The translations under genes and the position numbers were made by a program. Below the pieces are notes generated by a model. It made no database searches. It was not told the DNA's origin and worked only from the letters and a program-made list of their open reading frames with translations. This document shows positions 1-54,341 of a DNA stretch of 54,341 bases, in pieces. This DNA is from Thioploca sp. GTDB taxonomy: Bacteria; Pseudomonadota; Gammaproteobacteria; Beggiatoales; Beggiatoaceae. The stretch is taken from contig DAOUSL010000006.1 in NCBI GenBank assembly GCA_030627235.1, positions 1-54,341 on the forward strand, given 5' to 3'. Every line of letters starts with the position of its first letter. Position 1 is the first letter of the stretch.

Positions 1-125
1 GCTTTGTGCGGAGTCGCCCTATGAGACCGGACGTGTCAGGGCAATTATAACCGTTTCGCTGAAAAATTGATTAGTTCACGGAATAAGGACGTTCCGTGAA
101 CATCATGAAATTTCTGCGAAACTCC
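1..125. repeat. Left copy of a window-end inverted repeat
   Basis: This segment matches the reverse complement of 54063-54182 with scattered substitutions and a few small indels. It is richer in G+C than its surroundings. It contains a perfect 10-bp hairpin (arms 74-83 and 92-101, 8-base loop), which is imperfect in the right copy. The right copy continues about 160 bases further, so this copy is cut off by the window start. The match stops at about 125, inside the reading frame of the truncated transposase. No coding sequence is recognisable in the repeat. Confidence 0.8.
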
Positions 126-524
126 ATAGATCGTATAATATTACACGCTTATGTAATAATGGAGAATCATATTCATTTTATTGCATCATCATCAGATTTA
201 TTGAATGAAATACGCAAATTCAAATCATTTACAGCACGGAAATCTATAGATTGGTATAAACAACATAACAAACAATGGATACTGAAACAATTACGTTTTA
301 ATAAATCAACACATAAAACTGACCAAGATTTTCAATTTTGGCAAGAAGGTTATCATCCTAAACTGCTGTATGATGATAAAATTTTATTTAATAAATTAGA
401 ATATATTCATAATAATCCAGTACAACGTGGTTATATTGATAAACCAGAAGACTGGCGTTATTCAAGTTGTAGAAACTATATGAAACAAGAGAGTGTATTA
501 CCTGTTCAAATATTGGATTTATAA
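96..524 (+). CDS. N-terminally truncated Y1 (REP-associated type) transposase
   Basis: This is the C-terminal three-quarters of a single-strand DNA transposase of the Y1/HUH superfamily (IS200-like, REP-associated tyrosine transposase type). The HUH metal motif is visible as ENHIH near residue 25, and the family's typical C-terminal stretch IHNNPVQRGY...PEDWRYSS follows. Full proteins have roughly 30-45 residues including a first beta strand before the HUH motif. Here the first ten codons come from the end repeat 1-125, and the GTG start lies inside that repeat's hairpin. It is therefore probably inactive, with its 5' end replaced. A palindromic element of the kind such enzymes mobilise lies just downstream at 601-684. 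The family call is firm and the activity doubtful. Confidence 0.75.
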   Translation: MNIMKFLRNSIDRIILHAYVIMENHIHFIASSSDLLNEIRKFKSFTARKSIDWYKQHNKQWILKQLRFNKSTHKTDQDFQFWQEGYHPKLLYDDKILFNKLEYIHNNPVQRGYIDKPEDWRYSSCRNYMKQESVLPVQILDL

Positions 525-600
525 ATAAAACGTCATACACCATCTCTCACCATAATTATAATGATTTATCTGCCTTAAATATTTGTACAATAATTAATTA

Positions 601-684
601 CTAGTGCCAAGGTTCTACCTTGGCATTCATTCCAAATGGCTCTGCCATTTAATCACAAAATTAGTGGCAGAGCCTTGGCACTAG
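601..684. repeat. Palindromic repeat with 12-bp terminal inverted repeats
   Basis: The ends CTAGTGCCAAGG (601-612) and CCTTGGCACTAG (673-684) are perfect inverted repeats. Nested inside is a second pair (ggctctgcca and tggcagagcc). A diverged relative is at 39160-39273. The short motif ACGTCATACACC lies near both elements (528-540, and 39280-39291 with a one-base variant at 39127-39138). The position downstream of a Y1 transposase fits a REP/MITE-like element. The remaining 685-946 stretch upstream of argG holds nothing else I recognise. Confidence 0.65.
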
Positions 685-946
685 TGGAAACATCATATAG
701 ATCGATAAAAATTCCATGGGTTTTACTCATGGTTAATTATGTTTAATAATTATTCAACCTCAAATTTTGATAATTTGTTTAATTTATGATATAAAATGGA
801 TAGTCGATCTTTGGGTAGTCAACTGGCTAGTAAGTTATTCTTAAATTTATAATTATTTATATTGCTAATGCTATATATTAATGTAAACTATTACCCAATC
901 AAGATAACCATATTTGTAAAAATTACTAATTAGGATTCTAATATAT

Positions 947-2152
947 ATGACTGATATAAAAAAAGTTGTACTCGCTTATTCTGGTGGTTTGGATACCTCT
1001 ATCATACTTAAATGGCTTCAAGATAAATATCAATGTGAAATCGTAACATTTACAGCTGATATTGGCCAAGGAGAAGAGCTTGAACCAGCACGTAATAAAG
1101 CTAAAGCAGCTGGAATTAAAGAAATTTATATTGAAAATTTACAAGAAGAATTTGTACGTGATTATGTTTTCCCAATGTTTCGAGCTAATGCTGTGTATGA
1201 AGGTGAATATTTACTTGGTACTTCTATCGCTCGACCTTTAATTGCAAAATATTTAATTAAAATTGCTAATAAAACTGGTGCTGAAGCTATTTCACATGGT
1301 GCTACTGGCAAAGGTAATGATCAAGTTCGGTTTGAATTAGGAGCTTATGCCTTAAAACCAGATATAAAAGTAATTGCTCCTTGGCGAGAATGGGATTTAA
1401 ATTCCCGACAAAAATTACTAGATTATGCCGAACAACATGGAATTCCTATTGAAATGAAACTAGGTAAAAAATCTCCATATTCAATGGATGCTAATTTGCT
1501 GCATATTTCCTATGAGGGTGATATCTTAGAAGAACCTTGGAATGAGCCAGAAGAAGATATGTGGCGTTGGTCAGTATCTCCAGAAGCAGCTCCAGAACAA
1601 CCAACAGTTTTAGAATTAGATTTTATACAAGGTGATATTGTTGCAATCGATGGAAAGACAATGACACCAGCTGAAGTCTTAACTTATTTAAATACAGTTG
1701 CTGGTGCAAATGGAATTGGTCGTTTAGATTTAGTAGAAAATCGATATGTTGGAATGAAAGCTCGTGGTTGTTATGAAACTCCTGGTGGCACTGTCATGCT
1801 AAAAGCTCATAGGGCTATAGAATCTTTAACCTTAGATCGTGAAGTTGCTCATCTTAAAGATGAATTAATGCCACGTTATGCTAGTCTAGTTTACAATGGC
1901 TATTGGTGGAGTCCAGAACGAGAAATGTTACAAGGAATGATCGATGCTTCACAAGTCAATGTCAATGGTAAAGTACGGTTAAAATTATATAAAGGTAATG
2001 TGATTGTAACTGGTCGTAGTTCTGAAAAAAGTTTATTTGATACTAGTATTGCTACTTTTGAAGATGATGCTGGTAGTTATAATCAAAAAGATGCTGAAGG
2101 TTTTATTAAATTAAACGCTTTACGGATGCGAATAGCTGCATTAAAAGGATAA
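947..2152 (+). CDS. argG: Argininosuccinate synthase
   Basis: ArgG joins citrulline and aspartate with ATP to form argininosuccinate, the penultimate step of arginine synthesis in the cytoplasm. The N-terminal ATP pyrophosphatase P-loop reads AYSGGLDTS at residues 9-17. Other family signatures include [23 protein letters not shown] and [11 protein letters not shown]. The 401 residues match the short (type 1) ArgG class. A purine-rich AGGA lies about 13 bases before the ATG. It stands alone: no other arginine gene is adjacent, although argA is at 41387-42673. The family is unambiguous. Confidence 0.97.
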
Positions 2153-2188
2153 TTTATTGTATTATAAAATAATAAATTTGAAGTTTTT

Positions 2189-2218
2189 TTGATAAATAGT
2201 ATTTTTAAATGGTACAAT
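2189..2218 (+). promoter_or_regulatory. Sigma70-type promoter for the 2259 gene
   Basis: TTGATA at 2189-2194 and TACAAT at 2213-2218 are separated by 18 bases and sit about 40 bases before the ATG at 2259. This suggests independent transcription of the small exported protein rather than read-through from argG. Confidence 0.5.
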
Positions 2219-2258
2219 GATTTTTACCATAAATCTAATTTTCCATAAGGAATAACAT

Positions 2259-2723
2259 ATGAAAAAACTTTTTATTACAGGAATAGTCGCAGCATTTGCC
2301 ATGCAGTTTGCTCAAGCATCAACCATTTGTGATGCAAAAACATCATTAAATGACGCTAGAACAAATTTAGTTGCTATGGTTGGTTTATCTGACAAAAAAG
2401 CAGAAGATGGTGGCGGCGAAGAAGTATTAAATGCTTTGAGAGAAAAAGTTAATATCGCAACTACTAGTTTAGAAACAGCTATCAAAACTCTTGCTGATGA
2501 AAGCAAAGATGGTGCTGGTGCAGTTGTAGTATCTACTTTAGATAAAACATGGAATGAATTTAAAGGAACTCGTGAAAGTGAAATCATGCCTAATGTATAT
2601 TCTGGTAAAAAAGCAGAAGCTAAAGTTATAGCTACTGGTGTTCAAGCAGAACGTATGGCAGTTATGAATGATTCAATCACCAAACTTGGTGGCAATAGTT
2701 GTGAAGAAGAAGTTGCTAAATAA
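2259..2723 (+). CDS. Small exported protein of unknown function
   Basis: This 154-residue protein is not recognised. Residues 1-20 form a clear Sec signal peptide (Lys-Lys start, hydrophobic core, AQA|S cleavage pattern), so the mature product is periplasmic or secreted. The mature part is Ala/Lys/Glu-rich and likely all-helical, with a Gly-rich turn (GGGEE) near residue 50. Only two cysteines remain, near residues 24 and 148, one close to each mature end, suggesting a single disulfide that closes a helical bundle. There is no CXXCH, so it is not a c-type cytochrome. It has its own promoter-like sequence and is followed by a long hairpin at 2741-2799. A role cannot be assigned. Confidence 0.75.
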   Translation: MKKLFITGIVAAFAMQFAQASTICDAKTSLNDARTNLVAMVGLSDKKAEDGGGEEVLNALREKVNIATTSLETAIKTLADESKDGAGAVVVSTLDKTWNEFKGTRESEIMPNVYSGKKAEAKVIATGVQAERMAVMNDSITKLGGNSCEEEVAK

Positions 2724-2740
2724 ATTTTAGTAAATTCTAA

Positions 2741-2799
2741 GGTAACCACAAGGGATTACCCTACAAAATATTATGTAGAGTAAATCCTTTATGGTTGCC
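2741..2799. repeat. Long imperfect palindrome between convergent genes
   Basis: The left arm at about 2741-2766 pairs with the right arm at 2774-2799 with few mismatches. It sits between two converging genes (ending at 2723 and 2834), so it could act as a bidirectional terminator. Its shape is that of the other dispersed palindromic elements in this window, and no second copy was seen here. Confidence 0.55.
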
Positions 2800-2833
2800 A
2801 TATTACTAGAATGATAAAATCATACCAATCCCA

Positions 2834-5116
2834 CTAAGTTTTAACTACTAATACTGCACATTCAGTCTTACCAATAACTCTTTTCGCTACGCTAGTACCA
2901 AGTAGAGTCTTTTGTAGTTCAGAACAACCTTGACTACCAACAATAATTAAATCAGTATTGGTAACTTTTGCAGTTTCTACAATAGTCGTAGCTGGTTTAT
3001 CATTAACTATTATTTTACCTTCAATAGTTATTCCATCACCTTTTAAAGAGTTACAAATTCGAGCTACCATAGCTTCAGAATTTTCTTTTAATACAGCAGA
3101 AGTTACTGTTAATACAAGAATTGGAGCATTAAGATGGACAGCTAATTTACCAGCAGCAACTGCAGCCATATCACTATAACGTGAACTGTCTGCTATAGCT
3201 AATAGTATTTTATTACCTTTGATTTCCGCTGCTTTAGGCACAACCAGCACACTACAACTGGAACGATATAATATTTCGTTAGTTCGGTCGCCCATTATTG
3301 ATTGGAGTAAACCTTTTTTACCACGACGGCCAATTACTATAAGATCAGAATGTTTTTCTTCACTAGCAGAAATAATTTCATTAGTAATATTTTCACCTTG
3401 ATAGATCGAAGTTGTACAGTCTATTCCAGCATCTATCGCTTGAGATTTAACTACTTCTAAATCATCCATAGCAACTTTAGTTTCTTTCTCAAAAGAATGT
3501 TGCGTCATAAATTCATTAGCAGAATGATTTACTACCACTGACATTATAGCTAAATTTCCACCAATCCTTTGTACCAATCTGATAGCTTCACGTTTTGCTC
3601 CAACTCCAAACTCTGAGTTATCATTAGCAAATAAGATTCGCTCAAATCGGCCTATTGGTGATAATTGGGTTACTTCAGTTGGGAATATGTCGGTTGATTT
3701 GCTTGTTTCTACATTTGCCGCTTCAGCTACTAACGTTCTATTATGTTTACGATAACCAGAAACTAGAGCGTATAAAATAATAAAAGCTCCAACAGCTAAG
3801 GCTGCTATCAACATAATATAACTAGTAAGATCAAGGAAATAAATTGTACCTGGAGCTAGAGGATCTATTTCGCCAATTTCAGCTAAATATACTGGTACTT
3901 TAAGACCACGACTTACCAATACTAACATCATGATTACGCCCATAACTACTTTAACCATGAAGTCTTTAACGTAGGTAGTACCAATAGCTCCTAATTGTAC
4001 TCCAAATAGTGAACCAGCTAGAATTATCATGGCTAAACGAACATCTACATAACCACTTATAGCATATTTAATCGTACCACCCATACCCATCACAAAGGCA
4101 ATGACTAATTCGGTAGCGGATGCCATTAATGCTGGTACACCCAATACATACATCAATGCTGGTACACCAATGAAGCCACCAACTGCAATAGTTGCTGCTA
4201 ATACGCCAGTTGCAAAACCAATAGGAATGGTAAATAATACAGATATTTTAGTACCAATACTTGGGAAATACATCATAGTGCCTGGGATATTAACACTTTG
4301 TACCCATTTGGCTAATTTAGTAACTTGATGTTCGTCAGCGCCATCGGGTTGTTTATAGATTTTCCAAGCATCACGGATAACATACCCACCAACTACTGCC
4401 AAAACTACTACAAATACAAAAGATACATATAGATTAGAACCTACATCACCAAAAGTTTCTTTAATTTGAGTTTGAACTGATGCGCCATATAGCACTCCTG
4501 CTTCGGCTGATAGACCTAAAATTATTCCAAGTTTTACATCAACTTGTCCATACTTAGCTCGTTTTATCGAACCAACTAATGCTTTAGGAAATTTGTGACA
4601 CATGTTACTGGCAACTGCCATGATCGCTGGAACACCCATACTCATCATCGCTGGGGTCAATACAAATGCTCCACCAGAGCCAATAAATCCACTGACTAGT
4701 CCACCTACGAAACCAACTACGAATAGGAAAATGATATTATTTAAAGTTAGAGCTAAAAAACCTCCAACTTCAAATTTCATAGTATCTGTTTTACCAGTAG
4801 CATCTGTTACGGTAATAATTTCTAGATCAGGTTTACCAGAAGCAGTGTAAATTATTTCCTTGCTATTAGCATTGATATTAGCGACGACTATAATTTCACC
4901 ATTTTTAGCTTGCCAATTAAGCTCGCCAGTGGTACCAGATACTATAATGTTAATTTGATCAGTAGTTTCAACATCATTTATATCTATACCAATGGCTTCA
5001 AAGGTAAATGGGCCAGTATGTTCATTATTTACTTCTGCTTGTATTGATGCTGACCAAACTATAATTTGTAAACACAGCACCAATATTAATTTACTAGATT
5101 TTAATATATTAATCAT
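2834..5116 (-). CDS. TauE/SafE-like transporter with exported Ig-like N-terminus and two UspA domains
   Basis: This 760-residue chimera starts with a signal peptide (residues 1-27) and an Ig-like beta module of about 90 residues. The module ends in an ITVTD...KTDT strand like those in the secreted proteins at 6684-10158. A multi-spanning TauE/SafE (sulfite or organosulfonate exporter-type) domain covers about 120-450, with GSGGAFVLTP and its internal repeat. Two UspA universal-stress domains follow, at about 485-625 and 630-760. Both UspA copies keep the nucleotide-binding pattern G-2X-G-9X-G (starting GRRG and GSQG). The predicted arrangement is a periplasmic sensor-like domain, a membrane exporter and cytoplasmic ATP-binding domains. 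The next gene upstream overlaps by 4 bases, so they are probably cotranslated. The substrate is unknown; sulfite, sulfoacetate or sulfonate would fit the family. Confidence 0.85.
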   Translation of the reverse strand: MINILKSSKLILVLCLQIIVWSASIQAEVNNEHTGPFTFEAIGIDINDVETTDQINIIVSGTTGELNWQAKNGEIIVVANINANSKEIIYTASGKPDLEIITVTDATGKTDTMKFEVGGFLALTLNNIIFLFVVGFVGGLVSGFIGSGGAFVLTPAMMSMGVPAIMAVASNMCHKFPKALVGSIKRAKYGQVDVKLGIILGLSAEAGVLYGASVQTQIKETFGDVGSNLYVSFVFVVVLAVVGGYVIRDAWKIYKQPDGADEHQVTKLAKWVQSVNIPGTMMYFPSIGTKISVLFTIPIGFATGVLAATIAVGGFIGVPALMYVLGVPALMASATELVIAFVMGMGGTIKYAISGYVDVRLAMIILAGSLFGVQLGAIGTTYVKDFMVKVVMGVIMMLVLVSRGLKVPVYLAEIGEIDPLAPGTIYFLDLTSYIMLIAALAVGAFIILYALVSGYRKHNRTLVAEAANVETSKSTDIFPTEVTQLSPIGRFERILFANDNSEFGVGAKREAIRLVQRIGGNLAIMSVVVNHSANEFMTQHSFEKETKVAMDDLEVVKSQAIDAGIDCTTSIYQGENITNEIISASEEKHSDLIVIGRRGKKGLLQSIMGDRTNEILYRSSCSVLVVPKAAEIKGNKILLAIADSSRYSDMAAVAAGKLAVHLNAPILVLTVTSAVLKENSEAMVARICNSLKGDGITIEGKIIVNDKPATTIVETAKVTNTDLIIVGSQGCSELQKTLLGTSVAKRVIGKTECAVLVVKT

Positions 5117-5355
5117 TTATTTTCCTTTTTTATAGCCTTTGCTTTAATACCTAATAATTCCCAAAAATAACCAGTAAATGCACCATGAACAATTGAAAAT
5201 GAGAATGCAATAACAATTGGTACTATGAAATACCAACCACCTTGTTTGGAGGCATCTAAAATTTGATCATTAAAATGGTATAGCAGGAAATAAAAAAATA
5301 CACTATAAGTACCAAACAATAAAGTTTGAATTAAAACAACTGATTTATTTTTCAT
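5113..5355 (-). CDS. Small two-helix membrane protein coupled to the TauE-like gene
   Basis: This 80-residue protein has two hydrophobic segments (about residues 6-25 and 40-62), each long enough to span the membrane, and a Lys-rich tail (KAKAIKKENK). Its last codon overlaps the ATG of the 760-residue transporter (ATGA junction), so the two are translationally coupled and may form a complex. I do not recognise the family. The 275 bases upstream (5356-5630) show no gene. Confidence 0.65.
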   Translation of the reverse strand: MKNKSVVLIQTLLFGTYSVFFYFLLYHFNDQILDASKQGGWYFIVPIVIAFSFSIVHGAFTGYFWELLGIKAKAIKKENK

Positions 5356-5630
5356 TAGCTTAGATAAGCTCTCCTGAAAGATTAAATGATTTCTAACCTT
5401 AATGATTAGAAGGGTATGGAGTAAATAGTAAAATATTTGTAGAACAAAAAGATAAACAATTATAACACTGTTACATAATATCTTTTAGATTTTATTGCGT
5501 GATAAAAATATAGAAGAGAATTTATTTTTATTAGATAGGTAACAGAATGGATTGTTATAATTAAGGCCACTATGAAAGTAGCAATATTTTTTAGATAGGT
5601 TTAATTCGTTGTAAAATTAATTACATTTGT

Positions 5631-6002
5631 TCATGTTTTACTTTTCAAAATATTATTCATTTCTCTTAAATCAACAACCTGCTGCTTTAAATATTCAATT
5701 TCATTTTCTCGTTCCTTAATGATTAAATTGGCTTTTTCTAATTCATGTTGTTCATTTGAAGATGAATTAACTTGCCAATTATTACATAAGTTAAAAACAT
5801 TTTTTTCGTCTGAATCAAGTAATTGTGATAATCCTATTTCCATAACCTTAGCGAGTTGTTTAAGCCTAGAAAGGTGAATATCTGTTTCTCCACGTTCTAT
5901 TTTGGCGTAGGCATGAGTAGAAATTTTTAGTTTTTCTGCTATTTCTTCTTGTGTCCAATTTTTAGATGAACGTATCAATTTGAGTTTATTAGGTAATCCC
6001 AT
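5631..6002 (-). CDS. XRE-family helix-turn-helix regulator with coiled-coil tail
   Basis: This is a 123-residue DNA-binding protein. An HTH_3/Cro-CI domain covers residues 8-62, with the recognition region TQEEIAEKLKISTHAYAKIE typical of the fold. The C-terminal third (about 80-120) is Glu/Lys/Leu-rich with heptad spacing and likely forms a dimerising coiled coil. No ligand or protease domain is visible. It is divergent from the secreted-protein operon beginning at 6169. The shared intergenic region has a 10-bp dyad at 6067-6103, which makes autoregulation and control of that operon plausible but unproven. Confidence 0.85.
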   Translation of the reverse strand: MGLPNKLKLIRSSKNWTQEEIAEKLKISTHAYAKIERGETDIHLSRLKQLAKVMEIGLSQLLDSDEKNVFNLCNNWQVNSSSNEQHELEKANLIIKERENEIEYLKQQVVDLREMNNILKSKT

Positions 6003-6066
6003 AAATAGGTACTCTGGGTTAGGAATTTAGTAACTGCGGGTTACTTGATTGATTTGGATTTGTTTT

Positions 6067-6103
6067 GTAAAATATTGTAGTTAAACAATAATTAATATTT
6101 TAC
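6067..6103. promoter_or_regulatory. Dyad, candidate operator for the XRE regulator
   Basis: GTAAAATATT (6067-6076) and AATATTTTAC (6094-6103) are a perfect 10-bp inverted repeat with a 17-base centre that itself holds TTGT...ACAA. It lies between the divergent XRE gene and the 6169 gene. AT-richness raises the background rate of such dyads, so this is only a candidate. Confidence 0.35.
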
Positions 6104-6168
6104 GGAGTATACAACATTTTACAATCTTATTTCAAGATTAAGATATTTATTGTAGGAAAAATAATTTT

Positions 6169-6684
6169 ATGAAAACAAAGTTTACACATAGCACAATCTC
6201 AAAACGACTATTAACTATTGGGATTGTAGGTAGTTTATTTCTATCTTCAGGGATGGCGTATGCTGTTGGAAATATAGTAGTTACTTCAAATACTACTGTT
6301 GTTAAAGCAGGAGAGGAACTTGGAATGTCTTTAGGTTTTATAGGTGATGGTAATTATGATGTTTATGTTGGTATAACTGGTACTGGTGATATTTTTAAAA
6401 TTTTTGACGAAAATTTTACTGCAAATGAAGATTTTATTACATTCAATGCTAATTCTGAACTAGTTCTATGGAAACCACCAGCACTTCCAGCAAAATTTAG
6501 GGATAATATTACTTTGGGTAATTTAACTAAAATTGATTTATTTCCTAGAAAACCTCTTGATGAATATGCGGGAAATTATTCGGTATATGCCGTTTTGACT
6601 AAACCGGGTCAGTTCGACCTTAACGACTTAACTACAGTTATTGATGGCCCTTTTAATGTTGAAATCCAAAAGGAGGGTGAATAA
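6169..6684 (+). CDS. Secreted protein, first gene of an Ig-like protein operon
   Basis: This 171-residue protein has a signal peptide (about residues 1-32, AYA|VGN). The mature part is beta-rich. It contains a DVYVGITG stretch and a closing segment around GQFDLNDLTT that resembles small secreted beta-sandwich modules, but I cannot name a family. There are no cysteines in the mature protein. Its TAA overlaps the next ATG (TAATG) behind a strong AAGGAGG, so translation is coupled to the 641-residue Ig-like protein. They are therefore likely secreted together or form one assembly. Confidence 0.75.
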   Translation: MKTKFTHSTISKRLLTIGIVGSLFLSSGMAYAVGNIVVTSNTTVVKAGEELGMSLGFIGDGNYDVYVGITGTGDIFKIFDENFTANEDFITFNANSELVLWKPPALPAKFRDNITLGNLTKIDLFPRKPLDEYAGNYSVYAVLTKPGQFDLNDLTTVIDGPFNVEIQKEGE

Positions 6685-8609
6685 TGAATAAATTTTGGCT
6701 AATGGCATTATTGTTAATCCCAAATTTAGTATTAGCTGATCCCACATATGAATTTGGTGATTCAACAACTCTAGCAATAACTAGCCCTACTAGTAAGGAT
6801 AGTATTTCTATTCCAGCTAATGATCAAGAAGTTTTTGAGGCTAGTGGTGGTGAAAGTAAGTACATATGGAAAACCAGTATAGGTGTTTTTTATGAAACAG
6901 GAAATTCCACGACTACTAGTATAAAAGGAAATTCCATTATATACAAAGCACCACCATGTCCTGATGGATGCAAAGATGTTGTAACTGTTACAGATGAATA
7001 TGGTCATAGTGATACGATAAAAATTGATGTAGTAGCAAATACAGAAATACCATGTAGTATAACTCCAGAAACATATGAAATATCTACTGGTGGAAATGTA
7101 ACTCTTGAGTTGAATGGTAATAATGATACCGTTTCTTGGGTAGCACATGATGGTGGTGAATTGTATGCACAAAAAGGTAAGCAAACTATATTTACGGCAA
7201 AAGCTGTTGGTACTTATAGAATTACTGGTACGAATATAATGGATAAAACTTGTAGTGCTATGGCTACTATTACGGTAGATTCAAATTGCCATATAACCCC
7301 TGAACAAGCTACAATTTCTGCTGATTCAATACAACAATTTTCTATGGTAGGTACTAATTGTAATGATATTTCTTGGTATACTGATGGTGGTTATATAGAT
7401 CAAGATGGAATGTATACAGCTCCATCAATCAACGGTAACTATACTGTAACAGCACAAGTTAATAATGCTGGTTATTCTGATATTGCTGACATAAAGGTGA
7501 AAGCAGAATGTTTGGTTACTACTAAGAATATTTTTTTACAGCCTAACGCCTCCAAATTTATTGAAATAGCTTCTGGTGATGGTCCCTACAGTGCTACATC
7601 TAATTATGGTGATAATATTAAAGAATTATCTAATTTAGGTAAATTTAAATATAAAGCAGCCCAAAGAACGGGTGAAGATACAATTACTGTTTGCTGTGAT
7701 GGTGGATTACAATGTAAAGAAATAAATGCTAATATAAGCCAAATGTATGCTAATTTACCAAAAGAAGTGCAGATTAATAGTAGGCATTCTTTTGATATAA
7801 TTGGTGGTAAACCTGACTACTTTAGTGATAGTAGTAATATTCGATTTACTAAAGGTAGTGGAAAAGGCATATATATAGCACCAGATCATGAAACTATAGA
7901 TAGTATTACAATATATGATCATGATTCTGAAAATTTGATTTCGCATTCTATTGAAGTAAGAAGTGATATTTCACCAATTATTAACCCTAGCATTGTTCAT
8001 GCAGTAGCATTAGGTGAGAATCTTAATTTTTTAGTAATTGGAGGTAGAGGGCCTTTTACATGGAACTATACAGGTAGTGAAATATCACCAAATGGTAAAA
8101 CTGCCAATATAGTTACAAAAGGTACAACTGGTAAATATTATCTATCAGTAATAGATGATGCGACTGGATTAAAATCAGAAAAAGTTACAATTCCAGTTAC
8201 TTTATCATTAAGAATTTCCCCAAAAAGTTATACGATTTATAAAGGAGAATCAGATATAACCAAAGTACGTTTTGATATGTCTGGTGGTGCTGGTGGCTGT
8301 AATTGGGAATCAGATGATATTCAAATACTTCCTGAAAATGAAAGAGATTATCATGTAATTGTTAGACCGCAAATTAAGGATAGGCCAGCAGGTACAGAAT
8401 ATACAGTTACTTGTCGAGACCAAGCTGGTAAGGAAGCCAGTGCCATAATTACTGTGGCTAAATTAACTTTTGACTCAGATGATGATGGTTCGATTAATTC
8501 TGAAGAGGTTCAAAAAGCAATTGGCTATTATTTTGAAGAGCATATAGAAGTAAACTATAAAATGGATCGAACAGAATTGTTCCTTCATTTAGAAAACTTC
8601 AGGCAATAG
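6684..8609 (+). CDS. Secreted multi-Ig-like protein with terminal EF-hand loop
   Basis: This 641-residue protein has a signal peptide (1-18, VLA|D) followed by about seven beta-sandwich-like modules of 70-85 residues. Several modules end in a strand such as VTVTDEYGHSDT or ATITV, typical of bacterial Ig-like surface domains. Paired cysteines recur in the modules (for example PCPDGC and CCDGGLQC). Near residue 596 is a canonical EF-hand calcium loop, DSDDDGSINSEE, followed by a MDRTELFLHLE helix. No LPXTG, autotransporter or type-1 secretion repeat is seen, so it is probably periplasmic or exported by another route. It is cotranslated with the gene before it and has a paralogue at 8683. Adhesion or a matrix role is a guess. 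Confidence 0.8.
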   Translation: MNKFWLMALLLIPNLVLADPTYEFGDSTTLAITSPTSKDSISIPANDQEVFEASGGESKYIWKTSIGVFYETGNSTTTSIKGNSIIYKAPPCPDGCKDVVTVTDEYGHSDTIKIDVVANTEIPCSITPETYEISTGGNVTLELNGNNDTVSWVAHDGGELYAQKGKQTIFTAKAVGTYRITGTNIMDKTCSAMATITVDSNCHITPEQATISADSIQQFSMVGTNCNDISWYTDGGYIDQDGMYTAPSINGNYTVTAQVNNAGYSDIADIKVKAECLVTTKNIFLQPNASKFIEIASGDGPYSATSNYGDNIKELSNLGKFKYKAAQRTGEDTITVCCDGGLQCKEINANISQMYANLPKEVQINSRHSFDIIGGKPDYFSDSSNIRFTKGSGKGIYIAPDHETIDSITIYDHDSENLISHSIEVRSDISPIINPSIVHAVALGENLNFLVIGGRGPFTWNYTGSEISPNGKTANIVTKGTTGKYYLSVIDDATGLKSEKVTIPVTLSLRISPKSYTIYKGESDITKVRFDMSGGAGGCNWESDDIQILPENERDYHVIVRPQIKDRPAGTEYTVTCRDQAGKEASAIITVAKLTFDSDDDGSINSEEVQKAIGYYFEEHIEVNYKMDRTELFLHLENFRQ

Positions 8610-8682
8610 CCTAGTAACTTGAGTTAGGCAGATATAATTTTTGTATCTGTCTAATTTATCTGAATAAGTAGATTGTAAAATA

Positions 8683-10158
8683 ATGAATAAAGCTTGGCTA
8701 TTTATACTTATACCAAATTTAATTGTGGCTGCTCCTTTATATGAGTTCTCACCAACAACATTAACAATAATTAAGCCTACTAGCAATGATAGTATTTCCA
8801 TCACAGCTAATACTCAAGAGATTTTTGAGGTTAAAGGTGGTACTGGTGAATATACTTGGAAAACCAATATAGGTGTTTTTTATGAAACAGGAAATTCTAC
8901 AACTACCAGTATACAAGGGAATTCTATCACATACAAAGCACCATCATGTCAGGATGGATGTAAAGATGCTGTAACCGTTGTAGATGCTTATGGTCATAGT
9001 GATACAACAGAAATAGATGTGGTAGCAAATTCTGATGTATCATGTAATATTACTCCAGAAACATATGCAATGTCTACTGGTGGAAATGTAACTCTTGAGT
9101 TAAATGGTAATAACAAGACTGTTTCTTGGGTAACACATGATGGTGGTGAGTTATATGGACAAACAGGCCAGAAAATTATATTTACAGCAAATGCTGTTGG
9201 TACTTATAGGATTACCGGAACAGATATAATTGACCCAAATTGTAGTGCTATGGCTACTATTACGGTAGATTCAAACTGCCGGATTAATCCTCAAAATCCT
9301 ATAATATCGGTTGGTAAGAGCCAAAACTTTAGTATGGTAGGTTCTAATTGTGATGAGATTACTTGGGTTGCAGGTACTGGTGATATTAATAAAAATAGTG
9401 GTAGATATATAGCTCCAATTATTTCTGGTTTTGATAATGTTACAGCTACTGTCAAGAATACTGGTTATTCTGAAAAAACTATAGTAACAATTACACCAAG
9501 ATGTTTGATTACACCACAAAAAATTACTCTACAACCTAATGAATCACAATTTATTAATATAATATCTGGGAATGAGCCTTACACTATATCATCAATAACT
9601 CAAGGCAATATAAATAGAATTGATTCATATACTTTTGAATACACAGCTAGTCCAGAATCTGGAGAGGATATTGTTACTATTTGTTGTGGTAATGGAAGAC
9701 AATGCAAAGACATAGAAATTTCCGTAGAAGAAAAAATATCTGGTGAGTGTTCATTACCAGTCGATAATAATCAATTAAAGCTTATACCTGAATTTTCTAC
9801 AGTTTACAAAGGGGAACCTGCAAAAATACGCATTGATAATTTAGGCAATGAGTGTGATTGGTCTTTTAAAATATTGCAAGAAGGAATTGGTATAGATATC
9901 GTCAAAAAAACTGATGATTATATTGTAGTTGAACCAAAAACTGACATAGATTTTGGCACAGAATATCAACTAATATGTCGTGATGAAAACGGTGCTGAGG
10001 CACAATCTATAATTACTATTGCTAAATTACCAAATGACTTAGATTCTGATGGCCTTATTAGTGCTGATGAAATAAAAATCACTCTTGAACAGTTTTTTAA
10101 TGGTGAAGGAATGGACAGAACTATGTTATTTTTACATTTAGAAGCTTTTCTTATGTAA
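8683..10158 (+). CDS. Paralogue of the Ig-like EF-hand secreted protein, shorter
   Basis: This 491-residue protein has a signal peptide (about 1-17). The first three modules are highly similar to those of the 641-residue protein upstream, including identical stretches such as IGVFYETGNSTTTS and STGGNVTLELNGNN. The later modules diverge, and about two middle modules are missing. The terminal part is retained: the EF-hand loop DLDSDGLISADE (near residue 453) and the MDRTMLFLHLE helix. It is therefore a tandem duplicate with internal deletion. The 73-base gap after 8609 has no obvious terminator, so one transcript may cover 6169-10158. Confidence 0.8.
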   Translation: MNKAWLFILIPNLIVAAPLYEFSPTTLTIIKPTSNDSISITANTQEIFEVKGGTGEYTWKTNIGVFYETGNSTTTSIQGNSITYKAPSCQDGCKDAVTVVDAYGHSDTTEIDVVANSDVSCNITPETYAMSTGGNVTLELNGNNKTVSWVTHDGGELYGQTGQKIIFTANAVGTYRITGTDIIDPNCSAMATITVDSNCRINPQNPIISVGKSQNFSMVGSNCDEITWVAGTGDINKNSGRYIAPIISGFDNVTATVKNTGYSEKTIVTITPRCLITPQKITLQPNESQFINIISGNEPYTISSITQGNINRIDSYTFEYTASPESGEDIVTICCGNGRQCKDIEISVEEKISGECSLPVDNNQLKLIPEFSTVYKGEPAKIRIDNLGNECDWSFKILQEGIGIDIVKKTDDYIVVEPKTDIDFGTEYQLICRDENGAEAQSIITIAKLPNDLDSDGLISADEIKITLEQFFNGEGMDRTMLFLHLEAFLM

Positions 10159-10185
10159 CATAATGGAGATATAGTATCTGAATTA

Positions 10186-10824
10186 TCAATGAGGTAATGA
10201 GTGACCAATGAACTTATACCAACCACAATTTTTAACCAGTTTTAATAAACCTTCTCCATTTACTCCTAATGGTTCTATTTGTCCTTCTTTATAGAAATTT
10301 CTTAGTGCGGTATTTTCTGGTGAGTATATTATAAAATTATTTAGTTTTTCGTATTGTAATTCTTCTTTATATTTTTCAAGTTTATCTAATAAACTTTCAC
10401 GAGCAGTTTTACTAAGCTTTCTACCATTCCTTTTTAATAGCTCTTTCACAATCTCATCCAATTTTGAAGATAAAGCTAAATTGGAAATTGTTTTTTTCCA
10501 TTTAGAATAAGATTTATTGTCATGATCTAAAACATAATTTAATTTACGATTATTATCCAAATATAATTCAATTTTAATTGGTTTATCAATACTTTCATCA
10601 TCAAACCTAGAACGTGTTAATTCTGGAGAGGTAATTCTAATTCCACGATTGGCTAAAAATTCATTATCTAATTTATCTGTTTGAGCAGCCGCTACAAATG
10701 CAAGTGCTTCTAAAATATTGGTTTTACCAGAACCATTTTCCCCAATAAAAACATTAATCCGGCCAACTTCAATATCTAAATTATAAATAGATTTATAGTT
10801 TTCTATGTGGATTTTTCTTATCAT
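10186..10824 (-). pseudogene. Truncated duplicate of the AAA ATPase (5' half only)
   Basis: This 212-residue frame has the Walker A GENGSGKTN (28-36) and the N-terminal half of the ATPase at 15086-16267. It then runs into unrelated sequence after GVNGEGLLKL and stops. It lacks the signature, Walker B and H-switch, so it cannot hydrolyse ATP like its parent. The first 90 residues are almost identical to the intact copy. The coil region (about 90-150) is quite different in sequence and length, and identity returns at LQYEKLNNF. It belongs to the duplicated segment 10238-11030. Confidence 0.8.
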
Positions 10825-11030
10825 GATTAATTGGTTAGATAACTGGTAAAATTAGGATTGGTTAAACTTTTACGATGGGTAATTTACCATTTAGAAAATC
10901 TTGAGCGGCTTCTAAAGGTGTAGAGCCTTCTTCGGCAAAACATACTTGTAAGTCTCTAGCATTCATACGATTAATAAATCCAGCTCCAGAACCGCCAGTG
11001 ATGACAATATCTACTTCATCTATCGGATGT
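10238..11030. repeat. Direct duplication, copy A (nifX 3' end plus ATPase 5' half)
   Basis: This segment matches 15627-16473 in the same orientation. Similarity is very high at both ends and low in the middle (about 10350-10560, the ATPase coil region). Both copies include the gap between the nifX-like stop and the ATPase start. The unique 4.6 kb between them carries the channel chimera, the Toprim-like gene and the ATPase 3' half. Confidence 0.85.
10862..11030 (-). pseudogene. nifX-like gene fragment (3' end only)
   Basis: This is the last 56 codons of the NifX-like protein at 16305-16649, nearly identical and ending at the same TAA. The 5' half is missing: homology ends after the codons for the DEVDIVITGG region. 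The 100 bases beyond (11031-11134) are unrelated and hold no recognisable gene. Confidence 0.8.
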
Positions 11031-11134
11031 GGAGCGTTTTTCTCGTTCTTAAATGGTATAAATTAATTATAGTGATGTGCTTCGTTCATCAGTATATCCT
11101 CAATGAAATTAGCCACAACGCTTGATAATGATTA

Positions 11135-14089
11135 TTAACCACCAATCATATTCTTTAATTTACCTGTAGTTAAAACTTCTTCTAGTTTGGATGACGTTAA
11201 TGCAGATGTTCCTTTGAACGATTTAATCTCATCGATTGGTTTAATAATACCAGCTTGATTTAAATGAACCCAAATACGCTCCCAGACATCTTTTAAAACC
11301 TTAGTTTTATATTTATAATTTTCAGTTTTAAAATATATCACATAATTTGAGATCAATCTGTTACTACTTCTCTCTTGAATGCTTTCAAGCCGAACAAATG
11401 GCATAACATCTTTCACAATACCTTTATTGACTGAAAGTATTGCATTAATTAAAATATCTTCAATTTTTCTAGGATCATGCCGAGGATCAATATGGATACT
11501 ACACAGCAACCAATATTTATTATCAGGATAACTAAAATTGTGAATATCAGAACTCGACACTACACGATTGGGAATACTTAAAATATATTTCCTACGAGTT
11601 CGAATTTGAGTAACTCGCCAATTCATATCAACAATTACGCCTTCATCAAACTTGCCTATTTTAACCCAATCACCTACTCGGAAAGAACGTTCAAGACTAA
11701 GTGCAATACCAGAAAAAATATTTGTCAAGTTCATTTGGATAGCTAAACCAATAATACCAGCTAGTAAGCCGCCAGTTGCTAATAAACTAATAATTGGCCG
11801 GTTAAACACAAAAGCAATTATACCAAACAACGCTAATATATAAATAAGAGTAGAAATTAACAAACGCATAATGTTTGGAATAGAACGCCCAGTTTTTTCT
11901 TCTAAAGGCATCCATACAAACCGTTCTGCTGCTATACTAAAAAATATAGCTGGTATTATCCACCATAGTATCTCAAATATTGTTAAGATTATTTGGATTT
12001 TATTTATGTCAATTTTTATCAAAAACCATTCTCCAGCTATAATTTTACCTCCAATAATTTCAATTGAGATAAGCAAAAAAACAGTGAGAATAATCTGAAT
12101 AAACCATAGATATTTTAATTTTTTAGTGCTGATATTTTTCTTATAACTAAATAATATAAGCAATATTGTCATAACAATGGCAAATATAAAAAATTCAACT
12201 ATAAATTGAGAAGGAATTATCTCATGATAAAAATAAGCATTGTTACTAATTAAAATATTAGCATTGAATTGAGAATACTCGTATTCGTTACTATTCTTTG
12301 ATTTAAGATATTTAGGATCACCTAAAGTTTTTTCTTTAAAAATACTTTGAAAAAATATAAAGTCATCAATTGCCCAAGCTTTATCTTTAAAAAGATTAGT
12401 ATTATTTCTAGATTCTTTTAAATTATTTGTTAAATCCATACCCCAATTGTCAGTCACATAAATGATATTAGTTCGGTTTAAATTACTGTGACGAAAACTA
12501 ATTCCTAACGTATGTTGATTAGTAAAAAGTACAGAAGAACGAATATTTCCTTTAAAATAACCTTCAATTTCATAACGTAAATATTTACTATCAGCAGTTT
12601 CATTTATAACAGGTGTACCTAGTACAATTGGTTTTACAGCATTAATAAATTCAATATTTCCAAGCTCAAGTTCTTTATTTTTAGCTATAAACCACAGATA
12701 AAATTTAAGTTTATAAGTTATTGCATTGGGATCAAAATCGCTAATTTCACTAAATTGTACACCTGTATAAACCACATCATTTTTATGAAAAGATTTATTG
12801 CCAATTGAAACTTGCCCACGTTTATCAAAAGTTTTTTCATCATGAGGCATTTCTTGTAGCTGATCGTAAGCTGCAAGCAGATATTCACCTCTGTAAAGTC
12901 CCATAGAAATTGGTTTTGAAGCATTTCTTTCGTTAAAATAATTCAACCCGGTGGTTCCTTCAACAGCCTGTTTTGGAGTATTAAATTTATTAGCCAAAAT
13001 ATTTTGGATTTTTCCCCTATTCTTAGACAGCTCTTGTTCTTGAATATTAGCTTGCCTTATTGCTTCAACCAGCATGATAGCAGCATCCACAGCATAAAAT
13101 GCTTGAAATGGTAATTCTTCTTGGAATTTTTTCTTATAGTTTGAATTGAAATCATGAGCATATTTATTAGCTGTATCAAATAAAAATGGAGTTGAAACAT
13201 AGATGCCATCGGTATAAAAACCCGGTTGCTTTTGTTCTTTTGGTTCATCCTTAAAACCAGTGTAAAAAATTTTGCTTGCGTAAGAATCTGGGGCTACTAA
13301 TCGGTTTTTGATTCCAGCATCTCTAATTGACTTGACGAGTTCCACACCTTTAGGAGCTTGAGTTGCTAGAAAAATAAGACCAGCATCATCTTGATTAGTA
13401 TTCAATTCATTCACGATTTGCCTTATTCGTGCATGCTGTTTCAACTTACTAGTTTTAAGTGATAACATCCACTTACAACCATATTTTGTGCAACCATCTT
13501 TAGCATCATTTTTATTGGTTGTCTTCTCAAAAACACGAGCAAGATCAGCTCCATAAACATCATTTGTATAAATAATACTAATATTAGAATTAGGTTGTAT
13601 AAGATATTTTTTTGCGTAACCAGCTAGAAAACTGCCTTGCAAATTATTATCAAACATCATTCTGAAATACCATTCATTATTTTGAGTCAGTTCATTTAAG
13701 GAAGATGCAGGACTTATGGCAGGGATTTTATTTTTATAAATTTTTCCACCGGCTATAGAACAATCACTCATATGATGTCCAATTACGGCAATAGCATTAC
13801 TTTTTACAATTTCAATCGCTTTTTTGGTAGCTTCATTCGGATCATTTTTATCATCAATGATATCAAGTATGATTTTTTGATCACTTCTCAGTTGATTTAT
13901 GTTATCAAGATATAATTGAATAGCTTGAACCATTGACTGTCCTATTCTTTGATCATCGCCTGATAGTGGTCCCACAAATGCTATATGAATAGCATCGTCA
14001 TCTTCTTCAAAGAACTTTATTCCTACCCAAAGTGAAATAAGTAGCGAAATAGCAACTAATAGAAATAATTTTAAGAATTTTTTTTTCAT
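11135..14089 (-). CDS. Receptor-channel chimera: periplasmic binding domain plus MscS channel
   Basis: A 984-residue membrane protein. An N-terminal anchor (7-24) precedes a type-1 periplasmic ligand-binding domain of the branched-chain amino-acid receptor family (about 33-425; IHIAFVGPLSG opens the fold). Residues about 430-605 look beta-rich, with YKLKFYLWF, NIEFINAV and HTLGISFRH, a pattern reminiscent of Cys-loop channel ligand-binding domains (uncertain). Four to five transmembrane helices follow from about 633. From about 770 there is an MscS pore helix and beta domain (LLATGGLLAGIIGLAIQ, then SFRVGDWVKIG). The usual MscS role is tension-gated ion release; here ligand gating by a small molecule is inferred. 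It is transcribed away from the Toprim-like gene across a 345-base gap and sits inside the duplicated block. Confidence 0.85.
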   Translation of the reverse strand: MKKKFLKLFLLVAISLLISLWVGIKFFEEDDDAIHIAFVGPLSGDDQRIGQSMVQAIQLYLDNINQLRSDQKIILDIIDDKNDPNEATKKAIEIVKSNAIAVIGHHMSDCSIAGGKIYKNKIPAISPASSLNELTQNNEWYFRMMFDNNLQGSFLAGYAKKYLIQPNSNISIIYTNDVYGADLARVFEKTTNKNDAKDGCTKYGCKWMLSLKTSKLKQHARIRQIVNELNTNQDDAGLIFLATQAPKGVELVKSIRDAGIKNRLVAPDSYASKIFYTGFKDEPKEQKQPGFYTDGIYVSTPFLFDTANKYAHDFNSNYKKKFQEELPFQAFYAVDAAIMLVEAIRQANIQEQELSKNRGKIQNILANKFNTPKQAVEGTTGLNYFNERNASKPISMGLYRGEYLLAAYDQLQEMPHDEKTFDKRGQVSIGNKSFHKNDVVYTGVQFSEISDFDPNAITYKLKFYLWFIAKNKELELGNIEFINAVKPIVLGTPVINETADSKYLRYEIEGYFKGNIRSSVLFTNQHTLGISFRHSNLNRTNIIYVTDNWGMDLTNNLKESRNNTNLFKDKAWAIDDFIFFQSIFKEKTLGDPKYLKSKNSNEYEYSQFNANILISNNAYFYHEIIPSQFIVEFFIFAIVMTILLILFSYKKNISTKKLKYLWFIQIILTVFLLISIEIIGGKIIAGEWFLIKIDINKIQIILTIFEILWWIIPAIFFSIAAERFVWMPLEEKTGRSIPNIMRLLISTLIYILALFGIIAFVFNRPIISLLATGGLLAGIIGLAIQMNLTNIFSGIALSLERSFRVGDWVKIGKFDEGVIVDMNWRVTQIRTRRKYILSIPNRVVSSSDIHNFSYPDNKYWLLCSIHIDPRHDPRKIEDILINAILSVNKGIVKDVMPFVRLESIQERSSNRLISNYVIYFKTENYKYKTKVLKDVWERIWVHLNQAGIIKPIDEIKSFKGTSALTSSKLEEVLTTGKLKNMIGG

Positions 14090-14232
14090 AATATTATAAG
14101 AAATTATTTTCTCATTTCCAATGGCATTGTTGATAACATTTATTTGTAAAAAGTTAGTGTCATACTCACATTAATTATCCAACTTGTTTTATGGTTTCTA
14201 CGCACCAACGTAGGAATTCAAAGGTATGAAAC

Positions 14233-14306
14233 AGAGACTTTGATAGCAATTCTTAATTAATTTCAATATAATTTATTCAATTGGGAAATGCTATAGTAAA
14301 GTCTCT
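14233..14306. repeat. Inverted repeat in the channel/Toprim gap
   Basis: Arms AGAGACTTTGATAGCA (14233-14248) and TGCTATAGTAAAGTCTCT (14289-14306) pair with a two-base bulge across about 40 bases. A small hairpin CTACG/CGTAG lies at about 14199-14215. Together they fill much of the 14090-14434 gap, which has no gene. It could terminate the Toprim-like transcript or be a mobile palindrome. Confidence 0.5.
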
Positions 14307-14434
14307 ATGGGATAATGTCATTCTATACTATTTATAAATATAATTGACATAAAACATCTGTAGATTAATTTTTAAAACTGAGATCATAAATTATGGTGCT
14401 ATTCCTAATAGTATATCTTCTCTAAGATTATATT

Positions 14435-15082
14435 TTATGAAACATGTTCTGCTACAAACTTTAGGAAAATATTTAGGCTTTTATCTTTATTAGCAGTTGT
14501 TAGTAAGTTATTTTTTTTGAGGAATGGTTGGCTTAATTTATTATAAATTTTATATTTTTTTTGTACTTTTTTTCTTAAGCATTCACTTAACTTATCAAGA
14601 CAAAATTCAACTTCAATTATCTCGCAATGATAAGCTAATAACCAACACTCTAAAGAATGTACACAAATACAAAAAATAATTTTATGTGAATTCTCTTTGT
14701 AAAAGTCTTTTTTTCCTAGTTCTATTTCAGCGGTTAATTTATCAATTACATTATGTACTAAATCATTTGTACTTAAAAGATTACCATTTTCATCTTCATG
14801 TTTGACATTAAAGTCATTTCGTGGTGACACGTCGGTATCAATTTGAATAATTATATATTCATGATTTAATACATCTTCATGAAACCTTGTCATTTTTAAG
14901 TATTTGAATAAATTAGTATATCCACCACCACCATCACTAGCTTGTTTTTGTTTAGTTTTATCAAAAGGTGGTTGTAAATAAATAATATCTTCGTCTAAAT
15001 CTTCATCTTCAAAAAATCCACATAAAATATTTTCAATAGTAATTTGATCGGTAACACCTTCACTAGCTATGGCAAATTTCAT
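14435..15082 (-). CDS. Toprim-like protein paired with an AAA ATPase, candidate defence effector
   Basis: This 215-residue protein begins MKFAIASEGVTDQ, and Glu8 followed by IDTD (Asp82, Asp84) matches the E...DxD arrangement of Toprim-fold nucleases. A C.HSLECWLLA segment near 147-157 resembles proteins of the DUF4276/RloB type that accompany ABC-like ATPases. It starts 3 bases after the ATPase stop, so they form an operon. By analogy with OLD, PARIS and AbiL/RloAB-like pairs, it would be a nuclease or RNase controlled by the ATPase in phage defence. The family assignment is from visible motifs only. Confidence 0.6.
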   Translation of the reverse strand: MKFAIASEGVTDQITIENILCGFFEDEDLDEDIIYLQPPFDKTKQKQASDGGGGYTNLFKYLKMTRFHEDVLNHEYIIIQIDTDVSPRNDFNVKHEDENGNLLSTNDLVHNVIDKLTAEIELGKKDFYKENSHKIIFCICVHSLECWLLAYHCEIIEVEFCLDKLSECLRKKVQKKYKIYNKLSQPFLKKNNLLTTANKDKSLNIFLKFVAEHVS

Positions 15083-15085
15083 ATT

Positions 15086-16267
15086 CTAAAAATTCTTTGG
15101 TAAACCACCAATGTAGCCACGTAACATAGCTTCTGATAATTTAGTAGATTCATTTTCATAATATTTTGGTTCACTGTCAGCAGTTATACGCTTAACTCTG
15201 GTATGACCTTTTTTATTTCTGGACACGACAAATAATCGTTGCTCATCATCATTTAAATCTATACCATCTAAAATAGCCGGATTATGTGAGGTTAAAAATA
15301 CTTGCTTATCAAATTTATTAGCCAAATCTGCAATATTCTCGATAAGTTCGGTACATAATTTAGGATTTAAAGAAGCATCAATATTATCGACTGCAAAAAC
15401 AGCAGGAGTATCATCAGATACCATTAAAGCCGCATAAAATAGGATAAACAAAAAACCTTCGTTGGTACTTCTTTGGTCAAATACAGTTTTTAAAAACCGA
15501 TCTTGGATAATAACTTTTTCTTCTAATGATTGTTTGGGAATTTCCAGTGAATCAAACCAATTAAATAGTTCTAAAGTTTCTATTATTATATTTATTTTGT
15601 CTTCATCTTGAGCAATAACTTGTAATAGTTTTAATAAACCTTCTCCGTTTACTCCTAATGGCTCTATTTGGCCTTCTTTATAGAAATTTCTAAGTGCGGT
15701 ATTTTCTGGTGAGTATATTATAAAATTATTTAGTTTTTCGTATTGTAATTCTTTTTTTAATTGTTCATATTCTTTTTTTAATTGTTCAGTATCAGTTTGA
15801 ATCTTTTCTACATCTTTACTTAAATCACGGAGAATCCTTTCATGCTCCTCGGATTGACATTCTTTTTTTAATTGTTGAAATTTTTCTATAATTTTTTCTA
15901 CCTTTTTAATTGAATTATAGGGATTCAGTTTATCTGATAGCCATTTAGAATAAGCTTTATTATCATTATTTATAACAAAATTTAACTTTCTATCATCATC
16001 TAAATTTAATTTAATTATAATTGGTTTATCAATACTTTCATCATCAAACCTAGAACGTGTTAATTCTGGAGAGGTAATTCTAATTCCACGATTTGCTAAA
16101 AATTCATTGTCTAATTTATCTGTTTGAGCAGCCGCTACAAATGCAAGTGCTTCTAAAATATTGGTTTTACCAGAACCATTTTCCCCAATAAAAACATTAA
16201 TTCGGCCAACCTCAATATCTAGATTATAAATAGATTTATAGTTTTCTATGTGGATTTTTCTTATCAT
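15086..16267 (-). CDS. AAA/ABC-like ATPase of a two-gene defence-type module
   Basis: This 393-residue ATPase belongs to the RecF/OLD-like AAA_21 group. Walker A is GENGSGKTN (28-36). A Lys/Glu-rich coiled coil spans about 105-175. The C-terminal half has a Walker B-like FAVDNID, a D-loop SLNP and an H-switch TSHNPAILD. The residue after the Walker B aspartate is Asn rather than the usual catalytic Glu. I believe some relatives share this, but hydrolysis may be slow. The Toprim-like gene follows 3 bases downstream and the nifX-like gene lies 37 bases upstream. Its 5' half is duplicated at 10186-10824. A defence role is inferred from architecture, not shown. Confidence 0.75.
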   Translation of the reverse strand: MIRKIHIENYKSIYNLDIEVGRINVFIGENGSGKTNILEALAFVAAAQTDKLDNEFLANRGIRITSPELTRSRFDDESIDKPIIIKLNLDDDRKLNFVINNDNKAYSKWLSDKLNPYNSIKKVEKIIEKFQQLKKECQSEEHERILRDLSKDVEKIQTDTEQLKKEYEQLKKELQYEKLNNFIIYSPENTALRNFYKEGQIEPLGVNGEGLLKLLQVIAQDEDKINIIIETLELFNWFDSLEIPKQSLEEKVIIQDRFLKTVFDQRSTNEGFLFILFYAALMVSDDTPAVFAVDNIDASLNPKLCTELIENIADLANKFDKQVFLTSHNPAILDGIDLNDDEQRLFVVSRNKKGHTRVKRITADSEPKYYENESTKLSEAMLRGYIGGLPKNF

Positions 16268-16473
16268 GATTAATTGGTTAGATAACTGGTAAAATTAGGA
16301 TTGGTTAAACTTTTACGATGGGTAATTTACCATTTAGAAAATTTTGAGCCGCTTCTAAAGGTGCTGAACCTTCTTCGGCAAAACATACTTGTAAATCTCT
16401 AGCATTCATACGATTAATAAATCCAGCTCCAGAACCGCCAGTGATGACAATATCTACTTCATCTATCGGATGT
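15627..16473. repeat. Direct duplication, copy B (intact parent)
   Basis: This is the partner of 10238-11030. It carries the intact junction between the nifX-like gene and the full ATPase, so it is likely the parental arrangement. It is 54 bases longer than copy A because of a longer coil-coding region (about 15745-16000). Confidence 0.85.
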
Positions 16474-16649
16474 TTAGTTTGTGTATCAGTTGGATGGAAA
16501 TCATGAAATGCTAATTCTTTTGGCAAATCTAACCGTTTAACTTCTTGCGGTTCTTGATTCATTTCACCTTCATAGATGATAAAACGTCTCGCTCTACCAG
16601 CATGACCGGTAATGGTTTTAAAATTTTGACTAGTTACTGCTATTTTCAT
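16305..16649 (-). CDS. NifX/NafY-family (nitrogenase cofactor-like) small protein
   Basis: This 114-residue protein is of the dinitrogenase iron-molybdenum cofactor biosynthesis fold (PF02579-type). Diagnostic features are the start MKIAVTSQNFKTITGHAGRA, a glycine-rich VITGGSGAGF loop and the Ala/Gly-rich end. Such domains bind FeMo-cofactor precursors or related metal clusters, but many stand-alone members occur without nitrogenase. No nif gene is present in this window. It is 37 bases upstream of the ATPase on the same strand and its 3' half is duplicated at 10862-11030. A role in metal or cluster handling is only a family-level inference. Confidence 0.8.
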   Translation of the reverse strand: MKIAVTSQNFKTITGHAGRARRFIIYEGEMNQEPQEVKRLDLPKELAFHDFHPTDTQTKHPIDEVDIVITGGSGAGFINRMNARDLQVCFAEEGSAPLEAAQNFLNGKLPIVKV

Positions 16650-16677
16650 CCAGCTACTCCTTATGATTTAATAAATG

Positions 16678-16721
16678 TAGGAATACAAGATTTATCTTGC
16701 AAACTAAAGTTTGCATTCCTA
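16678..16721. repeat. Short palindrome related to the repeat at 46139-46241
   Basis: TAGGAATACAAG and TTTGCATTCCTA form imperfect inverted arms around TTTATCTTGCAA. The wording resembles the larger element at 46139-46241 (AGGAGTGCAAATTTATTTTGCAA-like arms). It lies between two minus-strand genes. Confidence 0.4.
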
Positions 16722-16768
16722 TTAAGAATTAATTATTCTAAAATGAACGTATTATAACATAATGTGAT

Positions 16769-18046
16769 TTATATTACGGTTTTTAAATATGTGCGATAAA
16801 AATATAAAATAATAGCTAGACTAACTCCGAGTAGAATTCCTTTTTCTAAATTAGGTGCAAAACTAATGGTTGCTATAAAAGTTATTATTGCAACAATACC
16901 ATCAAGTTTGGAATCCTGCCAAATATGTTTAATCGCTGTAAGATTAATTAATCCAAATACTGCCATCATAATCACTGCTGCTAAAACTGCTTTTGGCAAA
17001 TGATAAAGCAAAGGAGTTAAAAATAGCAAAGTAATCATCATGATAATAGCAGTATAAACGGAAGACATTCCAGTTTTAGCACCAGAATTTAAATTCACTG
17101 CTGAACGAGAAAAAGAACCACTAGCAGGATAAGCTTGGGTTAAACTACCCATGATATTAGCAAGCCCTTGACCAATTAATTCCTGATTGGGATCAATATG
17201 TTCTTTAGTTTGGATAGCCATCGCTTTGGCAATTGAAATTGCTTCCATAAAACCAATCAACGCAATAACCATAGCACTTATAATCATTTCATTAATGATC
17301 GTCATATTAAAATTTGGGATGGCAAATGAGGGTAAGCCTTCTGGTATTTTTCCGACAATTTCTCCTCCCATTGCTTGAAAATTAATTAACCAACTTGCAG
17401 TGATTGTAATAGTGATTGCGATTAAAATACCGGGGATTTTTGGATAGTTATTTTTTAACAACCACATAATTATAAAAGCAATTAATCCAAAGAATAAAGT
17501 TGGAATATGGGTATTGCTAATTTGCATAATCACATCCAAAATATCTATTAAAAAATATTCACCACGTGGCATGTCAATCCCTAAAATTTTACTTAATTGA
17601 GAGAAAGCAATGATTAATGCTGCTGCGTTAGTAAACCCAATAATTACTGGATGAGACAAAAATTTGACAAGTATTCCTAATCGTAAAATTCCTAATAATA
17701 ATTGAAATACCCCTACCAAGAAAGCTAGTATGATTGCTAAACCAATAAATTCAGGGCTGCTAATTTCAGCAAATTGGGTTATAGCTGTGGCAGTTAATAA
17801 GGAAACGATAGCAACAGGCCCAGTGCTTAACTGGCTAGAAGAACCAAATAATGCGGCTACTAGAACTGGTAAGAAAGCAACATATAAACCATAATAAGCT
17901 GGTAATCCAGCCAATTTTGCATAAGCCATTGATTGTGGAATTAACACCAGAGCTACTGTGATACCAGCAATTAAATCTGCTCTTATGGTATCCACAGTCA
18001 TAGGAAACCAACTTATAAAAGGTAAAAACCGTTGCAGTTTCCGCAT
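16769..18046 (-). CDS. SulP-family anion transporter lacking a STAS domain
   Basis: This 425-residue membrane protein is of the SLC26/SulP family (sulfate, bicarbonate or related anions). It carries the N-terminal signature ADLIAGITVALVLIPQSMAYA at about 24-44 and SGSFSRSAVN near 300. About 10-12 transmembrane helices fill the whole sequence. Typical members continue for 100 or more residues into a cytoplasmic STAS domain, but this one stops at TAA directly after the last helix (LYFYRTYLKTVI). The ATG follows TTGAGGC at a good distance. No carbonic anhydrase or sulfur gene is adjacent, so the substrate is open. Truncated SulP proteins are known, so it need not be broken. Confidence 0.85.
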   Translation of the reverse strand: MRKLQRFLPFISWFPMTVDTIRADLIAGITVALVLIPQSMAYAKLAGLPAYYGLYVAFLPVLVAALFGSSSQLSTGPVAIVSLLTATAITQFAEISSPEFIGLAIILAFLVGVFQLLLGILRLGILVKFLSHPVIIGFTNAAALIIAFSQLSKILGIDMPRGEYFLIDILDVIMQISNTHIPTLFFGLIAFIIMWLLKNNYPKIPGILIAITITITASWLINFQAMGGEIVGKIPEGLPSFAIPNFNMTIINEMIISAMVIALIGFMEAISIAKAMAIQTKEHIDPNQELIGQGLANIMGSLTQAYPASGSFSRSAVNLNSGAKTGMSSVYTAIIMMITLLFLTPLLYHLPKAVLAAVIMMAVFGLINLTAIKHIWQDSKLDGIVAIITFIATISFAPNLEKGILLGVSLAIILYFYRTYLKTVI

Positions 18047-18145
18047 TTTTTTGCCTCAATTCTTGAAAGTAAAATTATAGAAGCAAATAATACACCTTTG
18101 GGAAGATTAGATGGGATATTATTATGAAATTTATTTTAAAACCAT

Positions 18146-18246
18146 AGGATGTGGGTAGTCCTGAATTAGTGGTATATTCTATATAAACCTTTGTATTTCA
18201 ATAAATTAATAAAATAATCATTTTATCAATGCGTAAGTACTAAATA
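18146..18246. repeat. Short IS-end-like element
   Basis: One end reads GGTAGTCCTGAATTAG, the same as the sequence just before the IS1-type remnant at 37452. The other end contains TCAATGCGTAAGTACTA, which matches 52861-52880. The roughly 100 bases between hold no gene. It may be a non-autonomous derivative or the decayed ends of one insertion sequence. Confidence 0.35.
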
Positions 18247-18349
18247 TGTAGGATATAATGAATTTATAAATCACATAAATAATGAGTCCAATTTACCAGA
18301 TGCAACCAATTTTTCCATATTGCATCCTATAAAATATATAGTTGAAAAC

Positions 18350-19189
18350 ATGTCAATAGCAAATAATCCTAGTATATTATCTTGTCCGGTTTGTAATACT
18401 TCTTTACAAAAGTCCCAAAAATCATATAATTGTGAAAATGGGCATAATTTTGATATTGCCAAACAAGGATATATCAATCTATTGAATAGCAATAAGAAAA
18501 GTTCGTTTGATCCTGGTGATAATAAGAATATGGTTGATGCTAGGCGAAATTTTTTGGAACAAGGATTTTATAAACCAATTAGCGATTTATTAAATACAAC
18601 TTTTCTTAGTAACCTTCCTCATTTTACAAATCCTTTGCAAATAGCTGAGATTGGTTCTGGTGAAGGTTATTATATAAATGGTTTGAGAGATTGCCATGCT
18701 GGAAATTACTATGGAATTGATATTTCAAAACATGCTGCAAAAACCGCTTCGACAAAATATAATAATATAACTTTTGTAGTAGCTAATGCTGTCGAATTAC
18801 CATTTTTAGATAATAGCGTAAACGTATTAACTTCATTATTTTCACCTTTTTATGAAGAGTCGGCAAAAAAAGTTCTTACAAAAAATGGCATAATAATCCA
18901 AGCTGTTCCGCTAAGTAATCATTTGTTAGAGTTGCGTCAAGTTTTATACAAAGAAGTTAATATAAATTCTACGCCCAAAAATGTTTTAACTCAGTATTTT
19001 AAACTAGTAGACACGAAAATACTAAATCATTCACTTAAGCTTCCTGATCAGACTACTATTCAAAATATTTTTAGTATGACACCTCACTATTGGAAAACTA
19101 GTCCTGAACAAATACGTGAGTTGTCATCATTGCAACAACTTGATGTTACATTAGAAATTGAGTTTCGTATTTATATAAATGCAGATTAA
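18350..19189 (+). CDS. rlmA: 23S rRNA (guanine-N1)-methyltransferase, RlmA-type
   Basis: RlmA methylates the N1 of a guanine in helix 35 of 23S rRNA (G745 in E. coli) using SAM. The N-terminal zinc ribbon is clear: CPVC and C...H flank the family phrase FDIAKQGYINLL. The Rossmann methyltransferase domain follows with AEIGSGEGYY as the SAM-binding motif I. A TTG 30 bases earlier is open in the same frame, but the ATG at 18350 gives an N-terminus matching the family, so I use it. Length 279 residues, close to the usual 270. It is convergent with the ABC permease downstream. Confidence 0.88.
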   Translation: MSIANNPSILSCPVCNTSLQKSQKSYNCENGHNFDIAKQGYINLLNSNKKSSFDPGDNKNMVDARRNFLEQGFYKPISDLLNTTFLSNLPHFTNPLQIAEIGSGEGYYINGLRDCHAGNYYGIDISKHAAKTASTKYNNITFVVANAVELPFLDNSVNVLTSLFSPFYEESAKKVLTKNGIIIQAVPLSNHLLELRQVLYKEVNINSTPKNVLTQYFKLVDTKILNHSLKLPDQTTIQNIFSMTPHYWKTSPEQIRELSSLQQLDVTLEIEFRIYINAD

Positions 19190-19301
19190 AGCGATTTATC
19201 AAAAAATTTACGGAATAATCTATTAGAACATCATTTGATTGAAAAAACTTTTTCTTAATGACATTCTATAGAATTTTCCAATTTGATAGACTATAAATAT
19301 A

Positions 19302-19330
19302 TGAAATAGATTAAGAATTGCTCTATTTCA
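19302..19330. terminator. Hairpin between convergent genes
   Basis: TGAAATAGA (19302-19310) and TCTATTTCA (19322-19330) form a 9-bp stem with an 11-base loop in the gap between rlmA and the ABC permease. There is no strong T-run, so termination is plausible but weakly supported. Confidence 0.35.
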
Positions 19331-19395
19331 ATAATTGGAAGATTCAGCTCTTGGATATAAATTAGGCAATTTTGTAGTTATTTGTACCCATTTAT

Positions 19396-20154
19396 CTATT
19401 GAATCCGTTCTGCATCCAATCGATAAGTGCTTAACATTAAAAATAATCCAATCAACAATAAATAAAATACCACATCGGCAGTGCTGAATAAACCTTGCAA
19501 TAAAGGCTGATAATGATTAGTAATTGACCAATAGCTAAAACTTAAAATACTATCTTTGGATTCTGTGACATTACCACCCCAATCAAGCATCCATAATAGT
19601 AAAAATGTTCCAAAAGTGCTAATAGCCGCTACTGTCGGATGAGAAGTTAAAGTTGATATGTATAATCCTATTGCTATAAGAGTACCAGAAAATAAAATCA
19701 AACCTAACAAACCAGATGATAGTTGTCCAAAATCTAAAGTTCCACCTAATAATAATGATAGTGGCATCAACATTAACATGGCCAACATTATCAAGAAAAA
19801 TCCCATTAATCCTAGAAATTTACCTAAAATTATACTACCCATTGAAATAGGAGCTGATAATAATAGTGGTAAAGTATTGTTACGTCGTTCTTCGCTGATA
19901 AGACGCATGGTTAATAAAGGAGTAGCTAATAAAAATATAATAGCAACCCAGTCAAATAAAGAAGCTACCACAATTGCGGTTACACCAGAAGCATTAAGAT
20001 CACTGGCTAAGTTTGTTTGTACTTCTGGTTGTAAAAACCATTCGACTAATACGGCAAAAAACCATCCTAAAATTATTTGAATTGCTCCCAAAATACTCCA
20101 AGCCAATGGTGAAATAAATAAACTACGCAATTCCCGTGATGCAATTACCCACAT
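19396..20154 (-). CDS. ABC-2 type membrane permease (GldF/NosY-like)
   Basis: This 252-residue inner-membrane permease has six predicted helices. The N-terminus (WVIASRELRSLF) and the phrase ISEERRNNTLPLLLSAPI are typical of ABC-2 permeases such as NosY and GldF. It overlaps the stop of the ATP-binding gene upstream by one base, so the two form one operon and one exporter. The Bacteroidetes namesake supports gliding, but gammaproteobacterial relatives usually pair with a Gld-type auxiliary protein (GldG-like). None follows here, because the next gene downstream is on the opposite strand. Substrate unknown. Confidence 0.85.
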   Translation of the reverse strand: MWVIASRELRSLFISPLAWSILGAIQIILGWFFAVLVEWFLQPEVQTNLASDLNASGVTAIVVASLFDWVAIIFLLATPLLTMRLISEERRNNTLPLLLSAPISMGSIILGKFLGLMGFFLIMLAMLMLMPLSLLLGGTLDFGQLSSGLLGLILFSGTLIAIGLYISTLTSHPTVAAISTFGTFLLLWMLDWGGNVTESKDSILSFSYWSITNHYQPLLQGLFSTADVVFYLLLIGLFLMLSTYRLDAERIQ

Positions 20155-21110
20155 TAGGCAATCCTCCTAGTTATCAAACTATCTTCATCTGCATTAGTTA
20201 AATCTACAAATACTTGTTCTAAAGTTCGTTGTTCTGGTATTAATTCGTATAATCTCCAATTATTGGCAACTGATTGCTCTACTAAAGTTTCCACTGGACT
20301 ATTTTCAATATTATGCTGAATACGAACTTTATTATCTGCAAATATTTCTACTGATTCAATATATTGGATTTGTTCTAATTGTTCTATACTTGGCAGATTA
20401 TGAAAGCTTGCTTGTAAATGGGTTGATTGCATTTGATTAAGTAAGCCATCGATAGTATCATTTAAAATAAATTGGCCACGATTAATAATTTGTACATGAC
20501 TGCACACAGCTTGCACTTCTGGTAGTATATGAGTAGATAAGATTACGCTATGCTCTTTTCCCAAACGACGAATTAAAGCTCTAATTTCACGAATTTGAAT
20601 CGGATCAAGCCCAATAGTAGGCTCATCTAAAATAACTACTTGTGGAGTATGAATAATAGCCTGAGCAATCCCAACTCGTTGCTGATAACCTTTAGATAAG
20701 TTGCCTATCAGACGTTTAGCAACAGCATTTAAACCACATTGTTCAATAGCATTATTGACCGCATAGGAAATAGCTGAACTTGGGATATTATGTAATTTAG
20801 CACAAAACTGCAAATATTCATTGACCCGCATTTCCTTATAAACTGGTGGTTGTTCCGGTAAATAGCCAATTGCTGTTTTAGCTTGAATTGGATAATCTAA
20901 TAAATCATGACCAGCTAATGAAATTTGTCCGGTAGTTGGGGCAAGAGTACCAGTAATCATTTGCATCGTCGTAGTTTTACCTGCTCCATTTGGACCGAGA
21001 AAACCTAAAATTTGCCCACGTTTAACTTCAAAATTAATGTTATCAACTGCACAGAAATTTCCATAATAGCGGGATAAATTTTTTACTGAAATTAAGGTAT
21101 CTGAACTCAT
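20154..21110 (-). CDS. ABC exporter ATP-binding protein (GldA/CcmA-like)
   Basis: This 318-residue ATPase energises the permease encoded just downstream. Walker A GPNGAGKTTT starts near residue 39. The signature LSKGYQQRVGIAQA is near 140, with Walker B VVILDEPTIGLDP following and an H-loop STHILPEV. The last 90 residues form the extra C-terminal domain common in GldA-type ATPases. The gene begins the two-gene operon. No promoter is evident by eye in the 240 bases upstream, which contain no other feature. Confidence 0.9.
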   Translation of the reverse strand: MSSDTLISVKNLSRYYGNFCAVDNINFEVKRGQILGFLGPNGAGKTTTMQMITGTLAPTTGQISLAGHDLLDYPIQAKTAIGYLPEQPPVYKEMRVNEYLQFCAKLHNIPSSAISYAVNNAIEQCGLNAVAKRLIGNLSKGYQQRVGIAQAIIHTPQVVILDEPTIGLDPIQIREIRALIRRLGKEHSVILSTHILPEVQAVCSHVQIINRGQFILNDTIDGLLNQMQSTHLQASFHNLPSIEQLEQIQYIESVEIFADNKVRIQHNIENSPVETLVEQSVANNWRLYELIPEQRTLEQVFVDLTNADEDSLITRRIA

Positions 21111-21348
21111 TATTTTTTTAGTTTACTCTCTTATAAATAAGGAAATTATAACCTAAATACGGTATAATCACAACCTACCATACAGATAAAATAATTGTAA
21201 TGATTATCGCTAATATATAAGGTTTTCTTAATAAAATCCTCATAGCGGAAATTATAATGGAGGGGATAATTGATTGGATTTACTGATTAGAAATTAGGTT
21301 AGTAACTGTATATGTTCTACTAACCCAATTTTTTAAACTAACTAAAAC

Positions 21349-21843
21349 CTATACTACTGTAGCATTTTCGATTATTACATCAGTAACTGGAACATCTTGA
21401 TGACCAGCTACATTGGTAGTAGATACTTTTTTGATTTTATCAACTATATCCATGCCTTCAATAACTTCACCAAATACACAATAACCCCAACCTTGTGGAG
21501 TTTTAGCTGTATGGTTCAAAAAAATATTATCACTGGTATTAATAAAAAATTGGGAGGATGCTGAATGTGGATCAGGAGTACGAGCCATTGCGAGACTATA
21601 TATAGTGTTACTTAGGCCATTAGTAGCTTCATTTTCGATTGGAGGACTTGTTTCTTTTTCACCCATTCCAGATTCCATACCACCCCCTTGAATCATAAAA
21701 TTTTCAATAACCCTATGAAATATAGTTCCATTATAAAAGCCAGCATTTACATAGTTCACAAAATTTTCAACAGTTTTTGGAGCTTTATCTGGGTTTAATT
21801 GGATTAAAATATCACCATGATTGGTCTGAATTTTTACTTGCAT
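21349..21843 (-). CDS. ppiB: Peptidyl-prolyl cis-trans isomerase B (cyclophilin)
   Basis: This is a 164-residue cytoplasmic cyclophilin that speeds proline isomerisation during folding. Family signatures visible are [33 protein letters not shown] and [15 protein letters not shown]. There is no signal peptide, so it is the PpiB-type (cytosolic) form. A second, exported cyclophilin lies 103 bases upstream on the same strand and shares much of the core. Confidence 0.93.
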
Positions 21844-21946
21844 AGAGGTTCCTAAAAAGTTAATTACCTAATTAAAATATAGATTAATATTCGATAATTT
21901 GAATGGTTAGATTACAGTATACTATATACTGAAAGAAGTGAAACTA

Positions 21947-22867
21947 TTAATACGGAAATGGGTCTGATATATCAGGTTGTGATGGCATATCAGGAGCTGT
22001 TAAGGATGTAATTTTTTGTTTTAAGGGAATTCTTTCCAGCGAGACATTTGCTGTTGGTATTTTTTTGGACACAAATTTTGTTACCAGAATTTTTAAATCA
22101 AGAGTTGGTAATTCAATTTTGGGAGAAATATCTGACTCAACAATATTTTTGCTATTAATAGGTTCAGAACTATTTTCTTCTATATCCGATATATCATCTT
22201 CAACTTGTGTTATTTCCGAAAAGTCCTCGTTTGTCTCAGCTATATCATCAGTTAATTTTTCGGGTAATTCTGATACCTTGTCTAATATTTCAGATGCTGC
22301 ATTAGACATATTTTTTACCACTACTACTTCAATAATTACTTTATCTTTTGGAACATGTTTCCTTAATGAACCGCCAGCTCCAGTATTAAGTTGTTGAATT
22401 TTTTCAACTACATCCATTCCTTCAATCACTTTCCCAAAGACAGTATAACCCATCTCTTCTGTGGCTTCATTATAGTCAAGCGTTAGATTATCTTTAAGAT
22501 TTATGAAAAATTGGGAAGTGGCTGAATCTGGGTCACGATAGCTTCTTGCCATCGCAATAGCTCCATATAAGTTTTCTAAGCCATTGTCACTTTCGTTAAT
22601 TATAGGATCATATAGATGAATTTTTTTCTGATAATTTTTGGTATAACCACCACCTTGAATAATATAATTTTTAATTACTCTATGAAAAACAGTATCATCA
22701 TAGAAGTTACTATTAGCGTATTTTAGAAAAGTCTCAACAGTTTTTGGAGCTTTGGTTGGATTTAATTCTAACACTATTATACCAAAGTTAGTATGCAGAT
22801 TGACTATTGAAGCTTCATCAGCATAAACAGTAATAGTTAATAAAAAAAAGATAGCAAAATATTTCAT
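21947..22867 (-). CDS. Exported cyclophilin with acidic, low-complexity tail
   Basis: This 306-residue protein has a short signal peptide (about 1-16, VYA|DEAS) and a cyclophilin domain (about 20-185) retaining FHRVIKNYIIQGGG and SATSQFFINL. An unusual extension follows: residues 190-250 are rich in Glu, Asp and Ser (for example VEDDISDIEENSS), and 250-306 are Lys/Pro-rich. The domain order suggests a periplasmic folding catalyst tethered by, or interacting through, a disordered tail. It is a divergent paralogue of ppiB just downstream. Confidence 0.85.
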   Translation of the reverse strand: MKYFAIFFLLTITVYADEASIVNLHTNFGIIVLELNPTKAPKTVETFLKYANSNFYDDTVFHRVIKNYIIQGGGYTKNYQKKIHLYDPIINESDNGLENLYGAIAMARSYRDPDSATSQFFINLKDNLTLDYNEATEEMGYTVFGKVIEGMDVVEKIQQLNTGAGGSLRKHVPKDKVIIEVVVVKNMSNAASEILDKVSELPEKLTDDIAETNEDFSEITQVEDDISDIEENSSEPINSKNIVESDISPKIELPTLDLKILVTKFVSKKIPTANVSLERIPLKQKITSLTAPDMPSQPDISDPFPY

Positions 22868-22925
22868 AATTATTTGAATACTAAAATTAAACTATTATTA
22901 TCATGATGTTATAATTCAAAATAAA

Positions 22926-23690
22926 TCATGGAACTTTATAATTATCTTGAGTAACTAAATCAGTACCACATTGCAATTCTTCTATCCACTTTAGAAAACG
23001 TTCTATCATTGGTTTGCCTTTAAAACAACGGCCATGATGCGGTACTATCCATTCTATATCCAAATTTCGCACCATATTAACCCAATATCTGCAAACTTTA
23101 TTACATGACATATAACGACGGTGAAAGCTTTCTATATTAAATACATAAGCATCAAAATCTTCAACCGGTTTATTTACATTTTCAGAGTAACGTAAAAATA
23201 AGGAAGCACCCATATCTCCAGAAAATAAAATTTTACTAACTGGATCGTAAAACTGAAAATTGCCATCGGAATGTAAAAAATGGGCAGGTATAGCAATAAG
23301 TTCAGAATCACCTAATTGAATTTTCATTCCAGCATCAGGAATACCTATAATTCGTCCATGAAAATCTGAATTTATGTAATCTGTAACGAAACGTTCCCAA
23401 AGAATTGAGACTATAATTTTACAATTGCTATCGTGTAGCCATTCATTTAATGAAGATAAAATATCTGGATATTGATGTGAGCTAATTACATAGTCCAAAG
23501 TTTTACCGCGCATATATTCGCTAGACGACATCAGTAAATCTTTATAAATAAGTTCACCACCTGGATCTATTAATGCACAATGGTCACCATCAATTACTAA
23601 AAATTGGTTAGATTGAACTCCACCATTTAAAGTTAAATCACAGAAACCAATACACTGATGCTTACCATCATTATACAGTTCAGATGCCAT
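22926..23690 (-). CDS. Metallo-beta-lactamase-fold protein of the flavodiiron/ODP type
   Basis: This 254-residue protein resembles the diiron domain of flavodiiron proteins and the stand-alone oxygen-binding diiron proteins (ODP). Visible ligands are H72 and D76 in SSHQYPDI, H139 in HFLHSDGN, D158 in FSGDMG and H217/H218 in PHHGR. The position normally held by Glu or Asp in the H-x-(E/D)-x-D motif is Tyr74. No flavodoxin domain is fused. A role in binding or sensing O2, NO or peroxide is likely from the family, but the altered ligand leaves the metal site uncertain. Confidence 0.75.
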   Translation of the reverse strand: MASELYNDGKHQCIGFCDLTLNGGVQSNQFLVIDGDHCALIDPGGELIYKDLLMSSSEYMRGKTLDYVISSHQYPDILSSLNEWLHDSNCKIIVSILWERFVTDYINSDFHGRIIGIPDAGMKIQLGDSELIAIPAHFLHSDGNFQFYDPVSKILFSGDMGASLFLRYSENVNKPVEDFDAYVFNIESFHRRYMSCNKVCRYWVNMVRNLDIEWIVPHHGRCFKGKPMIERFLKWIEELQCGTDLVTQDNYKVP

Positions 23691-23738
23691 ATTATCTCCA
23701 TATTGATGCTTCGAGAATTAATCGAAACACCAACAAAT

Positions 23739-23960
23739 TTAAGCACTAGTGCCTGACTGTCTATCTCCATACTTACGACGAAACTTATCTACTCGTCCAG
23801 CTGTATCAATAATCTTTTGTTGACCAGTGTAAAAAGGATGACAAGCTGAACAAACTTCAATATTTAAGTCTGTTTTTACAACTGAACGAGTGGTAAAAAT
23901 ACTGCCACAGCTACAAGTAACTGAAATTTCGTTGTAAGTTGGGTGGATATTAGATTTCAT
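23739..23960 (-). CDS. rpmE: 50S ribosomal protein L31
   Basis: This 73-residue large-subunit protein is the zinc-binding C+ form of L31: CSCG near residue 16 and [19 protein letters not shown] follow the family pattern. It ends with the usual [11 protein letters not shown]. It has a divergent neighbour (ybgC at 24272) across a 311-base gap. As a C+ protein it would compete with a C- paralogue under zinc starvation, but none is in this window. Confidence 0.95.
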
Positions 23961-24080
23961 AATTTGATCTCTTCTAAATATTTTGTAAAACTATTGAAAA
24001 ATCACATAAATAATTGGCAACGATATTTTAGCTAAATAACGTTTAATCGTCAAGTTATTTTTTGTTAACACGATATTATA

Positions 24081-24107
24081 TTGACATTATTTCCAATATG
24101 TTAAAAT
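24081..24107 (+). promoter_or_regulatory. Possible promoter of ybgC-tsaD
   Basis: TTGACA at 24081-24086 is followed by TAAAAT at 24102-24107, 15 bases later, shorter than ideal. The site is 165 bases before the ybgC start, leaving a long leader (24108-24271) in which I see no gene or riboswitch. Confidence 0.35.
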
Positions 24108-24271
24108 GATACTCTGAATAAATATGTTACTTATATTAAGAAAAGTATTTTTGTTGGGTATATATTGTTACCAATGAGGTATTATGCAAATTAAAAATTA
24201 ATATTTTATATAAGTTAGATTAAATTATCATTTAAAATCAATTTTTTATCCTGTATTTTCAAAGAGAAATT

Positions 24272-24676
24272 ATGAATAAATTTATTTTGCCAGTCAGAGT
24301 ATACCATGAAGATACTGATGACGGAGGTGTAGTTTATTATGCTAACTATTTAAAATTTATGGAACGAGCTCGTACTGAATTATTACGTTATTTAGGTATA
24401 GAACAAACTATATTAAAACAAGAATATAACCTAATATTTGTGGCTAGAAAATTTACTATTGAATATATTAAACCTGCATTTTTTAATGATTTGTTAGATG
24501 TAACAGTTAAAACAATTAAACTAGGCAAAGTTAGCTTAATTATGGAACATCAAATTTTATGTAAATCTATAATATTATGTACTGGTAGCATTAAGATTGG
24601 AGTGATAAATGCTACTAATTATCGTCCACAAATTTTGCCAATAAAAATTATAGAAGAAATGAGAAAATCATGTTAG
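24272..24676 (+). CDS. ybgC: Tol-Pal-associated acyl-CoA thioesterase
   Basis: This is a 134-residue hotdog-fold thioesterase that hydrolyses acyl-CoA or acyl-ACP. The catalytic region [22 protein letters not shown] matches YbgC, including the conserved Asp of the motif. In other gammaproteobacteria it precedes tolQRAB-pal. Here it is instead coupled to tsaD, whose ATG overlaps it by 7 bases. No Tol-Pal gene is present. Confidence 0.88.
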
Positions 24677-25680
24677 TCCTAGGGATAGAAACTTCTTGTG
24701 ATGAAACTGGAGTAGCAATTTATGATTCTGAACAAGGTTTATTAGGCCATGAATTGTATAGCCAGGTAGAATTACATGCTAAATATGGTGGGGTAGTACC
24801 TGAATTAGCTTCTCGTGATCATGTGCGTAAATTAATTCCTTTAATCAAACAATTGCTGACTAAAATTAATATTAAATCAAGTGATATAAACGGTATTGCA
24901 TATACTGCTGGGCCTGGTTTGATAGGAGCATTATTAGTAGGAGCTGCTGTAGGACGTAGTTTAGCTTGGGCTTGGCAAATTCCAGCAATTGGAGTACATC
25001 ATTTAGAAGGTCATCTACTTGCTACAATGTTAGAATCATCTATTCCAAGTTTTCCATTTTTAACTTTACTAGTTTCCGGTGGCCATACTCAATTAATGCA
25101 AGTCAATGCTATAGGCCAATATTCTTTATTAGGCGAATCAGTAGATGATGCTGCTGGTGAAGCTTTTGATAAAACTGCAAAATTATTGGGTTTAGGTTAT
25201 CCAGGTGGGCCAGCATTAGCAAAATTAGCAACGCAAGGTAATCCTGAAACTTTCCATTTTTCTCGGCCAATGACCAAACAACCTGGTTTAAATTTTAGTT
25301 TCAGTGGATTAAAAACCCAAGTCTTGACAACTTGGCAAAATCAAGAATCCAAAAATGAACAAGTAAAAGCAGATATAGCTAGAGCTTTTGAAGATGCAGT
25401 AATAGATACCCTAATTATTAAATGTAAAAGAGCCATAAAACAAACTAATTTAGATAGTTTAGTAATTGCTGGTGGAGTTGGAGCTAATCAACGATTGCGT
25501 GAATCTATGACTATATTTACTGAACAAATAGGAGTAAAGTTATTTTATCCACGTCCGATATTTTGTACTGATAATGGAGCAATGATAGCTTATGCTGGTG
25601 CTTTACGTTTGATGAAAGGACAATGTGAGCCATTAGAATTTTCTGCTCATCCACGTTGGCCTTTGGCAAATCAAACTTAA
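24670..25680 (+). CDS. tsaD: tRNA N6-threonylcarbamoyladenosine transferase TsaD
   Basis: This 336-residue ASKHA-fold protein transfers the threonylcarbamoyl group to A37 of ANN-reading tRNAs, working with TsaB and TsaE. It shows the start [15 protein letters not shown], the metal-binding HLEGHL and the phosphate loops VSGGHTQL and GGVGAN. It overlaps ybgC and probably shares its transcript. No partner gene is nearby. Confidence 0.96.
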
Positions 25681-25756
25681 ATACCTTTACGCAAGATAAT
25701 TGTAAGTTGTTATAAATAACCTTCGTGACAGGACAATTGTAGGATCAATACTATTA

Positions 25757-25847
25757 ATTTAAGGAGGACGAACACATATGGTTCGCCACTACCATATTGA
25801 AATATATTGTGTAGAGGCAGACCTGTGTGTCTGCCCTTAACTTAAAT
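25757..25847. repeat. Dispersed palindromic repeat, copy 1
   Basis: About 90 bases with imperfect inverted ends (ATTTAAGGAGGACGAACACA at the left, TGTGTCTGCCCTTAACTTAAAT at the right). A closely similar copy is at 52941-53034. It lies downstream of tsaD in a 790-base gap. Confidence 0.7.
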
Positions 25848-25859
25848 AGTATTGAATTA

Positions 25860-25907
25860 TAGGCTGGGTAGAGTATTGCTGGGTTTCACTTCGTTCTACC
25901 CAGCCTA
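25860..25907. repeat. 13-bp-arm hairpin
   Basis: TAGGCTGGGTAGA (25860-25872) and TCTACCCAGCCTA (25895-25907) are perfect inverted arms around TTTCACTTCG. It resembles the longer palindromes at 49345 and 53758, which also carry a central TTCG-rich portion. The rest of the gap to 26470 has no recognisable gene. Confidence 0.6.
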
Positions 25908-26470
25908 CATTTAACTATTAATAAAATTAATAGCTTATATTTTTTGGCCTGTACAAAGATAAATAAGTTAAATTTAGTGATAATTATTGAATAAAATATT
26001 TTTTCAAAAGTATAAAATTAATATTTTTTAGTATTTAAACTGATATACTCTTATTAAAATTTTAAGTTTAAATCAATTTAAGATAACTAGATCAGTTAGA
26101 TATTAAATATTAGCATTTGCTTATATTGAGTTTTTTCAATTAGGACTTAAATAATACTAATAACAGTTACTGTGTAAAACTGAAAAAAATGGTGGTGAAC
26201 TGGACTATTTTTCTATTTTCCTTTACTCTAATAGATAGTATCTTCTAAATTATAGTCGATATTTTTTAAGATAACTGAGGTTACACAGGCTGATTCCAAA
26301 TAAAGGTTTTTTATATAAAAAACGGTTATTTGTTAGCAATAATTTAAAATTGTAAGTTGGGTTGAATTAGAAATCCCAAAAAAATAATATTTAAGTTATT
26401 TAAAATTTGAATTGGTTTGCGTAACATCAGTAAGACAATTTATATTTCAACTCTAAATCAAGGTATATTT

Positions 26471-26869
26471 ATGGCAGATTTATTTTCAGACGCTTGGATG
26501 AAAACATACATGGAAGAATGGAATAAAGAACCAGAACTTTCTGATGCACTTGCTAAAATTAACTTCAGTACTAATATTGGTTATGGAATTGTTGGTGATG
26601 ATAAACCAAGAGGAATTGCCGTTATAGAAAATGGTAAAATAACTTCAGCTGGTACATATAATGGAGAAGAATTAAATTGGGACTTACGTGCCAAAGAAGA
26701 CAGCTGGAATAAATGGCTTGAAAAAGGTTTAGGTATGGCTAGTTTAGGAGCTGCTTATGTAAGTGGTAAGTTAAAATTTAAGACTGGAGACTATACAGCT
26801 ATGATTAAAGACCCACGTATGGCAGGTCCATTTGTAAAAAGTTTTACAGTTATGGGACGGGTTGGTTAA
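26471..26869 (+). CDS. SCP2-like sterol-carrier fold protein
   Basis: A protein of 132 residues from the ATG at 26471. An in-frame extension 18 codons longer begins at 26417, but it has no family-like sequence and no ribosome-binding site. The start MADLFSDAWMKTYMEEWN and the fold pattern (strand IGYGIVG..., helix EDSWNKWLEKGLG, end YTAMIKDPRMAGPFVKSFTVMG) match the SCP2 family, which binds lipids or fatty acyl groups. No catalytic residue is expected. A hairpin at 26888 follows it closely, and it is probably monocistronic. Confidence 0.75.
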   Translation: MADLFSDAWMKTYMEEWNKEPELSDALAKINFSTNIGYGIVGDDKPRGIAVIENGKITSAGTYNGEELNWDLRAKEDSWNKWLEKGLGMASLGAAYVSGKLKFKTGDYTAMIKDPRMAGPFVKSFTVMGRVG

Positions 26870-26887
26870 TTAATTAAGTTCCTTTCT

Positions 26888-26941
26888 AAAGCACATCTCT
26901 ATTGTATTTCTAATAATAGAAATTTAAGAGATGTGTTTTAT
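26888..26941 (+). terminator. Hairpin terminator after the SCP2-like gene
   Basis: GCACATCTCT and AGAGATGTGT arms, with a second inner stem (ATTTCTA and TAGAAAT), are followed by TTTTA. The position 20 bases past the stop supports a rho-independent terminator. Confidence 0.6.
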
Positions 26942-26980
26942 GCGTTATAATTCTAAAAAATATTTAAATGTATAGATAAA

Positions 26981-28138
26981 ATGAATATGTTAAAACAAAC
27001 TATTAAGCTGTTAACAATTATGCTGTTATTTACTAATTATGCACAAGCAGCAGATGAATATACTTATGAAGTTCGCGTTTATGATCTTAGTCCACCAGTT
27101 ACTTTAAGCGGAACTGTAATACCAAAAAAAGAAGTTACTTTTTCCGCTCAGTTACCAGGTCGAGTGGTAAGATTAATTGGCGAAGAAGGTGATGAATTTA
27201 TTAAAGATACTATTTTATTAGAACTTGATAATAGAGAGTTATTAGCTAAACGACGTTCTGCAGTAGCCGAATGGAGAAATGCTGATTCAACATTACGCAA
27301 CGCAGGAATACAATATACTCGGCAATTACGATCTCCAGATTCTCCAGATGATGCTCCAGGTGGGATGGGATTACCACATTTATTAGATCAATTTTTAACT
27401 AAACCTATTAGTGATTTAATGGGACGTAGTGATCAAGGGTTAGATCGTCGGGCTCAATTACATACTTATGGAATGAGAATTGAACAAGCTCGTAATGCTT
27501 TATGGCAGGCTAATTCTCAGATTGAACAGATAGATTCTAAATTGCGTGATACTAAGAGTATAGCTCCATTTAATGGCGTAATTGTTAAAAAAATGGCAGA
27601 AGTTGGTGATACTGTAATGATGGGGCAAGCATTATTGCAATTTTCTGATACCGACCAATTACAGATTGAAGTTGATGTTCCAGCTCGTTTAGTTCGAGGT
27701 TTAAAAATTGGGAAACAAGTATCAGCTAAATTAGATGTTTTAGATAATAATATTATTGTATCAATAGCCAGAATTTTCCCTATTGCTGATAAACAAAGAC
27801 ATACCATAAAGGTTAAATTTGATATACCAGATGAAGCTAGAAATAAGTTTGGAGATTATATCGGTCCTGGTCAATATGCCCAAGTTGATGTACCTGATGT
27901 TCAAGCCGGTCAACAAAGTTTGTTATTAATTCCACAATCTGCTGTTATGAAACGTAATAGCTTACCAGGTGTTTGTGTATTACAAAATAATAAATCAGAA
28001 ATTCGTTTGATACGGATTGGTCAAAAAATTAACCCTACTCTCATACATGAGCTTGATCAAAATATTGGCGATTATACAACTGTTCTCAGTGGATTAGCTG
28101 AGGGTGATCAGGTTCTAATCAATTCCAAATGTAGATAG
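26981..28138 (+). CDS. RND efflux periplasmic adaptor (membrane-fusion) protein
   Basis: This 385-residue periplasmic adaptor has an export signal at 1-23 (QAA|DE). The lipoyl/barrel-sandwich half-motifs are GTVIPKKEVTFSAQLPGRVVRL and APFNGVIVKKMAEVGDTV, separated by a coiled-coil hairpin (about 85-175). Beta-barrel and membrane-proximal regions follow. It links the RND pump encoded 95 bases downstream to an outer-membrane channel. No TolC-family gene is here, so the channel must be encoded elsewhere. Confidence 0.9.
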   Translation: MNMLKQTIKLLTIMLLFTNYAQAADEYTYEVRVYDLSPPVTLSGTVIPKKEVTFSAQLPGRVVRLIGEEGDEFIKDTILLELDNRELLAKRRSAVAEWRNADSTLRNAGIQYTRQLRSPDSPDDAPGGMGLPHLLDQFLTKPISDLMGRSDQGLDRRAQLHTYGMRIEQARNALWQANSQIEQIDSKLRDTKSIAPFNGVIVKKMAEVGDTVMMGQALLQFSDTDQLQIEVDVPARLVRGLKIGKQVSAKLDVLDNNIIVSIARIFPIADKQRHTIKVKFDIPDEARNKFGDYIGPGQYAQVDVPDVQAGQQSLLLIPQSAVMKRNSLPGVCVLQNNKSEIRLIRIGQKINPTLIHELDQNIGDYTTVLSGLAEGDQVLINSKCR

Positions 28139-28233
28139 TATATAAAATTTCTTAATTACATGACTTAAATATTTGATATTTAATTAAGAATTACTATTAA
28201 ATCTATAAAACTTCTAACTTTAATTGTATCCGC

Positions 28234-31200
28234 ATGACAGACCAATATTCAGAGAATAATCCATTAGGAAATTCTCAACTAGATGATAAAAAACCAGATT
28301 TAGGTTTGGCCGGGAAAGTAGCGAAAGCATTTATCCATTCCCCACTATCACCCCTATTATTTTTTGCCATGTTATTCATGGGAATACTAGGGCTAATGTT
28401 AACTCCCCGTCAAGAAGATCCCCAAATTTCTGTACCAATGGTGGATATTTTTGTGCAGTATCCGGGAGCATCGGCTAAACAAGTTGTTAGTCTAGCTTTA
28501 GAGCCGTTAGAACGTATCATGACTGAAATACCGGATGTAGAACATGTTTATTCAGCAGCTGAACGTGGTCAAGGTATAGTAACCGTCCAATTTATAGTTG
28601 GAGAGGAATTAGAACATTCCATCTTCAAAATCCATGACAAAATCCAATCTAATTTAGAAAAGATTCCTCCAGGTGTGCTACCTCCATTAGTGAAACCAAA
28701 AGGTATTGATGATGTACCAGTAGTAGCTCTCACTTTATGGTCGGATAATTTGGATGATGGTGCTTTACGCATCTTATCATTGGAAGTAATGCAAAGCTTA
28801 AAAGGTATTCGAGATACTGGTCAAAGTTTTGTAGTAGGTGGACGTTCTGAGCAAGTGTTAATAGAAGTTAAACCGGAAAGATTATCTGGATTTGGAATTT
28901 CTATTGGTCAAATAGCTCAAACTATTCAAACTGCTAATAATGAAACCAAAGCCGGTAGTATTGAATCTGGCAATACTTATTTTACTGTTTATACTGGTAA
29001 ATTTTTAAGTAGTGCTGAAGAAGTTAAAAAATTAGTTGTCGGTACTTTCAAAGGCGCCCCAGTTTATGTACAAGATGTAGCTAATGTAATTCAAGGTCCA
29101 GAAATAGAACCATATCAAATGGTCAATTATTATTCTGGAGCTGCTTATGATCAGCATGACACCTTTTGGTTATCCCAAGAAAATTCTGTCGAAAATGTTA
29201 ATGGAGCTCCAGCTGTCACGATTGCTATTTCTAAAAAAATAGGTACAAATGGAGTAGCTGTTTCTAAAAATATCTTAGATCATGTTGATACTCTTAGAAA
29301 TAATAAAGTAATTCCAGATAATGTTAATGTAGAAGTTACCCGTAATTATGGACAAACTGCTAATGATAAAGTTAATAGCTTAATTAAAAAGTTATTTATT
29401 GCTACTGGTGCTGTAACTATTTTAGTATTATTCTTTCTAGGTTGGCGACCGTCTCTAGTAGTAACCATAGTAATTCCAGTAGTCATTTTAATCACAGTAT
29501 TTGCTGCTTGGGTGACTGGATATACTATTGATAGAGTTAGTTTATTTGCGTTAATTTTTTCTATAGGAATTTTAGTTGATGATGCAATTGTAGTGATAGA
29601 GAATATCTATCGGCGTTGGCTACTGAATGGTGATACGGACACGGATACGGCAGTAGATGCAGTGCGAGAGGTAGGGAATCCAACCATATTAGCAACATTT
29701 ACAGTAGTAGCAGCTTTGATGCCGATGGGATTTGTGTCTGGAATGATGGGCCCTTATATGGGACCAATTCCAGCCTTAGGCTCAATTGCTATGATATTTT
29801 CTTTGTTTGCTGCTTTTGCCTTCACGCCTTGGTTAGCAATGCGATTTAAACCATCGATGGAAGCATTAGAAAATCAAGAAATTAAGGAATTAAAATCCAA
29901 TGAAAGATGGGAAAGTATTTTTCGGGCGATATTACCTCCACTTATTAATAATCGTTTTCTGGGTTTAGGATTTTTAGTTGGGCTTATATTTGCATTTTTT
30001 GCTGCTTGTTCAATGTTTTATTATAATGCTGTTGAAGTTAAAATGTTACCTTTGGATAAGAAACCAGAATTTAATGTGTTTATTAATATGCCAGAAGGAA
30101 CTGCTTTACCAGTGACAGCTAATTTAACTCGGCAAATGATAGAAAAATTGCGAAATGTGGAAGATTTTCCAGAAGTGATTGCCTTACAATCTTATATTGG
30201 AACTTCACAACCATTTGATTTTAATGGCATGGTACGACATTACTATTTACGAGATAAACCTTGGCAGGCTGATATTCATGTACAGTTAGAAAAGAAAAGT
30301 TGTGGCATGGCTTTTTGGAAAAGTGAAACCAGAGCTTGTTATGATAACCCTCCACGATCCAGTCATGATATAGCTATTGCTGCTAGAAAGTCTCTGCAAA
30401 GTTTAATTAAGGAAGCTAATAGCCCAGTCAAGATTGCAGTGGTTGAAATGCCGCCAGGCCCACCAGTATTACGATCCATTGTAGCTGAAGTATATGGTCA
30501 GGATGAAAAAGTTCGACGAGAAGTGGCTGAAAAAATAACTGAAGCATTTGAAAAAGCTGATATTTTAGATGATGTTGATAATTATATGTCTGAATCTCAT
30601 AATATCTGGCGATTTGAAGTCGATGCAGAAAAAGCAGTTCGACGTGGAATTTCAGTAGATACTATTAATCGTAATTTGACTATGGCATTAGGTGGCTTTA
30701 AGTTAGGAGATATTAAACGTGGCAACATGTTAGAACCTACTTATATCATAATTCAAGTTCCACTAACCGAACGTTCCCAATTAAGTCGCTTATATGATTT
30801 ACCAATTCCAACTAAAACTGGAGGCATAATTCCATTGGCAGAGTTGGGTAGTTTTGTTGAAGCAAAACAAGACCCGATTTACTATAAAAAAGATTTACGC
30901 CCAGTTGAATATGTAGTGGGAGACCCGATTGGGATTTTTGATGAAGAAAGTGGTGAATATAAGTTAAGTTCAACAATTTACGGTATGTTAGAAATTGAAG
31001 GACTACTGCAAGATTATGTAACTCCTGATGGAGTAAACTTAGTCGATACTGGCTGTACAGATTTATGGTTAATCTCTTTTTGTGACCGATATTTAGGGCC
31101 ACCTAAGACATTAGGCCAATCTGGATTTGAATGGACCGGAGAATGGACAGTAACCTACGAAACCTTCCGTGATATGGGAATGGCATTTGCGGTAGCTATG

Positions 31201-32208
31201 ATATTAATTTATATCTTAGTGGTATGGTTGTTTGGTAATTTTATCGTGCCAGCTATTATTATGGCTCCAATTCCATTGACCTTATTAGGAATTATTCCAG
31301 GTCATTGGTTACTTGGGGCAGAGTTTACTGCTACTTCGATGATTGGTTGGATCGCATTGGCTGGTATCATAGTGCGTAACTCAATTTTATTAGTTGATTT
31401 TGCCATTATCCAAGTTGAGATGGGAATTCCATTGCAGGAAGCGGTTATTTTATCTTGTAAAACTCGTACTCGACCAATTGTTATTACTGCTTTTGCATTA
31501 GTAGCCGGGGCTGGAGTTATAATTACTGACCCTATTTTCCAAGGTATGGCTATTTCATTACTATTTGGAGTTTTAATCTCAACCGTATTGACGTTAATAG
31601 TGATTCCATTAGGTTGTATTAGCGTTGGTGTTGAATCTTTATGTAGCTCTGGTGGTTATACTTATACCGAAAATACGGAAGAACCTGAACCAGCATTTCC
31701 ACCTATGCCATTATGGATGCGGATTTATTCTACTGGTATTGGTTTTGTATTTAGTATTATAGGTTTAGTACAAAAAGTGATTGGTGCGGTACAGATGGTA
31801 TTTTACCTGATTAGAGCTGTATTTATAATTGCTTTCAGTATGATTGGAGGTTTATTTAGGAAAGTTGTACCTGAGCCTCCACCTAAAAAACCAGTTACGC
31901 CTCCGAAAGAGATTACTCCTAAGCAAACTAATGTGGAGGAGGATACTGTTTCTGTAAAGTCAGTTTCTAAACCAACTACAGCTGATTTGATTACTACTCC
32001 AAGAGTAGTTCAACCAACTGTTAAGGAAGAGTCGGTTGCAGAGAAACAGATTGAGCCTAAAATTGTAACTAAGGAAGTTGAGAAACCAAGTGAATCAACT
32101 CCTGATGTTAAACCAGTTACTTCCAGAAGTTCAAGAAGAGCTACAACTTCTCGACAAGGCATTCAACTTAAGTCTGATTTGGTTGGACATTATGAAAAGC
32201 CTAAGTAA
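28234..32208 (+). CDS. RND-family inner-membrane efflux pump with long C-terminal extension
   Basis: This 1324-residue pump is of the AcrB/HAE1 or MmpL-like RND group. The first transmembrane helix is at about 35-60, followed by periplasmic porter domains. The TM4 proton-relay motif GILVDDAIVVIENIYRR near 450 keeps both aspartates, and a second TM block begins around 975. Typical pumps have about 1040 residues. Part of the excess is a 190-residue tail (about 1135-1324) with two further hydrophobic segments and a Pro/Lys/Val-rich, probably cytoplasmic end. The adaptor gene lies upstream. Substrate unknown. Confidence 0.88.
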   Translation: MTDQYSENNPLGNSQLDDKKPDLGLAGKVAKAFIHSPLSPLLFFAMLFMGILGLMLTPRQEDPQISVPMVDIFVQYPGASAKQVVSLALEPLERIMTEIPDVEHVYSAAERGQGIVTVQFIVGEELEHSIFKIHDKIQSNLEKIPPGVLPPLVKPKGIDDVPVVALTLWSDNLDDGALRILSLEVMQSLKGIRDTGQSFVVGGRSEQVLIEVKPERLSGFGISIGQIAQTIQTANNETKAGSIESGNTYFTVYTGKFLSSAEEVKKLVVGTFKGAPVYVQDVANVIQGPEIEPYQMVNYYSGAAYDQHDTFWLSQENSVENVNGAPAVTIAISKKIGTNGVAVSKNILDHVDTLRNNKVIPDNVNVEVTRNYGQTANDKVNSLIKKLFIATGAVTILVLFFLGWRPSLVVTIVIPVVILITVFAAWVTGYTIDRVSLFALIFSIGILVDDAIVVIENIYRRWLLNGDTDTDTAVDAVREVGNPTILATFTVVAALMPMGFVSGMMGPYMGPIPALGSIAMIFSLFAAFAFTPWLAMRFKPSMEALENQEIKELKSNERWESIFRAILPPLINNRFLGLGFLVGLIFAFFAACSMFYYNAVEVKMLPLDKKPEFNVFINMPEGTALPVTANLTRQMIEKLRNVEDFPEVIALQSYIGTSQPFDFNGMVRHYYLRDKPWQADIHVQLEKKSCGMAFWKSETRACYDNPPRSSHDIAIAARKSLQSLIKEANSPVKIAVVEMPPGPPVLRSIVAEVYGQDEKVRREVAEKITEAFEKADILDDVDNYMSESHNIWRFEVDAEKAVRRGISVDTINRNLTMALGGFKLGDIKRGNMLEPTYIIIQVPLTERSQLSRLYDLPIPTKTGGIIPLAELGSFVEAKQDPIYYKKDLRPVEYVVGDPIGIFDEESGEYKLSSTIYGMLEIEGLLQDYVTPDGVNLVDTGCTDLWLISFCDRYLGPPKTLGQSGFEWTGEWTVTYETFRDMGMAFAVAMILIYILVVWLFGNFIVPAIIMAPIPLTLLGIIPGHWLLGAEFTATSMIGWIALAGIIVRNSILLVDFAIIQVEMGIPLQEAVILSCKTRTRPIVITAFALVAGAGVIITDPIFQGMAISLLFGVLISTVLTLIVIPLGCISVGVESLCSSGGYTYTENTEEPEPAFPPMPLWMRIYSTGIGFVFSIIGLVQKVIGAVQMVFYLIRAVFIIAFSMIGGLFRKVVPEPPPKKPVTPPKEITPKQTNVEEDTVSVKSVSKPTTADLITTPRVVQPTVKEESVAEKQIEPKIVTKEVEKPSESTPDVKPVTSRSSRRATTSRQGIQLKSDLVGHYEKPK

Positions 32209-32234
32209 ATTATAGGTAGAAAATTATCCCTACA

Positions 32235-32346
32235 ACAATACCTTCGCCAAAGTCAAAATGTTTCGGGAATGAGGTACGATTTCCCGAAATCCTGATATTG
32301 CTTAGGTTTCGGGAAATACGCTATGCTCCATTGGCGAAGGTATTGT
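32235..32346. repeat. Long inverted repeat between convergent genes
   Basis: The outer arms ACAATACCTTCGCCA (32235-32249) and TGGCGAAGGTATTGT (32332-32346) are perfect, and inner parts contain TTTCGGGAA and TTCCCGAAA. A truncated relative lies at 47388-47444. It separates the RND pump and the kinase gene and could form a bidirectional terminator structure. Confidence 0.65.
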
Positions 32347-32433
32347 ACAATATACGAAATTTGTGGGGATAATTTTTTTGATTATAGCACTAAAAATAAT
32401 TAATCAAGATATTTTGAATTTAATTAAAAATTG

Positions 32434-32976
32434 CTATACAGTTATATCCACTCGTTCTTGTAAATCAACAATATTCCGCTGGATTATAGTAACTGGACAT
32501 TGCAAACGTTCATCATTACATAAACCTTGGATAATAATATTCAAATGTTCCATATAAGCTTTATTTAAAGCCGCTTTACCAGCTTCATAAACTAATGGAA
32601 TAGCTGGTTGTACAACAACAAGTTTAGAAAATATTTGATTAGTTACTATAAAACATTCAGTTAAATATGTTTCTAATTCTACAAAATCAACCTCAGTAGC
32701 ACCTTGAATATCAGCCAAAGTATAAGCCATAAAATCTATAGGAGTTCGATCAGTGATAAAATCATCAGCCTGCCAAACTTTTACTGTAGCTTGAATAATG
32801 AGTTTTTGGATATTTAATCTGGTAGGAAAATCTAAAGGTTGGGAAGGGTGTAAACCTTGTTTAGTGAATATCGCACTAGTATCAGTTTTAATGAAATCTA
32901 TTCCAATCTGGTTGGAAATAGCTTGAGCTAAGGTAGTTTTACCAGTTCGATGACTACCACAAATTCCTAGTCTCAT
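32434..32976 (-). CDS. AAA_28-type P-loop kinase-like protein
   Basis: A 180-residue protein with the ATG at 32976. Its Walker A is GSHRTGKTT at about residues 6-14, and an RTPIDFMAY segment follows, as in NadR/AAA_28 nucleotide kinases. The chosen start overlaps the mltG stop (TAATG), so the genes are translationally coupled; a start 18 bases earlier is also possible. In most bacteria mltG is followed by tmk (thymidylate kinase), but this protein lacks Tmk sequence motifs. The substrate is uncertain. Confidence 0.7.
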   Translation of the reverse strand: MRLGICGSHRTGKTTLAQAISNQIGIDFIKTDTSAIFTKQGLHPSQPLDFPTRLNIQKLIIQATVKVWQADDFITDRTPIDFMAYTLADIQGATEVDFVELETYLTECFIVTNQIFSKLVVVQPAIPLVYEAGKAALNKAYMEHLNIIIQGLCNDERLQCPVTIIQRNIVDLQERVDITV

Positions 32977-34037
32977 TAGGAACAAGCAAAACAACTTGGA
33001 TATTTCCTACAACGACTTTTATAACGACGGATATTTTTATTTTTTATTTGATATTCTATAACCGCACATTCATGTTCTTTAAGAGTAACCGAAAAATAAT
33101 GTTTGCCACCACCTTTCGCCACAAAATATAATGTTTCTCCACCAGTTGGATTGATACTAGCTTCTAATGCGGCTCGGCCTGGCAGAGCAATTGGAGTAGG
33201 AGGAAGACCTTTATATTTATAAGTATTATATGGATTCTTCACTTTTAAATCTTTTCTACGTAAATTACCATCAAAATTTTCCCCTAAAGCATAAATTACA
33301 GTTGGATCAGTCTGTAATAACATTTTTTCTTTTAACCTTCTAATAAATACCCCAGCAATTAAAGGCCGTTCTTCAGCTGCTGCGGTTTCTTTTTCAACGA
33401 TAGATGCTAAAATTAATACTTCATCTGGAGTTTTTAATATAAAATCTTCTTTACGTTTTTCCCATACTTCTGCTAGTACTTTTTCCATCATTTTATAAGA
33501 AAGTTTTAATATTGTTACGTCAGAAGTATTAGTTGCAAAATGATAAGTATCAGGATAAAAACGGCCTTCTGGATGTACATCTGGATGACCTATTGTAGCC
33601 ATTATAGTCTTATTATCTGTAGTTTCTAATGTTTGCACGATTTCTGGATGACCACGTATAGCAACCATCATTTGTTTAAAATTCCAACCCTCTGGAATCA
33701 TTAATTTATGGCTGATAATTTTACCAGAAATCATAATTTCTAACATTTGTTGCGGAGTTGTGCCAACTGGTATTAAATACTCGCCTGCTTTAATCAAATG
33801 AGCTCTTTTTTGAAATCTAGCCAATGATATCCAAACTAAAGCAGTAGGGTAATTCATTAATTCCCGATCCATTAACTCAATGGTTATTTTGCGTAAATTT
33901 GTGTTTGGCTTAACTACATAACGTAAATCTTCAAACATAGGCAGAGGTTTAGTAAGATGATTTTTATAAACCCAATAACTAGAACCACCTATAGTAGTTA
34001 TTATTAATAAAATAAGGAGAAATAAGGTTCTTAACAT
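32976..34037 (-). CDS. mltG: Endolytic murein transglycosylase MltG
   Basis: This 353-residue inner-membrane enzyme cleaves nascent glycan strands in the periplasm. A single N-terminal membrane anchor (about 5-25) precedes the YceG domain. Visible signatures are IPEGWNF, LILASIVEKETA with the catalytic Glu, LLQTDPTVIYALG and YNTYKYKGLPPTPI. The order fabF-mltG is conserved in gammaproteobacteria, but here there is a 234-base gap with a palindrome and a terminator in between. The last residues, with CRKYPSCFACS, are a Cys-containing tail not usual for the family. Confidence 0.92.
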   Translation of the reverse strand: MLRTLFLLILLIITTIGGSSYWVYKNHLTKPLPMFEDLRYVVKPNTNLRKITIELMDRELMNYPTALVWISLARFQKRAHLIKAGEYLIPVGTTPQQMLEIMISGKIISHKLMIPEGWNFKQMMVAIRGHPEIVQTLETTDNKTIMATIGHPDVHPEGRFYPDTYHFATNTSDVTILKLSYKMMEKVLAEVWEKRKEDFILKTPDEVLILASIVEKETAAAEERPLIAGVFIRRLKEKMLLQTDPTVIYALGENFDGNLRRKDLKVKNPYNTYKYKGLPPTPIALPGRAALEASINPTGGETLYFVAKGGGKHYFSVTLKEHECAVIEYQIKNKNIRRYKSRCRKYPSCFACS

Positions 34038-34078
34038 TGTTAATTTTATGTTAAATTAAGGTTATATTCTTAACTGAA

Positions 34079-34164
34079 GTTCCACCAATGGCTATTAATA
34101 TAAATTACATATCCAATCCCTAAAGAGAGTTAAATATCAATGGCCATTAATTAAATTGGTGGAA
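34079..34164. repeat. Palindromic repeat in the mltG-fabF gap
   Basis: TTCCACCAATGGCTATTAAT and the matching arm ending in ATTGGTGGAA form an imperfect palindrome of about 86 bases. Relatives with a shared CCACC...GGCTATT wording lie at 51895-51960 and 53493-53600. Confidence 0.6.
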
Positions 34165-34224
34165 TATAATTAATAGTATATGCTAGGATGCAATCTACTA
34201 AAAGGAATTACTTCAATTAATCTT

Positions 34225-34249
34225 AAAAAATTGGATTATATTAATCCAA
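34225..34249 (-). terminator. Rho-independent terminator of fabF
   Basis: On the minus strand an 8-bp stem TTGGATTA/TAATCCAA with a 3-base loop is followed by TTTTTT, 23 bases past the fabF stop. It separates fabF from mltG transcription. Confidence 0.75.
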
Positions 34250-34271
34250 CCATGAAAAGAAAACATTCAAA

Positions 34272-35516
34272 TCATTGAAAACGTTTAAATACTAATGTTC
34301 CATTAGTTCCACCAAAACCAAACGAATTAGACATTGCTACATCAATTTTCATTTCTTTAGCTTGATTAGCAGCATAATCTAAACCTGCACATTCTGGATC
34401 AAGGTTAAAGATATTAATAGTTGGTGGTGCAACTTGGTCTCGAATACTCAGCACAGCAAAAACCGCTTCTAAACCACCAGCAGCTCCCAATAAATGTCCA
34501 GTCATAGATTTGGTTGAACTAACTACCAAATTTTTTGCATGATCAGTAAAGGCTTTTTTAACCGCCAAAGTTTCTGCTTTATCACCAGCTTGTGTGGAAG
34601 TTCCATGAGCATTGATATAATTGACTTGTTCTGGATTTATTTGAGCATTTTTTATAGCATTTAACATACAACGACATGCTCCTTCTCCATCTTTAGATGG
34701 TAAAGTCATATGATAAGCATCACTACTCATACCAGAGCCAATTAATTCAACGTAAATATTAGCTCCTCGTTGTTTAGCAGTTTCATATTCTTCTAGAACT
34801 AATACACCAGCACCATCACCAAGCACAAAACCATTTCGTTCTTTATCCCAAGGTCTACTAGCTAATCCAGGAAAATCATTGCGGGTAGATAAGGCACGAG
34901 CAGCAGAAAAACCACCTAATCCCATTGGGCTACTTGCCATTTCAGCCCCACCAGCAATCATAACATCTGCATCACCATATTCAATCAAACGAGCCGCATT
35001 ACCAATACTGTGAGTTCCAGTAGAACAAGCTGTGGTAATCGCATAGTTTGGCCCTTTGATACCACATTTAACTGATAAGTTACCAGCTATCATGTTGATA
35101 ATATTACCTGGTACAAAAAATGGTGAAATTTTCCTTGGCCCACCATTTAAATAAGCTGAATGACCTTTTTCAATTCCAGGTAATCCACCGATACCAGAAC
35201 CTATAGATATTCCTATTCGTTCGGCATTAGCTTCAGTTATTTCTAGCCCAGCATCTTCAATGGCTTCAATTCCAGCAGCTATGCCATAATGAATAAAAGG
35301 ATCCATTTTTCTAGCTTCTTTTGCCGACAAATATTTACTAACATCAAAACCTTTAACTTGTCCAGCAATTTTACTTGCAAAATTAGAAGCATCGAATCCG
35401 GTAACAGTTGCAATCCCAGTTTTACCAGCTAATACAGTTTCCCAACTAGTCTGAGCAGTTAAACCAACTGGTGAGATAGCAGCAACTCCAGTAACAACAA
35501 CACGTCTTTTAGTCAC
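34272..35516 (-). CDS. fabF: 3-oxoacyl-ACP synthase II
   Basis: This 414-residue condensing enzyme extends acyl-ACP with malonyl-ACP in fatty acid synthesis. The thiolase-fold active site [13 protein letters not shown] carries the catalytic Cys, [12 protein letters not shown] carries the first His, and [12 protein letters not shown] the second. The start [10 protein letters not shown] is standard. acpP lies 54 bases upstream with a terminator-like hairpin between, suggesting separate control of expression levels. Confidence 0.97.
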
Positions 35517-35536
35517 AAATTATTTTCCAAATAAAA

Positions 35537-35561
35537 AGGCCACGATAATGCAATATGGCCT
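35537..35561 (-). terminator. Terminator or attenuator between acpP and fabF
   Basis: On the minus strand AGGCCA and TGGCCT pair across a 13-base loop and run straight into TTTTTAT. It lies between the acpP stop and the fabF start, so partial termination could give excess acpP transcript. Confidence 0.6.
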
Positions 35562-35570
35562 AAAACAAAA

Positions 35571-35810
35571 TTATTCTGCGCTATTTTTATTTATGTAATC
35601 AATTGCCTGTTGAACCGTCTGAATTTTTTCAGCTTCTTCATCAGGAATTTCACATTCAAATTCTTCTTCAAGTGCCATTACCAATTCTACTGTATCAAGG
35701 GAATCGGCACCTAAATCATCAACAAAAGAAGAATCAAGATTTACTTCTTCGTCTTTGACAGATAATTGCTCAACTACAATTTTCTTGACACGTTCTTCAA
35801 TGGTACTCAT
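35571..35810 (-). CDS. acpP: Acyl carrier protein
   Basis: This 79-residue acidic carrier has the phosphopantetheine attachment site [18 protein letters not shown], with the modified Ser near residue 37. The RBS AAAGAGG is well placed. Acp followed by fabF is the standard gammaproteobacterial order. The 825 bases upstream (35811-36635) hold no intact gene, only the palindrome at 36198 and a decayed coding fragment from 36383. Confidence 0.97.
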
Positions 35811-36197
35811 TATTTGCCTCTTTAAAAATAATTGTCAGTAAATTAGTTTAATTGTTTTTACATAAGTTGATTAATACTGGAGTTTTCCAAAATTAATTAA
35901 CTTGTACAAAATAGAATTTTAACAGATTTGCTAAATTATGCAATTATATCATACAAACAAGTTGAACGTTATCAGAAATGAATAGTTTTAAAAAAATTAA
36001 TATTAATTATGCTATTAATGTGACAATAATGGTGTGCAACATGTTTTATCATTGCCCACAACTGGTGGAAATATTTTTGCTGGTGGGCTAAATTAGTTTG
36101 ACTATCAAAATTATTAATGATCCTAATTTAGATTATTTGATCAATTAAACTTATTGTAATATTGAGTTGAATTATATTTTAATCGATCAAAATCTTT

Positions 36198-36230
36198 AGA
36201 CCTGCCAGGTTTTCAAAACCTGGCAGGTCT
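36198..36230. repeat. Perfect 33-base palindrome
   Basis: Two 16-bp arms beginning AGACCTGCCAGG flank a single central base, with no mismatch. On the plus strand a T-rich run (TTTTCTTTT) follows, so it would work as a terminator hairpin. It is also typical of a mobile palindromic element. Confidence 0.7.
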
Positions 36231-36382
36231 TTTCTTTTCGGCAATTTAACATCCTTGTCTGAATCAGAATTTACAGAATTAGAGAGTTAACAGAATAACT
36301 GCATTAGGTCTTATAGTTTTTAATCCTATTTGCATCTCCAAAAATATATCTGTTACAATCCACATTTTAACGGATAATTCCT

Positions 36383-36635
36383 ATGCAAGAATTACAAGCT
36401 GTACACTATAGGGGAAGTTGAATTAATCCCCGGAATAAAATGTGATGGATATGTACTGTCTGATGGCACTGCCTGTCTAAGTGAACGTGGAACTGCCGAC
36501 CTTTTGGGAATGAACCAAATGGCATTAAATCGCATGAAGACTGCTTTAGTACAAGTGGTCGCAAAAAATAGTCCTTAATAAGGGCAGAAAACTTAATTTC
36601 ATATTGGAAAAAAATGTTCTGTCTTAGTTTGCACC
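36383..36635 (+). pseudogene. Frameshifted 5' part of a DNA-binding-like gene
   Basis: An ATG at 36383 opens 12 codons and hits TGA. A different frame from about 36413 then gives EVELIPGIKCDGYVLSDGT followed by CLSERGTADLLGM, stopping at a TAA near 36578. A third frame from about 36596 (HIGKKCSVLVCTL) joins the reading frame that becomes open at 36636. These pieces look like one P63C/antirepressor-like protein broken by frameshifts and an internal deletion. Codon choice (GCC, CTC, CCC) is unlike the neighbours. Confidence 0.55.
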
Positions 36636-37391
36636 TTGACTAGAACCGCCCTAGAATCCGCTATAAAACAAGCCTGTGGCCTCAACCCCAACCTCCAAAA
36701 AATAGCCCAAACCAGCTATGCCAAAATTGGTAAAGTAATGAAAGGCACTGGTTTAATTTCCTCAATAGGAAATGATATTTATACCAAGAAAGACATAACC
36801 AATTACATCACCGTGCCATTAAGCACTCTTAACAGTAATATCCGCAAATTTCACGATGATATTTCTGTCATCAATCTTGATCGTGCAACTATAAAAGCTA
36901 GTGGTAGCAAAGCTCCCAAATTAAATAGCTATAACTTAGAAGATGTTGGCAAGATAGTATTAGGCATGGATTCGGTTATTGGAATTGAACTGAAGAAGCA
37001 AGTATTTGGTAGTGTTAGCACTTTAGCTAAATTAGATACTAAAGGTGAAATAGAATGGCAACAAGTTCTAAGTCAAGTATTTGAGAATCTTGGTTTTCAG
37101 CATAATTATCCAATCGGCAAATACAGAGTAGATTTCTTCGTCAAAGATTTAAACTTAATCCTAGAATGCAATGGCTATGATAACCATATTTCTTACGATT
37201 CAATAGCAGAATCAGAAAGAGAGAAGTTTATCACCAAAAATTATAGCTTAGTTCGCTTCCATCATAAAATAGATTGGAAAATATTGGTTAATGGAATTTT
37301 AAGGACTAAAATTGGGGATACTACTGTTTTATATAATGTTGGTTGTTTTGATAATTCGTCCTCAGTTTTTGAACAAGATTGCACAGATTAA
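36636..37391 (+). CDS. Remnant with DUF559/PD-(D/E)XK endonuclease-like C-terminus
   Basis: An open frame of 251 residues with a TTG first codon. Its true N-terminus is probably in the broken stretch upstream. Residues 1-120 have no named domain. Residues about 130-215 match the DUF559/Vsr-like nuclease pattern: GKYRVDFFVKDLNLILECNGYDNH followed by RFHHKI. The active-site Asp and Glu-x-Asn appear as VDFF and LECNG. A mobile-element or phage-derived fusion is likely. Confidence 0.5.
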   Translation: MTRTALESAIKQACGLNPNLQKIAQTSYAKIGKVMKGTGLISSIGNDIYTKKDITNYITVPLSTLNSNIRKFHDDISVINLDRATIKASGSKAPKLNSYNLEDVGKIVLGMDSVIGIELKKQVFGSVSTLAKLDTKGEIEWQQVLSQVFENLGFQHNYPIGKYRVDFFVKDLNLILECNGYDNHISYDSIAESEREKFITKNYSLVRFHHKIDWKILVNGILRTKIGDTTVLYNVGCFDNSSSVFEQDCTD

Positions 37392-37513
37392 AAGATAAAA
37401 CATGATTAAATCCAAATCTAACTGCTTTAAAATACTGCCTATCCTTTAAATACTTGGTAGTCCTGAATGAAGTATTGGTGTATAATAAGAGATTAATTTA
37501 TATATAAATAATA

Positions 37514-37663
37514 ATGATAAACTGTCCAAGTTGTAATTCAGAAAATATTATAAAAAACGGTAGCATCCATAACGGGAAACAAAAATATTCTTGCAAAGAA
37601 TGCCGTCGTCAATTTGTTTTAGAACCCAAAAATACTCTATCTCAAGAAAGACTTAATAGATAA
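37514..37663 (+). pseudogene. IS1-type InsA remnant
   Basis: Fifty codons begin MINCPSCNSENIIKNGS and continue with CKECRRQF, the zinc-finger start of IS1 InsA proteins. A stop follows at 37661. The next 130 bases contain a shifted, degraded continuation (LEKIPL and related pieces). The left end GGTAGTCCTGAA at about 37453 is shared with 18152. No InsB transposase remains. Confidence 0.7.
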
Positions 37664-37798
37664 TATTAGAAAAAATACCATTGCCAGTAATTTTCTTAAT
37701 ATGTGCTGTTGCGATTTCATCTGTATTTGCAAGTAAAGGTGATGTAAATAGAAAAGTAAGAATCAGGATGAAGGGTTTTGGGTTCATGGTTGTGCCAA

Positions 37799-39037
37799 TT
37801 ATTTGTTTAATACATCTTCAAAGTACTCATGTAATAACTCTTTCTTTTTGAAATTTTCGTCAAGCACTATATATATAAAAAAGTCACCGTTTTTCAGTGT
37901 AAATGGTATTTTGGAATTATCTACTTTAAATGTTTTATATCTTTTTTTGCCTTTGCCTTTTTGTTTATAATTTGTTAGTCTATTATCATATTCATCTTCT
38001 GTATAGAAAATATATTCATGATCAATATGAGTGATAAAAGAGTTTTCCAAATTATCAACATATTCAAGATGTACTACTTGAGTTACAATATAATTACCTT
38101 CTGTTTGAAAATCGTCTAGAAGTTCTTCAAAAGTGATATTTTCACGATCAATATTTATCCAGAGATTATCTTTAGAGTTATTTTTGGAGTAAAGTTTGGA
38201 TACCACTAGATTAGATAAATCCTGAAAACTGAATTTATGTCCACGCTCAATTTCTTCCTGTATTACTGATATATCAAGTAAATCTTCTCCTACCATATTG
38301 TATTCAGGGCGAAGAGATAGAGAGCTAATTATTCCTTTATCTTTTAGCTTTTTTAGTAAGGATAAAAATTTAGGAGAAATTTTATTTACTTTTAAATGGG
38401 TTTTTAATCTTTTATCATACAACTTAATCCCATTGATTGTTTTAATTTCAAAATTATTATCAACTTTGATTAAGCCATATTCATCTTTTAACTTCAATTC
38501 AATTCCATGAGTCTTATACAGTTCTACCAGAGGATTGTCTTCATCTTTAGGCACAAAAAATCGATCATTAACATTAACACTATCTTTATAATTTTCATAG
38601 AACAATTTTGCAATACAGTATGCTGAATAGTTATCCTTACAAAATTCTAAATTTGACTGGTTAATACCCATATATTGGTAATAATCATTAAAGTTGCTTT
38701 TATAAGATTCAATTATCTTCTCAAATGTCGTTAATTCTTCTAGTTTTCTTTCAACATGTTTAATGTTGACAATGGATAGACTATTATTTTCTTTTTTATA
38801 ATGACATCTCGTTAATAATACAACCTTGTCTTTAAATGATTGGTTATTTATACTTTCATTTATTTCTGGAATTATTTTTTCGCAAATTCTTGAATCTTTT
38901 TCCATAAATTTTCCGGAGAAAAAACTATCATGATAGCCAACATTAAAAATTCCTTTCTTAATATTAATATTGGAATTATATTCATTTTCTTCTTCATACA
39001 GTTCTAAAAAGATTTGTTTCATACTATCTGATAACAT
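37799..39037 (-). CDS. Unrecognised large hydrophilic protein
   Basis: A protein of 412 residues from the ATG at 39037; a frame open to 39133 adds 32 residues that look non-coding, so I prefer the later start. No signal peptide or membrane segment is evident. It is Lys/Asn/Glu-rich with several predicted helices, for example EEENEYNSN and KKLKDKGI. I recognise no domain. It lies among decayed mobile elements, in a position often held by toxin or defence genes, but no function can be assigned. Confidence 0.6.
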   Translation of the reverse strand: MLSDSMKQIFLELYEEENEYNSNINIKKGIFNVGYHDSFFSGKFMEKDSRICEKIIPEINESINNQSFKDKVVLLTRCHYKKENNSLSIVNIKHVERKLEELTTFEKIIESYKSNFNDYYQYMGINQSNLEFCKDNYSAYCIAKLFYENYKDSVNVNDRFFVPKDEDNPLVELYKTHGIELKLKDEYGLIKVDNNFEIKTINGIKLYDKRLKTHLKVNKISPKFLSLLKKLKDKGIISSLSLRPEYNMVGEDLLDISVIQEEIERGHKFSFQDLSNLVVSKLYSKNNSKDNLWINIDRENITFEELLDDFQTEGNYIVTQVVHLEYVDNLENSFITHIDHEYIFYTEDEYDNRLTNYKQKGKGKKRYKTFKVDNSKIPFTLKNGDFFIYIVLDENFKKKELLHEYFEDVLNK

Positions 39038-39159
39038 AACTGAAAATACCTTTATATTTAAGCGAACTCGTAAGCCGCATAGGTTTGATTGATAAATTAT
39101 AATTTGGTAGGATACATTAAGTGATAACGTCATGCACCTTATTCAATAATTCCATTTTA

Positions 39160-39273
39160 CTAGTGCTGAGGTTCAACCTCAGCATTCATCCCAAATGGCT
39201 CTGCCATTTAATTATTAAAATCGTGACAAAGCCACCACAGCAAATAAAATACCAAGGCAGAACCTTGGCACTA
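39160..39273. repeat. Diverged relative of the 601-684 palindromic repeat
   Basis: It begins CTAGTGCTGAGG and ends CCTTGGCACTA, with the internal AAATGGCTCTGCCATTTAAT of the first copy. Flanking copies of ACGTCAT(A/G)CACC at 39127-39138 and 39280-39291 look like direct repeats around it. Confidence 0.6.
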
Positions 39274-39378
39274 AAATTAACGTCATACACCACATATTAA
39301 ATGGTGGATGATGCTCCGCTTATCCATTCTACAATTATGTTTCAAAACTGTCCGAACTATTTCAAAATAAATTTACGT

Positions 39379-41304
39379 TTAATATGAATGCAATTTTTTA
39401 ACTAATTCCTTTGGAATCTCTTCAATAAATCGAGAGGGTTTACAAATATTGCGTTCTCCATAGCGGAATCGACTATTACTATGACATAGATATAATAATT
39501 TTTTAGCTCTAGTAATTCCAACATAACATAAGCGACGTTCTTCTTCTAAATTAAAATCATCCAAGCTGTTTTTATGAGGAAATAAATCTTCTTCTAAACC
39601 ACATAAAAATACTACTTCAAATTCTAATCCTTTGGCAGAATGTAAGGTCATTAACTGAACACAATCACCGGATTTACTTTGTTTGTCACCAGCTTCCAAT
39701 GCGGCATGATCTAAAAATTCATTTATAACTGAAGAGCCATCCGTATTATATTGTCGTTCAAATTGATAAGCTGCATTGGTTAATTCTGCTAAATTTTCTA
39801 AGCGACCCTGAGCTTCTTCTTTGCCAGCTTTTTGATAATGTTCGGTTAATTTAGTGGTAATTATAATTTGTTCAATTAGCTCTCGTAATGGTAACTTTAA
39901 AGATTCTAAATTCTTAATTAATATCATGAAATCCTGTAAACTAGTAGCCGCTCTTTTTTTCAATTGACCGCTCTCAAGAACATTGTTAGCAGCTTGCCAA
40001 ATGGACATTTTTTGTTGCCTAGCTTCACCACGTAACATGATTACAGTACGTTCTCCAATTCCTCGTTTGGGAGTATTAATTATCCGTTCAAATGCAGTAT
40101 CATCATTATGGTTTAACGCTAACCGAAGATAAGCTAATACATCTTTAATTTCAAGCCGTTCATAGAAGCGTAGCCCACCATAAATCCGATAAGGAATATT
40201 TTTTTGTAACAGAATTTCTTCAAATTGACGGGATTGAGCGGTAGTACGATATAAAATAGCAATCTCTTTCTTGTTACCTTTCCAATTTAAAATCTGTTCT
40301 GCTACAAACCAAGCTTCATCAACTTCACTATAGGCTCGATATAAAAAAACTGGCTCTCCAGTAGTTAGCTTAGTCCATAAATTTTTTCCTAACCGATTAG
40401 TATTATTAGCAATTAAAACATTAGCTGCATTTAAAATTTTATCAGTGGAACGATAATTTTGTTCTAAACGGATTAATTTAGGATTAGTAAAATCATTTTG
40501 TAATCGTTGAATATTTTCAATTTTTGCCCCACGCCAAGCATAAATACTTTGGTCATCATCGAACACTACAAATAGTTTGCTATTTTTTCCAGCTAATAAC
40601 TGTAACCATTTATATTGAATATTATTAGTATCTTGAAACTCATCAACATGGATAAATTGAAAGCGTTGTTGATAATATTCAAGTAATTGTGGATCATCAC
40701 GTAATGTCTCATAACAACGTAATAATAATTCTCCAAAATCAACTACATCAGAACGTTGGCAATTTCCTTCATAAATTTGATAAATTTCAATCATTTGATT
40801 CAACCATAAATTATTTTCATCAGCTGTCAAATCTTTAGCTCGCAAACCCTCATCTTTATTGGTATTTATAAAATTTTGAACTTTTTTAGGTGGAAAAACT
40901 TTTTCATCCACTGCTAAGGATTTTAATAAACGTTTAATAACACGTAGTTGATCATTACTATCTAAAATTTGAAAAGACTGGGATAAATTAGCTGATTGCC
41001 AATGAGTGCGTAAAAAACGATGAGTTATTCCATGAAAAGTTCCCACCCATAAACCTTTAGCTGGTTCGGTTAGTAAACTATCAATCCGAGACCGCATTTC
41101 ATTAGCAGCTTTATTGGTAAAAGTGACGGCTAATATATTGTATGGATTGGTTTTATCAGTTGCTATTAACCAAGCGATACGATAAGTTAAACATCTCGTT
41201 TTACCACTACCAGCCCCAGCTAAAACCAAAATATGTTCCAATGGAGCGGTGACTGTGGAAAGTTGTTCTGTATTAAGTTGTTTGGTAAGTTTGGAAATAT
41301 CCAT
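39379..41304 (-). CDS. uvrD: DNA helicase II (UvrD-like), short form
   Basis: This is a 641-residue superfamily 1A 3'-5' helicase for mismatch and nucleotide excision repair. Motif I is AGAGSGKT near residue 30. Motif II is VDEFQDTNNIQY, motif III DDDQSIYAWRGA, motif IV LEQNYRST, and motif VI GITRAKKLLYL. Wording around motif II matches UvrD rather than Rep. E. coli UvrD is 720 residues and ends in a Tudor-like domain; this protein stops soon after the SRFIEEIPKE segment and lacks it. It is followed by argA upstream on the same strand, 82 bases away. Confidence 0.85.
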   Translation of the reverse strand: MDISKLTKQLNTEQLSTVTAPLEHILVLAGAGSGKTRCLTYRIAWLIATDKTNPYNILAVTFTNKAANEMRSRIDSLLTEPAKGLWVGTFHGITHRFLRTHWQSANLSQSFQILDSNDQLRVIKRLLKSLAVDEKVFPPKKVQNFINTNKDEGLRAKDLTADENNLWLNQMIEIYQIYEGNCQRSDVVDFGELLLRCYETLRDDPQLLEYYQQRFQFIHVDEFQDTNNIQYKWLQLLAGKNSKLFVVFDDDQSIYAWRGAKIENIQRLQNDFTNPKLIRLEQNYRSTDKILNAANVLIANNTNRLGKNLWTKLTTGEPVFLYRAYSEVDEAWFVAEQILNWKGNKKEIAILYRTTAQSRQFEEILLQKNIPYRIYGGLRFYERLEIKDVLAYLRLALNHNDDTAFERIINTPKRGIGERTVIMLRGEARQQKMSIWQAANNVLESGQLKKRAATSLQDFMILIKNLESLKLPLRELIEQIIITTKLTEHYQKAGKEEAQGRLENLAELTNAAYQFERQYNTDGSSVINEFLDHAALEAGDKQSKSGDCVQLMTLHSAKGLEFEVVFLCGLEEDLFPHKNSLDDFNLEEERRLCYVGITRAKKLLYLCHSNSRFRYGERNICKPSRFIEEIPKELVKKLHSY

Positions 41305-41386
41305 ATTGAATGTTTAGATAGTGTTTAGAATGATAGTATACCTTAATCAAGAAGTACTATAAATCTTAGATAAAGAAAATCAAGTA

Positions 41387-42673
41387 TTACAACTGTTTGA
41401 TAAGTACCTTGGCTTGTCTTTGATAATTATAAATTTTTTGTCTTTCAACTGGTAAATCTTGTAAATTTGCTATTTTAAAACCACGTTCTTGAAACCAGTG
41501 AGCTGTTTGAGTAGTAAGGATAAAAATCTGTTTGATTTTTAATTGTTGAGCTTTCTGTTCTAAAAAATTTAATAAAGTTCCACCTCGATTTTCACCATAA
41601 TAATCTTTATTAACTGCCAAACAAGCTAATTCAGCTATTTCTTCTTCCATGAAATGATATAAAGCAGCACACGCAATTATCATCCCATCTCTTTCTTGCA
41701 CTATAAAATAGTTGATTTCCATTTCTAATTTTTCCCTAGACCTACGCACTAAAATACCAGATTTTTCTAGTGGTTTAATCAGTTCTAAAATACCACCAAC
41801 ATCATCTATCGTTGCATTACGAATATTTTCATAAGGATTAGCACTAACTAAAGTTCCGATTCCATCTCGAGTGAATAGTTCTAATAACAAAGCTCCTTCA
41901 ATATGTCTTGATAATAAATGGACTCTTTGAATCCCATTTTTACAAGCTTGAACAGCATTTTTTAATTGATTATCATAATTTGGTTGTTTTTGAGCTTCTG
42001 CTAATGTCAATTGTCGTAATAATTGGCCATTTTTAGTAAATAATCCTTCATTTTCCGTTAGATATATTAGTTTATTGGTTTGTAAGCCAATAGCAACCGC
42101 CGCTGCTACTTCTTCTGTCAATAAATTAAAAGCTTCTCCAGTTGGTGAGTAACCTAATGGAGAAACCAAGACTATACATTCATCATCTAATCGCTTGCTA
42201 ATTGTAGTTATATCAATATCTCGAACTTCACCAGTGTGGCAAAAATCAATACCATTTCGCACTCCTATGGGACGAGCAGTTATAAAATTGCCAGATGTAA
42301 CACAGATACTAAAATTAGTAGTTGGAGAGTTGGTTAAACCCATGGATAATAAGCTTTCTATTTCTGCTCGAACTTCTCCACAGGCCGCTTTAACACATTT
42401 GAGAGCTATTTCATCCGTAATACGAGTATTATTAACATATTTAGATTTTTTACCTTGAAGATATAAGCCTTGTTCAATTTGAGGTCTGATGCCATGTACT
42501 AAAACTAATCGTATTCCTAAACTATTTAGTAAAGCAATGTCATGAATTAAGTTTGGAAAATTATGATCTTGGACTGCTTCACCTCCAAAACAAATTACAA
42601 AAGTATTACCTCGATGAGCGTGGATATAAGGAGAAGCACTACGAAACCAATCAATAAATTGTTGTTGTTCCAT
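41387..42673 (-). CDS. argA: N-acetylglutamate synthase, ArgA-type
   Basis: This 428-residue enzyme acetylates glutamate in the first step of arginine synthesis. An amino-acid kinase-like domain covers about 1-280 (KFVLVHGIRPQ-like start seen as VLVHGIRPQIEQGL), and a GNAT acetyltransferase domain follows (about 285-428; YYGENRGGTLLNFLEQKA is the acetyl-CoA loop). The fusion is the E. coli ArgA architecture, usually feedback-inhibited by arginine. It is separated from argG by 39 kb. Confidence 0.92.
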   Translation of the reverse strand: MEQQQFIDWFRSASPYIHAHRGNTFVICFGGEAVQDHNFPNLIHDIALLNSLGIRLVLVHGIRPQIEQGLYLQGKKSKYVNNTRITDEIALKCVKAACGEVRAEIESLLSMGLTNSPTTNFSICVTSGNFITARPIGVRNGIDFCHTGEVRDIDITTISKRLDDECIVLVSPLGYSPTGEAFNLLTEEVAAAVAIGLQTNKLIYLTENEGLFTKNGQLLRQLTLAEAQKQPNYDNQLKNAVQACKNGIQRVHLLSRHIEGALLLELFTRDGIGTLVSANPYENIRNATIDDVGGILELIKPLEKSGILVRRSREKLEMEINYFIVQERDGMIIACAALYHFMEEEIAELACLAVNKDYYGENRGGTLLNFLEQKAQQLKIKQIFILTTQTAHWFQERGFKIANLQDLPVERQKIYNYQRQAKVLIKQL

Positions 42674-42859
42674 TGCTTAAAATTAGTTAAAATATGCTGA
42701 AATATTATCAGTTTATGATTGTTATAACAAGATTGTTTTATAAAAAAAATTATATTTCGATTGGATAGACTACAATAATATAAGTAATTTATATTTATTT
42801 GAATTTAATTAAGAATTAAGCATTCATAATTAAGAATTGCCATAGTTATTTAGTATCAC

Positions 42860-42888
42860 TTGACATTTAGTAACAAAATCTATATAAT
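42860..42888 (+). promoter_or_regulatory. Consensus sigma70 promoter of tRNA-Met
   Basis: TTGACA (42860-42865) and TATAAT (42883-42888) are both perfect consensus with 17-base spacing, 19 bases before the first tRNA base. This is the strongest promoter seen in the window. Confidence 0.85.
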
Positions 42889-42907
42889 GCAGTCCATCTT
42901 AATCTTA

Positions 42908-42984
42908 GGCTATGTAGCTCAGATGGTTAGAGCGCAGCACTCATAACGCTGAGGTCGGTGGTTCAATTCCACCCATAGCCACCA
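42908..42984 (+). tRNA. Elongator tRNA-Met (CAT anticodon)
   Basis: This 77-base cloverleaf includes an encoded CCA end. The acceptor arms GGCTATG and CATAGCC pair perfectly. The D arm holds TAGCTCAG, the T arm GGTTCAATTCC, and the anticodon loop CTCATAA gives CAU. The first base pair is G-C and normal, so it is elongator rather than initiator (which has a mismatched 1-72 pair). Confidence 0.93.
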
Positions 42985-43024
42985 TCCTAAATATATCTAA
43001 AATCTATATAAAACTCCTGAATTA

Positions 43025-43819
43025 ATGTTTAAGTTACAAGGTTTTAATAACCTTACTAAAACTTTAAGTTTTAATATTTATGATATCTGTTACGCTAAAA
43101 CTGACCGACAGCGTAAGGGTTATATTGAATATATTGATGAAGCTTACAATGCCAAGCGACTAACTCAAATTTTAACTGAAGTAGCCAATATTATTGGTGC
43201 TAATATTTTAAATATTGCTCATCAAGATTATGATCCTCAAGGAGCTAGCGTTACTATGCTAATTTGCGAAGAGCATTTAGCATCTATTAGTTTATCTAAC
43301 GAACAAACTCCAGGGCCTTTACCAGATGCCGTGGTTACCCATTTAGACAAAAGTCACATTACAGTACATACCTATCCAGAAAGCCATCCTGCTAATGGAA
43401 TTAGTACATTCAGAGTTGATATCGATGTATCGACTTGTGGACTGATTTCTCCTTTGAAAACTTTGAACTATCTAATTCATAGTTTTGACTCTGATATCGT
43501 AATTATGGATTACCGAGTACGTGGTTTTACTCGTGATGAGGATGGTTATAAACATTATATTGATCACAAGATTAATTCTATCCAAAATTACATTGCTACA
43601 GACACCAAAAAACTCTATCAAATGATCGATGTGAATGTATATCAAGAAAATATATTTCACACTAAAATGATGTTAAAAAACTTTGAGTTAGATAACTATC
43701 TATTTGATATAAATCTTGAAAATTTAGATTTTTCAGAAAAAACTTTGATTGAAAAACATCTGCGTCAAGAAATGATGGAAATTTATTACGCAGCTAATAT
43801 TCCTAGTGAATTATCTTAA
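43025..43819 (+). CDS. speD: S-adenosylmethionine decarboxylase proenzyme
   Basis: This 264-residue proenzyme makes decarboxylated SAM for spermidine synthesis. It has the same length and layout as E. coli SpeD. The self-cleavage site is in [10 protein letters not shown], where Ser110 becomes the pyruvoyl cofactor. [16 protein letters not shown] and [12 protein letters not shown] are family signatures. No speE spermidine synthase is adjacent. It follows tRNA-Met by 40 bases and could be read from that promoter. Confidence 0.95.
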
Positions 43820-43926
43820 AAGTATTTATCTATTTTTAGCATTCATCTGTCAGTTACAATTCACATTCTAATCAATATATAATTTTTATATTCTTATATT
43901 AATAAAATTAATTAAGCATAATCCAC

Positions 43927-43956
43927 TTGAAAAATCCTGCCTTAAAAAGTTATAAT
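43927..43956 (+). promoter_or_regulatory. Promoter of the NSS symporter gene
   Basis: TTGAAA (43927-43932) and TATAAT (43951-43956) have an 18-base spacing and lie 35 bases before the ATG at 43992. Confidence 0.6.
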
Positions 43957-43991
43957 CCTCTTAAATAGTATATATCCAAAGAGTAAATCTA

Positions 43992-45413
43992 ATGAATAAA
44001 ATATCTATACATGGTGAATGGTCATCAAAAATGGCATTCATTTTAGCTGCTACCGGTTCAGCTGTCGGTTTAGGCAATATTTGGAAATTTCCTTATATGG
44101 CAGGCCAATATGGTGGTGGAGCTTTTGTCATAACTTATTTATTGTGCATAATAATATTATGTTTACCAGTAATGATGGCTGAAGTAATGTTAGGAAAACG
44201 TGGTCGTAGTAGCCCAATTAATACCATGCGTAATTTAGTTCGAGAAACTGGCCAATCAAAATTATGGGTATTGCTGGGTTGGAGTGGTGTTATAGCTGGG
44301 TTTTTAATTCTATCTTATTACAGTGTAATTGCTGGTTGGGCTATGGCTTATGTGCCAACTTTAGCTACTGGAACATTTACTGAAATTAATAATATACCAG
44401 CTAATGAAGTAAAAGGTTTTGTTGATTCCATATTTAATTCTTTAATAGGAAATCCAATTCAATTAATAGGTTGGCATACTGGATTTATTATTCTCACTAT
44501 GATTATGGTGGCAGGAGGAGTAAAAGGTGGATTAGAACGAGCAGTAACATTTATGATGCCAGCTTTATTTATATTATTACTAGTTCTAATTGGTTATTCT
44601 ATGAGTACTCCAAATTTCCTAGAAGGCTTTCACTTCATGTTCAATTTTAACTTCAATGATTTACTTTATCCAAATTGTAATGAAACAGCTTGTGAATTAA
44701 GTGGATAAGGTTTATTGGCAGCAATGGGACAGGCTTTTTTTAGTTTAAGCTTAGGCATGGGTGCAATTATGGTTTATGGAGCTTATTTACCTAAAGATGC
44801 TTCTGTGAGCAAAGTTACAACAGCTGTCGTTTTAGCCGATACTTCAGTAGCAATTTTAGCTGGTTTAATTATCTTTCCAATTGTATTTAGCAATGGTTTA
44901 GAACCTGGAGCTGGAGTTGGTTTAGTATTTCAAACTTTACCAATTGCATTTGGCCAGATGCCATTTGGAACTTTATTTGGAACTTTATTTTTTGTATTAC
45001 TAGTGCTTGCAGCTTTAAGTTCATCTATTTCATTAATAGAGCCAGCAGTTGCATGGTTAGTGGAAACTGGTAAATTTACTCGCATAAGTGCATCAATTAC
45101 AAGCGGATTATTAGTATGGTTAGTTGGATTAATAACAGTATTTTCATTTAATATTTGGAGTGATGTAAAACCTTTAGCTGGGTTAAATTTATTTGAATTA
45201 ATTGATTATTTAACTTCTAATATTATGCTACCACTTGGTGGTTTATTGATTGCTATTTTTGTAGGTTGGCTTATGAAAAAGACCGTTATCGCTGAAGAAT
45301 TAAATTTATCTGCTGATAGTTTTATGTACCATATTTGGTATTTTTTATTGCGTTATATCATACCATTAGGTGTAGGTATAATATTCTTAAATGCAATTGG
45401 TGTATTTTCGTGA
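43992..45413 (+). pseudogene. Na+-dependent NSS-family symporter with one in-frame TAA
   Basis: This encodes a neurotransmitter:sodium symporter family protein (amino-acid uptake, MhsT/LeuT type). The start WSSKMAFILAATGSAVGLGN and the phrase LAAMGQAFFSLSLGMGA are diagnostic. The frame is continuous for 473 codons except a TAA at codon 239 (44706-44708), at the loop before the FFSLS helix; both halves keep good sequence. The result is either two fragments of a recent pseudogene or one gene with a sequencing error or read-through. The ratA start overlaps the last codon. Confidence 0.8.
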
Positions 45414-45847
45414 TCAAGATTAATAAAGTAGCCTTAGTACCTTATACCGCTCATCAAATGTTTACTTTGGTAAATGGGATTTCTGACTACCCTAATTTTT
45501 TACCCTGGTGTAAAGCAGTGATAATTCATTCTCAAACTGATACTAGCACTATAGCTACTATTAAAATGGGTGGAGCTGGATTAGAAAAATCGTTTACTAC
45601 TGACAATGTTATTATATCAGATGAGCGGATAGAAATACGTTTAGAGAAAGGTCCTTTTAGTCATCTCCAAGGCCATTGGCTTTTTCAACAATTGGGTGAA
45701 GATGGTTGTAAAGTTTCCATGCAGATGGAATTCAATATTTCTAATCCGTTATTGCGTCTTAGTTTAGAACCTATGTTTATTAAAATTACTAATCGTTTGG
45801 TTGACACTTTTGTAGAAAGAGCAAATCAATTATATGGAAAATCTTGA
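45410..45847 (+). CDS. ratA: RatA/COQ10-like START-domain protein
   Basis: A protein of 145 residues from the GTG at 45410, which overlaps the symporter's TGA (GTGA). An upstream frame from 45335 is open but lies inside the symporter. The start VIKINKVALVPYTAHQMF and the end FVERANQLYG match the family, which binds ubiquinone; E. coli RatA also inhibits 70S assembly. It overlaps rnfH by 14 bases, the usual pairing. Confidence 0.88.
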   Translation: MIKINKVALVPYTAHQMFTLVNGISDYPNFLPWCKAVIIHSQTDTSTIATIKMGGAGLEKSFTTDNVIISDERIEIRLEKGPFSHLQGHWLFQQLGEDGCKVSMQMEFNISNPLLRLSLEPMFIKITNRLVDTFVERANQLYGKS

Positions 45848-46127
45848 AAATACTATTAGCATAGAAGTAGCTTACGCTAAACCTGATGAACAAATGATCG
45901 TTCCTTTAACTGTACAAGTTACAACAACAGTTGAACAAGCAATTATTGAATCTCAAATTTTAATTTTTTTCCCCGAAATAAATTTGCAGCAAAATAAAAT
46001 CGGGATTTTTAGCAAACCTTGTAAACTAGATACTCAATTACGAGATAAAGACCGAGTGGAAATTTATCGACCTTTAATTGCAGACCCGAAAGAAGCCAGA
46101 AGAAAAAAAGCTAATGCTAATAAATAA
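45834..46127 (+). CDS. rnfH: RnfH-family ubiquitin-like protein
   Basis: This 97-residue beta-grasp protein of the UPF0125/RnfH family is recognised by ISIEVAYAKPDEQ, VEQAI and DRVEIYRPLIADPKEARRKKA. It is partnered with ratA across gammaproteobacteria and linked in name to the Rnf complex, but no rnf genes are in this window. Function is poorly defined. Confidence 0.88.
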   Translation: MENLENTISIEVAYAKPDEQMIVPLTVQVTTTVEQAIIESQILIFFPEINLQQNKIGIFSKPCKLDTQLRDKDRVEIYRPLIADPKEARRKKANANK

Positions 46128-46138
46128 TTAGAACTATG

Positions 46139-46241
46139 AGGAGTGCAAATTTATTTTGCAATAGATAAATCATCCAAAAATATCGTTATCTAATGGAAAT
46201 ATTTTATTGGAAGAAATTTGTAAAATAAATTTTGCACTCCT
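46139..46241. repeat. Inverted repeat overlapping the 5' end of a glycosyltransferase frame
   Basis: About 23-base arms (left from 46139, right ending 46241) with GTGCAAATTTATTTTGCA-type wording pair closely across a 56-base centre. The glycosyltransferase frame is open back into the right arm, from 46207. A short relative is at 16678. Confidence 0.6.
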
Positions 46242-46260
46242 AACCTTGGAGAATAAAGAA

Positions 46261-47391
46261 TTGAATAACAGAATTCTAATTATTACAAGAAATTTTCCGC
46301 CTTTGGTTGGTGGTATGGAACGTCTTATTTGGAATGCTTGTAAACAGTTAGAATTGGAATATACATGTGATGTTATTGGCCCAAAAGGTTATCAAGAAAA
46401 TATTTCTGGGATTCATATGGGATGTCGCACAAACCCTGTTCCTTTATTTTTAACAACTTCATTAGTGAAAAGTTTTTGGGCAAATTTTAAGCATAAATAT
46501 GATTTTTGTGTTGCAGGTAGTGGTGTTACTGCACCTATAGCAACTTTAGTTGGTAAACGATTTAAAGTTCCGATAATCACATTTGTCCACGGTTTAGACC
46601 TTGTGGTGAAAAATAAGATTTATCAACAAGTATTCGTTCCAGCAATTAGACGTTCAGATATCGTGATTGTTAATAGTCATAATACTGCTAAACTAGCTAA
46701 AGATAAAGGGATTTCTCCCGATAAGATAAAAATCATTTTTCCAGGAGTTAATATCCCTGAGTTGTCATCTGTTGACACTGGATTTCGTCAGAAATATCAT
46801 TTAGAAAATAAACAAATATTACTTGCTGTAGGTCGTCTGATTCCAAGAAAAGGTATTGTTGAATTTTTGCAGTTTTCATTGCCAAATATAATTAAATCTT
46901 GTCCAAATATTGTATTTGTTATCATTGGTTCAGAACCTAAAAATGCTCTTAAACAGGATGGCCAAGTTTTACAAACAATAAAGACTGTCATTCAAGAATA
47001 TAATTTGGCTAATAATATATTGCTTTTAGGACGAGTAGATGATGTAACTTTAGAAAATGCTTATCAAGAAGCTGATTTATTTATCTTTCCATTAAAAGAA
47101 GTAGAAGGTGATGTAGAAGGTTTTGGTATGGTTGCTGTGGAAGCTGCCGCTTATGGCTTACCAACTGTAGCTTATGCCGTTGGTGGAGTAACTGACGCTA
47201 TCGCACCTAATAAATCAGGTTTTCTTGTTGAACCAAATCAACATAATGAATTTACTAAAGTTATTGTTAATTATTTAAAAGGTAATACTCACCAAATAAC
47301 TTCAGAAACCTGTCAAAATCATGCTAAACAATTTTCTTGGGCTAATTTTGGCAAACAATTTCGGGATATTTGTACTAGAAAAATTACTTAG
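46261..47391 (+). CDS. GT4-family glycosyltransferase
   Basis: A protein of 376 residues from a TTG at 46261, which follows TTGGAG at a usable distance. An in-frame TTG at 46207 would add 18 residues encoded by the palindromic repeat, so I reject it. It has the GT-B fold: RNFPPLVGGMERL at the start, GRLIPRKGIVEF and the EX7E-containing EGFGMVAVEAAAYG near residue 300. Substrate and acceptor are unknown. Its TAG coincides with the first bases of a repeat (47388), so its C-terminus may have been reset by that insertion. Confidence 0.85.
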   Translation: MNNRILIITRNFPPLVGGMERLIWNACKQLELEYTCDVIGPKGYQENISGIHMGCRTNPVPLFLTTSLVKSFWANFKHKYDFCVAGSGVTAPIATLVGKRFKVPIITFVHGLDLVVKNKIYQQVFVPAIRRSDIVIVNSHNTAKLAKDKGISPDKIKIIFPGVNIPELSSVDTGFRQKYHLENKQILLAVGRLIPRKGIVEFLQFSLPNIIKSCPNIVFVIIGSEPKNALKQDGQVLQTIKTVIQEYNLANNILLLGRVDDVTLENAYQEADLFIFPLKEVEGDVEGFGMVAVEAAAYGLPTVAYAVGGVTDAIAPNKSGFLVEPNQHNEFTKVIVNYLKGNTHQITSETCQNHAKQFSWANFGKQFRDICTRKIT

Positions 47392-47444
47392 GTTTCGGAA
47401 AATCCACTATGTTCCATTCCCGAAACAACTGCGAAGGTATTGTA
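47388..47444. repeat. Truncated relative of the 32235-32346 repeat
   Basis: It carries the CTTAGGTTTCGG-type inner part and the GCGAAGGTATTGTA end of the larger element. It begins exactly at the glycosyltransferase stop codon. Confidence 0.55.
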
Positions 47445-47498
47445 GTAGTAACCAGTATTTTGTATTATAATGAATTAATTTAACTCTATTTTTTATAA

Positions 47499-47903
47499 AT
47501 GAAATATATACAATCTATCATAATACTGTTTTGTCTAATCTCTACACATGTTTTGGCTGATGAGATATTTTTTAAAAATAATGATCATATCAGTGGTAAT
47601 TTTATTGAATTATCTCCGACAACTTATGTATTTGCAACTTCACATCAAGCTATTTTGCAGATTAAACATGAGCAAATTTACCGTTTATTAATTACTAATC
47701 CAGTAATCGTAGAACTTAATTCTGGCGAAAGCTTAATTGGTACCGCTGTAATTGAACAACAACTATTGTTAAATTCTCCAATATTAGGTTATTTAATCAT
47801 AGATTTAGCTGATATAAAAACAATTATTAAGTTAAATAGTGAAATATCATCAACCAACAAGGTATCAATGATAAATAAAAATGAGTCATTAATTCATAAT
47901 TAA
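47499..47903 (+). CDS. Exported paralogue lacking the barrel domain
   Basis: This 134-residue protein has a signal peptide (about 1-20, VLA|D) and one beta-rich domain, DHISGNFIELSPTTYVFATS to LADIKTII. The domain is nearly identical to residues 1-115 of the next gene. It then ends with a short unrelated tail. It appears to be the partial copy of a tandem duplication, but it is open, has a start and signal, and could be expressed. Confidence 0.7.
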   Translation: MKYIQSIIILFCLISTHVLADEIFFKNNDHISGNFIELSPTTYVFATSHQAILQIKHEQIYRLLITNPVIVELNSGESLIGTAVIEQQLLLNSPILGYLIIDLADIKTIIKLNSEISSTNKVSMINKNESLIHN

Positions 47904-47975
47904 ATTTTACTATTAATAATATTAAAAATGATTTTTGGATTATAATGAATTAAATTAACCATGATTTTTTTATAA

Positions 47976-49307
47976 ATGAGATATATACAATCTATCATAA
48001 TACTATTCTGTCTAATATTTACGCATGTCATATTAGCAGATGAAGTATTTTTTAAAAATAATGATCATATCAGTGGTAATTTTATTGAATTATCTCCAAC
48101 AAGCTATGTATTTGCAACTTCACATCAAGCTACTTTACAAATTAAACATGAGCAAATTTACCGTTTATTGATTACTAATCCAGTAATCGTAGAACTTAAT
48201 TCTGGTGAAAGTTTAATTGGGATAGCTATAATTGAACAAAAATTATTATTAAATTCTGAAACATTAGGTTATTTAATTATAAACTTGACTGATATAAAAA
48301 CAATAGTTAAATTAAATAATAAGATAGCATTAATAAATAATAAATTACTAACAGTAACTTCAATAAAAAAGAAGTTACCAGTGATAGCTAAAAATACGGC
48401 TTTAATAAAAAATAAATTATCAATAATAACTAAAAAAGAATCAGCAACAATACGAGGTAAAGCTGCTAAAAATAAATCACCAGAGACTATAGGTGAAAAA
48501 GAAAATAATCCCGCTCAGAGTTTTTTGCGTAGTAAAGAAGCTTTATTACTTGGTAAAGGTGAGAAAGAGTTGGCTGTTTCTTTGAGTTATGTTCACAATT
48601 TAGATTCAGCTAATAATTTTCGAGAAAGAGAATTAACTGTTCCATTAGGATTTAATATCGGTATCACTGATAGATTAGAAGGCATGATTGATATTCCTTT
48701 CATCTGGGCAGAACAAGAAGAATTCATAAATGGAAATTTCACCCAAAATAATAGTTTTGGAATTGGTGATCTGACAGCTGGGTTTAACTATCAATTATTT
48801 ACTGAAGATCGGAATTGGCCAGATATTATTGGTTCGGTTAATGTTGTAATTCCTACCGGCAAAGAACCGAATATTACTGATATTGATGTCAATAGCCCAA
48901 TTGCTTTAGGTAGCGGTTTTTGGCGAGTAACTACTGGTTTAACTTTAGTAAAAACATTTGATCCAGCTGCTTTATTTGGTGGTATTAGTTACACTCACTC
49001 TTTTGCAAATACTTTTGATGATGGAGTTAAAATGCAACCAGGGAATAGTTTTAGCTATCGTTTCGGGATGGGATTTGCTATCAATTACCAATTGGGTTGG
49101 TTTAGTCAGTTTTTAAGTACTTATCAATCAGATACTAAATATAATGTTATAAGAAATTTTGGCTCTGCTCAAGAACCAATGTTATTGGAAACTGGAATAA
49201 CTTATACCATAAGAAAAGATAATTATATTCAACCAACTTTAAGTTTTGGATTAAATGATGATGCCACAGATGTAGCTGTTGATATTTCTTATGTGCGTAA
49301 ATTTTAG
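47976..49307 (+). CDS. Exported protein with N-terminal module and outer-membrane barrel-like domain
   Basis: This 443-residue protein has a signal peptide (about 1-21), the same N-terminal beta module as the gene before it (about 22-115), and a Lys-rich linker (about 115-180). The C-terminal domain of about 260 residues has alternating strands and ends in ...VAVDISYVRKF. The final aromatic residue and the strand pattern resemble outer-membrane transporter-like (MetA-pathway/DUF3187-like) barrels. The function is unknown. Confidence 0.7.
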   Translation: MRYIQSIIILFCLIFTHVILADEVFFKNNDHISGNFIELSPTSYVFATSHQATLQIKHEQIYRLLITNPVIVELNSGESLIGIAIIEQKLLLNSETLGYLIINLTDIKTIVKLNNKIALINNKLLTVTSIKKKLPVIAKNTALIKNKLSIITKKESATIRGKAAKNKSPETIGEKENNPAQSFLRSKEALLLGKGEKELAVSLSYVHNLDSANNFRERELTVPLGFNIGITDRLEGMIDIPFIWAEQEEFINGNFTQNNSFGIGDLTAGFNYQLFTEDRNWPDIIGSVNVVIPTGKEPNITDIDVNSPIALGSGFWRVTTGLTLVKTFDPAALFGGISYTHSFANTFDDGVKMQPGNSFSYRFGMGFAINYQLGWFSQFLSTYQSDTKYNVIRNFGSAQEPMLLETGITYTIRKDNYIQPTLSFGLNDDATDVAVDISYVRKF

Positions 49308-49344
49308 AATCTTATACTAAACATAATTCCTAAATAAGGATATA

Positions 49345-49408
49345 TGTAGGGTGCAATGAACGAAGGGAATTGCATGAAGATGTAATTCCCTTCGTTCATT
49401 GCATCCTT
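49345..49408. repeat. Palindrome with about 22-bp arms
   Basis: GGTGCAATGAACGAAGGGAA (from 49349) and its complement ending TTCATTGCATCC pair almost perfectly around a short AT-rich centre. It occupies most of the gap after the barrel protein. Confidence 0.65.
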
Positions 49409-49626
49409 GTATAATAGAACCATGATTTAAAAATAATATAAATTGGAGATCGTTACATCTTGAAGCCAAAAAGCTTGTATGTAGATTGGCTCACACCTTC
49501 TTCACCAATACCTAGAGGTATCTTAGGCAACTGTATTTACAAGATAGGTTATTAAGTTACAATATTGGATACCAATGCAATGTCTTAATCTAATTACTCT
49601 TTTAATGCAACATTAAACTATTATAT

Positions 49627-50583
49627 ATGACAAAGCAAACATATATTGGAATAGATGTAGGTGCCGTTAGTGGTAGTCATTATTCGTAATGGCAAACCAT
49701 GTAAAGCAAAAACCTTTAGTAATATTCCTGAAGGCCATAATGCGTTGATAAAGTATTTGAATCAAACGTAAAGTAAAAATATGCCTTGAAGCTATAGGAA
49801 CATATCACTTTGATATAGCAGTAGAATTAATTAATACCCAAAATGTCGAAGTCATGATAATGAATCATAAAGCAGTTAAAAACTTTGCAATAGCTCTGTT
49901 ACAACGCAACTGATGTAGTTGATGCAAACGACATTGCTAGCATGTTGGACTTCAAGGAGCATTTTATCACTTGGCAATCGCCTACCAAAGAGGTATTTAC
50001 GTTCTGCTGGCCGACGTTTAAATGAATTAACTCGTCAAAAGGCAGAAACTAAAAATCAGCTTAATGCTTTGCAAGCTACTGAATCAACGCCATAATTTGT
50101 AATTAATAACGTTAAACAAACTATTGCTAATTTAGAGCAACAGATTAAAGAACTACAACAACATGTCCTTGAATTAGTTAATACTAATGATGAACTTAGT
50201 CAAATTTTAGATATTATCAATATCTGGTGTTGGTAAAACCAGTGTAATTTATATCATGGGTAAAATTCTAATTTTATCCAAAGATATGAATGTTAAACAA
50301 TCGGTTGCTCATGCTGGACTTGACTCACGAGAATTTACTTCTGGAACTAGTGTCAATAAGAAACCTCAGTTGACTAAAGCTGGTAATCAGTATTTACGCT
50401 ATGCCTTAATTCATGCCAGCGTTAAGTGCTATTAGCCATAATGTTAATAGCTTTTTATAATCATTTACTTGACAAAGGTAAAAATGCAAGGCATCTATGC
50501 TGTCATACGAAAGTTGTTGCACTTATGGAATTTTAAAAACTAGTCAACCTTTTGATGGTACTAAGTTTTATATTATTCCTTAA
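49627..50583 (+). pseudogene. Decayed IS110-family transposase
   Basis: An ATG at 49627 opens MTKQTYIGIDVGA, the DEDD-type IS110 N-terminus. The family's later parts are recoverable only by shifting frame: KAVKNFAIALLQRN near 49890, RSAGRRLNELTRQKAETK near 50010, ISGVGKTSV near 50225, and AGNQYLRYALIHASV near 50380. At least four frameshifts or stops are present. The upstream 49440-49626 has the shape of an IS110 left end. The flanks of the element cannot be fixed by eye. Confidence 0.7.
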
Positions 50584-50836
50584 CTAGTTTAATATTTTTT
50601 AATTAGAAATTATTACTCGTAATTGCTCTTTAACAATTTACGTACTACTTTTAAAATAAATACTTTAAATACAGTTTATTACACTCTATTTGTAAGTTTT
50701 TATTGAAGTTCAATTATTTTACCGATTCAGAAAAAACTGGATCTTTACCACAAAATCTGTCTTGTCAAACTATTTTTAGTTTTTTAACTAGTTAGCTTGA
50801 CAAGTAACAGAGTACCTACATAAAATTAAGACAAAA

Positions 50837-51787
50837 CTATTCCGCAATCTCTTGTAAAGTTATTTTGTCATAAAATTCAGCAAATTTATCTTTATCTGGA
50901 GTAGACCTAACTGATATAGCTGATCTTGGGTGTTCGTTAAGCATTCCAGTCACCATCATCGGAATTATATAACCCCATTCTATCTCCTTTCGTAAAGGAA
51001 GAAAATGTTCTTCAATCAGTTTTAAAATCGGTCTAAGATGATATTTAGGATTCTTTAAAAACCCAACCAATAATTCCAGATTACAATTACCAGCTCCTCT
51101 ACCGATACCATATACAGAAGCATCTAGTATGTTTACCCCTTCGATAATAGCTTGTACAGTATTGCTAAAAGCTAACTGGCAGTTATTATGACAATGAATA
51201 CCAATGGTTTTGCCTGGCAGTGCATCTATATATTTTTTGGCCAAAAACGTAATATCTTCGCAATATAAAGAACCAAATGAATCAACTAGATAAATATAAG
51301 GAATTTTAGTTGCATCAATTTGTTTCAATGCTTCATCAATATCCTTTTCTCTATTAGTTGAAACAGCCATTAAATTAAGTGTAACTTCATAACCCTTATC
51401 CATAATCTGGTTGGCAAGAGCAATACCTTTATCCACATCTTTGATATAAGAAGCTACTCGAATCATATCAAACACAGAGTCTTCTACTGGTAAAATATCT
51501 TCTTCTTTAACTCGTCCAATATCTACCATACAAGCCAATTTAGTTTTTAATTCAAGTCCTTCTAATACTTGACGTACATCTTCTTCCTTACAAAATCGCC
51601 ATTTTCCATATTCTTTAGGATCAAACATATCAGCTGAAGCTTTGTAGCCGATTTCCATGTAATCAACTCCAGCTTCGCAGACAGATTTATACGTTTCCCG
51701 TACTAACTCATCGCTAAATTGCCATTTATTAATTAAACCACCGTCACGAATAGTACAATCAAGTACCTTTATTTCTGGTCTATACAT
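50837..51787 (-). CDS. DRE-TIM aldolase/lyase (HMGL-like family)
   Basis: This 316-residue TIM-barrel metal-dependent enzyme has LDCTIRDGGLIN at residues 9-20, which carries the DRE-type Arg/Asp pair, and IHCHNN near residue 200. These provide the divalent metal site of 4-hydroxy-2-oxovalerate aldolase and HMG-CoA lyase relatives. GIGRGAGNCNLELL is the family's Gly-rich loop. The C-terminal 30 residues are not diagnostic. It stands alone, so the exact substrate is unclear. Confidence 0.8.
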   Translation of the reverse strand: MYRPEIKVLDCTIRDGGLINKWQFSDELVRETYKSVCEAGVDYMEIGYKASADMFDPKEYGKWRFCKEEDVRQVLEGLELKTKLACMVDIGRVKEEDILPVEDSVFDMIRVASYIKDVDKGIALANQIMDKGYEVTLNLMAVSTNREKDIDEALKQIDATKIPYIYLVDSFGSLYCEDITFLAKKYIDALPGKTIGIHCHNNCQLAFSNTVQAIIEGVNILDASVYGIGRGAGNCNLELLVGFLKNPKYHLRPILKLIEEHFLPLRKEIEWGYIIPMMVTGMLNEHPRSAISVRSTPDKDKFAEFYDKITLQEIAE

Positions 51788-51894
51788 AACTTAATTCTAA
51801 TTTCCTTGGAATAGTATTTTAGGTGTTAAACAAGAATAGTATTATAACTGAAATATATATTTTTAGGTAGAGTGTGGTAATTCTTAATGAAAAA

Positions 51895-51960
51895 TAATTC
51901 TTCCATCGATTGGTGGCTATTAATATTTAACTTTCTTTGGGAATTGAATCTTTAATGTGG
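51895..51960. repeat. Relative of the 34079-34164 palindromic repeat
   Basis: TCCATCGATTGGTGGCTATT and the following ATATTTAACTTTCTTTGGGA echo the arms and centre of the 34079 element. The second arm is mostly lost. Confidence 0.4.
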
Positions 51961-51974
51961 TTAAATCTATGAAA

Positions 51975-52517
51975 CTATTTAAATTCTTGTTGTAATTTGT
52001 TAGTATAAGCTGTCAATGCTGCTAATTCTTTTGATTCCCATGGTAATGCTTTACCTGCCATTGGTTCTATTATGCAAAATTGTACCATTTCGTCCAGTTC
52101 AACTTGTTCTAAACCAAACTTTCCTTTTACCATTCCAACAGTATGTGGATATGGTTTAGCAAAGCCTTTACCAAAAGCAGCCTTCCCCTGCTGATGACAA
52201 GTTTGACAAGCCATACCATTAGTGCTTAAGGAAGTATCAGCCCACATTTTTTTACCTTCAGCAAGTAATTCTGCTTGATCACCAGCCATTAATTTAGTAC
52301 CAGTAGGACGAGTAATTACTTTGGAATTAGAACTACAAGGATTTTTAGCAGCACATGGATTGCAAGGATTAGATGTAGCACCGCAAGGATTTTGTATGCT
52401 ACAAGGATTATTAGGAGTAGTATCAGTAGTTGCTACACAAGCTACCATTCCTCCTAACATTAAACCAAAAACACTAAATATGAAAACTATCCAGCGTGTT
52501 GCTTTTAAATTAAACAT
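51975..52517 (-). CDS. Cys-rich c-type cytochrome lipoprotein
   Basis: This 180-residue protein has an N-terminal hydrophobic segment ending in a lipobox-like GGMVAC, so it is probably an outer- or inner-membrane-anchored periplasmic protein. A run of NPC repeats (seven cysteines, residues about 36-62) follows, then a single haem motif CQTCH near 105. The likely distal Met is in MAGKALPW. Monohaem class I-like folds of this type act as electron carriers. The Cys-rich stretch is unusual. No oxidase gene is nearby. Confidence 0.75.
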   Translation of the reverse strand: MFNLKATRWIVFIFSVFGLMLGGMVACVATTDTTPNNPCSIQNPCGATSNPCNPCAAKNPCSSNSKVITRPTGTKLMAGDQAELLAEGKKMWADTSLSTNGMACQTCHQQGKAAFGKGFAKPYPHTVGMVKGKFGLEQVELDEMVQFCIIEPMAGKALPWESKELAALTAYTNKLQQEFK

Positions 52518-52860
52518 AAAAATAGCCTATTAAAATTTATGAACTAAAACATATAAATATACTGAATATGATAAATAAAATTTGTTAATAATGTTGGATT
52601 AGCTATAATTTTATATTCAACCCAGATTAAATAATACTAACATAAACAATATAATGTTTGCAATAATTATAGCATTTACCGATTGTATATGATCGAATAT
52701 TAGTGGGAATAAGAAAAAATTATTTAATGAAGTTATCTCTACCTTTATTCAAAATTTTATGTCTAACATAAATCATCTTGATTCTCAAATTCACAAGAAA
52801 ATATCTCTGAATTTTAATTTAACTAACTGAATTTATTATAGATAATTTCTTTATCAATTT

Positions 52861-52905
52861 GTCAATGCGTAAGTCCTAATTACTTCTTCTTTCAGGACTA
52901 TTTAT
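52861..52905. repeat. IS-end-like motif pair
   Basis: TCAATGCGTAAGTCCTAATTA is followed by TTTCAGGACTA. Both motifs occur separately at the element 18146-18246 and near 37453. It is probably the remnant of an insertion-sequence end or a very short derivative. The wider gap 52518-52940 has no gene. Confidence 0.35.
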
Positions 52906-52940
52906 AATTTGTGTCAAACTTAGAATTAAAATTCCAGGCT

Positions 52941-53034
52941 ATTTAAGTTAAGGAGGGCGAACACATAGGTTCGACCCTACGATATTGAAATAGATTCTGT
53001 AGGGGCAGACCTATGTGTCTGCCCTTAACTTAAT
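52941..53034. repeat. Dispersed palindromic repeat, copy 2
   Basis: Closely matches 25757-25847. The ends ATTTAAGTTAAGGAGGGCGA and CTGCCCTTAACTTAAT are complementary over most of their length. Confidence 0.7.
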
Positions 53035-53075
53035 GATATTAAAACTAGAATTTGGGAACGATATTTTTTGAGGTA

Positions 53076-53222
53076 ATGAATAATATGGATTATAATGAAC
53101 ATATTGCTGGTATTATAGGTATTGTTAGTTTTCATGATGCAGTTGATCATTACTGCTGAAACACAGGAAAAACCAATTAATCAATAGGTTTCTGAAGTAT
53201 TAAATAAAGCTAATTTATCATA
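53076..53222 (+). pseudogene. Probable small broken gene
   Basis: An ATG behind TTGAGG opens 27 codons (MNNMDYNEHIAGIIGIVSFH...) before TGA. A shifted frame continues as LIITAETQEKPINQ, then a TAG, then VSEVLNKANLS and TAA, ending 10 bases before the next gene. The arrangement suggests a small gene broken by one frameshift and one stop. I do not recognise it. Confidence 0.3.
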
Positions 53223-53234
53223 AGAAGGTATATA

Positions 53235-53471
53235 GTGAAAAAATTAAAAAACGAAAAAGAATTGGTTAAAAAGGCAATCTCTGAAGGAATGAAATACGGT
53301 GAAGGAAGAGGAGTTGTTGAGTTTGAACCTACGGATTCTGCAACCGAAAAGATTGAATATATATATCGGTTACTGGTACATGATAAAATAATTCAGCCTA
53401 TACCTCCGAATCAGATTTCTCAGCTTACTATGAGACATAGACTTGCTATTTGGGCATCAAAACTGAAATGA
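53235..53471 (+). CDS. DUF5062-like small protein
   Basis: This 78-residue hydrophilic protein begins with GTG behind AGAAGG. The pattern MKKLKNEKELVKKAI and EKIEYIYRLLVHDKIIQP resembles the small DUF5062 family I recall from marine gammaproteobacteria. No membrane segment or catalytic motif is seen. Function unknown. Confidence 0.6.
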   Translation: MKKLKNEKELVKKAISEGMKYGEGRGVVEFEPTDSATEKIEYIYRLLVHDKIIQPIPPNQISQLTMRHRLAIWASKLK

Positions 53472-53492
53472 TAAGTTTCATCATTCCATAAT

Positions 53493-53600
53493 AGTTCCAT
53501 AGGTTTCACTATGGCTATTCATGTTCCACCCCGTTGGGGTTTAGTGTTCCAATCCTGAAGGGATTTAATGTGAATAGCCATCGATGAAATCGGTGGAACT
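53493..53600. repeat. Palindromic repeat, relative of the 34079 element
   Basis: AGTTCCATAGGTTTCACTAT and the complementary end GATGAAATCGGTGGAAC, with GGCTATTCA/TGAATAGCC inside, form the arms. A GTTGGGGTTTAGTG...TGAAGGGATTTAATG centre follows. Confidence 0.6.
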
Positions 53601-53757
53601 TGAAATTATTACTTTTAATAATGTAAAATATTGTTCTTAAATGCTTGTCTGTCTCGATAATTTGAAGAATCTTTGTATTCACAGGATGATAGCATTCCTC
53701 TAGCTTCTTTAATTGAGAGTAGTTGTAATGGTGAAGATGGTTTGGATATTATATATT

Positions 53758-53897
53758 GTAGGGTGGATAGGAGCGAAGCGTAAATCCACCATTAAACTCA
53801 AAATTATATATTTGTTGGATGAATGGAAAATTATTGGTTTTGTTATAGAGGTTTATTGATTGTGGTGGATTTCCGCTTCGCTTCTATCCACCCTACA
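53758..53897. repeat. Long palindrome with about 35-bp arms
   Basis: The arms at 53758-53792 and 53863-53897 (GGGTGGATAGGAGCGAAGCG-type wording) are complementary with few mismatches. The 70-base centre is AT-rich. The stretch 53601-54062 shows no other recognisable feature. Confidence 0.7.
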
Positions 53898-54062
53898 TTA
53901 TCTGTTCTAATTCCGTTTGCACAAGTTCTAAACCGATTTCGTGGTTGATGTTGGTGAAGATGGCTTGGAATAAATATTTTTTTAGAAATAATATTGACTA
54001 TTATAATAAATTAATATACTTTGATAAAAAATTACTAAACTCTAAATAAAATATACAAAAAA

Positions 54063-54341
54063 GGAGTTTCGCAGAAAATTCATGATGTCCCCGGAACGTC
54101 CTTATTCCTTGAACTAATCAATTTTTCAACGAAACGAATTTCCCTGACACGTTCGGTCTCATAGGGAGACTCCGCACAAAGCGTCTCCGTCACACCTCTT
54201 CCACCATGACTTAACGTTGAGCTTGTTCAAAAATACCAAGAAACGCCGCTATGCTTTAACTGTTTCTTCATATTTTCGATCCTCGGCTAGTCACGGACTA
54301 CTCGACTTCGGCTTGCCTCTCCATGTCTCGCAGCGTTGGAA
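54063..54341. repeat. Right copy of the window-end inverted repeat
   Basis: The first 120 bases (54063-54182) are the reverse complement of 1-125 with several mismatches. The remaining 159 bases to the window end are GC-richer than the genome background and probably belong to the same repeat. No gene is readable on either strand. Confidence 0.75.

Follow-up and report, generated by a model that had tools for sequence, protein, structure and literature searches.

The analysed window (54,341 nt of Thioploca sp. contig DAOUSL010000006.1) contains, on its reverse strand at positions 11135-14089, a single uninterrupted open reading frame for a protein of 984 amino acids that joins a periplasmic binding protein (PBP) domain, a Cys-loop-receptor (pLGIC) type extracellular domain (ECD) and an MscS pore in one chain. 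This chimera gene is flanked on both sides, by an AAA ATPase gene (15086-16267, adjoining a DUF4276 gene) and by a truncated copy of this ATPase gene (10186-10824); the first ~80 residues of the two are identical, and they represent a partial duplication around the chimera gene. The features of the gene and the evidence for each are as follows.

11135..14089, minus strand: whole gene, chimera of PBP, pLGIC-type ECD and MscS pore (single open frame; full-length homologues)
14009..14086, minus strand: N-terminal membrane anchor or signal helix, residues 2-27 (AlphaFold helix; hydropathy peak 6-24)
12845..13993, minus strand: type I periplasmic binding protein domain, LivJ/K-like, residues 33-415 (Pfam, profile, Foldseek)
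12242..12814, minus strand: predicted Cys-loop-receptor (pLGIC) type ECD, residues 426-616 (AlphaFold, Foldseek, VIA)
12488..12541, minus strand: Cys-loop/Pro-loop position, residues 517-534, VLFTNQHTLGI (column counts against 25 four-helix relatives)
12146..12211, minus strand: membrane helix 1 after the ECD, residues 627-648 (AlphaFold model; hydropathy)
12038..12127, minus strand: membrane helix 2, residues 655-684 (AlphaFold model; hydropathy)
11891..12007, minus strand: membrane helix 3, residues 695-733 (AlphaFold model; hydropathy)
11807..11875, minus strand: membrane helix 4, residues 739-761 (AlphaFold model; hydropathy)
11690..11794, minus strand: MscS pore helix (TM3 of MscS), residues 766-800 (NCBIfam, PDB matches, model; conserved LATSGV.AMIIGLAIQ motif)
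11537..11668, minus strand: MscS beta-domain, residues 808-851 (Pfam MS_channel_2nd, 5.7e-17; strands in model)
11255..11515, minus strand: MscS C-terminal alpha/beta vestibule domain, residues 859-945 (NCBIfam MscS to residue 953; model)

The AlphaFold model of the full chain (mean pLDDT 82) arranges these elements in the order helix 2-27, binding-protein fold, beta-sandwich 426-616, five helices, and MscS beta and alpha/beta domains. Pfam located the MscS beta-domain at residues 789-853 (E 5.7e-17), NCBIfam assigned residues 676-953 to MscS (E 2.4e-13), and solved MscS/YnaI chains in the PDB matched residues 634-954 (2.4e-13), all of which, with the model, bear out the MscS pore and beta domain proposed in the initial annotation. 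The "four or five" membrane helices counted there resolve, by model and hydropathy, into five after the middle domain plus the N-terminal anchor. A pore helix followed by a beta-domain and an alpha/beta vestibule domain was our criterion for the MscS superfamily, and the 984-aa protein, which fulfils it, belongs to this superfamily by its pore. Its chain stops at residue 984 with nothing after the vestibule domain and no cyclic-nucleotide-binding (cNMP) domain. At the MscS Leu105 gate position it carries Gly778, where 41 of 49 relatives have Met, and the pore of this particular paralogue may consequently differ, being leakier or gated differently.

On the periplasmic side, Peripla_BP_6 was recognised at residues 34-348 (Pfam, E 4.8e-24) and the corresponding fold spans 33-415, in line with the branched-chain amino-acid-type binding domain previously placed at about 33-425. 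A profile of this domain found 4mlc/4q6b as best PDB match (8e-36), the top Foldseek rows were all of the LivJ/K type, and the best matches are LivJ/K and Atu2422-type proteins. The four positions that contact the alpha-amino acid in LivJ/K structures are occupied in 49 sequences by Ser108 (49/49), Thr/Ser130 (42/49), Tyr179 (47/49) and Asp268 (30/49). With the Peripla_BP_6 fold and contact residues kept in 30 to 49 of the 49 sequences, the protein meets what we required of a LivJ/K-like type I binding protein. Both the identity of the best matches and the conservation of these contacts suggest amino-acid binding; the domain probably takes a small ligand of this class, an inference from sequence alone.

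Residues 430-630 gave no significant Pfam match, only sub-threshold noise such as Gp37. We modelled the middle domain with AlphaFold on an alignment (A1) of residues 425-640 from 26 relatives, and obtained a model with mean pLDDT 82 and pTM 0.76. When it was compared with the PDB by Foldseek, the best 50 rows were without exception members of the Cys-loop receptor superfamily (GLIC, ELIC, nicotinic, GABA-A and 5-HT3 receptors, and acetylcholine-binding protein; best E 1.8e-8), and VIA alignment to ELIC, GLIC and GABA-A gave Z values of 14.8-15.8 over 158-187 residues. The fold predicted for residues 426-616 is that of a pLGIC extracellular domain, and by the Foldseek and VIA comparisons the protein possesses the extracellular immunoglobulin-like beta-sandwich that we set as one criterion for a pLGIC. 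The initial annotation had read residues 430-605 as Cys-loop-receptor-like and had stated beforehand that the lack of a beta-sandwich there would refute the idea; the model delivers the sandwich.

In a scan of named genomes, proteins related to the PBP-ECD module were encoded by 241 stretches; 78 loci were kept, from Parabeggiatoa, Halobeggiatoa, Thioploca, Thiomargarita, several Desulfobacterales, Desulfoluna spongiiphila, Leptospiraceae, Magnetococcales and Cloacimonetes. After duplicate removal, the search for the same architecture that had been proposed with the original observation yielded 101 distinct PBP-ECD-MscS proteins, distributed over more than one phylum (Thiotrichales, Desulfobacterales, Leptospiraceae, Magnetococcales and Cloacimonetes) and including, in the Desulfobacterales, one encoded in the complete genome of Desulfonema magnum. 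Of the genomes searched from the same family, about half contain full-length chimeras, and the genome of the window holds seven full-length paralogues. A C-terminal cNMP domain is present in 53 of the 101 proteins (Pfam E 1e-15 to 1e-25 in the long chimeras that were scanned).

Other proteins that are closely related in the PBP-ECD module finish with four helices, without the MscS pore (L031-L034, L116-L135). We collected 25 such sequences, and the genome of the window has five PBP-ECD genes with a four-helix pore, one of them with in-frame stops. Since PBP-I domains fused to a pLGIC have been on record since 2004 (Tasneem et al., PMC549065), as the initial annotation correctly stated, these four-helix sisters are of a known kind. 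Two of them, L008 and L135, carry a C-terminal SBP_bac_1 solute-binding domain, and are pLGICs framed by binding domains of two families, type I at one terminus and SBP_bac_1 at the other. In Desulfoluna spongiiphila, the frame just upstream of a PBP-ECD-MscS gene (L110:2749-4881) encodes a pLGIC with an FPLDK Pro-loop and an N-terminal sensor region that resembles a Cache domain in sequence; at this locus, ECD proteins of two kinds adjoin.

The A1 profile of the MscS-type ECD matched the ECDs of PBP+ECD+4TM relatives with 139-214 bits. From there, a profile covering ECD and TM of four four-helix relatives found GLIC in the PDB (E 1.5e-13), and GLIC was also the first PDB match of an ECD-only profile of the 25 sisters (E 1.5e-4). 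In Pfam, the four-helix relatives match Neur_chan_memb (4e-5 to 3e-4) and Neur_chan_LBD (0.002) in the right places, under the curated cut-offs. The profile of the MscS-type ECD alone found no pLGIC among PDB sequences; the link to pLGICs runs via the four-helix relatives and the fold. On these profile comparisons, the MscS-type ECD is related to the pLGIC ECD by homology and not by fold alone.

We then scored in 98 chimeras the ECD positions that are at least 95% conserved in the 25 four-helix sisters. The majority of these columns persist: Trp466, Asn483, Asp547, Gly550, Gly590 and Ser606 are conserved in 98/98 chimeras, and Trp572, presumably the ECD-core Trp of pLGICs (GLIC W160), in 91/98. 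On the other hand, the Pro-loop P-x-D-x-Q, found in 25/25 sisters, is reduced in the chimeras to Pro in 6, Asp in 5 and Gln in 1 out of 98, and the pre-M1 Arg falls from 25/25 to 2/98. Also lost are an Asp close to the N-terminal strand (6/98) and a Thr before beta9-beta10 (12/98, mostly Ser). Alignment to GLIC equates the Pro-loop and pre-M1 columns with P120, D122, Q124 and R192. P120 (100%), D122 (93%) and R192 (94%) belong to the small set of residues conserved throughout the pLGICs, in which an Asp-Arg salt bridge lies at the ECD/TMD interface (Jaiteh et al., PMC4795631), and a D32-R192 contact is documented in GLIC (PMC8504973). Judged from these columns, the losses that accompany the swap fall mainly on residues thought to couple the pLGIC sensor to its pore, while the ECD core and the remaining fold stay. 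New residues have become fixed at or next to the lost places, His526 in 73/98 and Gly529 in 92/98, so the interface seems rewritten rather than merely relaxed. In the 984-aa protein itself, F522 and N524 occupy the Pro-loop P and D positions, the universal F/Y-P-x-D-x-Q being absent, N616 stands at the pre-M1 Arg position, and five helices with an MscS pore are found where a pLGIC would have its four-helix pore (Neur_chan_memb). As the Pro-loop, the pre-M1 Arg and the four-helix pore were all tested and none was met, this protein is not a pLGIC.

Two trees, both from quick searches, bear on the origin of this arrangement. In the PBP+ECD tree (66 proteins), one branch with SH-aLRT 100 splits four-helix from MscS-pored proteins, and the cNMP domain comes and goes within the MscS-pored side. 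In the pore tree, the chimera pores form one clade (SH-aLRT 96) that groups with six of the eight bCNG pores with a support of 92 and with the full set of eight with 86, apart from the other MscS proteins in the set; of our two criteria for a bCNG channel, the chimera pores meet grouping with bCNG pores, and the 984-aa protein does not meet the other, a C-terminal cNMP domain. The simplest reading of these trees is that a bCNG-type pore took the place of the four-helix pore once. Because the residue loss likewise traces to one branch, the 98 chimeras count as one event seen many times and not as 98 events. In the model, beta10 (602-616) passes directly into the first membrane helix, which places the junction where pLGIC strand beta10 meets M1. 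That the four-helix form is ancestral is inferred from the Pro-loop proline being otherwise universal in pLGICs (PMC4795631). Helix number agrees with the side on which the C-terminus lies: four helices after the ECD leave it in the periplasm, where the SBP_bac_1 ends of the two four-helix sisters are of periplasmic type, and five leave it in the cytosol, where the cNMP domain of half of the chimeras sits. The PBP+ECD tree also places within the MscS-pored group a protein of Ca. Parabeggiatoa HSG14 (L096:4836-8210) that has no pore; after its PBP-ECD module come a short membrane segment and then a NACHT/AAA-like NTPase (AAA_22, 7e-4), indicative of a second output swap.

The chimera has counterparts to each of its parts among known proteins. 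E. coli MscS and YnaI share its pore helix, beta domain and vestibule, and YnaI also its five membrane helices, but the chimera adds the periplasmic PBP and pLGIC-type ECD and its pore is closer to bCNG than to other MscS in the tree. GLIC, ELIC and DeCLIC have the same extracellular beta-sandwich fold, in DeCLIC with extra N-terminal domains too, whereas the chimera is devoid of their four-helix pore, Pro-loop and pre-M1 Arg. Acetylcholine-binding protein is likewise a pLGIC ECD without a pLGIC pore, yet it is soluble, eukaryotic and pentameric, and the ECD of the chimera is wired to another pore. PBP-I-fused pLGICs (ART-LGICs of Magnetospirillum and Bradyrhizobium; PMC549065) have the N-terminal PBP-I and pLGIC ECD module in common with the chimeras, which differ in having an MscS pore in place of the four-helix pore and in lacking Pro-loop and pre-M1 Arg. 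Finally, bCNG channels, which combine an MscS pore with a C-terminal cyclic-nucleotide domain (Caldwell et al. 2010, cited in PMC4560390), resemble the chimeras in pore, beta and C-terminal domains, including the cNMP domain of half of them, and are their nearest pore clade, but bCNG relatives (~480-530 aa) have neither PBP nor ECD and the 984-aa protein has no cNMP domain. A pLGIC ECD on an MscS pore, or MscS joined to a PBP, was not found in the open-access literature; subscription journals and InterPro pages were outside the search. Structures of MscS relatives known so far are heptamers, and those of pLGICs pentamers. The open-access papers do describe PBP-pLGIC fusions and bCNG channels. 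Earlier pLGIC ECDs were known on their own four-helix pore or as the soluble acetylcholine-binding protein, and here one has moved, in many lineages, to an unrelated pore. The initial annotation could see neither the cNMP-bearing relatives, nor the pLGIC-pored sisters, nor the loss of pLGIC coupling residues.

We consider it likely that the chimera is a subunit of a ligand-gated MscS-type channel that arose by pore replacement. The domains, fold, agreement of topology, single swap and residue losses rest on the analyses above, while ligand, gating, direction of flux, stoichiometry and assembly with partners are inferred, and so is the small-molecule-gated channel suggested in the initial annotation. 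A PBP-I/pLGIC protein would have had its four-helix pore replaced by a bCNG/MscS-type one at the beta10-M1 junction, retaining the ECD fold, losing pLGIC-specific coupling residues and replacing part of them by new ones. In the resulting protein, the periplasmic domain would close on a small ligand, probably an amino acid, its motion would be transmitted through the pLGIC-type ECD, whose beta10 feeds directly into the first membrane helix, and movement of the ECD would alter the opening of the MscS-type pore, which may pass ions or small osmolytes in a direction that can only be inferred. In about half of the family, the cytosolic cNMP domain would provide a second, internal input.

MscS pores are generally tension-gated, and the role of the sensor could be limited to modulating this response: the channel would respond to tension (and to cNMP in long members), with the PBP-ECD part only setting its sensitivity, anchoring it in the periplasm or crowding its mouth, and the ECD serving as a passive stalk. 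This remains possible though unlikely. The membership of the pore in a tension-gated superfamily and the disappearance of the pLGIC coupling residues speak for it, but binding-pocket residues and ECD core are strongly conserved, the lost coupling loop was replaced by conserved residues (His526, Gly529) and not just relaxed, and the divergence of the binding domains among the paralogues, of which a genome can have up to seven, suggests a diversity of ligands. We give very little credence to a one-chain facilitator in which the PBP hands its own ligand to the MscS pore for uptake or efflux. LivJ/K-like domains do ordinarily serve transporters and MscS pores do let small osmolytes through, yet no energy-coupling part is present, and the PBP-ECD module is also found joined to a four-helix pLGIC pore and to an NTPase, which fits a many-output sensor better. 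That two genes were joined in the contig by an assembly or annotation error, which would have invalidated the original observation, can be practically dismissed, as can a chance join: seven intact full-length paralogues in this genome and some 100 copies in independent assemblies, among them D. magnum (L050) and Desulfoluna spongiiphila AA1 (L110), refute it.

Under the favoured ligand-gated channel reading, the chimeras of giant sulfur bacteria and sulfate reducers form an additional candidate class of ligand-gated MscS channels, and provide a natural channel chimera with which to ask what couples receptor to pore. The PBP-ECD-pLGIC sisters in the same genome constitute matched pairs with them (same sensor, two pores), which renders coupling, the need for the Pro-loop and the domain that sets subunit number directly testable.

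In 13 loci, two chimeras, one lacking and one bearing the cNMP domain, are encoded head to tail on the same strand, the short one being first in 13/13 and the gaps between the stop-to-stop open frames ranging from 25 to 1349 bp. The same short-then-long order is seen on contig C413 of the window's genome, and in one additional pair, L066, both frames are without the cNMP domain. The short-then-long arrangement suggests, without showing it, that short and cNMP-bearing chimeras are co-expressed and assemble together. A more speculative extension, which we put forward only tentatively, is that the chimeras are a naturally evolved receptor class whose pLGIC ECDs act on an MscS pore of seven-fold symmetry across a rewritten interface without a Pro-loop, and that in Beggiatoa-like bacteria the short and the cNMP-bearing subunits encoded side by side hetero-oligomerise and integrate three inputs: an amino acid outside the cell, a cyclic nucleotide inside it and membrane tension. 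We found no convincing recurrent gene neighbours of the chimera genes, the largest cluster of neighbouring frames looking like opposite-strand open frames of the chimera genes themselves. Some copies are split or carry in-frame stops (L056, L099 and G000:C282:889-2763), evidencing that copies decay in genomes that also hold many intact paralogues.
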